Program-made: the position numbers and the translations under genes
Source of the DNA: an uncultured Bacteroidota bacterium
GTDB taxonomy: Bacteria > Bacteroidota > Bacteroidia > Flavobacteriales > Flavobacteriaceae
Length of the DNA stretch: 64,000 nucleotides
NCBI GenBank assembly: GCA_902606525.1
Contig: CACLGW010000004.1
Location: 1 to 64,000, forward strand
Direction of reading: 5' to 3'
Part shown: positions 1-64,000 of the stretch, one piece after another
Numbering within the stretch: the stretch's first letter is position 1
How the letters are laid out: each line of letters opens with the position of its first letter
The notes under the pieces: model-generated
The model's input: the letters and a program-made list of their open reading frames with translations, nothing else
Databases searched by the model: none
Told to the model about the DNA's origin: nothing

Positions 1-1
1 G

Positions 2-1072
2 AATAAAAGTACAGTTGGAGACGTAATTGGTAAAAAAGCTCAGGCATTGCTGGATTTTAAAATGGCAGATTTAAAAGTAATATATTCTACCTTTGATGAC
101 GCTTATACAAGAGATTCAAAAAGTTTCACAAATCCAAAGTTTTTATATAATTACTTTAAAACACTATATGACCGCTATAAAAGCGGTGATTCTGAAGTTA
201 GCATGGAAATGCTTATAAATAAATATGAAGAAGTATCAGAAAAATTCGATAATGAGATGATTGAGCTTGCTAAAAAATTAGACATTATCCTTAAAAAAGA
301 AGATACAGGTAAACCATTAACCGGCAGAGAGCAGAGAAGTAAAAGGATTTACAACGTTAATTCAAAAGCAATAGGGACTTTTCTTTCTAATCTTGATGCT
401 ATTATAGCAAAAGAAGCAACGTGTGAAAACTTAATTCCACTTTACAAAAGAAATTTTGAAGAATTTAAATTAGATGCCATTTGGCTAAAACGAGCTGCAA
501 GTAGAATGGACAGTAAAGAATGTTCTGATGACCCTTTTTTTGTCACCCTAGTTGAAGCTCTGCACACACTTGACCCTTCTGCAGATTCAGCGTATTATTT
601 AGGTCTACTTAATGATAAAAGCGGTAATTCTGAAGAAGCACTTCGTTATTATGAGGAATCTATTTCTCTTGAGTCAGATCCGTATAAAAAAGCAAAAATC
701 CTTCTAAAAATTGCAAATAAGTTTAAAATGGCAGGAAGAAAATCAAAAGCAAGAAGCTATGCAAATAAAGCTCTTGGCTTTCAGCCTTCAATGGGGCGAG
801 CTTATCTACTTATAGCAAACATGTATGCAGATAGTGCAAATGATTGCGGAGACACTCAATTCAATAAAAGAGCTGTTTACTGGTTGGCTGCAGATTTGGC
901 GGAGAAAGCTGGCCGAGTTGATAATTCTTTATCTAAGATTGTTAAAAGAACAGTACAAAGTTATACTGGAAGAGCACCCAGTAAAACTGATATTTTTACT
1001 GAAGGAAATGAAGGAAGTGTTATCAAATTTAGTTGTTGGATAAATAGGAGTGTTACAGTTCCAAAGCTATAA
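2..1072 (+). CDS. TPR-repeat protein, 5'-truncated by window edge
   Basis: Frame of the 341-aa ORF stays open back to base 2 (NKSTVGDVIGKKAQALLDFKMADL...); TPR-like repeats such as 'DSAYYLGLLNDKSGNSEEALRYYEESISLE'. Confidence 0.75.
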   Translation, partial: NKSTVGDVIGKKAQALLDFKMADLKVIYSTFDDAYTRDSKSFTNPKFLYNYFKTLYDRYKSGDSEVSMEMLINKYEEVSEKFDNEMIELAKKLDIILKKEDTGKPLTGREQRSKRIYNVNSKAIGTFLSNLDAIIAKEATCENLIPLYKRNFEEFKLDAIWLKRAASRMDSKECSDDPFFVTLVEALHTLDPSADSAYYLGLLNDKSGNSEEALRYYEESISLESDPYKKAKILLKIANKFKMAGRKSKARSYANKALGFQPSMGRAYLLIANMYADSANDCGDTQFNKRAVYWLAADLAEKAGRVDNSLSKIVKRTVQSYTGRAPSKTDIFTEGNEGSVIKFSCWINRSVTVPKL

Positions 1073-1645
1073 ATGAAAATCGTATTATTAAAAATAATAA
1101 AAGGGGTTGTAGCATCTGTTCTAACCCTTTTTATTTATTGTGAAGACAATACTAATACACTCAACGAAATTAACTCAGATCGACAAGACCCTATTGGAAT
1201 AGCAAAGAATATAAGAATGATATATTCAGACTCTATGAAGATTCAAGCCATCTTAACTGCCCCCAAACATATTGATTATACTAATTTGGATTTCAAATAT
1301 GCTGAATTTCCTGAGGGACTTAAGGTAATTTTTTTTGATGATTCTGGTAATCAAAATGAAGTGATAGCAAATTATGGCCTCCTTTATAGTAATACAAGAC
1401 TAATAGATTTAAAAGGAAACGTTCAATTAAAATCACATGAAGGTTCAATTTTAACTACAAATCAACTTTTTTGGGATGCAGAAAGTGAATGGTTATTTAC
1501 AGAACAAGCTTTTACATTTAAAGACAAGGACTACAATTTTGATGCTCAACGATTGGATACCAATAAAGATTTCACTAAATTCCAAACAGGTAATTTAATT
1601 GGAACTATATTCGTTTCTGAAACAAAAGACAGCCTATCAAAATAA
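1073..1645 (+). CDS. lptC: LPS export periplasmic protein LptC-like
   Basis: About 190 aa, N-terminal hydrophobic segment, LptC/OstA-like beta-strand content ('LLYSNTRLIDLKGNVQLKSHEGSILTTNQLFWDAE'). Confidence 0.75.
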   Translation: MKIVLLKIIKGVVASVLTLFIYCEDNTNTLNEINSDRQDPIGIAKNIRMIYSDSMKIQAILTAPKHIDYTNLDFKYAEFPEGLKVIFFDDSGNQNEVIANYGLLYSNTRLIDLKGNVQLKSHEGSILTTNQLFWDAESEWLFTEQAFTFKDKDYNFDAQRLDTNKDFTKFQTGNLIGTIFVSETKDSLSK

Positions 1646-1665
1646 TAAGTTTGTTTTATTAAAAT

Positions 1666-1860
1666 ATGAAAACTTATAAAATTTCAGAGGTATTGTATTA
1701 TGTGATAGCAGTAATCTCAGCTTACAAAATGATTATTCTTTGGGAAGAAGACCAAACGCGCGCATATTACTTTTTAGGCTTTTCTGTTCTATCAATTTTT
1801 ATGGCACTTTTTAGACGTCACTTCCGCCGAAAAATTAATCAACGAGACAATTCATCTTAA
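1666..1860 (+). CDS. Small hypothetical membrane protein
   Basis: 64-aa ORF with two hydrophobic segments in a tight co-directional cluster (abuts the next start). Confidence 0.5.
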   Translation: MKTYKISEVLYYVIAVISAYKMIILWEEDQTRAYYFLGFSVLSIFMALFRRHFRRKINQRDNSS

Positions 1861-3134
1861 TGATATTTACAGACTTTGTAATTATTGTTTGCTTAGTACT
1901 TTCTGCTTTCTTCTCAGGGATGGAAATTGCTTTTGTGTCTTCAAATAGAATTTATTTAGAAATTGAAAAACTTCAAGCAAGTTTTACCTCTAGGGTTTTA
2001 AAAAGTATTACAAGAAAACCGTCCCGCTTTATTGCGAGCATGCTTCTTGGAAATAATATAGCTTTGGTTATTTATGGAATTTTTACTGGCGATCGAATTC
2101 TACAACTTTTTTTCCCGGAAACTATTCTAATGGGGGAAGTTAGTTTAATAATTGTGTTTTATCAAACATTGATATCTACAGCAATAATCTTAATTACTGC
2201 CGAATTTTTACCAAAAGTTTTCTTTCAACTCTATGCGAATTTAGCAATTAAAATTTTTGCAATTCCTGTTGCTTTTTTCTTTTATATTTTTTACCCTATT
2301 ACTTTCTTGATAATCCAATTTACAGATGTCATTCTCAAGAAATTTTTAAAAACAGATTCTGATCAGGTTCAACTTTCGTTTTCAAAAGTAGAGTTAGGGA
2401 ATTATATTGAAGAACAATTGGAGTCAAGTTTTGATAAAGAAAACCTTGATTCTGAGATACAAATTTTTCAAAATGCTCTTGATTTTTCGGAAGTAAAGAC
2501 AAAGGAAGCTATGGTTCCAAGAGCTGAGTTAGTTGCTGTAGATCAAGAAACACCTATAGAAGAAATAAAAGATCTTTTCATTACCACGGGTTTTTCAAAA
2601 ATTCCTGTTTTTCAAGGTACAATTGATAGAATTTTGGGTTATGTGCACGTATTTGATATGATGAAAAACCCTAATACCCTAAAAAATATTCTTTTACCTT
2701 TAGCATATGTCCCAGAGACAATGCTTATTAATGATGTATTAAAACTTTTAACACGCCAGCACAAGAGTATATCTGTGGTGATAGATGAATACGGGGGGAT
2801 TTCTGGAATAGTCACTGTAGAAGATATCGTAGAAGAGCTTTTCGGAGAAATTGAGGATGAATACGATAAAGTTGAACACGTTGAAAATTGTTTAGACGAG
2901 ACTAGCTTTGACTTTTCCGCACGTCTTGAAGTAGATTATTTGAATCAGAAGTATGATCTATCACTTCCAGTTAGTGAATTTTATGAAACATTAGGTGGAT
3001 TAGTTGCATATAATTTGGGAGATATACCTCAACAAGACGATCAAATTGAAGTTCCACCCTATACTTTAACGATAAAAAAAGTTTCAGCTACAAAAGTAGA
3101 ACAGATTATCCTTACTCAATCTGGAGAGGAATAA
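1860..3134 (+). CDS. CNNM/CorC-family (hemolysin-like) transporter with CBS domains
   Basis: DUF21 N-terminus 'SAFFSGMEIAFVSSNRI', CBS pair 'AMVPRAELVAVD...ISVVIDEYGGISGIVTVEDIVEELFGEIEDEYD', CorC-HlyC C-terminus. Confidence 0.85.
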   Translation: MIFTDFVIIVCLVLSAFFSGMEIAFVSSNRIYLEIEKLQASFTSRVLKSITRKPSRFIASMLLGNNIALVIYGIFTGDRILQLFFPETILMGEVSLIIVFYQTLISTAIILITAEFLPKVFFQLYANLAIKIFAIPVAFFFYIFYPITFLIIQFTDVILKKFLKTDSDQVQLSFSKVELGNYIEEQLESSFDKENLDSEIQIFQNALDFSEVKTKEAMVPRAELVAVDQETPIEEIKDLFITTGFSKIPVFQGTIDRILGYVHVFDMMKNPNTLKNILLPLAYVPETMLINDVLKLLTRQHKSISVVIDEYGGISGIVTVEDIVEELFGEIEDEYDKVEHVENCLDETSFDFSARLEVDYLNQKYDLSLPVSEFYETLGGLVAYNLGDIPQQDDQIEVPPYTLTIKKVSATKVEQIILTQSGEE

Positions 3135-3230
3135 ACCCATTTTTGTGTTACCACTTCTACTTTTGGGATTACAGACTTTCTTTTTTCAAATGAATAGTTT
3201 AATTTTGGAACCGATTGTAAAATACAAATT

Positions 3231-5345
3231 ATGGCCATTTTAGGGAAAATTAGACAACGCTCCATTTTTTTGATCCTTGTAATTGGAATGGCGCTTTTTG
3301 CTTTCGTGATCTCAGGAGTTTTCGATGGAAGCTCCTCAGATAATGAGCCCACTGATCCTATAGCAGTAATTAATGATAAAGAAGTAGAAATAGGTTTCTT
3401 TCGTCAAATGGTCGAACAAACCGAAAGAACATATAATTATTCCACACTAAAATCGGTAAATATGGTGTGGAATCAAGCTTTGAGAAACACTATTTTCAAT
3501 CAGCAATTTGAAAAACTAGGGATTGATGCGGGAAAAGATCAGTTGGAACAGATTATTTCATCTGATGATAATGTGATCAACAATACGAGTTTTCAAAATG
3601 AAGCAGGTTTTTTTGACTTTGGAATATTTTCTGACTACATTTCTAAGATGAAGGTTGAAAATCCAACTGCATATGAAAACTGGAAGATTCAAGAGCAAAG
3701 TATAATTGGAGTTGCAAAACAGCGTATTTATCTTGATCTAATAAAGTCTAGTAATGTGATGACTGAAACTGAGGCCAAGATAAATTATCATTTTGAAAAT
3801 GATAATGTTAATTTAGAATATGTTCAGATTCCTTTTGAGATAATTCCAGACAGCCTTGTTAATATTTCACAATCAGAAGTAAACAGATATATTAAAAATA
3901 ATGAAAATGATTATAAAATAAATAATTCTAGAAGCATCCAATATGTAATTTTTGAAGAGATTCCAACTGAAGATGATCTTGCGGCAATCCAATTACGCCT
4001 AGATGGTATAAAAACTCAAAGAATTACCTATAACAATGTTTCAAAACTTACCGATACCATTATGGGTTTAAAAGAGACAGTGAATATTAGTGATTTTATT
4101 GATGAATATTCTGAAGTTTCCTTTGATTCCGTTTATAAACCACGGGGTGCTTATAACAATGATTATGCTGATATTTTATTTGGATTAGATGAGGGAGAGG
4201 TATTTGGCCCCTATCGAGATGGGAATTCGTTTAAAATTTCAAGACTTATAGGGAAAAAAAATAACGCTTCATTACGAGCAAGTCATATACTTGTTTCGTT
4301 TCAAGATGCTTCACGTGCTCCTTCCAATATATCAATTTCAAAGGAAGAGGCTAGAATTAAGGCATATAGAATTCTCCGTCTAGCTAGAAGATCATCAACA
4401 AGTTTTGAAGAATTAGTTAGAGAAAATTCCGATGGTCCTACTAAAAATCGTGGAGGAGATTTAGGATTTTTCCAAAAAGGTGATATGGCTCCAGAATTTT
4501 ATGATTTTGTAAATAAAAACAGGGTAGGGAGAATAGGCTTAGTTGAAACTGAATTTGGATTTCATATTATAAAGATAACAGATAAAGATGATTTAGCATT
4601 AATTGCTGATGTAGTTTCAGAAGCACTACCCTCGAACAAAACGTCTAATGAAATTTTTAGAAAGGCAACCCAGTTTGAAATGGATGCTTCTGAAGACAAA
4701 GAATTTCTTAAAATTGCTGAGCGAAGTGGTTATAAAGTGAGACCTGTCAAAAAAATTTCCGCCTTGGAAGAAAACCTGCCAGGTTTGAATCAACAAAGGA
4801 ACATAGTCAAATGGGCTTTTGAAAATGAAAGAAAAATTGGAGATATTAGCCGTTTTTCGTTGAGCCGAGGCGGTTATGCTGTAGTTGAACTTACAGGGAA
4901 GATTAAAGAGGGTTTAGCAACTATTAATGATGTGGGAGATAAGGTTCGTGAAATTTTAAGAAAAGATAAAAAAGCTACCCTAATTAAAAAATTGTATTCA
5001 GGAAAGACCACATTACAATCTCTAGCTGAAAACGAAAAATTATCAATTGTTAAAGCATCTGCAGTAAATCAAAAAAACCCTACACTTGTTGGAGCAGGAA
5101 ACGAGCCCTATGTTTTGGGAGTAGCATTTGCACTTAAACCGGGGGAATTATCTGATTTAATTAAAGGAGAAAAAGGTGTATATAAATTACTTCTTAAACA
5201 AAAAAATATTGTTGAAGATCTAGATAATTACACTTCATATGCAGAACAGGTAAGACAAGACATGAGCAATAAAATGATGGAAAATGTGTATTTAGCACTT
5301 GAATCAGTTGCCAAAATCGACGATAATAGAGCCTTGTATTATTAA
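3231..5345 (+). CDS. Membrane-anchored peptidylprolyl isomerase (PpiD/SurA-like)
   Basis: N-terminal TM, parvulin domain 'ASHILVSFQDA...GGDLGFFQKGDMAPEFYDFV...GLVETEFGFHIIKITD'. Confidence 0.85.
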   Translation: MAILGKIRQRSIFLILVIGMALFAFVISGVFDGSSSDNEPTDPIAVINDKEVEIGFFRQMVEQTERTYNYSTLKSVNMVWNQALRNTIFNQQFEKLGIDAGKDQLEQIISSDDNVINNTSFQNEAGFFDFGIFSDYISKMKVENPTAYENWKIQEQSIIGVAKQRIYLDLIKSSNVMTETEAKINYHFENDNVNLEYVQIPFEIIPDSLVNISQSEVNRYIKNNENDYKINNSRSIQYVIFEEIPTEDDLAAIQLRLDGIKTQRITYNNVSKLTDTIMGLKETVNISDFIDEYSEVSFDSVYKPRGAYNNDYADILFGLDEGEVFGPYRDGNSFKISRLIGKKNNASLRASHILVSFQDASRAPSNISISKEEARIKAYRILRLARRSSTSFEELVRENSDGPTKNRGGDLGFFQKGDMAPEFYDFVNKNRVGRIGLVETEFGFHIIKITDKDDLALIADVVSEALPSNKTSNEIFRKATQFEMDASEDKEFLKIAERSGYKVRPVKKISALEENLPGLNQQRNIVKWAFENERKIGDISRFSLSRGGYAVVELTGKIKEGLATINDVGDKVREILRKDKKATLIKKLYSGKTTLQSLAENEKLSIVKASAVNQKNPTLVGAGNEPYVLGVAFALKPGELSDLIKGEKGVYKLLLKQKNIVEDLDNYTSYAEQVRQDMSNKMMENVYLALESVAKIDDNRALYY

Positions 5346-5404
5346 ATAAAATTAATTAGAAAAATATCTGGAATATAAATAGAAATATTTGATAAGCAGG
5401 AATT

Positions 5405-6310
5405 CTAGTCCACCAAACACATATCCTTCCACGAAAGAATTGTTTTGAACCCCCTTTTCTCAAAATAGTCCAATGAATTCTTAACTTTTGTTACTAGAAC
5501 GAAATCTCCACCCCAGGCCCCTAAACTTTTTATACTTCCAGGAAAATCAGTAAATAAATCTTTTTTTATAGGACTTTGATTTATTATAAATCCAATTATT
5601 TTTTCGTGATCTTCAATCGCTTTTTCAAATTCATTTAAATCATTTGTTGATGAGATTATATCAGTAAGATTATTCAATTCATCAATGTGGTAATTACTTA
5701 ATTTTTTTATGTTAAATTCTTTTATAGCTCGTTGACTGTTTTTTTTGTGGTTTAAATACACGAAATAAAGTTGGTCTGCAAAAGCTGGAGAAAAATTTGT
5801 AGCCTCAATATGATGTTTTTTTTGCTTTTTAGTAAAGAAAATGGGCTTCCTAGCTAGTCCACATGCAATATCATAGCCACTTCCACCAAAGGTAAAATTT
5901 AATAAATCGTAAGGATTTACTTTTGCCCATGATGCAACATTTAAAATTAGGGATGAAGAGCTACCTAAACCCCAAAAGCGATCAAATTCTAAATATGTTT
6001 CAACGTGGCCCCCACTAGATAAAAAAGAAGAGTTTCTTTTCCTAGAAATACTTAAAATTTTTTGGAGCCGTTTAGCAATTGATATGTCTGAACTTATTAC
6101 AATATCAAAAGATGGTAATTGAAAACTAACCTCAAACCACTTTTCACCTCTATGATCAAAACTAGACCAGTGAAGCTCTTTAGATTTATTATCTACTACG
6201 AAGTTCAATAGTTGCCCCTTTTTACAAGGAACCGCTAGTGCCTTTGCTCCGCCTAACACAGCATATTCAGCAGTAATTAATAATTTCCCATGACTATAAA
6301 AAGAATACAT
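5405..6310 (-). CDS. GYDIA-type GHMP kinase (mevalonate-pathway kinase candidate)
   Basis: GHMP motif 'WGLGSSSSL' and 'GGSGYDIACG'; abuts HMG-CoA reductase gene. Confidence 0.85.
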   Translation of the reverse strand: MYSFYSHGKLLITAEYAVLGGAKALAVPCKKGQLLNFVVDNKSKELHWSSFDHRGEKWFEVSFQLPSFDIVISSDISIAKRLQKILSISRKRNSSFLSSGGHVETYLEFDRFWGLGSSSSLILNVASWAKVNPYDLLNFTFGGSGYDIACGLARKPIFFTKKQKKHHIEATNFSPAFADQLYFVYLNHKKNSQRAIKEFNIKKLSNYHIDELNNLTDIISSTNDLNEFEKAIEDHEKIIGFIINQSPIKKDLFTDFPGSIKSLGAWGGDFVLVTKVKNSLDYFEKRGFKTILSWKDMCLVD

Positions 6311-7630
6311 CTATAGTTTATTTTGTTCTAAAAATTTTTCTACAGATTTAACTGAAACTCTATTTTTTTTAAAATAGCTTACGGCTGCTTTTTTTTGAAC
6401 TTCATTTGCATTAAACTGGTTAAGTATATTAATTAAATGCATTTTCATGTGCCCTTTTTGTATACCTTCAGTAACTAAAGAGCGTAATGCAGCAAAATTT
6501 TGTGCTAACCCAGCCACGGCAATAATCTCCATAAGTTTTTCTGCTGACGGCTTACCGAGAAGTTCCAAACACCAACTTACCATTGGATGAATTTGAGTTA
6601 ACCCACCAATTGTTCCAACTGCAAGCGGTAGTGAAAGTTCCATTATAAATTTATCATCTTTGATATATGCATTGCTAAGTGAGCTATATTTACCAGATCT
6701 AGCGGCATATGCATGAACTCCTGCTTCAACAGCCCTAAAGTCATTCCCTGTTGCAATAATTAGTGCGTCTACGCCATTCATAATTCCCTTATTGTGAGTT
6801 ACTGCTCGATAAACTTCACATTTAGCTATTTCGACTGCTTGAATTATACGCTTTGCAAACCTGTAACTATATTTATCATTTATTTGAGGATATAGTTCCT
6901 TAACTGGACAGCTTACTTCTGCTTGAACAACACACTGTGGGACATAATTAGAGAGAATACTCATCAAAATATCAATAGGGTTTTCTTGATCTTTGAAAAG
7001 ATGATATTCTTTTGCAAATTTAACAAGAGTTTTGGCTAAATTTTCTAAGCAAGAATTGATGAAATTAGCTCCCATTGCGTCTACTGTCTTAATATCTAAA
7101 TGCAATTGATAATAGTATGGTAACTTTTCACCCTTATTTACCAGATTAAGATCCAAGATTCCTCCACCTCTTTCTTGCATATTTCTAGTAATATGTGCTA
7201 CAGATTTTATTAAATCTGATTTTTTACGATCGAAAAACTTCATTAAATCTCTTGGGTTCCCTTCAAAAAGAAAATGTATTTGTCCAACTTTGGTGGTGTC
7301 TAAAATTTTAGTTTTAAAACCTCCTCTAGTGCTCCAGAATTTTGCTGAGTTTGCAGCACCAGCAACTACAGAACTTTCTTCGGTTACCATCGGTAATGTG
7401 TAAAAGTTACCATTAATTAAAAAATTGGGAGCTACTCCAAGAGGTAAATAGAAATTCGAAAGAGAATTTTCTATAAATTCATCATGTCGTGTTTGCAGTT
7501 TAAAATCTGAGTTCCAATAAGACTCGAGTTGTCTTTTTGCCTTATCTACATTACTAAAATGAGTGTTAGTGATCCAATCTATTTTTTCCGATTTTGTCAT
7601 TCTCGAAAAGCCAGAGATCTTTTTACTCAT
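6311..7630 (-). CDS. Hydroxymethylglutaryl-CoA reductase, class II (degradative type)
   Basis: HMGR motifs 'GVAPNFLINGNFYTLPMVTEESSVVAGAANSAKFW' and 'LPLAVGTIGGLTQIHPM'; ORF track starts at 7708 but the internal Met (MSKKISGFSRM) at 7630 is the likelier start. Confidence 0.9.
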   Translation of the reverse strand: MSKKISGFSRMTKSEKIDWITNTHFSNVDKAKRQLESYWNSDFKLQTRHDEFIENSLSNFYLPLGVAPNFLINGNFYTLPMVTEESSVVAGAANSAKFWSTRGGFKTKILDTTKVGQIHFLFEGNPRDLMKFFDRKKSDLIKSVAHITRNMQERGGGILDLNLVNKGEKLPYYYQLHLDIKTVDAMGANFINSCLENLAKTLVKFAKEYHLFKDQENPIDILMSILSNYVPQCVVQAEVSCPVKELYPQINDKYSYRFAKRIIQAVEIAKCEVYRAVTHNKGIMNGVDALIIATGNDFRAVEAGVHAYAARSGKYSSLSNAYIKDDKFIMELSLPLAVGTIGGLTQIHPMVSWCLELLGKPSAEKLMEIIAVAGLAQNFAALRSLVTEGIQKGHMKMHLINILNQFNANEVQKKAAVSYFKKNRVSVKSVEKFLEQNKL

Positions 7631-7728
7631 GTTTTTTTTATAAAGATAAAGAATTTCAACCCCTTCCAAAATTATGGTTAACGCATTTTTCCTAAATTGC
7701 CTAATCAATAAAAAAAATTAAATTATTT

Positions 7729-9954
7729 ATGATCCCAAAAAAAATTGAATTTATATTTCGAGTAAATAAAATCATTTATTGTTATCTAAGGCACTCGTCT
7801 TTATGTGTTTGTGTAACCTTACTTTTATCTAGTTTTTTAAACTCCCAAAACCTCTCACTTGACTTAGGAGATTTAATGGATGGAAAGTATGATCCTAAAA
7901 GGCTTGAAGGAATTAGATCTCTGAAGGATGGGCAAAATTATACGGTATTGCAACAAAATGAAGCTAAAAATAGCACTTCTATTATTTTATACTCTTATTC
8001 AAAAGGCATTAAACCAAAAATATTAGTAGATTCAAATAGGTTTCCAGAAAAAATTAAATTCACAGGCTACACTTTTTCTAAAAATGAACAAAAAATTTTA
8101 TTAGAAACTCTTTCCGATCAAATTTACAGAAGATCGAAGCAAGCTATATATTGGATTTATGATATTAAACGTAATACATTGAAAAAGCTTAGTGATCAAA
8201 AAGTTCAAGAACCACTTTTTTCTCCCGATGCTTCCAAGGTGGCCTATGTATATATGCGAAATATTTATATCAAGGATCTAGAACTTAATGTTGTTACTCA
8301 ATTAACTTACGATGGAGACTATAAAACACTTAACGGCATTACAGATTGGGTTTATGAGGAGGAATTTGGTTTTGTTCGTGCTTTTGACTGGAGTAATGAT
8401 TCAAAGCAAATAGTTTATATGCGTTTTGATGAATCTAACGTACCCATTTTTTCTATGGATGTTTATGGCAATAAAAATTATCCTTTTCCATACATGTTTA
8501 GATATCCAAAGGCAGGAGAAGAAAATTCTAAAATTGAACTTATTCTATACGATATTTCTTCTCGAACTAAAGACCATATTGAATTTGATAATTATCTTCC
8601 TTATTACATCCCAAGAATCAAATTTACAGGGGGTGATCATAGTTTGATCATTCAAACTCTAAATCGCTACCAAAACGAACTAAAAATTTGGAGGTGGGAC
8701 ACCCAAAAAAAAAATCTTCAGCTACTATTATCCGAGAATGATAAAGCCTACGTAAGTATAAATGATGAATTTAAATTTTTAGAGGATGATAGTTTTTTAT
8801 GGACTAGTGAAAAAGATGGTTATAACCATATTTATCATTTCGATAAAAACGGAAAATTCATTAATCAGGTTACAAAGGGTAGTTGGGAGGTTACAGCATT
8901 ATATGGTTATAATTCCAAAACGAAAGAGATTTATTATCAATCAGTTGAGGGCAGTTCTACTGAAAGAGGAATTTTTGCAATCAGACTTTCGGGTAAAGGA
9001 AAACGAATACTTCAGCCAACTAAGGGTTTTAATGGGGCTACATTTAGCAGTAATTGTAATTTTTACATTCATTCATACTCAGATGAATTGACTCCTCCAA
9101 TTTATACACTATACGAAACAAGAAAAAACAAACCTGTTCGTCAATTATTAGAGAATAAAATTTTAGTTAAAAGACTAGATACCTTCAATTTTTCAGAAAA
9201 AAAATTTTCAAAAATTCAAATAAATGGATATGAGTTAAATATGTGGATGATAAAACCGGCTGATTTCAATCCTAATAAAAAATATCCACTTTTAATGTTT
9301 CAATATTCGGGGCCAGGCTCTCAACAAGTTGCAAATCGTTGGGGCGATTCTCGAACTTTATGGCATAAAGATCTTGCTAATCAAGGCTATATAATTGTTT
9401 GTGTAGACGGAAGGGGAACAGGTTTTAAAGGTTCAGAATTTAAAAAAATGACCTATCTCAATTTGGTGAAATATGAATCTTTAGATCAGATTGCAGTAGC
9501 CAAAAGCTTGGGGGAATTGTCATTTGTGGATAATAAAAGAATTGGTATATGGGGCTGGAGTTTTGGAGGACATATGGCAACTCATTGTCTGCTCACTGGG
9601 AATAAAGTTTTTTCTTTTGCAATTGCAGTTGCACCTGTAACAAATTGGCGCTTTTATGACACTATTTACACCGAACGTTTTATGAGAACTCCCCAAGAAA
9701 ATCCAGAAGGATATGATTTAAATTCTCCCATAAATTATGCTGGTCAGCTCAATGGTAAATTTTTAATTATTCATGGTTCTGGAGATGATAATGTTCATGT
9801 ACAAAATACCATGAGAATGGTAGAGTCTTTGATTCAAGCTGACAAACAATTTGAATGGATGATTTATCCAGATAAAAATCACGGACTTTATGGAGGAAAC
9901 ACGCGAAAACACCTATATACAAAAATGACTAGTTTTATATTTCAAAATCTTTAA
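7729..9954 (+). CDS. S9 family peptidase, dipeptidyl-peptidase IV type
   Basis: DPP-IV beta-propeller plus catalytic 'IGIWGWSFGGHMA' (GxSxG), 'HGSGDDNVHVQN', 'YPDKNHGLYGG'. Confidence 0.9.
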   Translation: MIPKKIEFIFRVNKIIYCYLRHSSLCVCVTLLLSSFLNSQNLSLDLGDLMDGKYDPKRLEGIRSLKDGQNYTVLQQNEAKNSTSIILYSYSKGIKPKILVDSNRFPEKIKFTGYTFSKNEQKILLETLSDQIYRRSKQAIYWIYDIKRNTLKKLSDQKVQEPLFSPDASKVAYVYMRNIYIKDLELNVVTQLTYDGDYKTLNGITDWVYEEEFGFVRAFDWSNDSKQIVYMRFDESNVPIFSMDVYGNKNYPFPYMFRYPKAGEENSKIELILYDISSRTKDHIEFDNYLPYYIPRIKFTGGDHSLIIQTLNRYQNELKIWRWDTQKKNLQLLLSENDKAYVSINDEFKFLEDDSFLWTSEKDGYNHIYHFDKNGKFINQVTKGSWEVTALYGYNSKTKEIYYQSVEGSSTERGIFAIRLSGKGKRILQPTKGFNGATFSSNCNFYIHSYSDELTPPIYTLYETRKNKPVRQLLENKILVKRLDTFNFSEKKFSKIQINGYELNMWMIKPADFNPNKKYPLLMFQYSGPGSQQVANRWGDSRTLWHKDLANQGYIIVCVDGRGTGFKGSEFKKMTYLNLVKYESLDQIAVAKSLGELSFVDNKRIGIWGWSFGGHMATHCLLTGNKVFSFAIAVAPVTNWRFYDTIYTERFMRTPQENPEGYDLNSPINYAGQLNGKFLIIHGSGDDNVHVQNTMRMVESLIQADKQFEWMIYPDKNHGLYGGNTRKHLYTKMTSFIFQNL

Positions 9955-9971
9955 AAATTAAATTTAATCTG

Positions 9972-11321
9972 ATGGAAAACGTCAAAATTATTCCTCAAAC
10001 AAAAACCATTTTTGGACATCCAGCTGGATTATATGTACTTTTTTTTACAGAAGTGTGGGAAAGATTTTCATATTATGGAATGAGAGCCTTGTTTACTCTT
10101 TTTCTTGTAGCTAAAACTAATACTGATAATCCAGGATTTGGATGGACAAATTCAGAAGCGATTGCATTATATGGATGGTATACAATGTTAGTTTATCTGG
10201 CTTCAGTTCCAGGTGGATGGATCGCTGATAATATTTTAGGTCAAAAGAAAACAGTAATGTTAGGAGGTGTATTATTATGTGTTGGCCATTCTATTTTAGC
10301 TTTTGATAATGAAATAAGCTTTTATTTAGGTTGCTTTTTTGTCATTCTAGGGGTAGGAGGTTTAAAACCAAACATTTCTAGTATGGTTGGCGGATTATAT
10401 CCACAAGGAGATGAAAGAAGAGATATTGGATTTTATATTTTTTACATGGGAATAAATATCGGAGGTTTTGCTGCACCACTTCTTTGTGGCTGGGTAGGTG
10501 AGACCTTCAATTGGCATTATGGATTTGGATTAGCTGCAATCGGAATGTTTATCGGTCAAGTAACATATTTCTATGGGCAAAAATATTTAATTGGAATCGG
10601 AGATTTTATTGGTAAAACCTCACATCCTGATAATGATCTTAAAAAGAGAGAGTTGACTTCTGTTGAAAAAGACCGAGTTAAAGTACTTTTAATATCTTTT
10701 TTATTAATAATAGTTTTTTGGGGAGCATTTGAGCAAGCAGGAGGACTTATGAATTTATATGCAAAACAAAAAACTGATCGGATGCTATTGGGAATCGAGA
10801 TACCTGCATCCTGGTTTCAATCTTTAAATTCTTTTTTTATTATTACATTGGCTGTACTGGTTGGAGGTTTTTGGATGCGATGGAAATTAAAAGGTAAGGA
10901 AGCTTCTTCTCTTTATAAAATTGCAATTGGGATTTTAATTATGGGCATAGGTTTTATGTTCATGCGTTTTGCTGCTTTAGATTACGAAGTAGCTGGTAAA
11001 TCAGCAATGTATTGGTTAGTGTTAGCCTACTTGTTTCACACTTTAGGAGAACTTTGTGCATCACCAGTTTCTTTATCATTCATCACTAAACTTGCTCCCG
11101 TAAAGTATGCAGCATCTATAATGGGGCTATATTGGGCTGCTACTGGATTAGGGAATAAGTTGGCTGCAGGAATTGGAGGATTCGCTGAAACAGCTGGAGA
11201 AAAAGAAATCTTCACTGGAATTTTTATTTTTTGTACAATAATAGCAATTTTAGTATTAATTTTATTAAAACCTCTTAAAAGACTTACTCACGAAGCTGAG
11301 GAGCTTAAGGGGGTTTATTAG
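9972..11321 (+). CDS. POT-family (proton-dependent oligopeptide) MFS transporter
   Basis: 'FFTEVWERFSYYGMRALFTLFL', 'GGWIADNILGQKKTVMLGG', 'FYIFYMGINIGGFAAPLLCGWVGE'. Confidence 0.93.
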   Translation: MENVKIIPQTKTIFGHPAGLYVLFFTEVWERFSYYGMRALFTLFLVAKTNTDNPGFGWTNSEAIALYGWYTMLVYLASVPGGWIADNILGQKKTVMLGGVLLCVGHSILAFDNEISFYLGCFFVILGVGGLKPNISSMVGGLYPQGDERRDIGFYIFYMGINIGGFAAPLLCGWVGETFNWHYGFGLAAIGMFIGQVTYFYGQKYLIGIGDFIGKTSHPDNDLKKRELTSVEKDRVKVLLISFLLIIVFWGAFEQAGGLMNLYAKQKTDRMLLGIEIPASWFQSLNSFFIITLAVLVGGFWMRWKLKGKEASSLYKIAIGILIMGIGFMFMRFAALDYEVAGKSAMYWLVLAYLFHTLGELCASPVSLSFITKLAPVKYAASIMGLYWAATGLGNKLAAGIGGFAETAGEKEIFTGIFIFCTIIAILVLILLKPLKRLTHEAEELKGVY

Positions 11322-11325
11322 TATT

Positions 11326-11904
11326 ATGATTTCAAAAAAAAATATTATAATTAACCCTATAATGAAACTCGGTTTTTTTATTGCCATATTATTATTTACA
11401 TCTAAAAATATTTCAGCTCAAAAAATAGAATGGATGTCAATGTCTCAGGCACAAGAAGCTCAAAAGAACGAACCAAAGAAAATTTTTATGGACGTTTACA
11501 CTGAATGGTGTGGCCCATGTAAGTTATTAGATAAGAATACCTTTCAAAATCCTGACGTTTCAAGCTATATATCCAAACATTACTATGCAGTTAAATTTAA
11601 CGCTGAGGGTAATGAGGAAATAAGGTATTATGATCAGATTTTTAAAAACCCTAATTATGATCCCAATAGAAAAGGGCGAAATGCTACCCATCAGTTCACT
11701 CAATTTTTAGGAGTAAGGGGATATCCAACTATGGTCTTTTTTAGTGAAAATGGGGATCCAATTATGCCTTTAGTAGGGTATCAAAAGCCCAAACAAATTG
11801 AACTTTTCTTAAAATTGATAAAACAAGGAGATTATCAGGTTTTTTCAAAACCAGAAGATTTTGAAAACTATAGAAAGAACTTTATTTCTCGTTTCAGGGG
11901 ATAA
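11326..11904 (+). CDS. Secreted thioredoxin-family protein
   Basis: Signal-like N-terminus and 'DVYTEWCGPCKLLDKNTF' active site, 'GVRGYPTMVFF'. Confidence 0.88.
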   Translation: MISKKNIIINPIMKLGFFIAILLFTSKNISAQKIEWMSMSQAQEAQKNEPKKIFMDVYTEWCGPCKLLDKNTFQNPDVSSYISKHYYAVKFNAEGNEEIRYYDQIFKNPNYDPNRKGRNATHQFTQFLGVRGYPTMVFFSENGDPIMPLVGYQKPKQIELFLKLIKQGDYQVFSKPEDFENYRKNFISRFRG

Positions 11905-11924
11905 GTTTTGAAAAATTTTGAAGT

Positions 11925-13034
11925 TTAATTTACAGCATTAAATATTAAATTAGCTGTATTTCTGCTAGCTCCAATACCTCCAAGTTTTTGTTTTAATAGC
12001 TGATAATCCTGATTTATTTTATCGTGAGAATTTTTTTTTAAAAGTCTTTTTAATTGAAAGTCTAGTTTTTCAAATCTGCATTCATTTTGAATAAGTTCAA
12101 CAACAGCTTCTTTTTCAAGGATTAAGTTAACCAATGAAATATATTTAAGATTTACAACTTTTTTCCCAATCCAATAACTTAAATGACTACTCCTGTAGCA
12201 AACTATTTGAGGCACATTAAAGATAGCTGTTTCAAGTGTAGCTGTGCCACTAGTTACAATTGCAGCCAAACTGTAATCTAAAAGGTCATAGGTCTGTTCA
12301 TAAATAATTTTTAAGGGTGAAGATTTTATAAATTTATTATATACTTTAACGTCAATACCTGGAGCTCCTGCAATTATGAATTGATATTTCTTATTACAAG
12401 CTGAAACTTCAATAAAAAGAGGTAATATTTTTTTAATTTCCTGCAATCTACTTCCAGGGAGCAATGCAATAATAGGTTTTTTGGAATCTAACTTATTGAC
12501 CTCAAAAAAATCATTATTTTTTTTATATTCTTGTAATTGATCCATTATAGGGTGACCTACAAAATGAACAGGAAATTGGTGTCTTTCCTCAAAATAACTT
12601 TTTTCAAAAGGTAGTATTACGTATAATGCATCCAAAAACCTTTTCATTTTTTTTACTCGATTCTCTTTCCAAGCCCATACTTGTGGACTTATATAATAGT
12701 GATTTTTAAAACCCTTTTTTTTTGCCCATTTAGCTATTCGAAGATTAAAACCAGGATAATCTACATATATTATTACATCAGGGCAATATTGTAAAATATC
12801 TTTTTTACAAAGTGAAATATTACTCAAAAGAATGTGGAGATGAGAAATAACTTCCCAAAACCCCATAAAAGCAAGTTCTTTATAGTGCTTAACTAATATT
12901 GCCCCCTCTTTTTCCATTAAATCACCACCCCATCCTCTAAATTCCGCATTTGGATCTAGTTTATTTAAATTATAAATCAGTTTTGAAGAATGAAGATCGC
13001 CAGAGGCCTCGCCAGATATTATATAATACTTCAC
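11925..13034 (-). CDS. lpxB: Lipid-A-disaccharide synthase
   Basis: 'MKYYIISGEASGDLHSSKLI', 'YISPQVWAWKENRVKKM', 'LLPGSRLQEIKKILPL', 'VTSGTATLETAIF'. Confidence 0.95.
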   Translation of the reverse strand: MKYYIISGEASGDLHSSKLIYNLNKLDPNAEFRGWGGDLMEKEGAILVKHYKELAFMGFWEVISHLHILLSNISLCKKDILQYCPDVIIYVDYPGFNLRIAKWAKKKGFKNHYYISPQVWAWKENRVKKMKRFLDALYVILPFEKSYFEERHQFPVHFVGHPIMDQLQEYKKNNDFFEVNKLDSKKPIIALLPGSRLQEIKKILPLFIEVSACNKKYQFIIAGAPGIDVKVYNKFIKSSPLKIIYEQTYDLLDYSLAAIVTSGTATLETAIFNVPQIVCYRSSHLSYWIGKKVVNLKYISLVNLILEKEAVVELIQNECRFEKLDFQLKRLLKKNSHDKINQDYQLLKQKLGGIGASRNTANLIFNAVN

Positions 13035-13049
13035 AAGAGTTAAATTATT

Positions 13050-13343
13050 TCAAGTATTTATTTTCAAAAAAGCAATAAACATTACTAAAATTATTGATAA
13101 GGCAACTAGGCCAGCTGCAAAGGAAAATTTCTTTTTTCCAAGAGCTATAAAAAAAATAGGAAGATTTATCAAAGCAGCAATTGAGATCAAGCCACCAAGT
13201 TTATTTTGACGATAAAGACTTGATAAACTGTACTCAATAGTCGCATCAGAAAAAATAAATAGAAGAATTAATACTCCAAAACATGTCCATAGTGATCCAG
13301 CTATTATCCCCCAAAAAAAGTACTTATTTTTTACAAATCCCAT
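13050..13343 (-). CDS. Hypothetical membrane protein
   Basis: 97-aa ORF with about three hydrophobic segments, overlaps the surE 3' end by 13 nt. Confidence 0.6.
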   Translation of the reverse strand: MGFVKNKYFFWGIIAGSLWTCFGVLILLFIFSDATIEYSLSSLYRQNKLGGLISIAALINLPIFFIALGKKKFSFAAGLVALSIILVMFIAFLKINT

Positions 13344-14101
13344 GTATTAAGTTCTTGAATACTATGATGAGCGGTTAAATCAAATTTTGTTGGAACTATT
13401 GAGATGTATTTATTATTCAAAGCCCATTCATCTGTGTCTTCACCCTTGTCTTCATTTATAAAAGTTCCAGTTAGCCAATAGTATTCTCTTCCCAAAGGAT
13501 TTGTTCTTTTATCAAATTCTTCTATCCAATTTGCATTTGCTTGCCTGCAAATCTTAATTCCTTTAATTTCTTCTTCCTTAAGCTTTGGAAAATTTACATT
13601 GAGCACAACACCACTTGGTATTCCCTTATTCAATGCTTTAATGGTAATCTGAAGAATGAATTTTTTCAAGGGTTCGAAATCTGCGTTCCATTTGAAATCT
13701 AAAAGGGAAAATCCTATTGCTGGAATACCCTCTATACCAGCCTCAATGGCTGCACTCATTGTACCTGAATAAATGACATTTATGGAAGAATTAGAACCAT
13801 GATTAATACCAGAAACACATATATCAGGCTTACGATCTAATAGTTCATTAACAGCAAGTTTAACACAATCTACAGGAGTACCTGAGCAACTATATTCGAT
13901 CTGAGGACCATTTGTAACCCTTATTTTTTCGCAGTGCAAGGTAGAATTTATAGTAATTGCGTGTCCCATCGCAGACTGAGGGGAGTCTGGGGCTACAACA
14001 ACAACCTCTCCAATTTCATTCATAATTTCTATCAGTGTTCTGAGTCCGGGAGCTGTAATTCCATCGTCATTACTAACTAATATTAGTGGTTTTTTCTTCA
14101 T
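13331..14101 (-). CDS. surE: 5'/3'-nucleotidase SurE
   Basis: 'ILVSNDDGITAPGLRTL', 'VVAPDSPQSAMGHAIT', 'SGINHGSNSSINVIYSGTMSAA'. Confidence 0.95.
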   Translation of the reverse strand: MKKKPLILVSNDDGITAPGLRTLIEIMNEIGEVVVVAPDSPQSAMGHAITINSTLHCEKIRVTNGPQIEYSCSGTPVDCVKLAVNELLDRKPDICVSGINHGSNSSINVIYSGTMSAAIEAGIEGIPAIGFSLLDFKWNADFEPLKKFILQITIKALNKGIPSGVVLNVNFPKLKEEEIKGIKICRQANANWIEEFDKRTNPLGREYYWLTGTFINEDKGEDTDEWALNNKYISIVPTKFDLTAHHSIQELNTWDL

Positions 14102-14184
14102 AAATTTTATTTCATTGTAAAAGTAAGAAACTTTAAACGCATTCTTTTAAAATAAAATTAACAATAAACTTTTTAGAATATGCT

Positions 14185-14192
14185 TATATTTG
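14185..14192 (+). promoter_or_regulatory. Candidate Bacteroidetes -7 element TAnnTTTG (TATATTTG) upstream of the C-terminal processing peptidase gene
   Basis: Exact TAnnTTTG match in the intergenic region; no clear -33 TTG. Confidence 0.4.
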
Positions 14193-14205
14193 GGCGCTAT
14201 AAAGA

Positions 14206-16353
14206 TTGAAAAATAACTATGCCCTCATGAGAAAATACACCTGGATATTATCATTTACTTTAATTGGCTTCTTAGGGTTTGGGTATACCCTACAAAACGA
14301 TGAACCCAATAAAGATAAACTATTACTAGAAATCATTTCATACGTTCTAAATCGAGGACATTATGATCCAAAAAATATTAATGATACTTTCTCAGAGAAT
14401 GTTTTTTCATTTTATTTAGAAAATCTTGATGGTCAACATCGATTTTTCCTCAACTCAGACATCAAAAATTTCGAGGCTTACCGTTATAAAATTGACGATG
14501 AAATAAAAAATACTAAAATTGATTTTTTCAACATTACATTCTTAAAGCTCATGGAACGAATGGAACAAGTAGAAGGCTTTTATAAACAGTTACTTGAACA
14601 GCCTTTTGATTTTTCTATTAGGGATAAAATTAATTTGGATTATGAGAAAACACCCTATCCTAGAAATATTTTAGAATTAAAATCTCTTTGGAGAAAGCGT
14701 TTTAAGCTAAGTGCGATTGAAAATTTTACATCAAAGAAAGATGAAGAATATCAAAAAAAGGAACAAGAAGAAACCTATCAAATGCTTTCTGATGAAAAAA
14801 TAGAAAAAAATGCTCGAGAAGAAATCCTAGAAAACATGAATTATTTCTTTGAAAATTATAATGATCTCAAACGAAAGGATTGGTTTTCAATTTATATAAA
14901 CTCAATTGTTAGTCAGTTCGATCCGCATACTTATTATTTTGCTCCTAGGGATAAAGACCGGTTTGATATGTCGATTTCGGGTAAATTCGAAGGAATTGGA
15001 GCAAGATTAAGTAAGCAAAAACAACAAATTAAGGTTGTTGAGGTTATTTCCGGGGGTCCTGTTTGGAGGGATAATCTTTTAGAAGTTGGAGATGTTATTC
15101 TTAAAGTTAGACAAGAGAATGAAGAAGAGGCTATTGATATTTCTGGGATGGTTATTGACGATGCAGTAAAGCTAATTAAAGGCCCTAAAGCTTCAAGGGT
15201 ATTTTTAACTATTAAACGAGTAGAAGGAAATATTGAGGAAATTTCAATAACACGAGATATTGTGGAGCTTGAGGAAACTTATGCTAAATCAACACTAATA
15301 AAGGATGAATCAGGAGATTATGGTTTAATAGAGTTGCCTAAATTTTATATTAGTTTTGATGACTATAATGAACGTAATGCAGCAACTGATGTAAAAAAAG
15401 AGCTAGAGCAACTTAAATCTAAAAATATAAAAGGTGTTATACTTGATCTTAGAAATAATGGTGGAGGATCGTTAAAAACGGTTGTTGATATGACTGGTTA
15501 TTTCATCAAAGAAGGCCCAGTGGTTCAGGTAAAAAGTACGGGAGGGCGTAAAGAGGTTTTAAAGGACGTAGATCCGACAGTGGTTTGGGATGGACCAGTT
15601 GTAGTTTTAGTAAATGAGTTTTCTGCATCTGCTTCAGAAATTATTGCGGCTGCCCTTCAAGATTATAAGCGTGCAATTGTGCTTGGAAGTAAACAAACTT
15701 TTGGAAAAGGTACAGTTCAAAATATTGTCGATCTGAATCGAATGATTTCAGGTAGCACTTACGGAGATTTAGGGGCATTGAAAGTTACAACAGATAAGTT
15801 TTATCGTGTTAATGGACAGTCTACTCAATTAGAAGGCGTTAAAAGTGATGTTGTCTTTCCAGATAGATATGCTTACGTTGAAATGGGCGAGAAGGATCAA
15901 CAGAATCCATTGGCTTGGGATAGAATTACACCCACTTCTTACAAGCCTTCTTCTATTGCTAATTATAACTATGCCCTAGAACAGAGTAATAAAAGACTTA
16001 AAGAAAATCCTATTATAGAATTGATTAATGAACAAGCACTTTGGGTAAAACAACAACAAAATGATTTCAGTTATTTTTTAGATTATGAATCCTTCAAATC
16101 AGAGCGTGATACTAAAAAAGAATATGCCAAACGTTTTAAAAAATTATCTGAGTATGAATCATCATACGAATTTCAATGGCTTCCAGAAGCTGGTGCTAAA
16201 GATGTTCCAAATTCTGTAACTTCAGAAAAGCGTAAAAGAGCTCAAGAGGCTCTTAAAAAAGATATCTACATCTCTGAAGCTGTCAAAATTCTCAAAGATC
16301 TTTCTGCATCAATTCAAAGAAAACAACCAATTGCCCAAAATAAAAAACAGTAA
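14206..16353 (+). CDS. Carboxy-terminal processing peptidase (S41, Prc/Tsp)
   Basis: PDZ region, 'VILDLRNNGGGSLKTVVDMTGYFI', 'VVLVNEFSASASEIIAAALQDYKRAIVLGSKQTFGKGTVQ'; start may be the internal ATG (MRKYTWILS). Confidence 0.93.
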   Translation: MKNNYALMRKYTWILSFTLIGFLGFGYTLQNDEPNKDKLLLEIISYVLNRGHYDPKNINDTFSENVFSFYLENLDGQHRFFLNSDIKNFEAYRYKIDDEIKNTKIDFFNITFLKLMERMEQVEGFYKQLLEQPFDFSIRDKINLDYEKTPYPRNILELKSLWRKRFKLSAIENFTSKKDEEYQKKEQEETYQMLSDEKIEKNAREEILENMNYFFENYNDLKRKDWFSIYINSIVSQFDPHTYYFAPRDKDRFDMSISGKFEGIGARLSKQKQQIKVVEVISGGPVWRDNLLEVGDVILKVRQENEEEAIDISGMVIDDAVKLIKGPKASRVFLTIKRVEGNIEEISITRDIVELEETYAKSTLIKDESGDYGLIELPKFYISFDDYNERNAATDVKKELEQLKSKNIKGVILDLRNNGGGSLKTVVDMTGYFIKEGPVVQVKSTGGRKEVLKDVDPTVVWDGPVVVLVNEFSASASEIIAAALQDYKRAIVLGSKQTFGKGTVQNIVDLNRMISGSTYGDLGALKVTTDKFYRVNGQSTQLEGVKSDVVFPDRYAYVEMGEKDQQNPLAWDRITPTSYKPSSIANYNYALEQSNKRLKENPIIELINEQALWVKQQQNDFSYFLDYESFKSERDTKKEYAKRFKKLSEYESSYEFQWLPEAGAKDVPNSVTSEKRKRAQEALKKDIYISEAVKILKDLSASIQRKQPIAQNKKQ

Positions 16354-16359
16354 TCTCAA

Positions 16360-17436
16360 TTGGATTTAAAACGTGCTTTAAAAAAATTAAAAAAGGACGT
16401 TTGGGCCATTGCAAGCACCACTTTTATTTTGGTAATTTGTTTAACAGCAATTTTTGCCTATTACCTTTCTCCTGATAAAACTCAGTTTGCTAATCAAATG
16501 CATCTTTCAATACATTCTCAACCCCCTGGGTTTTCTTGTAAGTTTTTAATTATTCCTGTAACTGATTTTGCAGATAAAAAAAGTTTTTTTTTAGGAGATA
16601 TAAACACAACTGAGGAGATACCAATCAAGGAACTACTTTGGAAGAATAATGGTATAGCATATAAACGTTATGGAAATGCAACTGACTATTTTGAAGAAAA
16701 AGATTTTAGTCAGTTTCCTGAAGGCACAAATAGAAAAGACATAGAAGTAAATTACATAAAAGAAAAGTGTTTTATTTTGGGGACAGACAATTACGGTAGA
16801 GATCTACTAAGCCGAATGATTGTAGGCACAAGAATTTCAATTTCAATTGGATTTGTAGCAGTAATTATTTCATTGTTAATTGGTGTTTCTCTGGGGTCTC
16901 TTGCAGGTTTTCATGGAGGGTGGATCGATAATTTAATCATGTGGTTAATTAATGTTATGTGGTCAATTCCTACTCTTTTAATGGTTATAGCTATTACTTT
17001 GGCTTTGGGACGAGGTTTTTGGCAAGTTTTTATAGCTGTTGGACTTACCATGTGGGTTGAAGTCGCTAGACTTGTTCGTGGTTTAGTGAAATCTACGAAA
17101 GAAGAATTATTTGTAAAAGCAGGCATTACACTTGGATTTTCCAAAGCAAGACTTTTAATAAATCATATACTTCCATTATTATTTGCACCACTAATAGTAA
17201 TCTCGACTGCTAACTTTGCAAGTGCAATTTTGATTGAAAGTGGATTAAGTTTTTTGGGTATTGGTGCTCAACCCCCAATTCCTAGTTGGGGTAGTATGGT
17301 TAAGGATCACTTTAGATACCTACTAATTGGTAAACCTTATTTGGCAATCTTACCTGGATTGGCAATAATGAGTTTAGTTTTAGCTTTCATGATGCTTGGT
17401 AATAGTCTAAGAGACGCATTAGATGTAAGACATTAA
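16360..17436 (+). CDS. ABC transporter permease, DppC/OppC-like
   Basis: 'GTDNYGRDLLSRMIVGTRISISIGF', 'ILIESGLSFLGIGAQPPIPSWGSM'; TTG start. Confidence 0.88.
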   Translation: MDLKRALKKLKKDVWAIASTTFILVICLTAIFAYYLSPDKTQFANQMHLSIHSQPPGFSCKFLIIPVTDFADKKSFFLGDINTTEEIPIKELLWKNNGIAYKRYGNATDYFEEKDFSQFPEGTNRKDIEVNYIKEKCFILGTDNYGRDLLSRMIVGTRISISIGFVAVIISLLIGVSLGSLAGFHGGWIDNLIMWLINVMWSIPTLLMVIAITLALGRGFWQVFIAVGLTMWVEVARLVRGLVKSTKEELFVKAGITLGFSKARLLINHILPLLFAPLIVISTANFASAILIESGLSFLGIGAQPPIPSWGSMVKDHFRYLLIGKPYLAILPGLAIMSLVLAFMMLGNSLRDALDVRH

Positions 17437-18686
17437 TTCAAACGATTTGCGTCAAGATTTAAGTAGATAAAAAACATTAAACTAAATGCAATTAGATTGG
17501 TGCCCCCGTAACTTATATATGGTAGTGGTATCCCAACTGTTGGAACGAGTCCTAAGGTCATTCCTATATTGATAAAAAAATGAACGAACAACATACTAGC
17601 GAAACAGTATGAAAAGATTCTTGGGAATGGTTGAATATGTTTTTCTGCTCTGTAAAGAATTCTTAGTATTAGAATAGTAAAGAGAATTATTAAACCACTA
17701 CTTCCAATAAACCCCCATTCTTCACCTACTGTACTAAAGATATAATCAGTATGCTGCGCTGGCACAAAGCCTCCTTTTGTTTGAGTTCCATTTAAAAACC
17801 CTTTTCCAGAAAAACCACCGGAACCAATTGCTATCTTGGATTGATTTATATTATATCCAATTCCCTTTGAGTCATTTTCTAAACCTAGAATAATATTAAA
17901 GCGATCTCTGTGTCTTTGCTCAAAAACAGTATTAAATATAAAATTTACTGAAAAACTAAAAACAATAGAAACCACTAATCCGATTATGTACGGAGTTTTG
18001 CGAGTTTTAGGAGAGTAGTAAAGAACAAGTCCATAAATCAAAATGAAAATAATCAAAAAAGCCGTGCTCAATATTATTGGATCAAAAACTAGAGTCAGAA
18101 TAAAAATTAAAAGAAGACCTATTCCAAAATAAAGTGTTTTCATACTCATACCTTCACGAAGTAAAACAAAAAATAAACTTAAATAAATAAGAGCTGATCC
18201 TGCATCGGGCTGCATTAAAATAAGAATAATAGGAAGCATGATAATTAAAAATATTTTAAACAAAAAAGCTCTTTTATTTATATCCATTTGAATTGAGCTT
18301 AGATTACTAGCTAATAATAGTGAAGTGGTAATTTTTGCTAATTCTGAAGGTTGAAGACTAAAACCACCTATCAAATACCAAGAAGTAGCACCTGAAATCT
18401 TTTGACCAAATACAAACAAACCTATCAAGCCTAATATTGAAAGAATGTAAAAAACTAGAGATAAATGCTCAAAAAAATTTGAATTGATGTATAAAGTTAA
18501 GGGCAGAAAAAAAAGAGAAAATATAAAAATCCAAAATTGTTTACCAGCTGGTGAACCTAATTCTAATAATGAAACTGTAGCTTCAGATAAAGTTGTCGAA
18601 TAGATATTTGTAATTCCGAATATTATTAATAATAAATAGATTAATAGACTAAGCCAGTCCAGACGATATAGAACATTGTTAGTCAT
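17433..18686 (-). CDS. rodA: Rod shape-determining SEDS glycosyltransferase RodA
   Basis: SEDS motifs 'LQPSELAKI', 'QPDAGSALIYL', 'HTDYIFSTVGEEWGFIG', 'TVGIPLPYISYGGTNLI'. Confidence 0.95.
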   Translation of the reverse strand: MTNNVLYRLDWLSLLIYLLLIIFGITNIYSTTLSEATVSLLELGSPAGKQFWIFIFSLFFLPLTLYINSNFFEHLSLVFYILSILGLIGLFVFGQKISGATSWYLIGGFSLQPSELAKITTSLLLASNLSSIQMDINKRAFLFKIFLIIMLPIILILMQPDAGSALIYLSLFFVLLREGMSMKTLYFGIGLLLIFILTLVFDPIILSTAFLIIFILIYGLVLYYSPKTRKTPYIIGLVVSIVFSFSVNFIFNTVFEQRHRDRFNIILGLENDSKGIGYNINQSKIAIGSGGFSGKGFLNGTQTKGGFVPAQHTDYIFSTVGEEWGFIGSSGLIILFTILILRILYRAEKHIQPFPRIFSYCFASMLFVHFFINIGMTLGLVPTVGIPLPYISYGGTNLIAFSLMFFIYLNLDANRLN

Positions 18687-20694
18687 TAATCGTAAAAGGT
18701 TTACCTAGGATAGGTTTATCATATTCAGCCATTAGACTTCCATTGAGCATTTTATTTTCTAACCAATCGCGCTTTACTTCTCCCTTAAGATATTTTTCAA
18801 TCATTAAACTTGCAATTGGAGCCGCCCATCTCCCTCCCCAATAACCATTTTCAATAAATACGGCAATAGCTATTTTAGGATTATCTTTGGGCGCGAAAGC
18901 AATAAATATTGAATGATCTGTAAGTTGTGTTTTTTCATTTTTTAATCGTATAAAATTTTCAACTGTTCCAGTTTTTCCACAAACTTCAATTCCTTTAATT
19001 TTAGCTATTCGCGCAGTCCCTCTTTCTACCACCTGATGCATACCTTCAATTACTGTTTCAAAATGTTTAGCTTCAATAAGAGTTTGATTTTTTGGGTATA
19101 AAGAATCATTAATTTTTTTTGAATTTACTTTTTTGAAATGTGGTCGTTTAAAATATCCTCGATTAGCAATAGTAGCAGTAAAATTAGCCATTTGAATAGG
19201 AGTAGTTAGGATTTCCCCTTGACCAATTGCGTTGGAAACTAAAGTAGTAGCTCCCCAACTTCCTTTAGGATACCAGTTATCATAATAATTACTGCCAGGA
19301 ATAAATCCTCTTTTCCCAATTGGCAAGTCGTAGCCTAAAAAATTTCCCAATCCAAATTTTTCTAGATGTTTTCTCCATAAATCTACACCTTCAGCAGGAG
19401 TTGATTGACTATTTATTAAACGAACAAAAGTTTTAGCAAAATAACTATTACAAGAGCTATAAATTCCTTTGATTAAATCACTTTTTGTTCCAATAGGGTT
19501 ATGACATCCCATAAATGACCCTCGCCCATAATAATGTCCTTTATCACATGTAAAAACTGTCTCTGGCCTAATAACTTTTTCTTGAAGCCCAATAAGAGCA
19601 TTGAGTGTTTTAAAAGGAGAGCCCGGGGAATATTCAGCCTGTAGACTTCTGTCAAACAGTGGTTTAGCTATTGTATCTTTAACTAATTTATTGAAATACT
19701 TTGAGCGATCTCTACCTACTAGCATATTTGGATCATAGCTAGGAGCAGTTACTAAGGCTAAAACTTCTCCACTTTTTGGCTCTATAGCTACTATACCTCC
19801 TCTTTTATTAATCATAAGAGATTCTCCGTATCCTTGGAGCACAGCATCTATTGTTAAAGTAATATTTTGAGGAGCCTGCGGATCTAAATCAAATTTTCCG
19901 TCCTCATAGGGTCCAATAATTCTATTAAATCGATCTTTTTGAAAGAATTGAAGACCTTTTGTCCCACGTAACTCTTTTTCATAGTTTTTTTCAATCCCTT
20001 GTCTACCGATCATTTCTCCAAGATCATAATTTTTCATCAATTCATTTATTAGTGAATATGAAAAAACTGGCTTAGTCACTTTCTTTTTTAAAGATTCATT
20101 TTCTTCTTTGGAAGAATAATCACTATCACTAACTACTTTTTTAATTTCTATCAATTTAATCTCATCGATTTCTGTAAGTTTCGAAGATGAGATTTTTATT
20201 TCATTTTGATCTGTTTCACTTGTATAGCCTAAAATATTAGATCCTATCGGGAGTATATAGTCTCGAGTAGATTTTTTTTGAAAGTAAAAACCTGGAAATT
20301 TCCACATTTTCTCTTGAAGTTTAGATGTTTCTGCCATAGATAATTGTCTTACAATAACCGAAGGGAGCTTTTTAGAATAACTATTGGCATTACTTATTTT
20401 CTGGTGGATTTCTTCTTTGGAAATATTTAAACTTGAAATTAACTCGAGAGTATCAAAGGCATCTAAATTTTCTGGAACAATCATGAGATCATAAACAGGT
20501 TTATTAGCAACCCAGAGAGCTCCATTTCTGTCGTAGATCAAACCTCTAGTTGGGTATACAGGGCGTTTTTCTATAGCGTTACTTAATGAACGCTTGGAAT
20601 AATCTGAATTAAATAATTGAAGGGCTATTAGTTGGAAGATGAAAATTAACGAGCTTCCAATGATAAATGTCAACAAGACAATTTTACGAATCAT
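18679..20694 (-). CDS. mrdA: Penicillin-binding protein 2
   Basis: 'RGLIYDRNGALWVANKPVYDL', transpeptidase SxxK 'SPGSPFKT', 'SSCNSYF', 'CGKTGTVEN'. Confidence 0.95.
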   Translation of the reverse strand: MIRKIVLLTFIIGSSLIFIFQLIALQLFNSDYSKRSLSNAIEKRPVYPTRGLIYDRNGALWVANKPVYDLMIVPENLDAFDTLELISSLNISKEEIHQKISNANSYSKKLPSVIVRQLSMAETSKLQEKMWKFPGFYFQKKSTRDYILPIGSNILGYTSETDQNEIKISSSKLTEIDEIKLIEIKKVVSDSDYSSKEENESLKKKVTKPVFSYSLINELMKNYDLGEMIGRQGIEKNYEKELRGTKGLQFFQKDRFNRIIGPYEDGKFDLDPQAPQNITLTIDAVLQGYGESLMINKRGGIVAIEPKSGEVLALVTAPSYDPNMLVGRDRSKYFNKLVKDTIAKPLFDRSLQAEYSPGSPFKTLNALIGLQEKVIRPETVFTCDKGHYYGRGSFMGCHNPIGTKSDLIKGIYSSCNSYFAKTFVRLINSQSTPAEGVDLWRKHLEKFGLGNFLGYDLPIGKRGFIPGSNYYDNWYPKGSWGATTLVSNAIGQGEILTTPIQMANFTATIANRGYFKRPHFKKVNSKKINDSLYPKNQTLIEAKHFETVIEGMHQVVERGTARIAKIKGIEVCGKTGTVENFIRLKNEKTQLTDHSIFIAFAPKDNPKIAIAVFIENGYWGGRWAAPIASLMIEKYLKGEVKRDWLENKMLNGSLMAEYDKPILGKPFTIND

Positions 20695-21193
20695 TTAATT
20701 TTTTATAAAATGTGGAGACCAACGCAATTAAAATTAGTGAAAAAACTGAAGTAAGTATTACATTCTTTAAAATAAGATAGGATGCATTCCAATTGAAATA
20801 AACGATAATAAAATAAAGAAGATGATGGATACCAATTAAAAGACATAAAAAAAGAAATTTATTTTTTCTTCTTGAATCATTTTGGAATGTAGAAGGAATT
20901 TCAGAGGTTAAACCAAATGAATATTTTATAAGTAAAGGTCTTGAAAAACCAACTGTTAATGAAGCAATTGTATGTGCACCACCAGATTGAGATAAAAAAT
21001 CAATACAAAAACCAAGTATAAAACTAATAAGAATAAAAATTGTTTGATCACTATCAAAACGATATATAACTAGAAAAAGCAAGTAGAACATTGGATTGAT
21101 ATAACCAAAAATATTCACATTATTAAAAACCATTACCTGAACTAAAACAAGAATTGCAAATGAAAGTAGTAAAGTGATTAAATCTCTATTCAT
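20684..21193 (-). CDS. mreD: Rod shape-determining protein MreD
   Basis: 169-aa polytopic protein between mreC and mrdA; conserved gene order. Confidence 0.88.
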   Translation of the reverse strand: MNRDLITLLLSFAILVLVQVMVFNNVNIFGYINPMFYLLFLVIYRFDSDQTIFILISFILGFCIDFLSQSGGAHTIASLTVGFSRPLLIKYSFGLTSEIPSTFQNDSRRKNKFLFLCLLIGIHHLLYFIIVYFNWNASYLILKNVILTSVFSLILIALVSTFYKKLNDS

Positions 21194-21204
21194 TCCTGTA
21201 AATT

Positions 21205-22011
21205 TTATTTTAACTTTTTGATATCCTCAATATCTTTGTTTTCAATTACATAAACATAATAAACTTGAGAAGGATCTTTAAAAAGCATTACCTCTATCTT
21301 ATAGTATCCACTTTTATTATCTGATTCGAATGATGAAATCTTTCCCAAAGGAATACCTAATGGAAAATAAGAAGACATTCCACCGGTTACTATTGTATCC
21401 CCTTCTAAAATTAAACTGTTTATTACTACGTCATCTACCTGAAAATCATTTGGATTTATTCCCTTCCAAGATAAAGTTCCAAATGCAGAGCTATTTTTAA
21501 GCCTAATATTTATTTTCAAGTCTTGGTTTAAAATTGAAATTACGCTAGAGTAGTGCTTTGAAACAGATTTTACAATTCCTATAATACCTTGATCTGAAAT
21601 AACAGCCATTTCTTTAGAAATTCCATCTGCATAGCCTTTATCTATTATTATATAATTTCGCTGATTTAAAAAGCTATTTTTGATGACATTAGCAGCTTTC
21701 ACTTTAAAAGGAAACCTTCTTTTTATTTTTAAATCATTTGGATACAATGGAATTCTATTTGATTTAAGTTGAAGATCTTTTAATACTTCATTTTCCTTTA
21801 GGAGCTTTTGATTTATTTTTTTAAGGTTAAAATAATTTTCTATTTTGTTACTAACATTGTAAATACTTTCTGAAAAATATAAGCTATATTTTTCTAGTTG
21901 GCTTTTATGAAAGTTGCTATTGCCATTTAAAAATAGCAAAGAAATACCCAAAAGAAAAAAATATAAGACAGGGTTTCTAAATCGTACGAGCGCGTTCAAA
22001 ATTCGCTGCAT
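21205..22011 (-). CDS. mreC: Rod shape-determining protein MreC
   Basis: N-terminal TM, coiled coil, 'IIDKGYADGISKEMAVISDQGIIGIVKSVSKHYSSVISILN', between mreB and mreD. Confidence 0.93.
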   Translation of the reverse strand: MQRILNALVRFRNPVLYFFLLGISLLFLNGNSNFHKSQLEKYSLYFSESIYNVSNKIENYFNLKKINQKLLKENEVLKDLQLKSNRIPLYPNDLKIKRRFPFKVKAANVIKNSFLNQRNYIIIDKGYADGISKEMAVISDQGIIGIVKSVSKHYSSVISILNQDLKINIRLKNSSAFGTLSWKGINPNDFQVDDVVINSLILEGDTIVTGGMSSYFPLGIPLGKISSFESDNKSGYYKIEVMLFKDPSQVYYVYVIENKDIEDIKKLK

Positions 22012-22017
22012 ACCAAA

Positions 22018-23037
22018 TTATTTTATTAGGACTGTCTTAAATCGTTCTGTATTTTTTAAAGCTATACCAGTACCTCGAACAACAGCTTGTAAAGGATCTT
22101 CTGCCACATAAATAGGTAGATCAGTTTTCTGAGAAAGGCGTTTATCCAAACCACGTAAAAGTGCCCCTCCACCCGCTAGATATATCCCAGTGTTGTATAT
22201 ATCAGCAGACAGTTCTGGAGGTGTTTGAGAAAGTGCTTCCATAATAGCATCTTCAATCCGTATTATTGATTTATCCAAAGCTTTAGCTACTTCAGCATGA
22301 TTAATCAATACCTGCTTGGGTTTACCGGACATTAAATCTCTTCCTTGAACTGACATGTCTTCTGGAGGATTTTCAAGATCTTCAACAACACTTCCAACAA
22401 GAATTTTTATTTTTTCTGCAGTGCGGTCTCCGATGTAGAGATTATGTTTACCTCGCATATAATTTATAATATCACTAGTAAAAACATCTCCAGCAATTTT
22501 GATCGATTTATCACAGACAATACCTGAAAGTGCGATCACAGCAATCTCTGTAGTTCCTCCTCCAATATCTACAACCATATTTCCTTTTGGCTGCATTATA
22601 TCAATTCCTATACCAATTGCTGCTGCCATAGGCTCATGAATAAGATAAACTTCTTTTCCATTTACACGCTCTGCAGATTCCTTTACCGCCCGCATTTCTA
22701 CCTCTGTAATTCCTGAAGGTATACAGATCACCATACGAAGTGAAGGTGAAAAAAAACGTCTGTGTAGTGCAGGGATGCTTTTGATCAAACGATTAATCAT
22801 TTGTTCAGAGGCGTTAAAATCAGCAATCACACCATCTTTCAAAGGGCGAACTGTACGAATATTTTCATGCGTTTTTCCTTGCATCATGTTAGCCTCCTGT
22901 CCAATAGCAATAACTTTATTTGTGGTTCGATCTATAGCTACTATTGATGGGCTATTTACAACAACTTTATCGTTATGAATAATAAGGGTATTGGCTGTAC
23001 CTAAATCTATTGCTATTTCTTCTGTAAAAAGTCCCAT
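22018..23037 (-). CDS. mreB: Rod shape-determining protein MreB
   Basis: 'IAIDLGTANTLI', 'MVVDIGGGTTEIAVI', 'IYLAGGGALLRGLD'. Confidence 0.97.
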   Translation of the reverse strand: MGLFTEEIAIDLGTANTLIIHNDKVVVNSPSIVAIDRTTNKVIAIGQEANMMQGKTHENIRTVRPLKDGVIADFNASEQMINRLIKSIPALHRRFFSPSLRMVICIPSGITEVEMRAVKESAERVNGKEVYLIHEPMAAAIGIGIDIMQPKGNMVVDIGGGTTEIAVIALSGIVCDKSIKIAGDVFTSDIINYMRGKHNLYIGDRTAEKIKILVGSVVEDLENPPEDMSVQGRDLMSGKPKQVLINHAEVAKALDKSIIRIEDAIMEALSQTPPELSADIYNTGIYLAGGGALLRGLDKRLSQKTDLPIYVAEDPLQAVVRGTGIALKNTERFKTVLIK

Positions 23038-23068
23038 TTTAAATATTAAATATCAGCAAAATTAAGAA

Positions 23069-24592
23069 TTAATGTTTAAAGTGCCTTGTTCCAGTCAAAA
23101 CCATTCGCATTCCATTATTGTCGCAATAGGATATTGAAAGATTATCATTGATAGAACCACCTGGTTGAATAACCGAATTAATACCCGATTTATTTGCTAT
23201 TTCAACACAGTCTGGAAAAGGAAAAAATGCATCACTAGCCATAACAGCATTCTTAAGATTAAAGTTGAATTTTTTAGCTTTTTGAATCGCTTGATTTAAA
23301 GCATCAACTCTTGAAGTCTGACCTGTTCCAGAGGCAATAAGTTGATGATTTTTTGCAATAACTATGGTATTAGACTTTGTATGCTTACAGATTTTAGAAG
23401 CAAATAAGAGGTCTCGAACTTCTTCAATACTCGGAGCTATTTGAGTGGCTATTATTAGATCGCTTTCTTGTTCAGTTTTTAGATCTCTATCTTGTAATAA
23501 GACACCGTTTAAACAGCTCCGAATACTTTCTCTTTGTAATTTATTTTCTTTTTGAATTAAAATAATTCGGTTCTTTTTTCTCTTTAATATCTCTAGTGCC
23601 TCGGTTTGAAATGCCGGAGCAATTATAACCTCACAAAATAGTTCACTTATTAATTTTGATGTGCTAACATCAATTGTCTTGTTGCTAATTAAAACACCTC
23701 CAAAAGCAGATATAGGATCACTAGCGAGGGCATTGCTGTAAGCTTCTGCTAAAGTTTCTCGAATAGCAAAACCACAAGCATTATTGTGCTTTAAGATACC
23801 AAAAGCGGGCTTTCCGTCGTAAAATTCTGACATTAAAGTTACTGCGGCATCGATATCCAATAAGTTATTATAAGAAATTTCTTTTCCATGAACGTGTTCT
23901 ATTAAATCAGAGAGAGGTCCATAAAAGTATCCTTTCTGGTGGGGATTTTCACCATAACGAAGTAATTGAGATTGGCTGGAACTAAGGTTCAGATAATTTT
24001 GAGTTTCATTAAAGTGATTAAAAATGGCAGAATCGTAATGAGAAGAATTATGAAATGCTTTTACAGCGAATGTTTTACGGTCTTCTAATGAAGGAGCGCC
24101 GGATGAATTGTTGTATATATTAATAAATTTTGTATAATCCTCTTTGTTTGAAATACATAGTACATCTTTGAAGTTTTTTGCTGCAGCTCGAATCAGAGCA
24201 ATTCCACCAATATCGATTTTTTCAATGATTTCACTCTCAGTTGCATTATCCGTTATTGTATTTTCAAAAGGATATAAATCTACAATGACTAACTCAAAAG
24301 TTGGAATTTCAAAGCTTTCAAGGTCCTTTTGATCTGAGGGATTTTCAGATCTGCTTAGAATACCACCAAAAACTTTTGGATGTAAGGTCTTAACTCGACC
24401 ACCAAGAATTGAAGGATACCCTGTTAAATTTTCAATGGGGTTTACTTCATGTCCCATATCTTGAATGAAACGTTCTGTCCCTCCTGTGGAATACAAGGAA
24501 ACTCCGTTGTCAACTAATACTTGGATTAAAGGTTCTAAACCTTTTTTATTAAATACTGAAATAAGGGCAGAAGAAATTTTTTTATTGTACAT
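23069..24592 (-). CDS. purH: Bifunctional AICAR formyltransferase/IMP cyclohydrolase
   Basis: 'ALISVFNKKGLEPL', 'STGGTERFI', 'GGRVKTLHPKVFGGIL', 'RYGENPHQKGYFY', 'ASDAFFPFPDCVEIA'. Confidence 0.97.
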   Translation of the reverse strand: MYNKKISSALISVFNKKGLEPLIQVLVDNGVSLYSTGGTERFIQDMGHEVNPIENLTGYPSILGGRVKTLHPKVFGGILSRSENPSDQKDLESFEIPTFELVIVDLYPFENTITDNATESEIIEKIDIGGIALIRAAAKNFKDVLCISNKEDYTKFINIYNNSSGAPSLEDRKTFAVKAFHNSSHYDSAIFNHFNETQNYLNLSSSQSQLLRYGENPHQKGYFYGPLSDLIEHVHGKEISYNNLLDIDAAVTLMSEFYDGKPAFGILKHNNACGFAIRETLAEAYSNALASDPISAFGGVLISNKTIDVSTSKLISELFCEVIIAPAFQTEALEILKRKKNRIILIQKENKLQRESIRSCLNGVLLQDRDLKTEQESDLIIATQIAPSIEEVRDLLFASKICKHTKSNTIVIAKNHQLIASGTGQTSRVDALNQAIQKAKKFNFNLKNAVMASDAFFPFPDCVEIANKSGINSVIQPGGSINDNLSISYCDNNGMRMVLTGTRHFKH

Positions 24593-24598
24593 AGTAAA

Positions 24599-25087
24599 TT
24601 ATAAACTTAATAATGAGGAACCGTACGTTTTTGATATTAGCTCACAACAATCTTCAAGTAATAACTCATCTTGTTCGGAAAACGAGCTAAGTGTATTTGA
24701 ATCAATATCAATTTGCCCAATATTTTTTTCTTCAAGAAATAAGGGGACGACAAGTTCAGATTTCACATTAATATTACAGGATATATAGTTATCTTGTTCT
24801 TGAACATTGGGGGCCATAAAATTTTTATTGGAAATTGCTACTTGACCACAAATTCCCTTTCCAAATGGGATAGTTGTATGCTCGGTGGGAATTCCAGAGA
24901 AGACCTTAAGATGTAAAATTTTGGCTTTATGGTCCGCAAAGTAAAACCCAACCCAATCATAGTGGTCAAAACCTTCCCTTAGGATGTTAAAAGAGGCTTC
25001 TAAGCCCTTGGAAGGGTTATTATTAGCATTTAAAGCTATTATAACTTTTTCTAAAATGAGTGAATATTTTGTAGTTAGCATTATCAA
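24599..25087 (-). CDS. GAF-domain protein, free-methionine-(R)-sulfoxide reductase-like
   Basis: 'YDWVGFYFAD', 'IPFGKGICGQVAI', 'SCNINVKSELVVPLFLEEKNIGQIDIDS' resemble the fRMsr GAF family including Cys positions; TTG start or internal ATG. Confidence 0.75.
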   Translation of the reverse strand: MIMLTTKYSLILEKVIIALNANNNPSKGLEASFNILREGFDHYDWVGFYFADHKAKILHLKVFSGIPTEHTTIPFGKGICGQVAISNKNFMAPNVQEQDNYISCNINVKSELVVPLFLEEKNIGQIDIDSNTLSSFSEQDELLLEDCCELISKTYGSSLLSL

Positions 25088-25111
25088 ACAAAAATAAACA
25101 ATCTCTACTTA

Positions 25112-25131
25112 CATACTTAAGTTTAAGTATG
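25112..25131. promoter_or_regulatory. Perfect inverted repeat CATACTTAA-GT-TTAAGTATG, operator-like
   Basis: 9-bp perfect arms, 2-nt spacer, in the divergent intergenic region upstream of the HMA/MauE gene. Confidence 0.5.
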
Positions 25132-25209
25132 CTTTTAATTATATATATAATTAATTTTATCTTTTATTACTAAGACAGATATTATTAATTTTATTTCATA
25201 TTAAATTCA

Positions 25210-25920
25210 ATGAAATCAAGATTTCACGTTACAGGAATGACCTGTGTGGCTTGTCAAAAAAAAGTTGCAGAGAAAATAATGGATATTGATCAAGTTAAAG
25301 AAGTTGAGGTCTCACTTGAAACAGGATTAGCTCAAATAAAATCTAATACTCGACTTAATGCTGAAGATATTTCAAACCTTTTGGGTTCCAAATATTCCGT
25401 TGATGAAGCTATTTATTCTTCAGTGAAAACTAAAAACTCTAAATTAAAGCAACTTACTCCTCTATTATTAATTTTAACATATCTAATTGCTGGAACCCTA
25501 TTTTTATCCTATAAAATTAGTGCTACTCCTCAAAGAGGCATGTATATCTTTATGGGGTTGTTTTTTATTGTATTTAGTTTTTTTAAATTCTTAGACTATC
25601 AAGGATTTCCGGATTCATTCAAACGTTACGATCCCTTAGCAAAGAGAATTCCCGGTTATGCAGAAATATACCCCTTTATTGAAACTTTTTTGGGAATAGC
25701 TTACTTAGCAGAATTAAAGTTACCCCTGGTTTTATTGATTACACTAATTATTTTGTCTTTTACAACCTTTGGTGTGATTCGTGTTTTACTTGAAAAATCT
25801 GAAATAGAATGTGCCTGTCTAGGAACTGCAATAAAACTTCCTATGACTGAAGCTACACTAATAGAAAATACTATTATGCTTTCCATGTCCAGCATTCTTT
25901 TAATAGATTATTTTTTTTAA
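25210..25920 (+). CDS. Heavy-metal-associated (HMA) domain fused to MauE/DoxX-like membrane domain
   Basis: N-terminal HMA 'FHVTGMTCVACQKKVAEKI'; C-terminal TM domain with 'RIPGYAEIYPFIETFLGIAYLAEL' and 'IECACLGTAIKLPM' typical of MauE-like proteins. Confidence 0.85.
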   Translation: MKSRFHVTGMTCVACQKKVAEKIMDIDQVKEVEVSLETGLAQIKSNTRLNAEDISNLLGSKYSVDEAIYSSVKTKNSKLKQLTPLLLILTYLIAGTLFLSYKISATPQRGMYIFMGLFFIVFSFFKFLDYQGFPDSFKRYDPLAKRIPGYAEIYPFIETFLGIAYLAELKLPLVLLITLIILSFTTFGVIRVLLEKSEIECACLGTAIKLPMTEATLIENTIMLSMSSILLIDYFF

Positions 25921-25922
25921 AT

Positions 25923-26357
25923 ATGTATATTTACAATATGATTTACAAAAAGTCAGTAAGTTTTTTATTTGCTCTACTAGTCTTTTCGACCCAGACTGGC
26001 TATGCTTTAAATATTCATTATTGTGGTGGCAGGATTGCCGAAATTTCTTTAGCCCATATGTCTACCAATTGTGAGATGGAATCTCCAAAAAATTCCAAAG
26101 ACTCACTTAAAAAAGAATTTTCAAAAAAATCATGCTGTGAAGATGATTTGCTACTATTTCAAAATTATGAATATCAAAAAGAGCATTTAAAAGTTTTCCC
26201 TAAATTGATTGATCTTGATGTAGCGATTCTCCTTCCATTAAATAATATCTATTGTGAAGCTTTTTTCGTTTCTGAAGTTTTTTCAAAGTATAATCCTCCA
26301 CCCCCCAAATCTGACAAACTCTTTTTGTTACAGAAGTCTTTTATTTTTTATGGCTAA
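25923..26357 (+). CDS. Small exported Cys-rich protein (HYC_CC_PP-type)
   Basis: Hydrophobic N-terminus, 'NIHYCGGRIAEISL', 'KKSCCEDDLLLFQ', C-terminal 'NPPPPKSDK'. Confidence 0.8.
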   Translation: MYIYNMIYKKSVSFLFALLVFSTQTGYALNIHYCGGRIAEISLAHMSTNCEMESPKNSKDSLKKEFSKKSCCEDDLLLFQNYEYQKEHLKVFPKLIDLDVAILLPLNNIYCEAFFVSEVFSKYNPPPPKSDKLFLLQKSFIFYG

Positions 26358-26417
26358 ATATCCCTTATTATTTTAATAATTTAATAATAGGAATACTTTA
26401 CTCATAAAAGATAATAA

Positions 26418-28643
26418 TTGAAAAAATATATTTATTTAATAATAGGACTGAACCTTATGCAACTCCTTGCACAAGAGAATCTTGAGGGGATGATAGTTGC
26501 TAAGGACGGTAATCAAACCATTCCATTAATTGGTGCAAATGTCTTTTGGCTAAATTCACAAAAGGGAACTATAACAAATGAAGAAGGGAAATTTTCTCTT
26601 CCCTATTTAGGTCCTAAAGAACGAATTATAATTAGTTATATTGGCTTTAAATCAGATACGCTTAGTATAAAAGAAAATCGTTTTTTAATTCATTTTTTGG
26701 ATGAAACTAATATCGAATCTTTAAATGAAGTAACACTTACTCAAAGGCAAAAAGCAATTCAAAAATCTTACTTTAAGGCGCAAAACATTATAAATGTCAA
26801 CACTGCCGAATTACTAAAAGCTGCATGTTGCAATCTTTCAGAAAGTTTTGAGACCAATCCATCAATAGATGTTAACTTTTCTGATGCGCTTACAGGAACT
26901 AAGCAAATTCGCATGTTGGGACTCACAAGTCCTTACTTGTTAATTACAGAAGAAAATGTTCCCATGGTCCGAGGAGCTTCTCAGGCTTACGGGTTGACGT
27001 TCACTCCTGGCACCTGGATCGAGAGTATTCAGATTACAAAAGGTGCAGGAAGTGTGGCCAATGGTTTCGAAAGTATTGCAGGTCAAATAAATACTGAAAT
27101 CAAAAAGCCTTTTTCAGATATTCCTTTGTTTTTTAATTTATTTACTTCAGCGAATGGTCGCCGAGAAGGAAATTTGCAGGGGAATTGGAAAATTAATAAC
27201 AAATGGAGTAGTGGTTTATTTTTTCATGGAAATCTTAGGACACAAGAGATTGATGGAAATGGGGATACTTTTTTAGATGTTCCAATTTCCCAGCAAACTA
27301 ATATATTAAATCGTTGGCAATATATAGATGCTGAAAAAGGCTGGGTTGGTTTCGCAACGATTCGTTTGATGCAAGACGAAAAACAATTAGGGGCTTTGGG
27401 TTTTAATCTTCAAGAGGTTACCAATCAAAATCTTTGGGGGAGTGAGATAAATTCAAATAGGATTGACGCTTCATTAAAAATTGGATATGTTTTCCCAGAA
27501 TTACCTTATCAGAGCTTTGGTTTTCAATCAGCCTTCAGTAATCATATACAAGATTCATTTTATGGTTTTAGAATTTACGATATTGATCATGAAAGTCTAT
27601 ATACTAATCTATTATTTAACTCTATTATTGGAAATACCAATAATAAATTTAAATTAGGAATAAACTTTTCGTATGACAGCTATTCAGAAATTGTAGATAC
27701 TTTTTACTTTAATAGAATTGATCGTTCTTTAGGAAGTTTTTTTGAGTACAGTTATGACAGTTTGGAAAACTTTTCCTTTGTAGCTGGGATTCGAATAGAT
27801 ATTCATAATCATTTGGGAACTTTTCTTACACCACGTTTAAATCTTAGATATTCACCTAAGGAAAATACCATCATTCGATTTTCAGTTGGTAGCGGACGAA
27901 AAGCAGCTAATATTTTTGCAGAAAATCAAAGCCTTTTTGGAACCAACCGTCAGATCAACATCTATAAAAACGGGGGATCTATTTATAGTTTAAATCCTGA
28001 AAAGGCATGGAATTATGGTGCAAGTATACGCCAGATTTTTAATCTTTTTGGAAGAGGCGGAGACATTACTGCGGATTATTATATTACTAATTTCATAGAC
28101 CAAGTGGTAGTAGATTGGGAAAAGGAAGGTCAAATTTCGTTTTATAATTTGGAGGGTGTAAGTCGTGCAAATAGTTTTCAACTTTCAATTGATTACAATC
28201 CTTTAAAAGCAATTAATCTTCGTTTTGCATATAAAAATTATGATGTTCAAACTACTTACAATTCAGGACTTTCACAACGACCTTTACAGCCACAAAACAG
28301 ATTTTTTGCAAATTTAGCATGGGAATCAGTCCGAAATGTTAAGCTAGGTCAGTGGCGTTGGGATTTGACTTATCATGCTTTAGGAAAACAGCGTTTGGTT
28401 AATACTCAAAGAGATATAGTTGGCAGTTATGCTTCAGCATATGGTTTGTGGAATACTCAATTAACTCGAGCTTTTACGGGCTCTTTTGAGCTATATGCAG
28501 GTGTTGAAAATCTTGGAGATTACAAACAGTTAAATCCTATTATAGGGTCAGAAGATCCTTTTGGGATCAATTTTGATACTGCACAGATCTATGCTCCCAT
28601 TTTCGGAAGAATGCTTTATGCTGGTTTACGTTGGAATTTATAA
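26418..28643 (+). CDS. TonB-dependent receptor (CarboxypepD-reg-like N-domain, plug and barrel)
   Basis: TTG start, signal peptide, 'NEEGKFSLPYLGPKERIIISYIGFKSD', plug 'IRMLGLTSPYLLITEENVPMVRG...ITKGAGSVANGFESIAGQINTE', C-terminal barrel ending 'MLYAGLRWNL'. Confidence 0.93.
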   Translation: MKKYIYLIIGLNLMQLLAQENLEGMIVAKDGNQTIPLIGANVFWLNSQKGTITNEEGKFSLPYLGPKERIIISYIGFKSDTLSIKENRFLIHFLDETNIESLNEVTLTQRQKAIQKSYFKAQNIINVNTAELLKAACCNLSESFETNPSIDVNFSDALTGTKQIRMLGLTSPYLLITEENVPMVRGASQAYGLTFTPGTWIESIQITKGAGSVANGFESIAGQINTEIKKPFSDIPLFFNLFTSANGRREGNLQGNWKINNKWSSGLFFHGNLRTQEIDGNGDTFLDVPISQQTNILNRWQYIDAEKGWVGFATIRLMQDEKQLGALGFNLQEVTNQNLWGSEINSNRIDASLKIGYVFPELPYQSFGFQSAFSNHIQDSFYGFRIYDIDHESLYTNLLFNSIIGNTNNKFKLGINFSYDSYSEIVDTFYFNRIDRSLGSFFEYSYDSLENFSFVAGIRIDIHNHLGTFLTPRLNLRYSPKENTIIRFSVGSGRKAANIFAENQSLFGTNRQINIYKNGGSIYSLNPEKAWNYGASIRQIFNLFGRGGDITADYYITNFIDQVVVDWEKEGQISFYNLEGVSRANSFQLSIDYNPLKAINLRFAYKNYDVQTTYNSGLSQRPLQPQNRFFANLAWESVRNVKLGQWRWDLTYHALGKQRLVNTQRDIVGSYASAYGLWNTQLTRAFTGSFELYAGVENLGDYKQLNPIIGSEDPFGINFDTAQIYAPIFGRMLYAGLRWNL

Positions 28644-28665
28644 TTATCTTTAATCTAAAAATTTT

Positions 28666-29001
28666 ATGAAACCTTTCTACCTGATATTTTTTTTAATTGT
28701 ACCATTAGCAATTAGCGCTCAAAATAAAAAGAATGAAAAAGCTAGCTTTGAAGTAATTGGAAACTGTGAAATTTGTAAAAAGCGTATTGAAAAAGCTGCT
28801 TTATCAAAACAAGGTGTTAAGTACGCTAATTGGGATATTCCCTCAAATCTAATTTCTGTAATCTATAATTCTAAAAAAATTTCTTTAAAAAATGTGCAAG
28901 CTGCGATAGCATCTGTTGGGCATGACACTCCTATGTTTAAAGCTCTTGATTCTGTTTATAAAGAACTTCCAATGTGCTGTCTTTACAAACGGACTGATTA
29001 A
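28666..29001 (+). CDS. Secreted heavy-metal-associated (HMA) domain protein with C-terminal CC motif
   Basis: Signal peptide, 'EVIGNCEICKKRIEKAAL' HMA motif, C-terminal 'ELPMCCLYKRTD'. Confidence 0.85.
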   Translation: MKPFYLIFFLIVPLAISAQNKKNEKASFEVIGNCEICKKRIEKAALSKQGVKYANWDIPSNLISVIYNSKKISLKNVQAAIASVGHDTPMFKALDSVYKELPMCCLYKRTD

Positions 29002-29003
29002 TT

Positions 29004-29033
29004 AAAAAAGGCTCCGAATTTGGAGCCTTTTTT
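29004..29033. terminator. Bidirectional intrinsic terminator between convergent HMA gene and groEL
   Basis: AAAAAAGGCTCC-gaattt-GGAGCCTTTTTT hairpin with A/T tracts on both sides. Confidence 0.85.
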
Positions 29034-29046
29034 ATTATAAAAATTC

Positions 29047-30976
<1,930 letters not shown>

Positions 30977-31079
30977 AATATTTTTTTTTTTTTAGTTTCA
31001 GAAATTATGCCAAGACTTTAAAAATGTCATTTTGATACCAAAAAATGTCAGCCTGTCAGTAAACACTATTTAGAAAAAG

Positions 31080-31427
31080 TTAATTTTCTATCTCAGGTAT
31101 TTCAGGTATCTCCTCAACACTCTGTTCAAGTGTTTCTGGAATAGTTTGTTCAATTGAACTATTTTCAATAAGCTTTGAATCCAGAGAACTCTCACCTGAA
31201 GATAATGTTAAATTCGAGATCAAAATTAAAGCAAGTAACATTGTTGCTAAAATCCATGTACTTCGATCTAAAAAATCTGACGTTTTTTGAACTCCACCAA
31301 CTTGTTGTGTTCCTCCACCAAATGAAGAAGAAAGTCCCCCTCCTTTTGGATTTTGAACCATCACAACGAGCACTAGTAAGAAACATACTAAAACTATAAG
31401 TGATATGAATATTGAAAATGTACTCAT
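31080..31427 (-). CDS. secG: Preprotein translocase subunit SecG
   Basis: Two TM segments, 'VMVQNPKGGGLSSSFGGG...GVQKTSDFLDRSTWILA'. Confidence 0.92.
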   Translation of the reverse strand: MSTFSIFISLIVLVCFLLVLVVMVQNPKGGGLSSSFGGGTQQVGGVQKTSDFLDRSTWILATMLLALILISNLTLSSGESSLDSKLIENSSIEQTIPETLEQSVEEIPEIPEIEN

Positions 31428-31428
31428 T

Positions 31429-32133
31429 TTAATTATTTTTTAGTTTTTGCATTTTTTTAATCTTTTTTATTTGGTCTGCAAAGAAACTATTTTTTTCTGG
31501 ATATTTCAAGCCTAATATTTGAAAGGCTTCAAGTGCTTTGCCGTATTTTTTTTGCTTGACGAAAACTTTCGCTAAAGTTTCTGTCATTAATTCATCAGTT
31601 GCTGTCCAGCTTTTTTCACTTAGGTCTTCATTTATATTATAATCTTTATCTGGCATAATTTTCTTTTGATTAGCTAAGAAGGAATCAATCAACTTGAATT
31701 TGTCAGTAATTTTATATTCCTTTTTTGGACTTTTATTTACTCTAAGATAGCTTACCCATTCTGAAAAACTTAACGAATTAGGCAATTCATATTTCTTTTT
31801 TCCAGAATAAGATTTTTCCTGATTTCCATTAGTTTTTGTATGACCCTGCACTACTTTAATATCATTTTTTTCACCTTCTTTTATACTAGTAAAAGGTGTT
31901 TCAATAAATTCATATAAAAGTTTTCTATTATGTGTAGCAATTGCAGTGTGAGAAAGGGTTTTATCAAAATTTTCAGGATCTAATTGTTGGATAGCTTTAA
32001 GATAGTAAGCTTGAATTATGTGGAAATTAGGGTAATGTTCTTTAAGTTCCTTTAAAATATAAAATTGCTCCTCATTTTTAGGATCAAACTGATCTAATAA
32101 GTTTATTAATGAATGGGGGTCATTTATTACCAT
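31429..32133 (-). CDS. Hypothetical protein with TPR-like C-terminus
   Basis: 'MTETLAKVFVKQKKYGKALEAFQILGLKYPEKNSFFADQIKKI'. Confidence 0.7.
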   Translation of the reverse strand: MVINDPHSLINLLDQFDPKNEEQFYILKELKEHYPNFHIIQAYYLKAIQQLDPENFDKTLSHTAIATHNRKLLYEFIETPFTSIKEGEKNDIKVVQGHTKTNGNQEKSYSGKKKYELPNSLSFSEWVSYLRVNKSPKKEYKITDKFKLIDSFLANQKKIMPDKDYNINEDLSEKSWTATDELMTETLAKVFVKQKKYGKALEAFQILGLKYPEKNSFFADQIKKIKKMQKLKNN

Positions 32134-32660
32134 TTTGCTAATGTATCATTAAAAATATCCTGTGTAATTCGATCAAAAATTTCTTTATGCGCAGAATCAA
32201 TGACGTCATAGACCTGTAATTCAGCAGGGAAATCATAAAAGAATGAATACACCTTTTTGAAGTTTTCTTCTTCATTTTTTGTATTAAAGAATCTAAAATC
32301 AACCGACATCTGCAATCGGTTTTGCGCTGCAGTTATTTCTGCAGTGGCTGACATTGGAGTAACACTATATTTGGTTATCTCTCCTTCGTAAATTAATTCA
32401 CCGTTTTCGCTAACTAGGTTTAAAGGAGATTGATTAATGATAATATCTTGAAGAGCATTTGTAAAGTCATTATCTAAACCGGGTTCAACAATAGATCCTG
32501 GACGGTTCCCTGCTAGATTTTCAAAAAAATTTACTTGAAAAGAAGTCACCCCAGCAGGTATGGAGGCACCTGTAAAGGAATAAATACCACAACTATTAAG
32601 TGTAATTACAAAGAAAAAAAACCAAAGTATTTTATTTAGAGTCAATATCATTGAGATCAA
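32127..32660 (-). CDS. lptE: LptE-like LPS assembly lipoprotein
   Basis: Lipobox region 'ITLNSCGIYSFTGASIPAGVTSFQVNFFENLA', conserved position after the sigma-54 activator gene. Confidence 0.82.
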   Translation of the reverse strand: MISMILTLNKILWFFFFVITLNSCGIYSFTGASIPAGVTSFQVNFFENLAGNRPGSIVEPGLDNDFTNALQDIIINQSPLNLVSENGELIYEGEITKYSVTPMSATAEITAAQNRLQMSVDFRFFNTKNEEENFKKVYSFFYDFPAELQVYDVIDSAHKEIFDRITQDIFNDTLAKW

Positions 32661-33900
32661 ATTGTTTGATTTTTCGGTAAAGAGTTCGTTCTGAAATTCC
32701 CAATTCCTTTGCAGCGAATTTACGTTTTCCTTTACTTCTAATTAAGGCCTGTGTAATCATTTCTAGTTCTTTTTCGTGTAATGATAGGGGTTCTTCTTCT
32801 TCAATAGTCTCAGCATAAGTATATTTATCGTCAGTATTAGTCGATGGAACTTTAGGTGCATCAGAATCAAGAGAGACTTGATCAATGCTTGAGTTTTCAT
32901 CAGAGAGTGATTCTTTACCATATATTTTTTCAATCAAACTCTGATTTTTTTCATTTACTTGACTTTCAGAATCGTTTTTTATTAAATCCAAGGTTAGCTT
33001 TTTCAAATCATTTAAGTCTCCCTTCATATCAAAAAGTACCTTATAGAGTATTTCTCTTTCAGAAGAAAAATCACTTTTCCCTTCCTTTCTATTTATTAAA
33101 GCTGGGAGCTGTGACTTACGGTCTGGAAGATATGGTCGGATTCTAGCAGCATTAATTTGACGTTCTTTCTCTAATACTGAAATTTGCTCTGCAACGTTGC
33201 GTAATTGCCTAATATTTCCACCCCAAAGATAATCAGTCATTAGCGCTTTGGCATGTTCATCTAGCTGAATAGGAGGCATATGGTACTTTTGAGCAAAGTC
33301 AGAAGCAAATTTTCTGAAAAGTAAAACAATATCTTCTTTTCTTTCTCTGAGAGGGGGAAGAGCTATCTCAACTGTACTTAAGCGATAATATAAATCCTCT
33401 CTAAACTTTCCTTTTTCAATAGCATCTGTAATATTAACATTTGTGGCAGCTACAATACGAACATTTGTTTTTTGAACTTTTGAAGATCCTACTTTGATAA
33501 AATCTCCACTTTCCAGTACTCTTAATAAGCGTACTTGGGTTTGTAACGGTAATTCCCCAACTTCATCTAAAAAAATAGTTCCTCCATCCGCAACTTCAAA
33601 ATAACCTGCACGTGTCTGAGAGGCACCAGTAAAAGCCCCTTTTTCATGTCCAAAGAGCTCACTATCAATGGTTCCCTCGGGGATAGCACCACAATTGACA
33701 GCAATATATTTATTATGCTTTCTATGAGAATATTGATGAATAATTTTAGGAATGCTTTCTTTTCCTACTCCACTTTCTCCAATAACTAAGACGGAAATAT
33801 CAGTATTCGAAACCCGAAGACTTTTTTCTAACGATCGGTTAAGGCCTAAATTATTCCCTATAATTCCAAAACGCTGTTTTACACTCTGTAATGAATCCAT
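32632..33900 (-). CDS. Sigma-54-dependent AAA+ transcriptional activator without an obvious sensor/receiver domain
   Basis: 'GESGVGKESI', 'ELFGHEKGAFTGASQTRAGYFEVADGGTIFLDEVGELPL', C-terminal Fis-type HTH 'AAKELGISERTLYRKIKQF'. Confidence 0.93.
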   Translation of the reverse strand: MDSLQSVKQRFGIIGNNLGLNRSLEKSLRVSNTDISVLVIGESGVGKESIPKIIHQYSHRKHNKYIAVNCGAIPEGTIDSELFGHEKGAFTGASQTRAGYFEVADGGTIFLDEVGELPLQTQVRLLRVLESGDFIKVGSSKVQKTNVRIVAATNVNITDAIEKGKFREDLYYRLSTVEIALPPLRERKEDIVLLFRKFASDFAQKYHMPPIQLDEHAKALMTDYLWGGNIRQLRNVAEQISVLEKERQINAARIRPYLPDRKSQLPALINRKEGKSDFSSEREILYKVLFDMKGDLNDLKKLTLDLIKNDSESQVNEKNQSLIEKIYGKESLSDENSSIDQVSLDSDAPKVPSTNTDDKYTYAETIEEEEPLSLHEKELEMITQALIRSKGKRKFAAKELGISERTLYRKIKQFDLNDIDSK

Positions 33901-33903
33901 TAT

Positions 33904-35373
33904 TTATATACTATTTGAAAGTTGAATTGCATTTCCAATAAGAGTTGCTGAGGTACAACTTGTTATTTTAACATCTACAAAATCTCCAACTTGGTAGTTT
34001 TTTTTAGGAAAAACGGCTACAGTATTTTGAGTAGTCCTCCCACTCCAATGATTTTCCGAGCGCTTTGAGGATTTTTCAATTAAAACACAAACTGTTTTTC
34101 CAATAAATTTTTTAGTTCTATAACCACTATGAACTTTTTGTTTTTCAATGATTTCTATTAAACGCCTCTTTTTTAGACTTTCAGGGACATCGTCTTCAAT
34201 TTTCCTTGCAGCAAGTGTTCCAGGGCGTTCAGAGTAGGCAAACATAAAACCAAAGTCATATTTTACAAAATCCATTAACTCTAAAGTATCTTGATGATCT
34301 TGATCAGTCTCACTTGGGAAACCTACAATCATATCGTGAGATATTCCACAGTCAGGAATTATCGTCCTAATATTATTAATAAGTTGAAAATATTCTTCTC
34401 TAGAGTGCTGACGATTCATTTTCTTAAGAATCGCATTGCTTCCTGATTGAACAGGTAAGTGAATATATTTACAAATATTATTGTATTTGGCCATAACTCT
34501 TAAAACATTCACAGACATATCCTGAGGGTTTGAGGTTGAAAAACGAATTCTTACTTTTGGATGAGATTTAGCAACTAAATCTAGAAGGTTTTCAAAACGT
34601 AAAGCTGTTCTTTTTTGTAACTCTGAGGCTTTATCAAAGTCTTTTTTTAAACCACCACCATACCAAAGGTAGCTATCTACATTTTGCCCAAGAAGGGTGA
34701 TTTCTTTATAACCTTTTGATACTAAGTCTACGATTTCATTTAAAATACTTTTAGGGTCTCGACTTCGCTCTCTACCACGAGTAAAAGGTACTACACAAAA
34801 TGTGCACATGTTATCACACCCCCTTGTGATTGAAACAAAAGCAGAGACCCCATTTGAATTTAATCTAACAGGAGAAATATCTCCATAGGTTTCATGTTTT
34901 GATAAAAGAACATTTACTGCTTCGTTTGCATTTGCAACCTCTTTTAGTAGGTTTGGGATATCTTTGTATGCATCTGGCCCTACTACTAGGTCAACAATTT
35001 TTTCTTCCTCTAGAAACTTATGCTTTAATCGTTCTGCCATGCATCCAAGAACTCCAACGGTCATATTAGATTTTTGATTTTTTTTGGAGTTAAAGTATTC
35101 AAGTCTTTTACGAACAGTTTGTTCTGCTTTTTCTCTTATAGAACATGTGTTAAGAAGTATTAATGAGGCTTTATCAAAATCTTCGGTTATTGTATAACCT
35201 TCCTTTAAAAGTATTGAAGCAACTATCTCACTGTCGGCAAAATTCATCTGACAGCCATAACTTTCTATGTAGGCTTTTTTGGAAACTCTACTAAAGTTTG
35301 GTGAACATTGACTTAATTTAACGATCTGCGTTAAAGGGTCTTTTTCTAAAGACTGTAATTCCTTTACTGGCAT
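33904..35373 (-). CDS. miaB: tRNA-2-methylthio-N6-dimethylallyladenosine synthase
   Basis: 'ESYGCQMNFADSEIVASIL', radical SAM 'TRGCDNMCTFCVVPFTRGRERSR', TRAM domain. Confidence 0.96.
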   Translation of the reverse strand: MPVKELQSLEKDPLTQIVKLSQCSPNFSRVSKKAYIESYGCQMNFADSEIVASILLKEGYTITEDFDKASLILLNTCSIREKAEQTVRKRLEYFNSKKNQKSNMTVGVLGCMAERLKHKFLEEEKIVDLVVGPDAYKDIPNLLKEVANANEAVNVLLSKHETYGDISPVRLNSNGVSAFVSITRGCDNMCTFCVVPFTRGRERSRDPKSILNEIVDLVSKGYKEITLLGQNVDSYLWYGGGLKKDFDKASELQKRTALRFENLLDLVAKSHPKVRIRFSTSNPQDMSVNVLRVMAKYNNICKYIHLPVQSGSNAILKKMNRQHSREEYFQLINNIRTIIPDCGISHDMIVGFPSETDQDHQDTLELMDFVKYDFGFMFAYSERPGTLAARKIEDDVPESLKKRRLIEIIEKQKVHSGYRTKKFIGKTVCVLIEKSSKRSENHWSGRTTQNTVAVFPKKNYQVGDFVDVKITSCTSATLIGNAIQLSNSI

Positions 35374-35430
35374 AAAATTTTAAACGTCTTAGCTTTTATA
35401 ATACAAAATTAAAAAAAAACAGAAAAATAT

Positions 35431-35443
35431 TGACATTTTGTCA
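35431..35443. promoter_or_regulatory. TGACA-TTT-TGTCA palindrome upstream of miaB
   Basis: Perfect 5+5 bp inverted repeat about 60 nt upstream of the miaB start; on the minus strand it precedes TAATTTTG (TAnnTTTG) by 19 nt. Confidence 0.5.
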
Positions 35444-35511
35444 GGCATAAATTAAAATCAATTTTTTTAATAAACTACTTTTAAAATCCTTATTTAATTT
35501 AAATTATTGAT

Positions 35512-36918
35512 TTAAGATGATTCTAGAATAAGGTTAGTAAGCCTCATCCCAGTTTTTTTTATTGAACCGAACCCCCCTTTTATATCAATTAAATTATGAA
35601 TCCCCTTTCTCTTAATTATTGAAGCCGCGATCATACTTCGATACCCTCCTGCACAATGAATATAAAAATCAGCTTTTTTTGGGAAGGTTTCTATCTTTTC
35701 ATTTATAAAATCAAGAGGTGTATTTTGAGAATTAGGAATGTGTTCAGAAATAAATTCTTCAGGTTTTCTAACATCATAAATGTTTAGATCTTTTTTTTCG
35801 CTTATTTTTTTTAATTCTGTAGCATCTATAGCTTTTACCGAATCCGTAGACCGTCCGATTTTCTTCCAGGCCTCTATTCCTCCTTTTAAGTATCCAAGGC
35901 TATTATCAAAACCTACACGAGCGAGTCGCATTACTGTTTCTTCTTCTCTTCCATGCGGAGTAACTAATAGAATAGGTTGATTTACATCACCAATGATAGC
36001 GCCTACCCAAGGAGCAAAACTACCATCTATTCCTATAAAAATAGAATTAGGGATATGTTCCTTTGAAAAATCTTCTTGATGTCGAACGTCTATGATTATC
36101 GCATTTTTTTTATTTAAAAGCTTTTCAAATAAATTTGGGTCTAGAGCTTTGCTGCCTGATTTAACTACTTTATTAATATCTTCATAGCCGTTTTTATTCA
36201 TTTTGACGTTTAATGGAAAATATTGTGGTGGAGGGAGAAGGTTATCAGTTACCTCTTTAATAAAATCCTTTTTAGTCATATCATTACGCAGGGCATAATT
36301 AGTTTTTTTTTGTTCTCCTATAGTACCAACTGTTTCTTTACTGAGATTTTTACCGCAAGCAGAACCTGCTCCATGAGCTGGATAAATAATTACGTCGTCT
36401 GCAAGAGGCATAATTTTTTTTCTTAAACTTTCAAAGAGAATACCCGCTAGATCTTCTTGAGTAATATCTGCAGCTTTTTGAGCTAAATCAGGACGCCCCA
36501 CATCACCTAAGAATAAGGTATCACCACTAAAAATTGCAACATCTTTCTCTGAAGCATCGCGAAGCAAGTATGTTGTACTTTCCATAGTATGTCCAGGTGT
36601 GTGAAGTGCCGTAATAGTAATATCTCCAATTTTAAAAGTTTGATAATCTTTTGCAATTATAGCTTGAAAACCTGGATTTGCTTTAGGACCATAAACTATA
36701 GATGCGCCAGTTTCTTTTGCTAATGAAACATGACCACTTACAAAATCAGCATGAAAATGTGTCTCAAAGACATATTTGATTTTGGAATTATGAATTTTTG
36801 CTTTTTGAATGTATTTATTAATCTCACGTAAAGGATCAATAATAGCGGCTTCACCTTTACTAGAAATGTAATAAGAGCCTTGTGAAAGGCATTCAGTGTA
36901 GATTTGTTCGATTATCAT
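35512..36918 (-). CDS. MBL-fold hydrolase with two rhodanese domains (CstB/ETHE1-like)
   Basis: MBL motif 'THFHADFVSGH', 'FSGDTLFLGDVGRPDL', 'YPAHGAGS'; degenerate rhodanese then C-terminal rhodanese 'IHCAGGYRSMIAA'. Confidence 0.9.
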   Translation of the reverse strand: MIIEQIYTECLSQGSYYISSKGEAAIIDPLREINKYIQKAKIHNSKIKYVFETHFHADFVSGHVSLAKETGASIVYGPKANPGFQAIIAKDYQTFKIGDITITALHTPGHTMESTTYLLRDASEKDVAIFSGDTLFLGDVGRPDLAQKAADITQEDLAGILFESLRKKIMPLADDVIIYPAHGAGSACGKNLSKETVGTIGEQKKTNYALRNDMTKKDFIKEVTDNLLPPPQYFPLNVKMNKNGYEDINKVVKSGSKALDPNLFEKLLNKKNAIIIDVRHQEDFSKEHIPNSIFIGIDGSFAPWVGAIIGDVNQPILLVTPHGREEETVMRLARVGFDNSLGYLKGGIEAWKKIGRSTDSVKAIDATELKKISEKKDLNIYDVRKPEEFISEHIPNSQNTPLDFINEKIETFPKKADFYIHCAGGYRSMIAASIIKRKGIHNLIDIKGGFGSIKKTGMRLTNLILESS

Positions 36919-36934
36919 ATTTCAAATTTAATTT

Positions 36935-38713
36935 TTATTTTCTATCTAATGGATTAGATTGCCTGCTGAGTTTTTTTTGCAATGCTGTTTTTTTAGAAAT
37001 TCCATCAAAACTATCTGTTGCATCTCCGGAGGTTACAAATAAATTTTGTTTTTTAATGACTTTTATTAGTTTACTATTTATTATAATATCTCTTGATGGA
37101 TCAATAGCACCCACTATCATTACTCTAATACCTTTTTTTTGAAGTTGTTCAATAATTAATACTAATTCTTCTGTTGCAGTACTATCTACATAATTTATTG
37201 ACCTAGCATTAATAATAAAACCTTTAACTTTTTCAGGATTATTGTTTATAGATTTAAAGACAAGTTTTTTAAAAAATTGAATATTTCCAAAGAAAAGTTG
37301 AGCATCAAACTTCAAAATAATTAGATCTTCTCTTAATACTACTTCATCTGGGAAGCGTTCAATATTTTGAAAATAATTTGTCTTTCCTATTCGTCCAAGG
37401 AATGCATAATGTGGCTTTGAAGCTCTGTATACAAGAAGAAGTAGAGATAAGATAATTCCAAAAAGGATACCTTGGGTGATACCAGCAAATAAAGTTAACA
37501 CAAAAGTTAACAGTAAAACCGCGAACTCATCTTTTCTGATATTATATAATCTTACAGCATATTTAAAATCAATCAACTTAATTACTGCAGCAATAATTAT
37601 AGCTCCCAGAACTGCCTTTGGAAGATAAAAAAACCAATGAGTGAAAAAATTAAGTATTATTGCTACGATTAAAGCGCATACAAATGATGCAACTCCAGTT
37701 TTTGCTCCTGCTTGATCGTTTACAGCTGTTCTAGAAAATCCACCTGTGGTTGGATATGATTGAAAAAATGAACCGACTATATTTGAAGTTCCTAAAGCAA
37801 TAAGTTCTTGATTAGGGTCAAGCTCGTAATATTTATGTTTATCCGCGATTGTTTTTGATATAGAAATAGCTTCCGTGTAAGCTACTATTGCTATTGTTAG
37901 AGCAATTGGAAATAAATTCTTTAAAGTACTCCATTTAAGATCAGGAAAGTTAATTGACGGCAGCCCACTTGGAACGATCCCAACTACAGCTACTCCTTCT
38001 TGATTCTGTTTTCCGTAATAAACCCATAATGTACTCAAGATAACTGCGATTAATGCAGATGGAATTTTGGCATTCCATTTTTTTAAAATTAACAGCAAAA
38101 TTATACTTAATAAACCTATGGATAGTGTAGGTATGTGGACAGGTGTGTCAGACTGAAAAATGGAGATTGCAAAAAATTGAATTTTATTGCTTTGGGAAAT
38201 TGGGATCCCAAGAAGATGTTTAATTTGACTAAGCCCAATAATTATTGCAGCACCTGAAGTAAATCCACTAATAACCGGCTTTGATAAGAAAGAAGCTAAA
38301 AACCCCATTTTTAGAATACCAAATAATAACTGAATTATTCCCATCAAAAGAGCTAATAGAATTGCCATTTGTATGTATTGTGCGGGTTCAATATTACCTA
38401 TAGCTCCTAATCCAGCAGCCACTAAAAGAGAATCCATTGCAACTGGGCCTACTGCCAATTGACGTGAAGTTCCTAGAAGGGTATAAATTATCTGAGGTGT
38501 TAGTGCAGCATAAAGTCCATATATAGGAGGTAAACCTGCTATTAGAGCATAAGCCATTCCCTGTGGTATCAACAAAACTGAAACAGTAATTCCAGCAATA
38601 AAGTCATTTTTAAAATAAGAAACTTTATAATCAGACAACCAGGTAAATATTGGGAAATAATTTTTCAATTTAAATATGATTAACACAAAAATAGTGTAGT
38701 TATTATTAATCAA
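36935..38713 (-). CDS. SulP-family anion transporter with STAS domain
   Basis: 'VSVLLIPQGMAYALIAGLPPIYGLYAALTPQIIYTLLGTSRQLAVGPVAM', C-terminal STAS 'NARSINYVDSTATEELVLII'. Confidence 0.94.
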   Translation of the reverse strand: MINNNYTIFVLIIFKLKNYFPIFTWLSDYKVSYFKNDFIAGITVSVLLIPQGMAYALIAGLPPIYGLYAALTPQIIYTLLGTSRQLAVGPVAMDSLLVAAGLGAIGNIEPAQYIQMAILLALLMGIIQLLFGILKMGFLASFLSKPVISGFTSGAAIIIGLSQIKHLLGIPISQSNKIQFFAISIFQSDTPVHIPTLSIGLLSIILLLILKKWNAKIPSALIAVILSTLWVYYGKQNQEGVAVVGIVPSGLPSINFPDLKWSTLKNLFPIALTIAIVAYTEAISISKTIADKHKYYELDPNQELIALGTSNIVGSFFQSYPTTGGFSRTAVNDQAGAKTGVASFVCALIVAIILNFFTHWFFYLPKAVLGAIIIAAVIKLIDFKYAVRLYNIRKDEFAVLLLTFVLTLFAGITQGILFGIILSLLLLVYRASKPHYAFLGRIGKTNYFQNIERFPDEVVLREDLIILKFDAQLFFGNIQFFKKLVFKSINNNPEKVKGFIINARSINYVDSTATEELVLIIEQLQKKGIRVMIVGAIDPSRDIIINSKLIKVIKKQNLFVTSGDATDSFDGISKKTALQKKLSRQSNPLDRK

Positions 38714-38858
38714 AGTTAATTTGATTAGTACTTATCTAAATATAAATTAAAAAAAAACTGTTATAAATTTTACTTAATTATATTCATTTTTAAATATTAA
38801 AAATTGGTTTAATTGATATTACGGAAAAGATAAATTTTATGCTTGAGGGCATTAAAAT

Positions 38859-38890
38859 TTGAAAGTTCCAAAAAAACTTAACTACTTTTG
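38859..38890 (+). promoter_or_regulatory. Candidate Bacteroidetes promoter upstream of topA
   Basis: TTG (38859-38861), 21-nt spacer, TACTTTTG (38883-38890) matching TAnnTTTG; about 18 nt before the ATG. Confidence 0.55.
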
Positions 38891-38908
38891 TGACCAAAAT
38901 TTTATTAT

Positions 38909-41389
38909 ATGGCTAAGAATTTAGTAATAGTTGAGTCTCCGGCAAAAGCAAAAACTATTGAAAATTTTTTGGGTAAGGAATTTAAAGTTACTTCAAGTTT
39001 TGGGCACATCGCTGACCTTCCTTCAAAGGAGTTGGGGGTTAATGTTGAGGGAGATTTTTCTGCTAAATATATAGTGAGTGGTGATAAGAAAAAATTAGTA
39101 GGTGAACTCAAAAACCTCGCAAAAAAAGCTGATATAGTTTGGTTGGCTAGTGATGAGGATAGAGAGGGTGAAGCGATAGCTTGGCATTTAACAAATACTT
39201 TAAGTCTTTCAGAGATAAATTCTAAACGTATAGTTTTCTCTGAAATCACCAAAAATGCAATTTTAAAAGCGATTGAAGAACCAAGAGAAATCAATTACAA
39301 TCTAGTCAACGCCCAGCAAGCTAGAAGAATTTTAGATCGACTAGTTGGATATGAGCTTTCCCCTGTACTTTGGAGAAAAGTCAAAGGCGGTTTGTCTGCT
39401 GGCCGAGTCCAATCAGTTGCAGTTCGAATTATAGTAGAACGGGAACGTGAGATTAGAAATTTTTTAACCGAACGTAATTTTAAAACTCAATCAGTATTTA
39501 AAACTCAAAATAATAAACTTATTCCCTCTTATTTACAAAAATTATTTTCTACAAAATTGGAAGCATCTGAGTTTTTAGAAATAAATAAAATTGCACAATT
39601 TAAAGTAACTGATGTTAAAAAGAAACCTGCTAAAAAAAGTCCAGCACCCCCCTTTACCACTTCTACTCTTCAGCAAGAAGCATCAAGAAAACTTTACTTT
39701 ACGGTTTCCAAGACAATGACAATTGCTCAGAGGCTTTATGAGGCAGGTTATATCACATACATGAGAACAGATAGTGTAAATTTATCTGATGAAGCACGGA
39801 AAAACATCGGTACTGAAATAGAATCAGTATACGGTAAAAAATATCTCCAGTCTAGACAATTTAAAACAAAAAATAAATCTGCTCAAGAAGCACATGAGGC
39901 CATCCGTCCTACTGATTTTTCTAAAAAAAATCTCAATATTGATTTTGACCAGTCAAGACTCTATGAACTAATTTGGCGAAGAACAGTTGCCTCACAGATG
40001 AGCGATTCTGAATTAGAAAGAACACAGATTACCATTAAAGCAGATACTCATTCAGATACCTTTACAGCAAAAGGAGAAGTTATAACTTTTGACGGCTTTT
40101 TGAAATTATATACTGAAGGAGTAGACGATGAAGTGGTTGAGGGCAATACGATGCTACCAAGGGTCAAAATTGGAGAAATACTTCATTTAGATAAAATGTT
40201 ATCTATTGAGCGTTTTTCTAGACCTCCTTATCGTTTTTCTGAAGCTTCTTTAGTTAAAAAAATGGAAGAGCTTGGAATTGGAAGGCCCTCAACTTACGCC
40301 CCGACAATTTCTACAATTCAAAACCGAAATTATATTGAAAAAGGTTCTTCCGAAGGAATAAGTCGAGCTTATGTTCAACTCATTTTAGAGGGCGAACTAA
40401 TAAAAACTGAAAACCTAGAAGAAATGGTTGGCGCAGATAAAGGGAAGTTAATTCCAACTGATATAGGAATGATTGTAAACGACTTTTTAGTCGAAAATTT
40501 TAAAAATATTTTAGATTTTAATTTTACAGCCCAGGTAGAACAAAACTTTGACGATATTGCTAATGGTACAAAAGACTGGACAGAAATGCTCAAAAGTTTC
40601 TACAGTAAATTTCATGAAACCGTTGAACATGTTAAAGAAAATGCCCAACGAGAATCTGGAGAAAGAATTTTGGGCTTGGATCCAAGCTCAGGTAGACAAG
40701 TAAAGGTTAGATTAGGTAAATTTGGCCCAATGGCTCAAATTGGTAATCCTGACGAAGAGGATAAACCGATATATGCAAGTTTAAGTCCTAATCAACAACT
40801 TGAGAACATAACTTTTGATGAAGTGATGCAACTATTTCAAATGCCAAAAAGCATTGGATCTTATCAAGAATATGAGGTTACAGTAAATAATGGCCGCTTT
40901 GGCCCTTATATTAAACACAACGATGTTTTTATTTCTTTACCCAAAGGGATTTTGCCTTTGGAGGTTGATATGGATACAGCTATTAATTTGATAAAGGAAA
41001 AGCAAAAAGCAAATGCTCCCATTTACAATTTTAATGAACATCCAGTTACTAAAGGTGTAGGTCGTTTTGGACCATTTTTGAAATGGAATGGTTTATTTAT
41101 TAATGTCAATAAGAAATATGATTTTGAAAACCTAAATGAAACAGACATAATTACTCTAATTGAAGAAAAGATCCAGAAAGAAAAAGACAAAATTGTCCAA
41201 GATTGGACTGAAGCTGGAATTCGTATTGAGAAAGCTCGCTGGGGACGTCATCATATTATTAGAGGAAAACAAAAAGTAGAGATTGGAAAAGAAGTAGATG
41301 CAACTAAAATAACTTTAGAAGTAGCTGAAAAATATCTAGGAGTATTAAAAAAAGGGAAATCAAAAAATAAATTAGCTAAGAAAAAATGA
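38909..41389 (+). CDS. topA: DNA topoisomerase I
   Basis: 'LVIVESPAKAKTIENFLG', 'SSFGHIADLPSKELGV', 'DEDREGEAIAWHL', 'YITYMRTDSVNLS'. Confidence 0.97.
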   Translation: MAKNLVIVESPAKAKTIENFLGKEFKVTSSFGHIADLPSKELGVNVEGDFSAKYIVSGDKKKLVGELKNLAKKADIVWLASDEDREGEAIAWHLTNTLSLSEINSKRIVFSEITKNAILKAIEEPREINYNLVNAQQARRILDRLVGYELSPVLWRKVKGGLSAGRVQSVAVRIIVEREREIRNFLTERNFKTQSVFKTQNNKLIPSYLQKLFSTKLEASEFLEINKIAQFKVTDVKKKPAKKSPAPPFTTSTLQQEASRKLYFTVSKTMTIAQRLYEAGYITYMRTDSVNLSDEARKNIGTEIESVYGKKYLQSRQFKTKNKSAQEAHEAIRPTDFSKKNLNIDFDQSRLYELIWRRTVASQMSDSELERTQITIKADTHSDTFTAKGEVITFDGFLKLYTEGVDDEVVEGNTMLPRVKIGEILHLDKMLSIERFSRPPYRFSEASLVKKMEELGIGRPSTYAPTISTIQNRNYIEKGSSEGISRAYVQLILEGELIKTENLEEMVGADKGKLIPTDIGMIVNDFLVENFKNILDFNFTAQVEQNFDDIANGTKDWTEMLKSFYSKFHETVEHVKENAQRESGERILGLDPSSGRQVKVRLGKFGPMAQIGNPDEEDKPIYASLSPNQQLENITFDEVMQLFQMPKSIGSYQEYEVTVNNGRFGPYIKHNDVFISLPKGILPLEVDMDTAINLIKEKQKANAPIYNFNEHPVTKGVGRFGPFLKWNGLFINVNKKYDFENLNETDIITLIEEKIQKEKDKIVQDWTEAGIRIEKARWGRHHIIRGKQKVEIGKEVDATKITLEVAEKYLGVLKKGKSKNKLAKKK

Positions 41390-42537
41390 GTTTAGAGCTG
41401 TTAGTCCCTGTAAATAATGAAGCTATCCTCAGTCTTGCAATGCTTCCAAAGCAAGTTATTGGGAAAAATATATATATCCACACAAAAGAATCTGGACTAC
41501 CTGAGCTAAAAGGCTTGCAAGTAGCCATAATTGGTCTTTCAGAACAGCGAAACAGTTTCTTTGCTAACACACAATATGAAATTAATCAGTTTCGACAAGC
41601 TTTTTATGAGTTGTATCCTGGAAATTGGAATCTTAAAATTGCAGATTTAGGAGATTTATCAAATGGCTTAAAGGTTGACGATACATATTTTGCAGTAAAA
41701 GAAATTGGGTACCATTTAAAACAAATGAATATTACTGCTATATTTATCGGAGGGAGTCATGATCTTATTTTTCCTTTATATCAAGTTTTTCAGGATTTTA
41801 AACAATTGGTTAACATGGTCTCTGTAGATCGGTCATTTGATTTTTCTCAAGAAGACGAGTTGATATCAGGGCGTTCATACATGAGTAAAATTATTATGGA
41901 CAAACCAAATGTATTAAATAATTACACAAACCTAGGCTTTCAGAATTACTATTGCGCCCTTGAGGAAAAAGACTTGATGGACAAATTATATTTTGAAGGG
42001 TTTAGATTAGGGGAAGTTTTAGAAGATGTAACTTTGGCTGAACCCATTTTTCGAGATGCAGATATTGTGGGGATAGATATGAAATGCCTCTCATGGCAGG
42101 CAATTGCTGACCCTTTAAAGGGTCAGCCAAATGGTATAGACTCAAGGTCAATATGTGCTTTAAGTAGATATGCTGGGATAAGTGACCGTGTTGGTTTTTT
42201 CGGATTATATGAGTTAGCTTCCACTCCTATGACAGACCAATTGGCAGCACAAGCTATTTGGTATTTTATTGAAGGAATAGAATATCGTTTTGATGAATAT
42301 CCAGTTAATTTTAACAGTGGATTTTTAAAATTTAATGTAGCACTTTCTGACCGGACTTTAGTTTTTCATAAGAGTGAAAAAAGTAATCGTTGGTGGATGG
42401 AATTAACAAATGATTTACATTTGAATAATAAAATAAAAACAAATGCGTTAATAGCATGCACTCAAAAGGATTATGAATTTGCAAAACAAGATATAATCCC
42501 TGAGAGATGGTATAATGCTATAAAAAGATTGAATTAA
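41386..42537 (+). CDS. Arginase/formimidoylglutamase-superfamily protein with degenerate metal motifs
   Basis: Arginase-fold landmarks 'IGGSHDLIFPLYQ', 'VDRSFDFSQE', 'GIDMKCLSWQAIADP'; ATGA overlap with topA. Confidence 0.75.
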   Translation: MSLELLVPVNNEAILSLAMLPKQVIGKNIYIHTKESGLPELKGLQVAIIGLSEQRNSFFANTQYEINQFRQAFYELYPGNWNLKIADLGDLSNGLKVDDTYFAVKEIGYHLKQMNITAIFIGGSHDLIFPLYQVFQDFKQLVNMVSVDRSFDFSQEDELISGRSYMSKIIMDKPNVLNNYTNLGFQNYYCALEEKDLMDKLYFEGFRLGEVLEDVTLAEPIFRDADIVGIDMKCLSWQAIADPLKGQPNGIDSRSICALSRYAGISDRVGFFGLYELASTPMTDQLAAQAIWYFIEGIEYRFDEYPVNFNSGFLKFNVALSDRTLVFHKSEKSNRWWMELTNDLHLNNKIKTNALIACTQKDYEFAKQDIIPERWYNAIKRLN

Positions 42538-42660
42538 TTTGAAAAAAATTGATTTTTAGAAGATTATTTTTATTCATCTTAAAATCAATTAAATTTTATA
42601 AAAAAAATTAAGTAGTTTTATGCTGCATTAAAACATAATATACGCTTTAAGAATATATTA

Positions 42661-44037
42661 ATGAAGAAACTTTTAGTTTTATTATCACTTTCTTTTTTTG
42701 TGGTTTCATGTGGAAGCAAGGGTAGAGGAGAACTCATCGGGGTAAAACAAAAAAAGTGGTATGGAGAAAAGCCATACGGTATGGTGCTTGTTGAAGGAGG
42801 TGCCTTCATTATGGGTAAATCTGATGAAGACCTAGCTCAGCTTCAAAATGCACCAGCTAAAACTGTTACAGTTCCATCTTTCTATATGGATGAAACTGAA
42901 ATTACAAATAGCGAGTATAGACAATTTGTTTATTGGGTAAAAGATTCAATAGCACTTGCAATGTTAGCAAGAGAAGCCGAGGATTTAGGATTGGGAGAAG
43001 ACAATAAAGACGGAATTGGTGAATTTGTTTTTCAAGATGCAGATACTACCAAGTTGAGTGAATTCCAAAAATATATGCGTGAGTCTTATTACGATGTAGA
43101 TGAAGACCTGTATGCAGGGAGGGCACTAAACTGGGATGCAGATCTAACTTGGGACACCGAAGACTATGTAGATAAAAATTATGCTAGAATAATGGACTCT
43201 TTATATTTACCTCCAGATTTATGGTATAATGGCGAAATGAAATTAGATGTAGAAAAGCTTAAATACGCTTATACATGGTTTGATGCTGAGGCTGCAGCTG
43301 CAGAGTCTAAACGAAATCGTCAACAATTTATCGATAGAACACCCTTTATAAAAAAAGAAGAAGTACAAATATATCCTGATACAACTGTATGGATTAAGGA
43401 CTTTACATATTCTTACAATGAGCCTATGCATAATGATTATTTTTCTCATCCTGCTTACCAAGATTATCCTGTAGTAGGTGTTTCTTGGACCCAAGCAGTG
43501 GCATTTTGTAATTGGAGAACCAAATTTAAAAATGCAGCTCAACGTGACAAAGGGAAGCCAAATGTTAGTCGTTTTCGCCTTCCTAACGAAGGTGAATGGG
43601 AATATGCTGCTCGAGGGGGAATTCCGTCTGGGACCTATCCATGGGGATCTCCATACTTATTAAACGACAGAGCTTGTTTTTTAGCTAATTTTAAGCCCTT
43701 GCGTGGAGACTATGCAGTGGACCAAGCAGTTTATACTGTAGAAGCCAAATCATATCTTCCAAATGACTATAATTTATACAATATGGCGGGTAATGTAGCT
43801 GAATGGACAAACTCATCCTACAATGCTGGATCATATGAATATGTCTCATCACTAAATCCAAATATGTCTTTCAAAGATGAAACTAGAAAAGTCGTAAGAG
43901 GTGGTTCTTGGAAGGATGTTGCCTATTTTTTAAGAGTAAGCTCTAGAGACTTTGAATACTCTGATACCTCAAGGAGTTATATTGGTTTTCGAACAGTGCA
44001 GGATTATCTAGGTCCTCAAAATGTTAAAATAAAATAA
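42661..44037 (+). CDS. gldK: Gliding motility/T9SS lipoprotein GldK (SUMF1/FGE-like)
   Basis: Lipoprotein signal 'FFVVSCGSK', FGE fold 'FYMDETEITNSEYRQFV...FRLPNEGEWEYAARGG...VVRGGSWKD'; followed by gldLMN. Confidence 0.95.
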   Translation: MKKLLVLLSLSFFVVSCGSKGRGELIGVKQKKWYGEKPYGMVLVEGGAFIMGKSDEDLAQLQNAPAKTVTVPSFYMDETEITNSEYRQFVYWVKDSIALAMLAREAEDLGLGEDNKDGIGEFVFQDADTTKLSEFQKYMRESYYDVDEDLYAGRALNWDADLTWDTEDYVDKNYARIMDSLYLPPDLWYNGEMKLDVEKLKYAYTWFDAEAAAAESKRNRQQFIDRTPFIKKEEVQIYPDTTVWIKDFTYSYNEPMHNDYFSHPAYQDYPVVGVSWTQAVAFCNWRTKFKNAAQRDKGKPNVSRFRLPNEGEWEYAARGGIPSGTYPWGSPYLLNDRACFLANFKPLRGDYAVDQAVYTVEAKSYLPNDYNLYNMAGNVAEWTNSSYNAGSYEYVSSLNPNMSFKDETRKVVRGGSWKDVAYFLRVSSRDFEYSDTSRSYIGFRTVQDYLGPQNVKIK

Positions 44038-44155
44038 AACCATATTATTACTAATAAACCTAGACTAATACTTACTTTTTTGGGAATATTTAAGTCAACT
44101 AATTTCAAAATATTAATTATTTTCTCATATATTTAATGAATAAAAATTAATCAAA

Positions 44156-44800
44156 ATGACAGATAAAGCTTTAAACAAACGTTTGCGTAGTAAGGTAGCT
44201 ATGCATATGTTATTCGGATTAGGAGGTGCCGTGGTTATTATTGGCGCACTTTTTAAAATTTTACACCTTGAAATTGGACCAATTACAGGAGGGTTAGTCC
44301 TTGGACTTGGTTTAGGTACAGAGGCACTAATTTTTACTGTAGCAGCACTAAATACGGGCGAAATAAAAGAAGAACACAGTGATTATGTTAAGAAGGTCAA
44401 AGGAGCAGGTCCTACTAAGACTTCTAGCGGGGGTGATGGGCTATCTTCTAAAATTGATGCTATCATGCAAGAAGCTAAGCTTGACGTTAATCTAATGAAT
44501 TCTTTAACTAAGAGTATTAAGGGGTTAGAAAATTCTGCAAAAGCATTATCACCTGCTTCAGAGGCGATTTCTGCGTCTCAAAACTATTCTCAAGAGCTTG
44601 CTAAAGCTGCCAGCCAACTCGAGCAATTGAATGCTAATTATCAAGAACAAGTTAGTAATGCTAAAGGCAATTCTGAGTTAAAAGAAAAGATAAATGAAGA
44701 TGCCCAACAATTACGTGCTCAAATGGAAAGTTTATCTTCTAATTTAGCTGCTTTAAATAATGTTTACGGTGGTATGTTAAATGCCATGTCAAAAAAATAA
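44156..44800 (+). CDS. gldL: Gliding motility/T9SS inner-membrane protein GldL
   Basis: 'MLFGLGGAVVIIGALFKILHLEIGPITGGLVLGLGLGTEALIF'. Confidence 0.95.
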   Translation: MTDKALNKRLRSKVAMHMLFGLGGAVVIIGALFKILHLEIGPITGGLVLGLGLGTEALIFTVAALNTGEIKEEHSDYVKKVKGAGPTKTSSGGDGLSSKIDAIMQEAKLDVNLMNSLTKSIKGLENSAKALSPASEAISASQNYSQELAKAASQLEQLNANYQEQVSNAKGNSELKEKINEDAQQLRAQMESLSSNLAALNNVYGGMLNAMSKK

Positions 44801-44806
44801 GAGAAA

Positions 44807-46384
44807 ATGGCTGGAGCTAAAGAAACACCAAGACAGAAATTAATCAGTCTTATGTACTTGGTATTTATTACCATGCTAGCATTAAATGTTAGTAAAGAAG
44901 TGCTTGACGGATTCGGTCAAATGTTTGAAAAGATTACGGATGCAAACGAGCGCGTTGATGAAAGCAACAACGCGCTATTAGAAAATATTCTTGTAAATGC
45001 GGAAGAAAAAGGTGGTAAGTGGATTGCGCATAAAAAAACAGCAGAGGAAATTAAGTCTGAATCAGATGCCTTTTATAACTCTATTGAAAAATTAAAAACA
45101 ACGATAACTGAAAAGCAAAGGGAAAAAGATCCAGACCTTAAGGAGTTCTCCCAAATGGACAAAGGAGAAGCCTTAGATGTCATTTGGTTTAAAGAGGGGT
45201 CTGAAACGGCAAAGACTGATTTTATTAATATGATTGAAGACTACAAGATGCATGTAATCCAGGTTTTTGGTAGTAGATATCCAGCCTCCATCCAAATGGT
45301 CGAAGCACGTTTTTTTACAGGTGATCAAAACAATAATATTAAAAATAGAGATGATATCGACGAACCATGGTTGGATGCTAGTTTTAAAGGTTTTCCATTA
45401 ATATCATCTTTAGCTAAGCTCACTATGATGCAAAATGATATCCGTCAAACAGAACACGACGTATTTACAACTTTAATGGGTAAAGAATTAAAAATGTCTT
45501 CTAAGGTTAATCAGTCTAACTATACCAGTTTACTTGTAACGGAAAAGGGGGCATATTATCAAGGGGAAACATTCGACGGGAGTGTTATTTTAGGAAGAAA
45601 AGGAGGCGCTCAAAATCCAAATGGTGTTGCCCTTTCTTTAGATGGGAGAGAACTTACAGAAGATGATTTCGAATTAATTCCTGGAGGAGTTAAGCTGAAT
45701 GTAAGTGCTGGAAATCCTGGAGATCATACTATTGAAGGAGATTTAATTTTTTTAAATGACGGAGAGGAATCAAATATTAATGTCAATCAGACTTATACTG
45801 TTATTTCAAAACCAAACTCAGCAGTAATATCTGCTGATAAAATGAATGTTGTTTACCGAGGTGTTCAAAATCCAATGACCATATCTATACCTGGAATTCA
45901 AGATAGTAAGGTAAAAGCTTCTGCACCTGGTTTAAGGCGTATTAGAGGAAGCAAATATAATGTATTCCCAGCCAAAGGCACAGAAGTTAAAATCAATGTT
46001 TCAGGAACCCTCCCTGATGGTAAACGCGTTTCTTCGGTTTCAACATTTAGAATTAAAGAAATTCCAAAGCCGGCTGGATATTTTAGAGGGAAATCAGGCT
46101 CTTTTACTATTCCCAAATCCAGTTTAGAGCGTGGAACCGTTGAGGCAAGACTCGAAGATTTTGACTTTGATTTACCTTTAGAAACTAAATCTTTCAGGTT
46201 TCGAGCACCTGGACAAACCAGTGTAGTTATTCAAGGAAATAGATTAAATGATAAAGCAAAATCGATGCTAAGCAGAATAAAAAACGGACAAACAGTAATT
46301 ATTTCTGATATTGAAGTAATAATTCCTTCAAATCCGAGTTATAAGCTTGGACAAACATCACCAATATCGATTACAGTAAATTAA
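44807..46384 (+). CDS. gldM: Gliding motility/T9SS protein GldM
   Basis: 'MAGAKETPRQKLISLMYLVFITMLALNVSKEVLDGF' and conserved order. Confidence 0.96.
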   Translation: MAGAKETPRQKLISLMYLVFITMLALNVSKEVLDGFGQMFEKITDANERVDESNNALLENILVNAEEKGGKWIAHKKTAEEIKSESDAFYNSIEKLKTTITEKQREKDPDLKEFSQMDKGEALDVIWFKEGSETAKTDFINMIEDYKMHVIQVFGSRYPASIQMVEARFFTGDQNNNIKNRDDIDEPWLDASFKGFPLISSLAKLTMMQNDIRQTEHDVFTTLMGKELKMSSKVNQSNYTSLLVTEKGAYYQGETFDGSVILGRKGGAQNPNGVALSLDGRELTEDDFELIPGGVKLNVSAGNPGDHTIEGDLIFLNDGEESNINVNQTYTVISKPNSAVISADKMNVVYRGVQNPMTISIPGIQDSKVKASAPGLRRIRGSKYNVFPAKGTEVKINVSGTLPDGKRVSSVSTFRIKEIPKPAGYFRGKSGSFTIPKSSLERGTVEARLEDFDFDLPLETKSFRFRAPGQTSVVIQGNRLNDKAKSMLSRIKNGQTVIISDIEVIIPSNPSYKLGQTSPISITVN

Positions 46385-46397
46385 TTTTATTTCATCC

Positions 46398-47306
46398 ATG
46401 AAAAATTTAATACTTTTTGTTATAGTTCTCCTATTAACAGGCTATTGCAATGTCGTAGGACAAACAAACTTACTAAATGCAAAAGTTCCCCAAGAAGTTG
46501 GTCAAAGATATGAGCAGGCTGAAGCAAATAACATTAAGCCTGTAGAATACGGTTATGTTGATGATAGAGATATTCTATGGGCCAAAACAATTTGGGAGGT
46601 AATTGATCTTGATGAAAGAATTAACTTTCCGTATTACTATCCATCTGTCAATAATGGATATTTATCTAGTGATCGTCAATCTTTGTTTAGAGTTCTAATG
46701 GATAATATTCAAGAGGGCAATATTACGGAAGTTTACGAAACAGATTATTTTAATGAAAAGCTTACGTATGACAATTTAAAAGTCAAATTGGAAGATAGAA
46801 AAATAACAGAGGAAGCTAGACAAAAAATTAATTCAGGCGTTATTACGGAAGAAGAGTTGACAGAAGACGACTACGATATTTATATAATCGATTCTTTTAA
46901 AGTTGTTCAATATTTTATTAAGGGGACATGGTATTTTAACAAACGTCTTGGTGAACTTAGATATCGATTACTTGGGATTGCACCTGGCGCACAAGACGTT
47001 TCTACACTCTCAGAAAGTTCTGATGACCCTGATATTCTACCCCTTTTTTGGGTATGGTTTCCAGATGCACGTGAAACTTTAAATAAGCATAGAGTATTTA
47101 ATTCTAAAAACTCTTCAAAGTCTATCACATTTGATATGATGCTCAATTCAAGACGATTCAATTCTATTATTTACAAAGAAGAGAATGTTTACGAAGATCG
47201 CGAGGTCAAAGAATACATATATGAAGACGCTTTACGTCAGTTGATTGAATCTGATAGAATCAAATCTGTTATTCGTGACTTTGAACAAGATATGTGGAAC
47301 AATTAA
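46398..47306 (+). CDS. gldN: Gliding motility/T9SS protein GldN
   Basis: 'EYGYVDDRDILWAKTIWEVIDLDERINFPYYYP' and conserved order. Confidence 0.95.
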   Translation: MKNLILFVIVLLLTGYCNVVGQTNLLNAKVPQEVGQRYEQAEANNIKPVEYGYVDDRDILWAKTIWEVIDLDERINFPYYYPSVNNGYLSSDRQSLFRVLMDNIQEGNITEVYETDYFNEKLTYDNLKVKLEDRKITEEARQKINSGVITEEELTEDDYDIYIIDSFKVVQYFIKGTWYFNKRLGELRYRLLGIAPGAQDVSTLSESSDDPDILPLFWVWFPDARETLNKHRVFNSKNSSKSITFDMMLNSRRFNSIIYKEENVYEDREVKEYIYEDALRQLIESDRIKSVIRDFEQDMWNN

Positions 47307-47324
47307 ACCTTAATAAGTTAAATT

Positions 47325-47357
47325 AAAGCGCTATTGGAAACAATAGCGCTTTTTTTA
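47325..47357 (+). terminator. Intrinsic terminator after gldN
   Basis: AAAGCGCTATTG-GAAA-CAATAGCGCTTT followed by a T-run; perfect long stem with GNRA loop. Confidence 0.92.
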
Positions 47358-47373
47358 TGATATTTTTATAGAG

Positions 47374-47475
47374 ATGAAACAAACAATTATTCTAGGTTTA
47401 GGTTTTAGAAGAAAAAAAGAATTGTTATTGGAAATAGCGATAGATCAATTTGAAACTTATTTTAGTAATCCATAA
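47374..47475 (+). CDS. Possible 33-aa small ORF between the gldN terminator and the ABC-F gene
   Basis: ATG...TAA encodes MKQTIILGLGFRRKKELLLEIAIDQFETYFSNP. Confidence 0.3.
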   Translation: MKQTIILGLGFRRKKELLLEIAIDQFETYFSNP

Positions 47476-47484
47476 TAAAACAGG

Positions 47485-49386
47485 ATGTTTAATGCCCATA
47501 AAATTACAGTAAGATTTGGAGGAGAAACTCTTTTTGATGAAATCTGCTTTCGTTTAGCAAAAGGGGATCTTATAGGTTTAATAGGAAAAAATGGAGTTGG
47601 TAAATCAACATTGTTAAAGCTAATGACACTTGAGAATCAGCCTTCATCGGGGAGTTTTGCACTTGAAAAAAATTGTAAAATTGGTTATTTGCCTCAAGAC
47701 ATTGATTTTGAGAATGGCCGGTCAGTTTTAGAAGAGGCTTATCTAGCTTTTGATAATATCAAAAAAGTAGAGGCAAGACAGGAGGAAATTCACAAAATTA
47801 TGGAGCAAACTCAAGACTTCGAGAGTCAATCTTACATCGACATATTGGAAGAGTTAAATGAATTAAACGATCACTTTGAAATGATTGGCGGTTACCAATA
47901 TCAGTCACAAACAGAAAAAGTACTCTTGGGACTTGGTTTTACAATTAATGATTTAAATGCCTCAACAGATACTTTTTCTGGAGGATGGAGAATGCGAATT
48001 GAATTAGCAAAAATTCTCTTAAAAAAAAACGATATTCTTTTACTTGACGAACCAACTAATCACTTAGATATTGAATCTATCATATGGCTAGAGCAATTCC
48101 TTAAAAAATTTAAAGGAGCATTACTTATGGTCTCGCACGACAGAATGTTTCTCGATCAAGTAACAAACAGGACTATAGAAATTTTTAATCAACGCATTTT
48201 CGATTTTAAAAAACCATATTCAGATTACATGAAACTTCGTCAAGAGCTCATAGGACAACAGCAAGCAGCTCAAAAAAACCAAGAAAAATATATTCAACAA
48301 ACAGAAAAACTTATTGAACGTTTTCGTGCTAAGGCATCAAAAGCAAGTATGGCTCAATCACTTATAAAAAAACTGGATAAGATTGATCGAATAGAGGTTG
48401 ACCCTGAGGAGAATAAAAAAATAAAATTCGAATTTTCTATTTCACACCGACCTGGGAAAATAATTTTAGAAGCTCAAGACATATCAAAATCTTTCGAAGA
48501 TAAAAATGTATTAAATTCTGTAAATATAAATATTGAAAGAGGAGAAAAGATCGCTTTTGTAGGACAGAATGGTCAAGGAAAGTCTACCCTTGCAAAAATA
48601 TTAGTTGGCGAACTTGAAAGTGATGGAAAAGTGCGTTTGGGTCATAATGTTAAAATTGGCTATTTCGCTCAAAATCAATCAACTTATTTAAATGGTAAAA
48701 AAACAGTGCTTGAATCTGCAGAAGATTCTGCAACTCCAGAAAACAGAACTAAGGTTCGAGATCTATTAGGAGCATTTCTTTTCCCGGGAGATACTGTGGA
48801 TAAAAAGGTTCATGTCCTTTCAGGCGGAGAGCGTAGTCGTTTAGCTCTATGTAAATTATTACTACAGCCTTTTAATGTTCTTGTTATGGATGAGCCAACA
48901 AATCATTTAGATATTACTTCTAAGAATGTACTGAAGGTAGCGCTTAAAAAGTTTAAAGGAACTTTAGTTTTAGTTTCACATGATAGAGATTTTGCACAAG
49001 GGCTGTGTGAAAAAGTAGTTTCATTTAAAGAGGGTAAAGTAAAAACTTTTTTAGGAGACATAAACTCATATCTAGAAGATCAAAAAATGTCTTCTTTAAA
49101 GGAATTGGAAAAAAAGAGTAAAGCCCAACAAAAAAATGTGACAAAAGAAAAGGAAAACTCTTATCAAAAGCAAAAAGAAATAAGAGGGAATAAACAAAAA
49201 ATAAATAAACTAGAGCGACAAATTTCAAATTTGGAAAGTCAAATAAATAAAATAGATTTCGATCTTGAAGTAGATTATGAAACTACAATTAGACAACCTA
49301 ATTTTTTTGATATCTACCAAGCTAAAAAAAAGGATTTAGAAAATTTGATGGAAAGATGGGAAAAACTCCAGATCTTTTTGGATTAA
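47485..49386 (+). CDS. ABC-F family ATP-binding cassette protein
   Basis: Two NBDs: 'GLIGKNGVGKSTLLKL'/'FSGGWRMRIELAKILL'/'LLLDEPTNHLDI' and 'AFVGQNGQGKSTLAKI'/'LSGGERSRLALCKLLL'/'LVMDEPTNHLDI'. Confidence 0.96.
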   Translation: MFNAHKITVRFGGETLFDEICFRLAKGDLIGLIGKNGVGKSTLLKLMTLENQPSSGSFALEKNCKIGYLPQDIDFENGRSVLEEAYLAFDNIKKVEARQEEIHKIMEQTQDFESQSYIDILEELNELNDHFEMIGGYQYQSQTEKVLLGLGFTINDLNASTDTFSGGWRMRIELAKILLKKNDILLLDEPTNHLDIESIIWLEQFLKKFKGALLMVSHDRMFLDQVTNRTIEIFNQRIFDFKKPYSDYMKLRQELIGQQQAAQKNQEKYIQQTEKLIERFRAKASKASMAQSLIKKLDKIDRIEVDPEENKKIKFEFSISHRPGKIILEAQDISKSFEDKNVLNSVNINIERGEKIAFVGQNGQGKSTLAKILVGELESDGKVRLGHNVKIGYFAQNQSTYLNGKKTVLESAEDSATPENRTKVRDLLGAFLFPGDTVDKKVHVLSGGERSRLALCKLLLQPFNVLVMDEPTNHLDITSKNVLKVALKKFKGTLVLVSHDRDFAQGLCEKVVSFKEGKVKTFLGDINSYLEDQKMSSLKELEKKSKAQQKNVTKEKENSYQKQKEIRGNKQKINKLERQISNLESQINKIDFDLEVDYETTIRQPNFFDIYQAKKKDLENLMERWEKLQIFLD

Positions 49387-49393
49387 AATTAAT

Positions 49394-50344
49394 TTAACTT
49401 TTTACAAGCTCTTTTACACTTTGTAAATAGCGTTCTGCGTCAAGTGCAGCCATACAGCCTGTTCCAGCAGCCGTAACTGCCTGACGATATTCCTTGTCTT
49501 GTACATCCCCAGAAGCAAAAACCCCAGGAAGGTTTGTTTGTGTCGTTTTTCCTTTTGTGATTAGGTATCCTCCATCATCCATTTCTAATTGCTCTTTGAA
49601 GATATCAGTGTTAGGCTTATGGCCAATTGCAATAAATAATCCAGTTATGGAAATTTCTTCTGTAAATCCAGATTTATTATTTTTCATACGGAGTCCTTCA
49701 ACAACTTGCTCTCCGAGGACTTCATCAATTTCAGTATTGTATCTGAGATCAATATTTTTTGTTTTGGTTACACGATGTTGCATAGCTTTAGATGCACGCA
49801 TCTTGTCTTTTCTTACTAGCATAGTTACTTTTGAGCAAATTTTAGCAAGGTAGGTTGCTTCCTCAGCAGCAGTATCACCCCCTCCAACTATTGCAACATG
49901 TTGCCCTTTGTAAAAAAACCCATCACAAATAGCACAAGCTGAAACTCCACCACCTCGCAAGCGTTGCTCACTCGGTAAACCTAGATATTTTGCTGTAGCA
50001 CCCGTACTAATAATGATGCTCAATGCTTGCAATTCGGATCCATCTTCCGTAAACGCTTTATGAACTCCTCCAGATTCAGATGAAAATTCCACTTTATTAA
50101 TAAAACCTACTCTAACATCAGTTCCAAACCGTTCGGCTTGTTGCTGCAAATCAATCATCATAGTTGGCCCGTCAATACCTTCGGGATATCCTGGAAAATT
50201 ATCTACTTCAGTTGTAGTTGTAAGTTGGCCACCAGGCTCCATTCCTGTATAAAGCACAGGATCTAAGTCTGCACGAGCAGCATAAATTGCAGCAGTGTAA
50301 CCCGCTGGGCCACTTCCAATAATTAAAGTTTTGAGTATTTTCAT
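49394..50344 (-). CDS. trxB: Thioredoxin-disulfide reductase
   Basis: 'IIGSGPAGYTAAIYAARADL', redox 'CAICDG', 'VAIVGGGDTAAEEA', 'GVFASGDVQD'. Confidence 0.96.
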   Translation of the reverse strand: MKILKTLIIGSGPAGYTAAIYAARADLDPVLYTGMEPGGQLTTTTEVDNFPGYPEGIDGPTMMIDLQQQAERFGTDVRVGFINKVEFSSESGGVHKAFTEDGSELQALSIIISTGATAKYLGLPSEQRLRGGGVSACAICDGFFYKGQHVAIVGGGDTAAEEATYLAKICSKVTMLVRKDKMRASKAMQHRVTKTKNIDLRYNTEIDEVLGEQVVEGLRMKNNKSGFTEEISITGLFIAIGHKPNTDIFKEQLEMDDGGYLITKGKTTQTNLPGVFASGDVQDKEYRQAVTAAGTGCMAALDAERYLQSVKELVKS

Positions 50345-50360
50345 CTTCTACTATTTTATT

Positions 50361-50368
50361 CAAATGTA
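50361..50368 (-). promoter_or_regulatory. Candidate -7 element TACATTTG (TAnnTTTG) upstream of trxB
   Basis: Reverse complement of CAAATGTA lies 17 nt upstream of the trxB start; no clear -33. Confidence 0.35.
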
Positions 50369-50424
50369 AACCATATCTTTTAGTTGTATCTTCGTTTTAT
50401 ATTGGATTTATCAATAATTTATCA

Positions 50425-51168
50425 ATGTTGTTTATTAAAACTTTTTTTCCTCTTTTCCTATTTTTCACAATTTCTTGTTCTAATGATAAAAAGATTTCTT
50501 CAAATGATATTATAGAAAAATCTATATCAGTTTATGGCTGGGATCAAAAAGCATATTCAATTGTATTTGATTTTAGAGAGCATCAATACAAATTGATTAG
50601 AAAACCATTGTTTTATTCTTATCAACGCTCAAAAGTTAAAAATGGTAAATCTGTTTTAGACGTTATGACTTCAAAAAACCAATTACAACGTTACCAAGAT
50701 AACATTCCAATTAAGCTTAAAGACAGTATTAAAAATTTATATTCTAACTCATTGAATTCAGTAATGTATTTTTTTCAACTCCCTGGTCCACTGAAAGATA
50801 ATGCGGTAGTTTCTGAATTTATAGGTACAACTAAAATTCTAGATAAAAATTATTGGACTTTACGAGTTGGTTTTAAGAAATTTGAGGGAGGAAAAGATTT
50901 TCAAGATGAATACCGTTATTGGATAGATCAAGATAATTACCAAATTACTTTCTTTGCATATAATTATTTAACTGATGGAGGTGGAGTTCGTTTCAGAGAA
51001 GCAAAAAATATTAGAAAAATAAATGGATTTTTGTTTCAAGATTATAATAATTATAAGCCGAAAAATAAAGCCACTGAGCTAGATAGTCTTCCAAAACTAT
51101 ATGAAAAAGACTCTCTTTTATTAGTATCTGAAATCAAAAATAAAAATATTAAGGTTGAAATTCTTTAA
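50425..51168 (+). CDS. DUF6503-like lipoprotein
   Basis: Lipobox 'FFTISCSND'; 'YGWDQKAYSIVFDFREHQY', 'YRYWIDQDNYQITFFAYNY'. Confidence 0.7.
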   Translation: MLFIKTFFPLFLFFTISCSNDKKISSNDIIEKSISVYGWDQKAYSIVFDFREHQYKLIRKPLFYSYQRSKVKNGKSVLDVMTSKNQLQRYQDNIPIKLKDSIKNLYSNSLNSVMYFFQLPGPLKDNAVVSEFIGTTKILDKNYWTLRVGFKKFEGGKDFQDEYRYWIDQDNYQITFFAYNYLTDGGGVRFREAKNIRKINGFLFQDYNNYKPKNKATELDSLPKLYEKDSLLLVSEIKNKNIKVEIL

Positions 51169-51221
51169 AAGTTGTTTTTATAATATTATTCATAACAAAA
51201 CATAATTTTCTAATAATTTTG

Positions 51222-53027
51222 TTACTTGGAATTCAGCTTTTTAACTATAAAAGATTTGGAATCATTAGTACTCTCAAAGACCCTATCATTAGGAATTAGT
51301 TTTTCAAGAATTCCTATCTTTTTCATTAATAGCTTTGGTTGTGATTGTATTCCTGCTAAAAGAACAGTAATATTTTCTTTATTTAAATCTAAAATAACAT
51401 CTTCAAGAGCAAACAGCCCAGATTGATCAATATAGGGTACATTTTTCATGTCTATTATTATAATACTAGCTGTTTTTGGAATTTGATTTGCAATGCTCAC
51501 AAATTCGGAAGTGAAACCAAAAAATAGGGGTCCATCAAGATGTTTTATATATACATTTTCACTTGATTGTTTTTTACCACCTTCTTTTTCAGAAAAAGGT
51601 GCAATTTTCGAATTTTCTTTTGATAGGTCACCCATTTTTTTCATAAAGAATAGACATGCGAGGAGTAAGCCAATTCCAACTGCATAAACTAAATTCCAAA
51701 AAACTGATAGTAAAAGCACAACAGACATAATCACTATCTCAGTAATTGGGACTTTGGAAAGAACATTTAACCCTTTGTAATCCATTACTCCTATTCCTAC
51801 AGTGACTAAAATTCCTGCTAAAACTGCAGCTGGTATTTTAGAAGCCAATGGACTTAGAACTAAAAGTATAAGTAGCAAAACCATCCCAGCAATCATACCC
51901 GATAACTTGGTTTTCCCACCAGATTGAATATTTACTACTGTACGAATTGTTGCTCCAGCTCCTGGAAGACCTCCAAAGATCGCGCCTATTGAGTTACCAA
52001 TCCCTTGACCAATTAATTCCTTATTAGGAAGATGCCTAGTTTTAGTTAGGTTATCTGCAACGACAGAAGTTAGCAAAGAGTCAATTGCACCTAAAAGAGA
52101 AAGGGTTAGTGCTGTAAATATATATGGAAAAATCCCTAGAAAATCAAAATCCGTAAATAGACTCCATTGAATTTTTGGAAATCCATTAGGAATTTGTTGA
52201 ATAGAAATATAATCAATATCAAATCCAATCGCGACACCAGAGACTACAATAAGGGCTACCAAAGTACTTGGTACCGCGGTAGTGATTCTTTTAAATCCAT
52301 ATATTATAAAAATTGTTGCAAATGCCAAAACAACCTCAATCCAATTTATAAAACCAATAGCTCTTGGAATAGCTTTGATTGTTCCTATAACGCCTGAAGA
52401 GTTATTTTTTGCTAAATTTTCGGCTTCTTCTCTTATTTCAGATTCATTGATTTTATTTGCCCTTTCGATCGCTTGTTCAAAATCTTCAATTATAAGAGTA
52501 CCATCTTTTGTTTCGTCATCTAAAATTTTTTGTACGAGACTTTGCTCAGCCGCAGGTCTGTATGACTCTACAAGAGCATCATCTTTTTTAGCATCGTAAC
52601 CAATTAATGGTAAAATTTGAGTTATTAAAATTATGACCCCTATAGCAGTCATAAAACCTGATACTACTGGATAAGGGATGTACTTAATATATTTTCCGAG
52701 TCCTAAAATTCCAAGACCGATTTGAAAAATACCACTTAAAAGAAAAACTGCTAATATATAAGGTAATGCTTTTTCAACAGAACCATTATGAACTCCAATT
52801 ATAGTTGCTATAACAACCATACTTACTGCTGTCATTGGTGCAGTTGGACCTGAAATTTGAGTTGCTGTACCACCAAATAAAGCCGCGAAAAAACTTAAAA
52901 AAATTGCACCATAAAGTCCTGCACTTGGTCCAAGGCCTGAGCTTACACCAAATGCCAATGCAAGTGGTAATGCAACGATTCCAGCGGTTAACCCTCCTAA
53001 AACGTCTCCTTTAATATTTTTAAACAT
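51222..53027 (-). CDS. SulP-family anion transporter with STAS domain and internal hydrophilic insertion
   Basis: 'VSSGLGPSAGLYGAIFLSFFAALFGGTATQISGPTAPMTAV', 'QGIGNSIGAIFGGLPGAGATIRTVVNIQSGGKTKLSG', C-terminal STAS. Confidence 0.93.
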   Translation of the reverse strand: MFKNIKGDVLGGLTAGIVALPLALAFGVSSGLGPSAGLYGAIFLSFFAALFGGTATQISGPTAPMTAVSMVVIATIIGVHNGSVEKALPYILAVFLLSGIFQIGLGILGLGKYIKYIPYPVVSGFMTAIGVIILITQILPLIGYDAKKDDALVESYRPAAEQSLVQKILDDETKDGTLIIEDFEQAIERANKINESEIREEAENLAKNNSSGVIGTIKAIPRAIGFINWIEVVLAFATIFIIYGFKRITTAVPSTLVALIVVSGVAIGFDIDYISIQQIPNGFPKIQWSLFTDFDFLGIFPYIFTALTLSLLGAIDSLLTSVVADNLTKTRHLPNKELIGQGIGNSIGAIFGGLPGAGATIRTVVNIQSGGKTKLSGMIAGMVLLLILLVLSPLASKIPAAVLAGILVTVGIGVMDYKGLNVLSKVPITEIVIMSVVLLLSVFWNLVYAVGIGLLLACLFFMKKMGDLSKENSKIAPFSEKEGGKKQSSENVYIKHLDGPLFFGFTSEFVSIANQIPKTASIIIIDMKNVPYIDQSGLFALEDVILDLNKENITVLLAGIQSQPKLLMKKIGILEKLIPNDRVFESTNDSKSFIVKKLNSK

Positions 53028-53153
53028 TTTTAAATCTCAAAAAATTTTTTTATTTAATTTCCAAAAATTAAAATTAATAAAACAAAATATTAATAGACTA
53101 ATATTTTTTAAAAAATAGATTTGATATAGACCAAAAAAATTAAAAAATTAAAC

Positions 53154-55136
53154 TTGTGTTATAAAGAAAGCGTAAATTTGAATTTGCAAAAAAATTTAAT
53201 GATGGTAGTAGATCAAGCAAAAGTTAATCTTCTTGACTATAAAGCACCTGGAAGCTTTGAGGAGACCAGATATGAAAAATTACACAACGTAATTTTAGAT
53301 AGTTCAGCAAAAGGTTCTATTGCAATAGCGCATTTTATCGCAGATTTGATTATACAGAAGCAGAAAAAAAAACAGAATTGTATTTTAGGCCTTGCCACTG
53401 GTTCAAGTCCGTTGAGTGTTTATAAAGAACTTGTTCGTCTTCATAAAGAAGAAGGGTTGAGTTTCAAAAATGTAATTTCTTTCAATCTTGACGAATATTA
53501 CCCTATAGATAGAAATAATATTGAAAGTTACTTCAATTTTATGCATCAAAATTTATTCAATTTAGTAGATATCAAACCAAAAAATATTAACATTCCAAAT
53601 GGAGAGGTAAATCCTGATAAATTGAGAGCTTCATGTATTTTATATGAAAAGAAAATAAAGAAATTAGGTGGAATTGATTTACAAATATTAGGGATTGGCA
53701 GAACAGGGCATATTGGATTTAACGAACCTGGATCACATTTAAATTCTCAAACTAGGACAATAACTCTTGATTATTTGACTCGATTTGATGCAAGATCTGC
53801 ATTTCGAGGTATTGAGAATGTTCCTCGTAAAGCCATTACAATGGGAATTAAATCCATTCTTAATGCTAAGAAAATTATTTTAATGGCGTGGGGGACAAGT
53901 AAAGCTGATATCATTCAAAAAGCAATAGAAGGGAATGTTTCTGATAAAATACCTACAACGTACTTGCAGTATCATAAAAATACAACCTTAGTTCTTGACG
54001 AGGAGGCAGCGTCTGAGCTGACAAGAATCAAATCCCCATGGCTAGTTAGTAGTTGTAAATGGAATATTGCGAATCGATCAAAGGCAATTGTTTGGCTTTG
54101 TAAAAAAACAAAAAAATCAATCTTAAAATTAACCGATGAAGATTATAATCAAAACGGTATGTCCGATTTACTAGCACTTCATGGGCCTTCATATGATTTA
54201 AATATTGAGATGTTTAATCGTATGCAACATTCAATTTCTGGCTGGCCAGGTGGAAAGCCAAACTCAGATGATACTAATAGACCAGAACGTAAATTCCCAG
54301 AAAAAAAGCGAATCATAATTTTTAGTCCCCATCCAGATGACGATGTAATCTCAATGGGTGGAACTTTTGATCGTTTAGTCTCGCAAGGACACGAGGTTCA
54401 TATAGCCTATCAGACGTCAGGGAATATAGCTGTCTCGGATCAAGATGCTTTAAAGTATTTAGAAGTGACTTCCGATTTGATGGGTGATGACCTAAAGCAT
54501 GTTACGAATAAATTAAAAAAATCATTAAAAAGTTTAAATTCTCAAAAACCTGCGCCTAGAGATGTTTGCAATTTAAAAGGCAGCATTAGAAAGCGTGAGT
54601 CACTTGCATCTGCAAGATATCTGGGAATTTCAGATGGACAAGTTCATTTCATGAACCTCCCATTTTACGAAACTGGAACAATTGCCAAAAACCCAATTTC
54701 AGATAAGGATATAAGTCAAACAGTATCCCTAATCGAATCGATCAAGCCACACCAAATTTATGCAGCAGGTGATTTGGCTGACCCACATGGAACCCATGAG
54801 GTGTGTTTGGACATTATAATTAAGTCTTTAAAGAAACTCAAACCCAAAGCTTTTATGAAAGATTGCTGGGTCTGGCTATATCGAGGAGCTTGGCATGAAT
54901 GGGATATTCATGAAATTGAAATGGCAGTTCCAATGAGCCCCGACCAAGTTTTAAGAAAAAGAAAAGCAATATTTTATCATCAGACTCAAAAAGATGGTGT
55001 TATGTTTCAAGGGAATGATCATCGTGAATTTTGGATTCGAGCTGAAGAACGTAATGCTCATACTGCTATGGAATATAGAACTTTGGGATTAGCAGATTAT
55101 GCTGCCATGGAAGCATTTAAAAGATATTTCTATTAA
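53154..55136 (+). CDS. Glucosamine-6-phosphate deaminase-like (NagB) domain fused to PIG-L deacetylase domain
   Basis: N-terminal 'LGLATGSSPLSVYKEL', 'SFNLDEYYPI', 'LGIGRTGHIGFNEPGSHLNSQTR'; C-terminal 'FSPHPDDDVISMGGTFDRL', 'GDLADPHGTHEVC'. Confidence 0.92.
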   Translation: MCYKESVNLNLQKNLMMVVDQAKVNLLDYKAPGSFEETRYEKLHNVILDSSAKGSIAIAHFIADLIIQKQKKKQNCILGLATGSSPLSVYKELVRLHKEEGLSFKNVISFNLDEYYPIDRNNIESYFNFMHQNLFNLVDIKPKNINIPNGEVNPDKLRASCILYEKKIKKLGGIDLQILGIGRTGHIGFNEPGSHLNSQTRTITLDYLTRFDARSAFRGIENVPRKAITMGIKSILNAKKIILMAWGTSKADIIQKAIEGNVSDKIPTTYLQYHKNTTLVLDEEAASELTRIKSPWLVSSCKWNIANRSKAIVWLCKKTKKSILKLTDEDYNQNGMSDLLALHGPSYDLNIEMFNRMQHSISGWPGGKPNSDDTNRPERKFPEKKRIIIFSPHPDDDVISMGGTFDRLVSQGHEVHIAYQTSGNIAVSDQDALKYLEVTSDLMGDDLKHVTNKLKKSLKSLNSQKPAPRDVCNLKGSIRKRESLASARYLGISDGQVHFMNLPFYETGTIAKNPISDKDISQTVSLIESIKPHQIYAAGDLADPHGTHEVCLDIIIKSLKKLKPKAFMKDCWVWLYRGAWHEWDIHEIEMAVPMSPDQVLRKRKAIFYHQTQKDGVMFQGNDHREFWIRAEERNAHTAMEYRTLGLADYAAMEAFKRYFY

Positions 55137-55212
55137 TTTCTTAAAGTTTATTGAGTATTTGGAATTTAAATTCTAATTCACGAATTCTTATATAAAAAAC
55201 CCTTATTTCACT

Positions 55213-56847
55213 ATGTTTTATTCGTACTTTAGGTATAAATATATACCTATGAGATTAGTATTAGCAAAAATTTACAAACTCCCTCTTTTTCTTGCTTTTT
55301 TTCAATTAACATTAATTAGTGCCCAAAAAAATTTTTCAAAAAGGCAAATTCAAAAACTAAAAGCAGAAACAATTGAGTTGGTTCAATCAAAACATAAAAT
55401 GACACAAGTCATGATAGATAAAGTATTCAGCTTTGCTGAATTAGGTCATCAAGAGTATGAAACTTCGAAGTACCTGTCAGGTATTTTAGAATCTGCAGGC
55501 TTTGAAATTGAATATGGAATTTCTGGGATACCAACAGCATGGATGGCAAAGTGGAACTATGGTAAAGGACCTGTAATTGCTCTTGGTAGTGATGTAGATT
55601 GTATTCCAAAGGCCTCTCAATATCCAGGAATAGCTTATCACAAGCCAATGGTTGATGGAGCCCCAGGCCACGGGGAAGGCCATAATTCTGGACTTCCTGT
55701 TATTATTACTTCTGCTTTAGCAATTCAACAACAAATGAAAGAAAATAATTTAGGTGGAACTCTTGTTATTTGGCCTGGAATTGCTGAAGAGCAATTAGCA
55801 TCAAAAGCTTGGTATGTTAGGGATGGCTATTTTGATAATATTGACATGTGTATTTTCACACACGTGGGAAGCAACTTAGATGTATCATATGGGTCTTCAA
55901 CAGGAACAGGACTAGTATCTGTCGAATATACTTTTTTTGGAGAAGCAGCTCATTCTGCTGGTGCTCCGTGGCGTGGGAAAAGTGCACTTGATGCTGCAGA
56001 GTTAATGAATATAGGATGGAATTATAAGCGAGAGCACTTACATCCCTTAAGGAGATCCCATTCCATCTTTACTGATGCTGGAGACCAACCCAATGTAGTG
56101 CCATCAAAGGCATCAATTTGGTTTTTCTTAAGAGATATAACATCAGAAGGTATTATAGATATGTATAATGATGCAGATAATATTTCCAAAGGTGCAGCTC
56201 TTATGACTGATACAAAAGTAACTTCTAGAATAATTGGTGCTGCTTCACCTAGACATTACAACAAAGTGATTGCTGAAGTTATGTATGAAAATATCAAAGC
56301 CGTAGGGTTACCAAAATGGACAAATGAAGATCAAATACTTGCAAAGGCAGTGCAAAAAGAAGTAAATTCTGAAAATATAAATGGTCTAGCTACTGTAATT
56401 TCAGAACTTGGCAAACCAAGTGACGAGCCTAAAAGCGGTGGATCGGACGATATCGGTGATATTTCATGGACAATTCCTACCGTTACTTTAAGATTTCCCT
56501 CAAATATTCCTGGACTTCAAGGGCATCATTGGTCAAACGCAATAACAATGGCAACTCCAATTGCTCATAAAGGAGGAATTGCAGGTGCAAAAGTTGTGGC
56601 AGCTACTGTCATTGATTTTTTAACTAAACCGTTATTTTTAGAAAAAGCAAAGGATTATTTTGAAAATATTCAAAAAAAGAATGGGAAGTATACAAAATTT
56701 ATTCCTGATAACGCTGCTCCACCAATTTATTTAAATAAAGAAATACAGGATGAATTCAGAGATAAGCTTGAAAAGTTTTATTATGATGAAACAAAATATG
56801 ATACTTATTTGGAACAGTTAGGAGTAAAGTATCCAACACTTAAGTAG
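55213..56847 (+). CDS. Secreted M20-family amidohydrolase (aminobenzoyl-glutamate utilization protein B-like)
   Basis: 'FAELGHQEYETSKYLSGILESAGFEIEYGISGIPTAW', 'ALGSDVDCIP', 'HSAGAPWRGKSALDAAELMNIG'. Confidence 0.88.
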   Translation: MFYSYFRYKYIPMRLVLAKIYKLPLFLAFFQLTLISAQKNFSKRQIQKLKAETIELVQSKHKMTQVMIDKVFSFAELGHQEYETSKYLSGILESAGFEIEYGISGIPTAWMAKWNYGKGPVIALGSDVDCIPKASQYPGIAYHKPMVDGAPGHGEGHNSGLPVIITSALAIQQQMKENNLGGTLVIWPGIAEEQLASKAWYVRDGYFDNIDMCIFTHVGSNLDVSYGSSTGTGLVSVEYTFFGEAAHSAGAPWRGKSALDAAELMNIGWNYKREHLHPLRRSHSIFTDAGDQPNVVPSKASIWFFLRDITSEGIIDMYNDADNISKGAALMTDTKVTSRIIGAASPRHYNKVIAEVMYENIKAVGLPKWTNEDQILAKAVQKEVNSENINGLATVISELGKPSDEPKSGGSDDIGDISWTIPTVTLRFPSNIPGLQGHHWSNAITMATPIAHKGGIAGAKVVAATVIDFLTKPLFLEKAKDYFENIQKKNGKYTKFIPDNAAPPIYLNKEIQDEFRDKLEKFYYDETKYDTYLEQLGVKYPTLK

Positions 56848-56854
56848 ATATTTT

Positions 56855-57307
56855 ATGAAACCTTTTCTACCAATAATTTTCATATTTTTTCTAAATTCTA
56901 ATCTTTTTTCACAACAAAAAATAAATAAGCAGGATTCTCTAGCAGTTTTAGATATACTTTACAAACAACAAGATGACTGGAATAAAGGTGACATAGATGC
57001 CTTTATGGAAGGTTATTTGAAGTCTAACCATTTAATATTTTCAGGTTCAAATGGACCAATTTATGGATGGGAGGCAACACGCGAACGTTATTTAAAAACT
57101 TATTCCAATCGAGAAAAAATGGGTATATTAAAGTTTGATATTTTAAATATCATTGGTTTAAGTCAAACAGTCATTCAATTGCAGGGAAAATATAATTTAA
57201 CTAGAACGATCGGAGATGCTTATGGTTATTTTACTCTAAACTGGATAAAAGTTAAAAATCAATGGTATATTATTTCAGATCATACCTCATCTTCTCAAAA
57301 TAATTAA
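56855..57307 (+). CDS. Secreted NTF2-like (DUF4440-type) protein
   Basis: 'AVLDILYKQQDDWNKGDIDAFMEGYLKSNHLIFSGSNGPIYGWEATRERYLKTY...WYIISDHTSS'. Confidence 0.8.
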   Translation: MKPFLPIIFIFFLNSNLFSQQKINKQDSLAVLDILYKQQDDWNKGDIDAFMEGYLKSNHLIFSGSNGPIYGWEATRERYLKTYSNREKMGILKFDILNIIGLSQTVIQLQGKYNLTRTIGDAYGYFTLNWIKVKNQWYIISDHTSSSQNN

Positions 57308-57355
57308 GAAAAAATAGAATTTTCAATTAAAGATTTTTATAAATAAGGATTAGTT

Positions 57356-58609
57356 TTATTCTTGAAGGGTATAATCTAAAAGTTGGGGGCGGATATTAAG
57401 TTTATATAATCCTCTTTGGTTTCTCGAAGGGTAAACCCTATTTGTCAATAAAATCACAAAACAATTATTTTCAGGATCTACCCATATCATTGTTCCGGTA
57501 TAACCTGTGTGTCCAAACGTAGTCGGACTCACCAAAATTGATGGGTATCGATTTTCATCCTTTAAATCTAATGTAGGTTTATCGAATATTAACCCCCTTG
57601 GATTTAACCCGTCTGGATAGGCTCTTTGAGTAAAAAGTTCAATTGTTTCAGGTTTTAAAAATTCTATTCCATGATAACTTCCCTTTTGGAGTAACATTTT
57701 AAGTATTGGGGCAATAGAATTTGCATTAGCAAAAAGCCCTGCATTTCCTGAAACTCCACCCATCAATGAAGCAGCCTCATCATGAACCCAGCCATGCACA
57801 AGTTGTTTTCTAAAAACACTATCTTGTTCTGTAGGTATAATTTCATTTTTTTTAAAGCTTAATACTGGCAAAAATGTGATCCGGTCTAATTTCATAGGAT
57901 CATAAAAATGGTTTTTTAAAAAATCATAAAAAGATAAGTCACTGATTTCTTCAACTAAACGTGGAATAAAAAAGTAAAACATACCAGAGTATTCTACTTC
58001 TCCAAAAGCGTTGAGCTTTGATTTCCTAATTCGTAAGAATATCTTTTTTTGGTAACGTTTGTGAACAAATAATGAGTCGTTTACCATATATGGAAAACGC
58101 TTACTTTTATGCATTGATAAAGTATTCCTCTTAAATCCACCTTTATTATTAAAAACTAAATTTTGATGCGAAATATACGGTATCCAGCCCGCACTATGAC
58201 TTAAAATTTGTTTAAAGCTATGTTTCTTCTTATTGCCTCTTTTTAGAAATGGGATCCATTTTGAAACTGGGTCTTCTAATTTTAAATCATAAATTTCGTA
58301 AAGTTTCATTAGGGCAAGACTACTTGCTAATACTTTAGTTAAAGAGGCTAAATCATACAAGTCATCCATTGAAACAGGAATAAGGGAGTCATATGTATGA
58401 TAACCATAAGCCTTATGTATTTTAATAGAGTCATTTTTAAAAATTAGTACCTGTGCACCAGGGAAGGCTTTTTTTTGAATACCATAATTAATCAAAGAAT
58501 CAACTTTTGAAGTAAATTCTAAATTTTGAGTATAATTTATTTTTTGCGATGATACTCGATTAGAATAGAGCATCAAGATCAAAAAAATAGCAAAAAGGGC
58601 TGCCCTCAT
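57356..58609 (-). CDS. Serine hydrolase (beta-lactamase class C/esterase family)
   Basis: 'LYDLASLTKVLASSLALMKLYE' (SxxK) and 'FGHTGYTGTMIWVDPENNCFVILLTNRVYPSRN'. Confidence 0.9.
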   Translation of the reverse strand: MRAALFAIFLILMLYSNRVSSQKINYTQNLEFTSKVDSLINYGIQKKAFPGAQVLIFKNDSIKIHKAYGYHTYDSLIPVSMDDLYDLASLTKVLASSLALMKLYEIYDLKLEDPVSKWIPFLKRGNKKKHSFKQILSHSAGWIPYISHQNLVFNNKGGFKRNTLSMHKSKRFPYMVNDSLFVHKRYQKKIFLRIRKSKLNAFGEVEYSGMFYFFIPRLVEEISDLSFYDFLKNHFYDPMKLDRITFLPVLSFKKNEIIPTEQDSVFRKQLVHGWVHDEAASLMGGVSGNAGLFANANSIAPILKMLLQKGSYHGIEFLKPETIELFTQRAYPDGLNPRGLIFDKPTLDLKDENRYPSILVSPTTFGHTGYTGTMIWVDPENNCFVILLTNRVYPSRNQRGLYKLNIRPQLLDYTLQE

Positions 58610-58685
58610 AAACGTGGTTTATATTTGAATAAAACAATATAACAATAAAGATTTCGTTTTTTTAGAAAATGAATTAATACCTTTT

Positions 58686-58693
58686 TAAATTTG
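58686..58693 (+). promoter_or_regulatory. Candidate -7 element TAAATTTG upstream of the DUF3078 gene
   Basis: TAnnTTTG match overlapping the ORF-track TTG start, 27 nt upstream of the ATG at 58721. Confidence 0.4.
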
Positions 58694-58720
58694 GAACAGC
58701 TATTTAATATAAAGCTAAGC

Positions 58721-59656
58721 ATGAACTTTAAGGTAATACTATTTTTTAGCTTTCTACTTTTCGCATTAACATCTTCTATTTATGCCCAAGAGGAGGAAGA
58801 ACTTGCTGAGGAAGAAATTCCTTTTGATGCGGTTATTCAATCTGAAATGGGAGGTAAAAGGATGAAGTTTTACGGTAATACTCGCTTTAATTTTAATCAA
58901 GCGTATTTTTCAAATTGGATTTCTGGAGGTGAAAGCGCACTTACCTTTCTATATGGTCTAGATTATAATTTTAATTATTCGGATAGAAATGGATTCGTTT
59001 GGGATTCAAATTTACTTTTATCCATTGGCACAACTTATATTTCAGGCTCTAAATTTTTAAAAAAGGCAGATGATCGATTTGAAATTGGATCTTTAGTTGG
59101 AAAGCAAATAAATCAATATTGGAGTTATTCAAGCCTATTAAATATAAAAACCCAGTTACTTCCTGGATATAGATTCTACAATGAAAATGATGTTGAAATG
59201 CGTGAAAAAATTTCCCAGTTTTTATCTCCGATGATTCTTCAAGTAGGTTTAGGGTGGTATTATAAAAAAACTAATGATTTTAGATTAAACCTTTCACCTG
59301 TCACAGGACGAGCAATTATAGTCTCAAAAAAATATACTGAAAATTTAGTCGAAGGGGCAACATACTTTGGTGTAGATGCACAAAAAAGGAGTAAGTTATT
59401 TTTTGGAGCATTAATTTCTGGTTTTTACAAAAGGGAAATAATGAAGAATATCATTTGGGAGAATAATTTCAGCTTTTATATAAATTATATTGAAAATATT
59501 CAGAATGTAGATTTTGATTGGAATGCGAATATTCGATTTAAAGTAAACAATAAAGTATCCGGTAATTTCACCCTTCATCTCTTATACGATGATGATTTAT
59601 TGAGTGATTTACAAGTCCGAGAGCTTTTAGGTTTAGGTATTAATATCGACCTATAG
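58721..59656 (+). CDS. DUF3078-family outer-membrane-like protein
   Basis: Start re-called to MNFKVILFFSFLLFALTSSIYAQ signal peptide; beta-barrel-like sequence 'FNFNQAYFSNWISGGESALTFL'. Confidence 0.8.
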   Translation: MNFKVILFFSFLLFALTSSIYAQEEEELAEEEIPFDAVIQSEMGGKRMKFYGNTRFNFNQAYFSNWISGGESALTFLYGLDYNFNYSDRNGFVWDSNLLLSIGTTYISGSKFLKKADDRFEIGSLVGKQINQYWSYSSLLNIKTQLLPGYRFYNENDVEMREKISQFLSPMILQVGLGWYYKKTNDFRLNLSPVTGRAIIVSKKYTENLVEGATYFGVDAQKRSKLFFGALISGFYKREIMKNIIWENNFSFYINYIENIQNVDFDWNANIRFKVNNKVSGNFTLHLLYDDDLLSDLQVRELLGLGINIDL

Positions 59657-59659
59657 TTT

Positions 59660-60166
59660 CTACTTCCCTAGAGCTTTTTTTAGAAACCAATCATAGTTAT
59701 AAAAAGTAACAAAAACATTATATACAGTGCCTTGTCCACGAGGATCTACTTCAACGACTACAGTTTTTTCAGGGTCAACAAAACGAATACAAGGTAAATT
59801 TTTTTTCACTAGATCAGGATTAGACCAATTTTCTTGAGCATAAACTGTTTTAAAATTTTTTGATTCGAAATATACACGACTTTTTTTCATATAAGCTCCA
59901 GCCTGCTCAAGATTTAAGTTTTTTTTACTCCCTAAATTCATACTAACAAGTTTATCATCTCTTCCAACTAAAGATTTTTTCCTTACTGCGTATATTGTAC
60001 CCTGTCCAAAAGAAAGATTTCTCAATATTTTAGAATCTTTATTTAAAATTAATTTTGCTTCATCCATTGGCATCTGAAAAACAAATGACTTAAAAAGATT
60101 TTGTGCGAATAATATAGAATTAAAACTTAGACTTAAAAAGAACATTAAAAAGTATAAAATTCTCAT
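59660..60166 (-). CDS. Secreted hypothetical protein
   Basis: Signal peptide MRILYFLMFFLSLSFNSILFAQ; no recognised family. Confidence 0.65.
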   Translation of the reverse strand: MRILYFLMFFLSLSFNSILFAQNLFKSFVFQMPMDEAKLILNKDSKILRNLSFGQGTIYAVRKKSLVGRDDKLVSMNLGSKKNLNLEQAGAYMKKSRVYFESKNFKTVYAQENWSNPDLVKKNLPCIRFVDPEKTVVVEVDPRGQGTVYNVFVTFYNYDWFLKKALGK

Positions 60167-60288
60167 TGAATTTAAAGATGGTTATACACAAAGATATAAA
60201 GTATAAAATATATAGAATGCCATCATAATTATATTAATTATTCTTAAAGATAATGGTTAACTTTCTTTTTTTGATAGATTAAAAGCAA

Positions 60289-61089
60289 ATGAAAAAAGAG
60301 CATGTTCTAATTACAGGGGCCTCTTCAGGAATTGGACTTGAAATAGCAAAAATATTTGCTGGAAAAGGATTCTCCTTGGTTTTGGTTGCCAGAAGAGAAA
60401 GAAAATTAAAAAAAGTTTCTCAGTCTTTAACTTCTGAATATGGGGTAAATGTTGATTATCTTTCTGCAGATCTAGAAATGCCTAGCACCCCCAATGAAAT
60501 CTACGGTTTTTGTCATAGTAAAGAGTATTTCGTTAGTATATTGGTAAACAATGCGGGCTATGCTCTTCCAGATGCTTTTCACAATACCCCAATGGAGGCT
60601 GAAGAAAAGTTTTTACGTGTTTTAGGTATATCAGTAATAGCTTTGAGTAAATTGTTTTTAAAAGATATGATTAAAGCTAAAAGAGGTAAGATAATGATGA
60701 TTTCTTCGGTAGCTGCATTTACACCCCCTTCATCTATTCAGACACTTTATGGTCCAATAAAAACATTTATTAATAGATTTAGTGAGGGTTTAAATTTAAG
60801 TTATAATTCTTATGGAATTACTTCAACATCAGTTTGTCCAGGCTATACAATTACTAATTTCCACACTGCTAGTGGTGTACAAGCAGAAATGGACAGAGTA
60901 CCTTCTTTTATGAAAAAAGAAGCTTATCGCATTGCAGAAGAAGCGGTAGAAGCTACTTTAAGAGGGGACAAAGAGTGTGTCCCAACTAAAACTTATAAGG
61001 TTATTGTTTTTTTATTAAAATTATTACCACACTGGTTGTTCCCACTATTTAGTAAACGACTCGCACCTGGGCGATATGATAAAAAATAA
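60289..61089 (+). CDS. Short-chain dehydrogenase/reductase
   Basis: 'LITGASSGIGLEIAKIFAGKGF', 'LVNNAGYA', catalytic region 'ISSVAAFTPPSSIQTLYGPIK'. Confidence 0.93.
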   Translation: MKKEHVLITGASSGIGLEIAKIFAGKGFSLVLVARRERKLKKVSQSLTSEYGVNVDYLSADLEMPSTPNEIYGFCHSKEYFVSILVNNAGYALPDAFHNTPMEAEEKFLRVLGISVIALSKLFLKDMIKAKRGKIMMISSVAAFTPPSSIQTLYGPIKTFINRFSEGLNLSYNSYGITSTSVCPGYTITNFHTASGVQAEMDRVPSFMKKEAYRIAEEAVEATLRGDKECVPTKTYKVIVFLLKLLPHWLFPLFSKRLAPGRYDKK

Positions 61090-61090
61090 T

Positions 61091-61702
61091 CTATTTAATA
61101 CCAGAGATAACTAACGTTCCAGACCAATTTTTAAGTCTTCCGACCTGCCAAGACTTTATAGAACGAAAACCAGCAGTATTAAAAAAACTAATCCATTCCT
61201 TTTCGCTAAAAAGTTTCATATTTGAAATCCCACAACTTTCCGACCAATTATGAGAAACTTTATTCTCAAAATAAAAATCAACCCCTAAAAGAAGCCTCCC
61301 TTTTTTCTTCAACCACGAATCAAAAATTTTTTGAATCATTTTTTCTGGATTTTCTAAGTAATAAAACACTTCCATAGAATGAACAATATCAACTTTTTTT
61401 TTGGGTATCCATGACATTAAATCAGCACAAATATAATACCCAGATGGATCTAATTTCATTGCCTTTTGAATCATTTTTTTAGAACCATCTACACCAATTG
61501 CTTGTTTACATAAAGGTTTTCTTGCAACAGATTTTACTACCCAACCATTACCGCACCCTGCATCAATAAATGTATATGGACCCTTTTTGTCTAATGCACA
61601 TACTAGCATTTGTTCAACAGATGATTTGTGATTCTTTTCCATCCCAAAATCCTTGTCTAAATCTGCCCATTCATCAAAAACATCAATTGGATTTCGTTTC
61701 AT
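61091..61702 (-). CDS. Class I SAM-dependent methyltransferase
   Basis: 'TFIDAGCGNGWVVKSVARKPLCKQAIGVDGSKKMIQKA', 'VDIVHSMEVFYYLENPEKM'. Confidence 0.9.
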   Translation of the reverse strand: MKRNPIDVFDEWADLDKDFGMEKNHKSSVEQMLVCALDKKGPYTFIDAGCGNGWVVKSVARKPLCKQAIGVDGSKKMIQKAMKLDPSGYYICADLMSWIPKKKVDIVHSMEVFYYLENPEKMIQKIFDSWLKKKGRLLLGVDFYFENKVSHNWSESCGISNMKLFSEKEWISFFNTAGFRSIKSWQVGRLKNWSGTLVISGIK

Positions 61703-61724
61703 ATTTTGATTATTTAATACGAAT

Positions 61725-62174
61725 CTAAAAAAAAGAAATTCCCCAGTATGTTAAAGCTGCCCAAACTATATACCTAATGGCCTTACCAAATAACATCCAA
61801 ATACTAACTCTTAGAAAAGAAATTTTAAAAAACCCCAAGCCAACCGCAAATAAGTCGCCTATAATTGGCATCCAACAAAAAAAGGCTAGAAAGCTACCTA
61901 ATCGATTTATTTTTATCTTAATCTTTTCAATTTTCTTTTTTTTAACACCCAAATATCGATCTAAAAACTCCCATTTTCCTAAATAACCTAATCCGTAATT
62001 TGTAATACCACCTAACCAATTGCCTATTGTAGCAACTAAAAGTGATGCATTTAAGGAGTAATTATTTATTAGAAGAACACTTAATACAATTTCAGAATTC
62101 ATAGGTAGAATTGTAGCTGAAAGAAAACTTGCTATAAAAAGCCCCAATAAACCTAATTCTGCAAATGATTCCAC
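61725..62174 (-). CDS. YqaA/DedA (VTT-domain) membrane protein
   Basis: 'FIASFLSATILPMNSEIVL', 'VATIGNWLGGITNYGLGYLG', 'WMPIIGDLFAVGLGFF'. Confidence 0.88.
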   Translation of the reverse strand: MESFAELGLLGLFIASFLSATILPMNSEIVLSVLLINNYSLNASLLVATIGNWLGGITNYGLGYLGKWEFLDRYLGVKKKKIEKIKIKINRLGSFLAFFCWMPIIGDLFAVGLGFFKISFLRVSIWMLFGKAIRYIVWAALTYWGISFF

Positions 62175-62292
62175 TTCAATTCAAAAATTATTTTAAGTTA
62201 ATGATAAAGACTTACTAAACAACTATTAAATAATTTATTAATAATAGAGACATTTTAAATATATTTATCTATTGATTTTTAAATTGATATAG

Positions 62293-64000
62293 ATGAAATC
62301 AACCATAAACTTTTTCTTTTTATTAATAAATCTATTTGCTGTATTTAACCTTTTAGGACAAAAAGTAGTTGTCTCTGAATCCAAAAGGTTAGGAAATTTT
62401 GATATTAAAAACTACTCAAATAAATTTCTTCAGCGACCTGAATCTGTTTGGTCAGTTATACGATCAAATAGCTCTAAAAAAGTCTACTTTGGAACATATG
62501 GGGGAATATTAGAGTATGATGGTAAAAATGTAAATACCATATTGGTGGAAGGGGAAATTGAAGACGAAATTTCCACTTCTTTTACCAGGACACTAGTCGA
62601 AGATTCAGAAGACAATATCTATGCAGCTGGTAGAGGTTTTTTTGGAAAAATTGTTAATGGAGCATATGGTAGCTCAGAATATTTATCCCTTATGGAGAAA
62701 ATTCCAGATTCGATAAATCCGTACAACCAGGTTTTTTGGGGAGGAGTAAATAAGGATAATAACATTTACCTGTATACTAGAGATTTAATTTTTAGATATG
62801 ACGGGAATAGTTTTGATAAAGTATGGAAATTGTCTGAAAGAGAAGAAGGTGTAGATACATTTGGTACCATTCAAACTCTAATAAAAGTTGATGATAGAAT
62901 TTTTGTAAGAGTATGGGGTATTGGTCTTTTTGAACTTAAAAATGATGACTTTAAGTTTGTAGAAAAATCAGAAATATATTCAACTAATAGGATTGAATCT
63001 ATGGCTTCTTTGAACCAGAATGAAATTGCAATATTCAGTAGTAAGTTAGGCGTTTTAATATATAACGGAAGCGAATTTACAACCTCAAAAAATAAAATTC
63101 TTAATAATTGGGTTAAAGAAAAATTAATCTATAATACATCTGAAACAAAAAAATTATATGATGGAAGAATACCCCTCATTTCCTTCGAAGGGGGTATTAT
63201 GATTGTAGACGATAAATTAAAAATAGTTGATTTAATTGATTTAAATGACGGATTACCTTCTAATACAATTACTTCAATCCATATAGATATTAATGACGAT
63301 TTGTATACTACGAGCTTACTTTCTGCATCAAAAATTAGATTAAGTAATTCTATTACAAGTTTTGGTGAATCAAATGGAATTAAAGGGTTAGTTCAGAGCA
63401 TTAAAAAAATAGAGGGTGAAATTTATTTTAGTACTACTGAAGATGTTTTTAAAATTGAAAGTACTAATTCCCCTATGTATAACAGTAATATTAAAGACTT
63501 AGAATTTAATGATATTCCTAAAAATTTCATACAAATAGGAGACGATATTTTATCTGTAAATAATTTAAATACCCTTTTATTAAAAGGGAAAAGTAAAATT
63601 CTTTTCTCTAATGATCGTCAGCTAGAATCGCCAATTAAAAGCATGCTGTCTAGTGATATGGTTATCATGTCACATCCAATTGATGGAGTAGTATTTTTTA
63701 AAATTTCGAAATCAGGATCTGCAAGAAAAATTACAACTAAAAAAATATTTGATAAAGTTGGTGTTTTAGGAATAAAAGAAATCTCTAAGGGAGTTCTTTT
63801 TATTGAAGCCATTAACGGGGAAGGATCATTTATTGGAAAGTATAATAAATATGGTAATATATCTTTTACAAGGCTACTAACCCCAAATAATGATACCTTA
63901 TTTTCTAATGAAAATTATTCAAAAGATCAATTATTTAATTCTAATATAAGTAGCGATGATGCAGAAATATTAGAATTAAATATTTTAGAAACTGGCGCAG
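62293..64000 (+). CDS. Large secreted propeller-type (two-component regulator propeller-like) protein, 3'-truncated by window edge
   Basis: Open frame from ATG at 62293 (MKSTINFFFLLINLFAVFNLLGQKVVVSESKRLGNFDIKNYSNKFLQRPESVWSVIRSNSSKKVYFGTYGGILEYDGK...) to base 64000 with no stop; missing from ORF track because it runs off the window. Confidence 0.8.
   Translation, partial: MKSTINFFFLLINLFAVFNLLGQKVVVSESKRLGNFDIKNYSNKFLQRPESVWSVIRSNSSKKVYFGTYGGILEYDGKNVNTILVEGEIEDEISTSFTRTLVEDSEDNIYAAGRGFFGKIVNGAYGSSEYLSLMEKIPDSINPYNQVFWGGVNKDNNIYLYTRDLIFRYDGNSFDKVWKLSEREEGVDTFGTIQTLIKVDDRIFVRVWGIGLFELKNDDFKFVEKSEIYSTNRIESMASLNQNEIAIFSSKLGVLIYNGSEFTTSKNKILNNWVKEKLIYNTSETKKLYDGRIPLISFEGGIMIVDDKLKIVDLIDLNDGLPSNTITSIHIDINDDLYTTSLLSASKIRLSNSITSFGESNGIKGLVQSIKKIEGEIYFSTTEDVFKIESTNSPMYNSNIKDLEFNDIPKNFIQIGDDILSVNNLNTLLLKGKSKILFSNDRQLESPIKSMLSSDMVIMSHPIDGVVFFKISKSGSARKITTKKIFDKVGVLGIKEISKGVLFIEAINGEGSFIGKYNKYGNISFTRLLTPNNDTLFSNENYSKDQLFNSNISSDDAEILELNILETGA

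Follow-up and report, generated by a model that had tools for sequence, protein, structure and literature searches.

A probable copper-acquisition operon of a marine flavobacterium with a predicted copper-sensing leader peptide

A four-gene operon carried by a marine flavobacterium probably serves, in our reading, for copper acquisition and probably includes a post-transcriptional gauge of its own for the metal; the metal, the arrest and the sign of the response are elements that we infer from sequence. Little is understood of copper import, particularly in Bacteroidota. If this reading is true, a widespread family named from its motifs alone (HYC_CC_PP) gains a function, a substrate can be assigned to a single-copy receptor that most sampled Flavobacteriales genomes carry, and the pairing of a fixed peptide ruler with a stem at a stop codon leads to testable predictions on how a ribosome might read periplasmic copper.

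The operon spans positions 25210-29001 of the window, by which we mean the whole 64,000-nucleotide stretch of DNA that was analysed. Ninety-eight bases (25112-25209) precede the first ORF, and a terminator-like repeat lies between the operon and a convergent groEL gene, common to both (Table 1). The host genome is a metagenome-assembled genome (MAG), 57% complete, from a marine Flavobacteriaceae genus, and the named records closest to it are MAGs of uncultured Flavobacteriaceae, some of them labelled MS024-2A. A preliminary description of the sequence had reported four co-directional genes with clustered cysteines and neither a P1B ATPase nor a CusA gene adjoining them. Our ORF, Pfam and profile checks confirmed the ORFs, their order and the cysteine motifs, and the adjoining genes were likewise as described. 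The motifs are not a matter of chance, since they are invariant or nearly so in alignments of 28 to 31 relatives. A palindrome upstream of the first ORF (CATACTTAAGTTTAAGTATG, 25112-25131) was considered as a conserved operator and rejected; its exact sequence is not kept in the genus.

Table 1. Features of the operon and its flanks, in positions of the window.
Feature	Positions	Strand	Basis
HMA+MauE fusion ORF	25210-25920	+	Pfam
HYC_CC_PP small exported protein ORF	25923-26357	+	NF047658 profile
RNA stem between the 3' end of HYC (final codons and stop) and the sequence immediately upstream of the TBDR start	26341-26414	+	folding
TonB receptor (TBDR), TTG start	26418-28643	+	Pfam
Secreted single HMA-domain protein	28666-29001	+	profile search, alignment, fusions
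Terminator-like inverted repeat, GGCTCC...GGAGCC and T run	29010-29033	.	read from sequence

We examined 80 order-level loci around HYC_CC_PP genes (hereafter HYC), scoring them with profiles built from the proteins of this locus. The same receptor family and a secreted HMA protein lay downstream of 39 of the 83 HYC genes, the order being HYC-TBDR-HMA in Flavobacteriaceae, with the two downstream genes exchanged (HYC-HMA-TBDR) in other families. HYC genes also headed 31 CusA/OEP/CusB efflux operons (ACR_tran, OEP and a CusB-like HlyD_D23) and four MbnP/MauG operons. When operon type is mapped on the HYC tree, parsimony requires nine changes, and well-supported branches force two to three. The preliminary description had treated all four genes as one set, to be judged by their co-occurrence across genomes. 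That co-occurrence holds for a HYC-TBDR-HMA core, which is conserved, while the HMA-MauE gene is more loosely attached and varies in position. The proposal that HYC_CC_PP is itself a component of the metal pathway found no support in the comparison, as the family heads efflux and MbnP/MauG operons too.

The receptor family occurred in 168 of 248 genomes at order level and in 77 of 297 at phylum level, with a single copy in nearly all of them. A second set of 40 receptor loci from across Bacteroidota, drawn largely from families that the first set had not covered, was read by eye from tables. In 37 of these loci, the gene directly upstream of the receptor encodes a small exported protein with Cys residues and, in nearly every case, a PP motif at its end. 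When control genes were searched by rule, 4 of 566 had an ORF of this kind upstream, and in two of those four cases the ORF preceded the same receptor family. Within the genus of the host, the receptor was present in 32 of 38 genomes; in the 20 loci that were read, HYC preceded the receptor every time, the secreted HMA protein was found in 19, and HMA-MauE was recognized by motif in 15 (as it was in some other families). Judged from sequence, the gene set is thus most likely a conserved marine flavobacterial module for the uptake and handling of copper, and the earlier preference for uptake over efflux is supported.

The genomes themselves bear on the metal and on its direction. Within the same genus, COX1, of the haem-copper oxidase, was found in 33 of 38 genomes, and no P1B ATPase scored above the cut-off in these 38 incomplete genomes; a single sub-threshold match, in one bin, adjoined a COX1 gene. 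All seven genomes that are at least 90% complete had COX1, and none had a P1B match. Since COX1 is present and a P1B ATPase essentially absent, the genus needs copper and lacks the usual exporter, which fits acquisition. Copper, and an import direction, are most likely. The neighbours of CruR and CutF, two leader systems discussed below, are of the same kinds as those of the HYC family (RND efflux and MbnP/MauG types) (PMC9426467, PMC9973294).

Pfam assigns CarboxypepD_reg_2 and TonB Plug domains to the receptor, whose ACC motif (residues 136-138) falls in the plug; in a 29-member alignment the plug CC (C137/C138, LLKAACCNLSESFETNPS) was invariant or nearly so. An AlphaFold2 model (pLDDT 82) adopts the TBDR fold. 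A structural search with this model did not single out copper receptors, placing siderophore and B12 receptors first and OprC at rank 32, where OprC (6z8y_B) aligned with TM-scores of 0.65/0.74; the fold gave no pointer to the substrate. The secreted HMA protein, which has a signal peptide by inspection and CEIC and MCC motifs, matched the Pfam HMA model weakly (19.9 bits against a cut-off of 24.8) and gave clear profile matches to Cu-ATPase HMA domains, CopZ and MerP, of which Cu-ATPase/CopZ were nearest. C34, C37, C104 and C105 are invariant or nearly so among its relatives, and it is likely a periplasmic copper carrier. An HMA domain is fused to the N terminus of the receptor in family f5, which we tentatively call Weeksellaceae-like from its genome features, and in several others, in one or two copies that each have a CxxC and a trailing CC. 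Such fusions tie the secreted HMA protein to the receptor, and their N-terminal position places the HMA domain on the periplasmic side of the plug. Together with the invariant plug CC, they support a putative hand-over from receptor to HMA protein.

The first gene of the operon joins an HMA domain (PF00403, E 2.8e-9) to a MauE domain (PF07291, E 1.9e-16). Its cysteines form a CVAC motif (CxxC) in the HMA part and a CAC motif in a CxCLG loop (CACLG), and C12, C15, C201, C203, M111, M115, M212, M223 and M226 were invariant in a 10-member alignment. The AlphaFold2 model (mean pLDDT 82) has five transmembrane helices (78-102, 107-128, 150-167, 171-194 and 212-235), and a structural search with it returned no known fold for the MauE part, the only match being the HMA domain. 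By the positive-inside rule, the distribution of charges would put both HMA and CxC on the cytoplasmic side of the membrane. This is likely an inner-membrane copper-handling protein; our preferred guess is a MerT-like movement of copper at that membrane, and a thiol-redox role may be the alternative. Against the MerTP profile the locus protein scored 34.9 bits, from the HMA part alone, with a cut-off of 180.

The second gene product belongs to the HYC_CC_PP family (NF047658, 60.6 bits; curated cut-off 28). It has 144 residues and, by inspection of its hydrophobic N terminus, a signal peptide; translation may in fact begin at a second in-frame ATG, at 25938. HYC lies at residues 32-34, the (S)CC at 71-72 and PPPP at about 124-128, ending 16 residues short of the C terminus. 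H32, C34 and C72 are invariant or nearly so, and C71 is conserved in more than 90% of relatives. Beyond the signal peptide, conservation in the family is limited to HxC, one more Cys, CC, PP and the final residues, which beside the stop codon read FLI or FYG. The distance from HxC to CC varies from 18 to 72 residues. From CC to PP it is mostly 52 to 53 in the order-level set, and it was exactly 52 in 14 of 20 proteins from the genus. PP fell within the last 25 residues of 71 of 83 HYC proteins, versus 3 of 9369 positions elsewhere. Weeksellaceae-like leaders end in IWQPPKxG. Our literature search found no study of the family and no expression, arrest or metal data on any member.

HYC genes were followed by a co-directional gene in 80 of 82 cases, and the gap after them had a median of 80 nt versus 4 nt for the next gap (order-level loci, p about 4e-19). 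In the locus this gap is 60 nt. Folded alone from the stop codon it scored no better than shuffles (z of +1.4), and we set aside the idea of an unstructured junction once the last HYC codons were included and a stem appeared (minimum free energy [MFE] -16.5 kcal/mol, z of -2.4, 3 of 200 shuffles as good). The outer stem pairs 26341-26353 with 26402-26414, and the inner stem begins at the HYC stop codon (26355-26357). In the genus, the stem reaches back into the last HYC codons, where UUUUUUAUG pairs with CAUAAAAAA, and it overlies the A-rich stretch ahead of the receptor start. A comparable stem was found by MFE in 20 of 20 loci of the genus; the same criterion, applied with the coding tail, was passed by 43% of controls and is therefore too permissive, so we relied on a stricter count of stop-anchored stems. 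To be counted, a stem had to have 8 bp or more, start no further than 2 nt from the HYC stop and pair with the half of the gap nearer the next gene. Such stems occurred in 57.5% of HYC gaps versus 4.3% of control gaps and 6.6% of dinucleotide shuffles, figures that carry rough ORF calling in the controls, related sequences that are not independent of one another and a very A+T-rich composition throughout. In the second set, 20 of 35 receptor leaders had such a stem as well. Junction folding energies lay below those of control gaps in the genus (p 3e-5), class A (2e-4) and class B (3e-7). In Flavobacterium, 7 of 13 pairs had changes on both sides, a level of compensation reached by 0 of 500 shuffles; covariation of the stem within the host genus was weak in a MAFFT alignment. 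An Rfam search of the locus region and nine relatives returned no known RNA family at the junction.

We propose the following mechanism. Copper, either free or as a chelate, would cross the outer membrane through the TonB receptor and be picked up at the plug side, in the periplasm, by the secreted HMA protein; HMA-MauE would handle it at the inner membrane, with the haem-copper oxidase as its final destination. The HYC product would be a nascent exported leader rather than a transport station. Its Cys/His site would stand at the periplasmic side of the Sec channel while PP, or the stop codon about 15 codons later, occupies the ribosome centre; copper binding to the nascent chain would alter ribosome dwell time, and ribosome position would set whether the stop-anchored stem closes over the receptor start region. 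Because a ribosome finishing HYC must melt the stem, its position could gate the receptor start. PP lies about 45 nt short of the stem, too far for a ribosome paused there to melt it directly, so the pause would be nearer the stop or the coupling indirect, by a route such as Rho, as in CruR. As the second ORF, behind HMA-MauE, HYC could control the receptor and the HMA protein and not HMA-MauE, and since the family precedes importers and exporters alike, the sign of the response is not predictable from sequence. For the phylum as a whole, we see about an even chance that HYC_CC_PP proteins, together with related leaders of Bacteroidota, form a class of nascent exported peptides that sense copper and have a 52/15 ruler of their own (Cys site to PP 52, PP to end 15), acting through a stop-codon stem, repeatedly recruited to importers, exporters and MbnP/MauG genes and taking their sign from local architecture.

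A cis-acting, copper-sensing leader is the better reading of HYC because of its importer, efflux and MbnP contexts, its fixed Cys-to-PP spacing and its stop-anchored stem. The signal peptide, the conserved H, Y and Cys residues and the steady company of copper genes would also suit an ordinary mature periplasmic copper-binding protein (a chaperone, buffer or partner), with a stem that merely couples translation. We think this rather unlikely, since the sequence between the motifs is unconserved while their spacing is fixed, PP is confined to the C terminus, the residues beside the stop are conserved, and the stem starts at the stop codon of a family that importer and exporter operons have in common.

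It is unlikely, too, that the stem is a constitutive translational-coupling or mRNA-stability element insensitive to metal, with transcription controlled elsewhere. The melting of stems by terminating ribosomes is a general coupling device, and the upstream palindrome could be an operator, but such an element leaves the fixed spacing, the C-terminal PP and the concentration in copper-related operons unexplained. Less probable again is a receptor for a soft metal other than copper, or for a metallophore (Zn, Fe, Hg), with a leader that senses that metal. Zn/Cd and Hg systems have HMA domains too, MerTP/ZntA profiles score here, and the ranking of siderophore and B12 receptors above OprC points the same way; against this stand the CusA/CusB-like and MbnP/MauG-like operons of the same leader family, an HMA profile nearest to Cu-ATPase/CopZ, and a haem-copper oxidase kept by the genus.

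The copper-sensing leader that we favor has its closest parallel in CruR (DUF2946), which precedes crtA/bfrG in Bordetella pertussis: both are small exported Cys proteins with a C-terminal PP, followed by a long gap and a TonB copper importer (PMC9426467, PMC12914433). CruR homologues also head MbnPH and PcuAC operons, and their Cys-motif-to-PP spacing is fixed, at 45 as against 52. The likeness appears to be one of analogy. No PF11162 (DUF2946) match at E<=1 was found in 31 HYC members; CruR has CXXC and RAPP where HYC has CC/HxC and PP(PP); PP lies 3 residues from the end in CruR and 15 to 16 in HYC; and the HYC operon has HMA partners where the CruR operon has its third gene. The Weeksellaceae-like leaders come nearer to CruR geometry. 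A recent survey found RAPP/RGPP leader ORFs of copper genes missing in Bacteroidota (PMC12992588).

CutF, from cutFOG of Rhodobacter capsulatus, is likewise a Sec-exported nascent copper sensor with a C-terminal proline motif, with a 45-residue spacing and a stem that occludes the next start, whereas the HYC stem starts at the stop codon. According to the CutF report (PMC9973294), a distance of about 45 residues lets the metal site sit in the mouth of SecY, on the periplasmic side, when the proline motif is at the ribosome centre, and many CutF-like proteins with TonB/OEP neighbours were counted in Bacteroidota; the name HYC_CC_PP was not encountered in the parts of it consulted. As CutF-like proteins are defined there, the locus protein has fewer than 150 residues, a signal peptide by inspection, a Cys site and a same-strand gene within 1000 nt, but its PPPP, ending 16 residues before the C terminus, narrowly misses the last 15.

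Among copper receptors, OprC and CrtA have the TonB-dependent fold in common with the locus receptor, which differs in having an invariant plug CC in place of the CxxxM-HxM site of OprC and a CarboxypepD_reg_2 domain (or, in other families, HMA) at its N terminus. Searches of the receptor found no OprC sequence match and no OprC-type NCBIfam match. An OprC-like receptor of Bizionia argentinensis has already been proposed as a flavobacterial copper receptor, and its described CxxxM-HxM motif and context set it apart from ours (PMC11213822). MerP/MerT(P) mercury uptake also combines a periplasmic HMA protein with an inner-membrane Cys protein bearing HMA, while the locus has MauE (PF07291) in place of MerT, no adjoining mer genes and a TBDR. 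The system would work like CruR-CrtA and CutF without DUF2946 homology, and since the CutF survey had already counted such proteins in Bacteroidota, the general idea is published; what appears to be new is the identification of HYC_CC_PP with this leader class, the 52/15 ruler, the stop-anchored stem, the fusions of HMA to the TBDR and a receptor family that is single-copy.

Upstream of the gene for the HMA-MauE fusion lies a perfect palindrome with 9-bp arms, a possible operator, which occurs once within the window and which congeners keep only in part, as CTTAARTTTAA-like sequences. At its other end the operon adjoins groEL/groES, as it does in many Flavobacteriaceae, the neighbourhood being conserved across genera. 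P1B metal ATPases are nearly absent from the 38 genomes of the window's own marine flavobacterial genus; the only match, at G263:C31, is sub-threshold and, next to COX1, possibly a contaminant.

Features and loci (L-numbers, loci of related Bacteroidota genomes)
Feature	Source	Position
Palindrome CATACTTAAGTTTAAGTATG	window	25112-25131
groEL/groES	window	29047-30976
Operon beside groEL/groES	L035, L037, L040, L044, L049, L063, L064, L065, L069	
TonB receptor with fused N-terminal HMA	L217	3305-5965
TonB receptor with fused N-terminal HMA	L219	4024-6693
TonB receptor with fused N-terminal HMA	L230, L237, L241	
Short ORF, ArsR-like	L231	3299-3610
Second kind of leader, IWQPP end	L053	8056-8376

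HYC leaders, the proposed copper-sensing ORFs, also stand directly upstream of MbnP and MauG-like di-haem genes (L066, L080, L083 and L090), in copper-related operons outside Proteobacteria. One receptor locus (L231) is without a Cys/PP leader and instead carries the short ORF just 5' of its HMA gene. The L053 leader precedes a more distant TonB receptor, and a HYC-CusA operon stands back to back with this pair.

Some fused receptors have two HMA copies. Downstream of the leaders of family f5 (L217-L222), the receptor's HMA is either fused or separate. These leaders end in IWQPPKxG, placing PP three residues from the C-terminus and about 44 residues beyond the last Cys, and come near the geometry of CruR, the DUF2946 copper-sensing leader of Bordetella pertussis (spacing 45).
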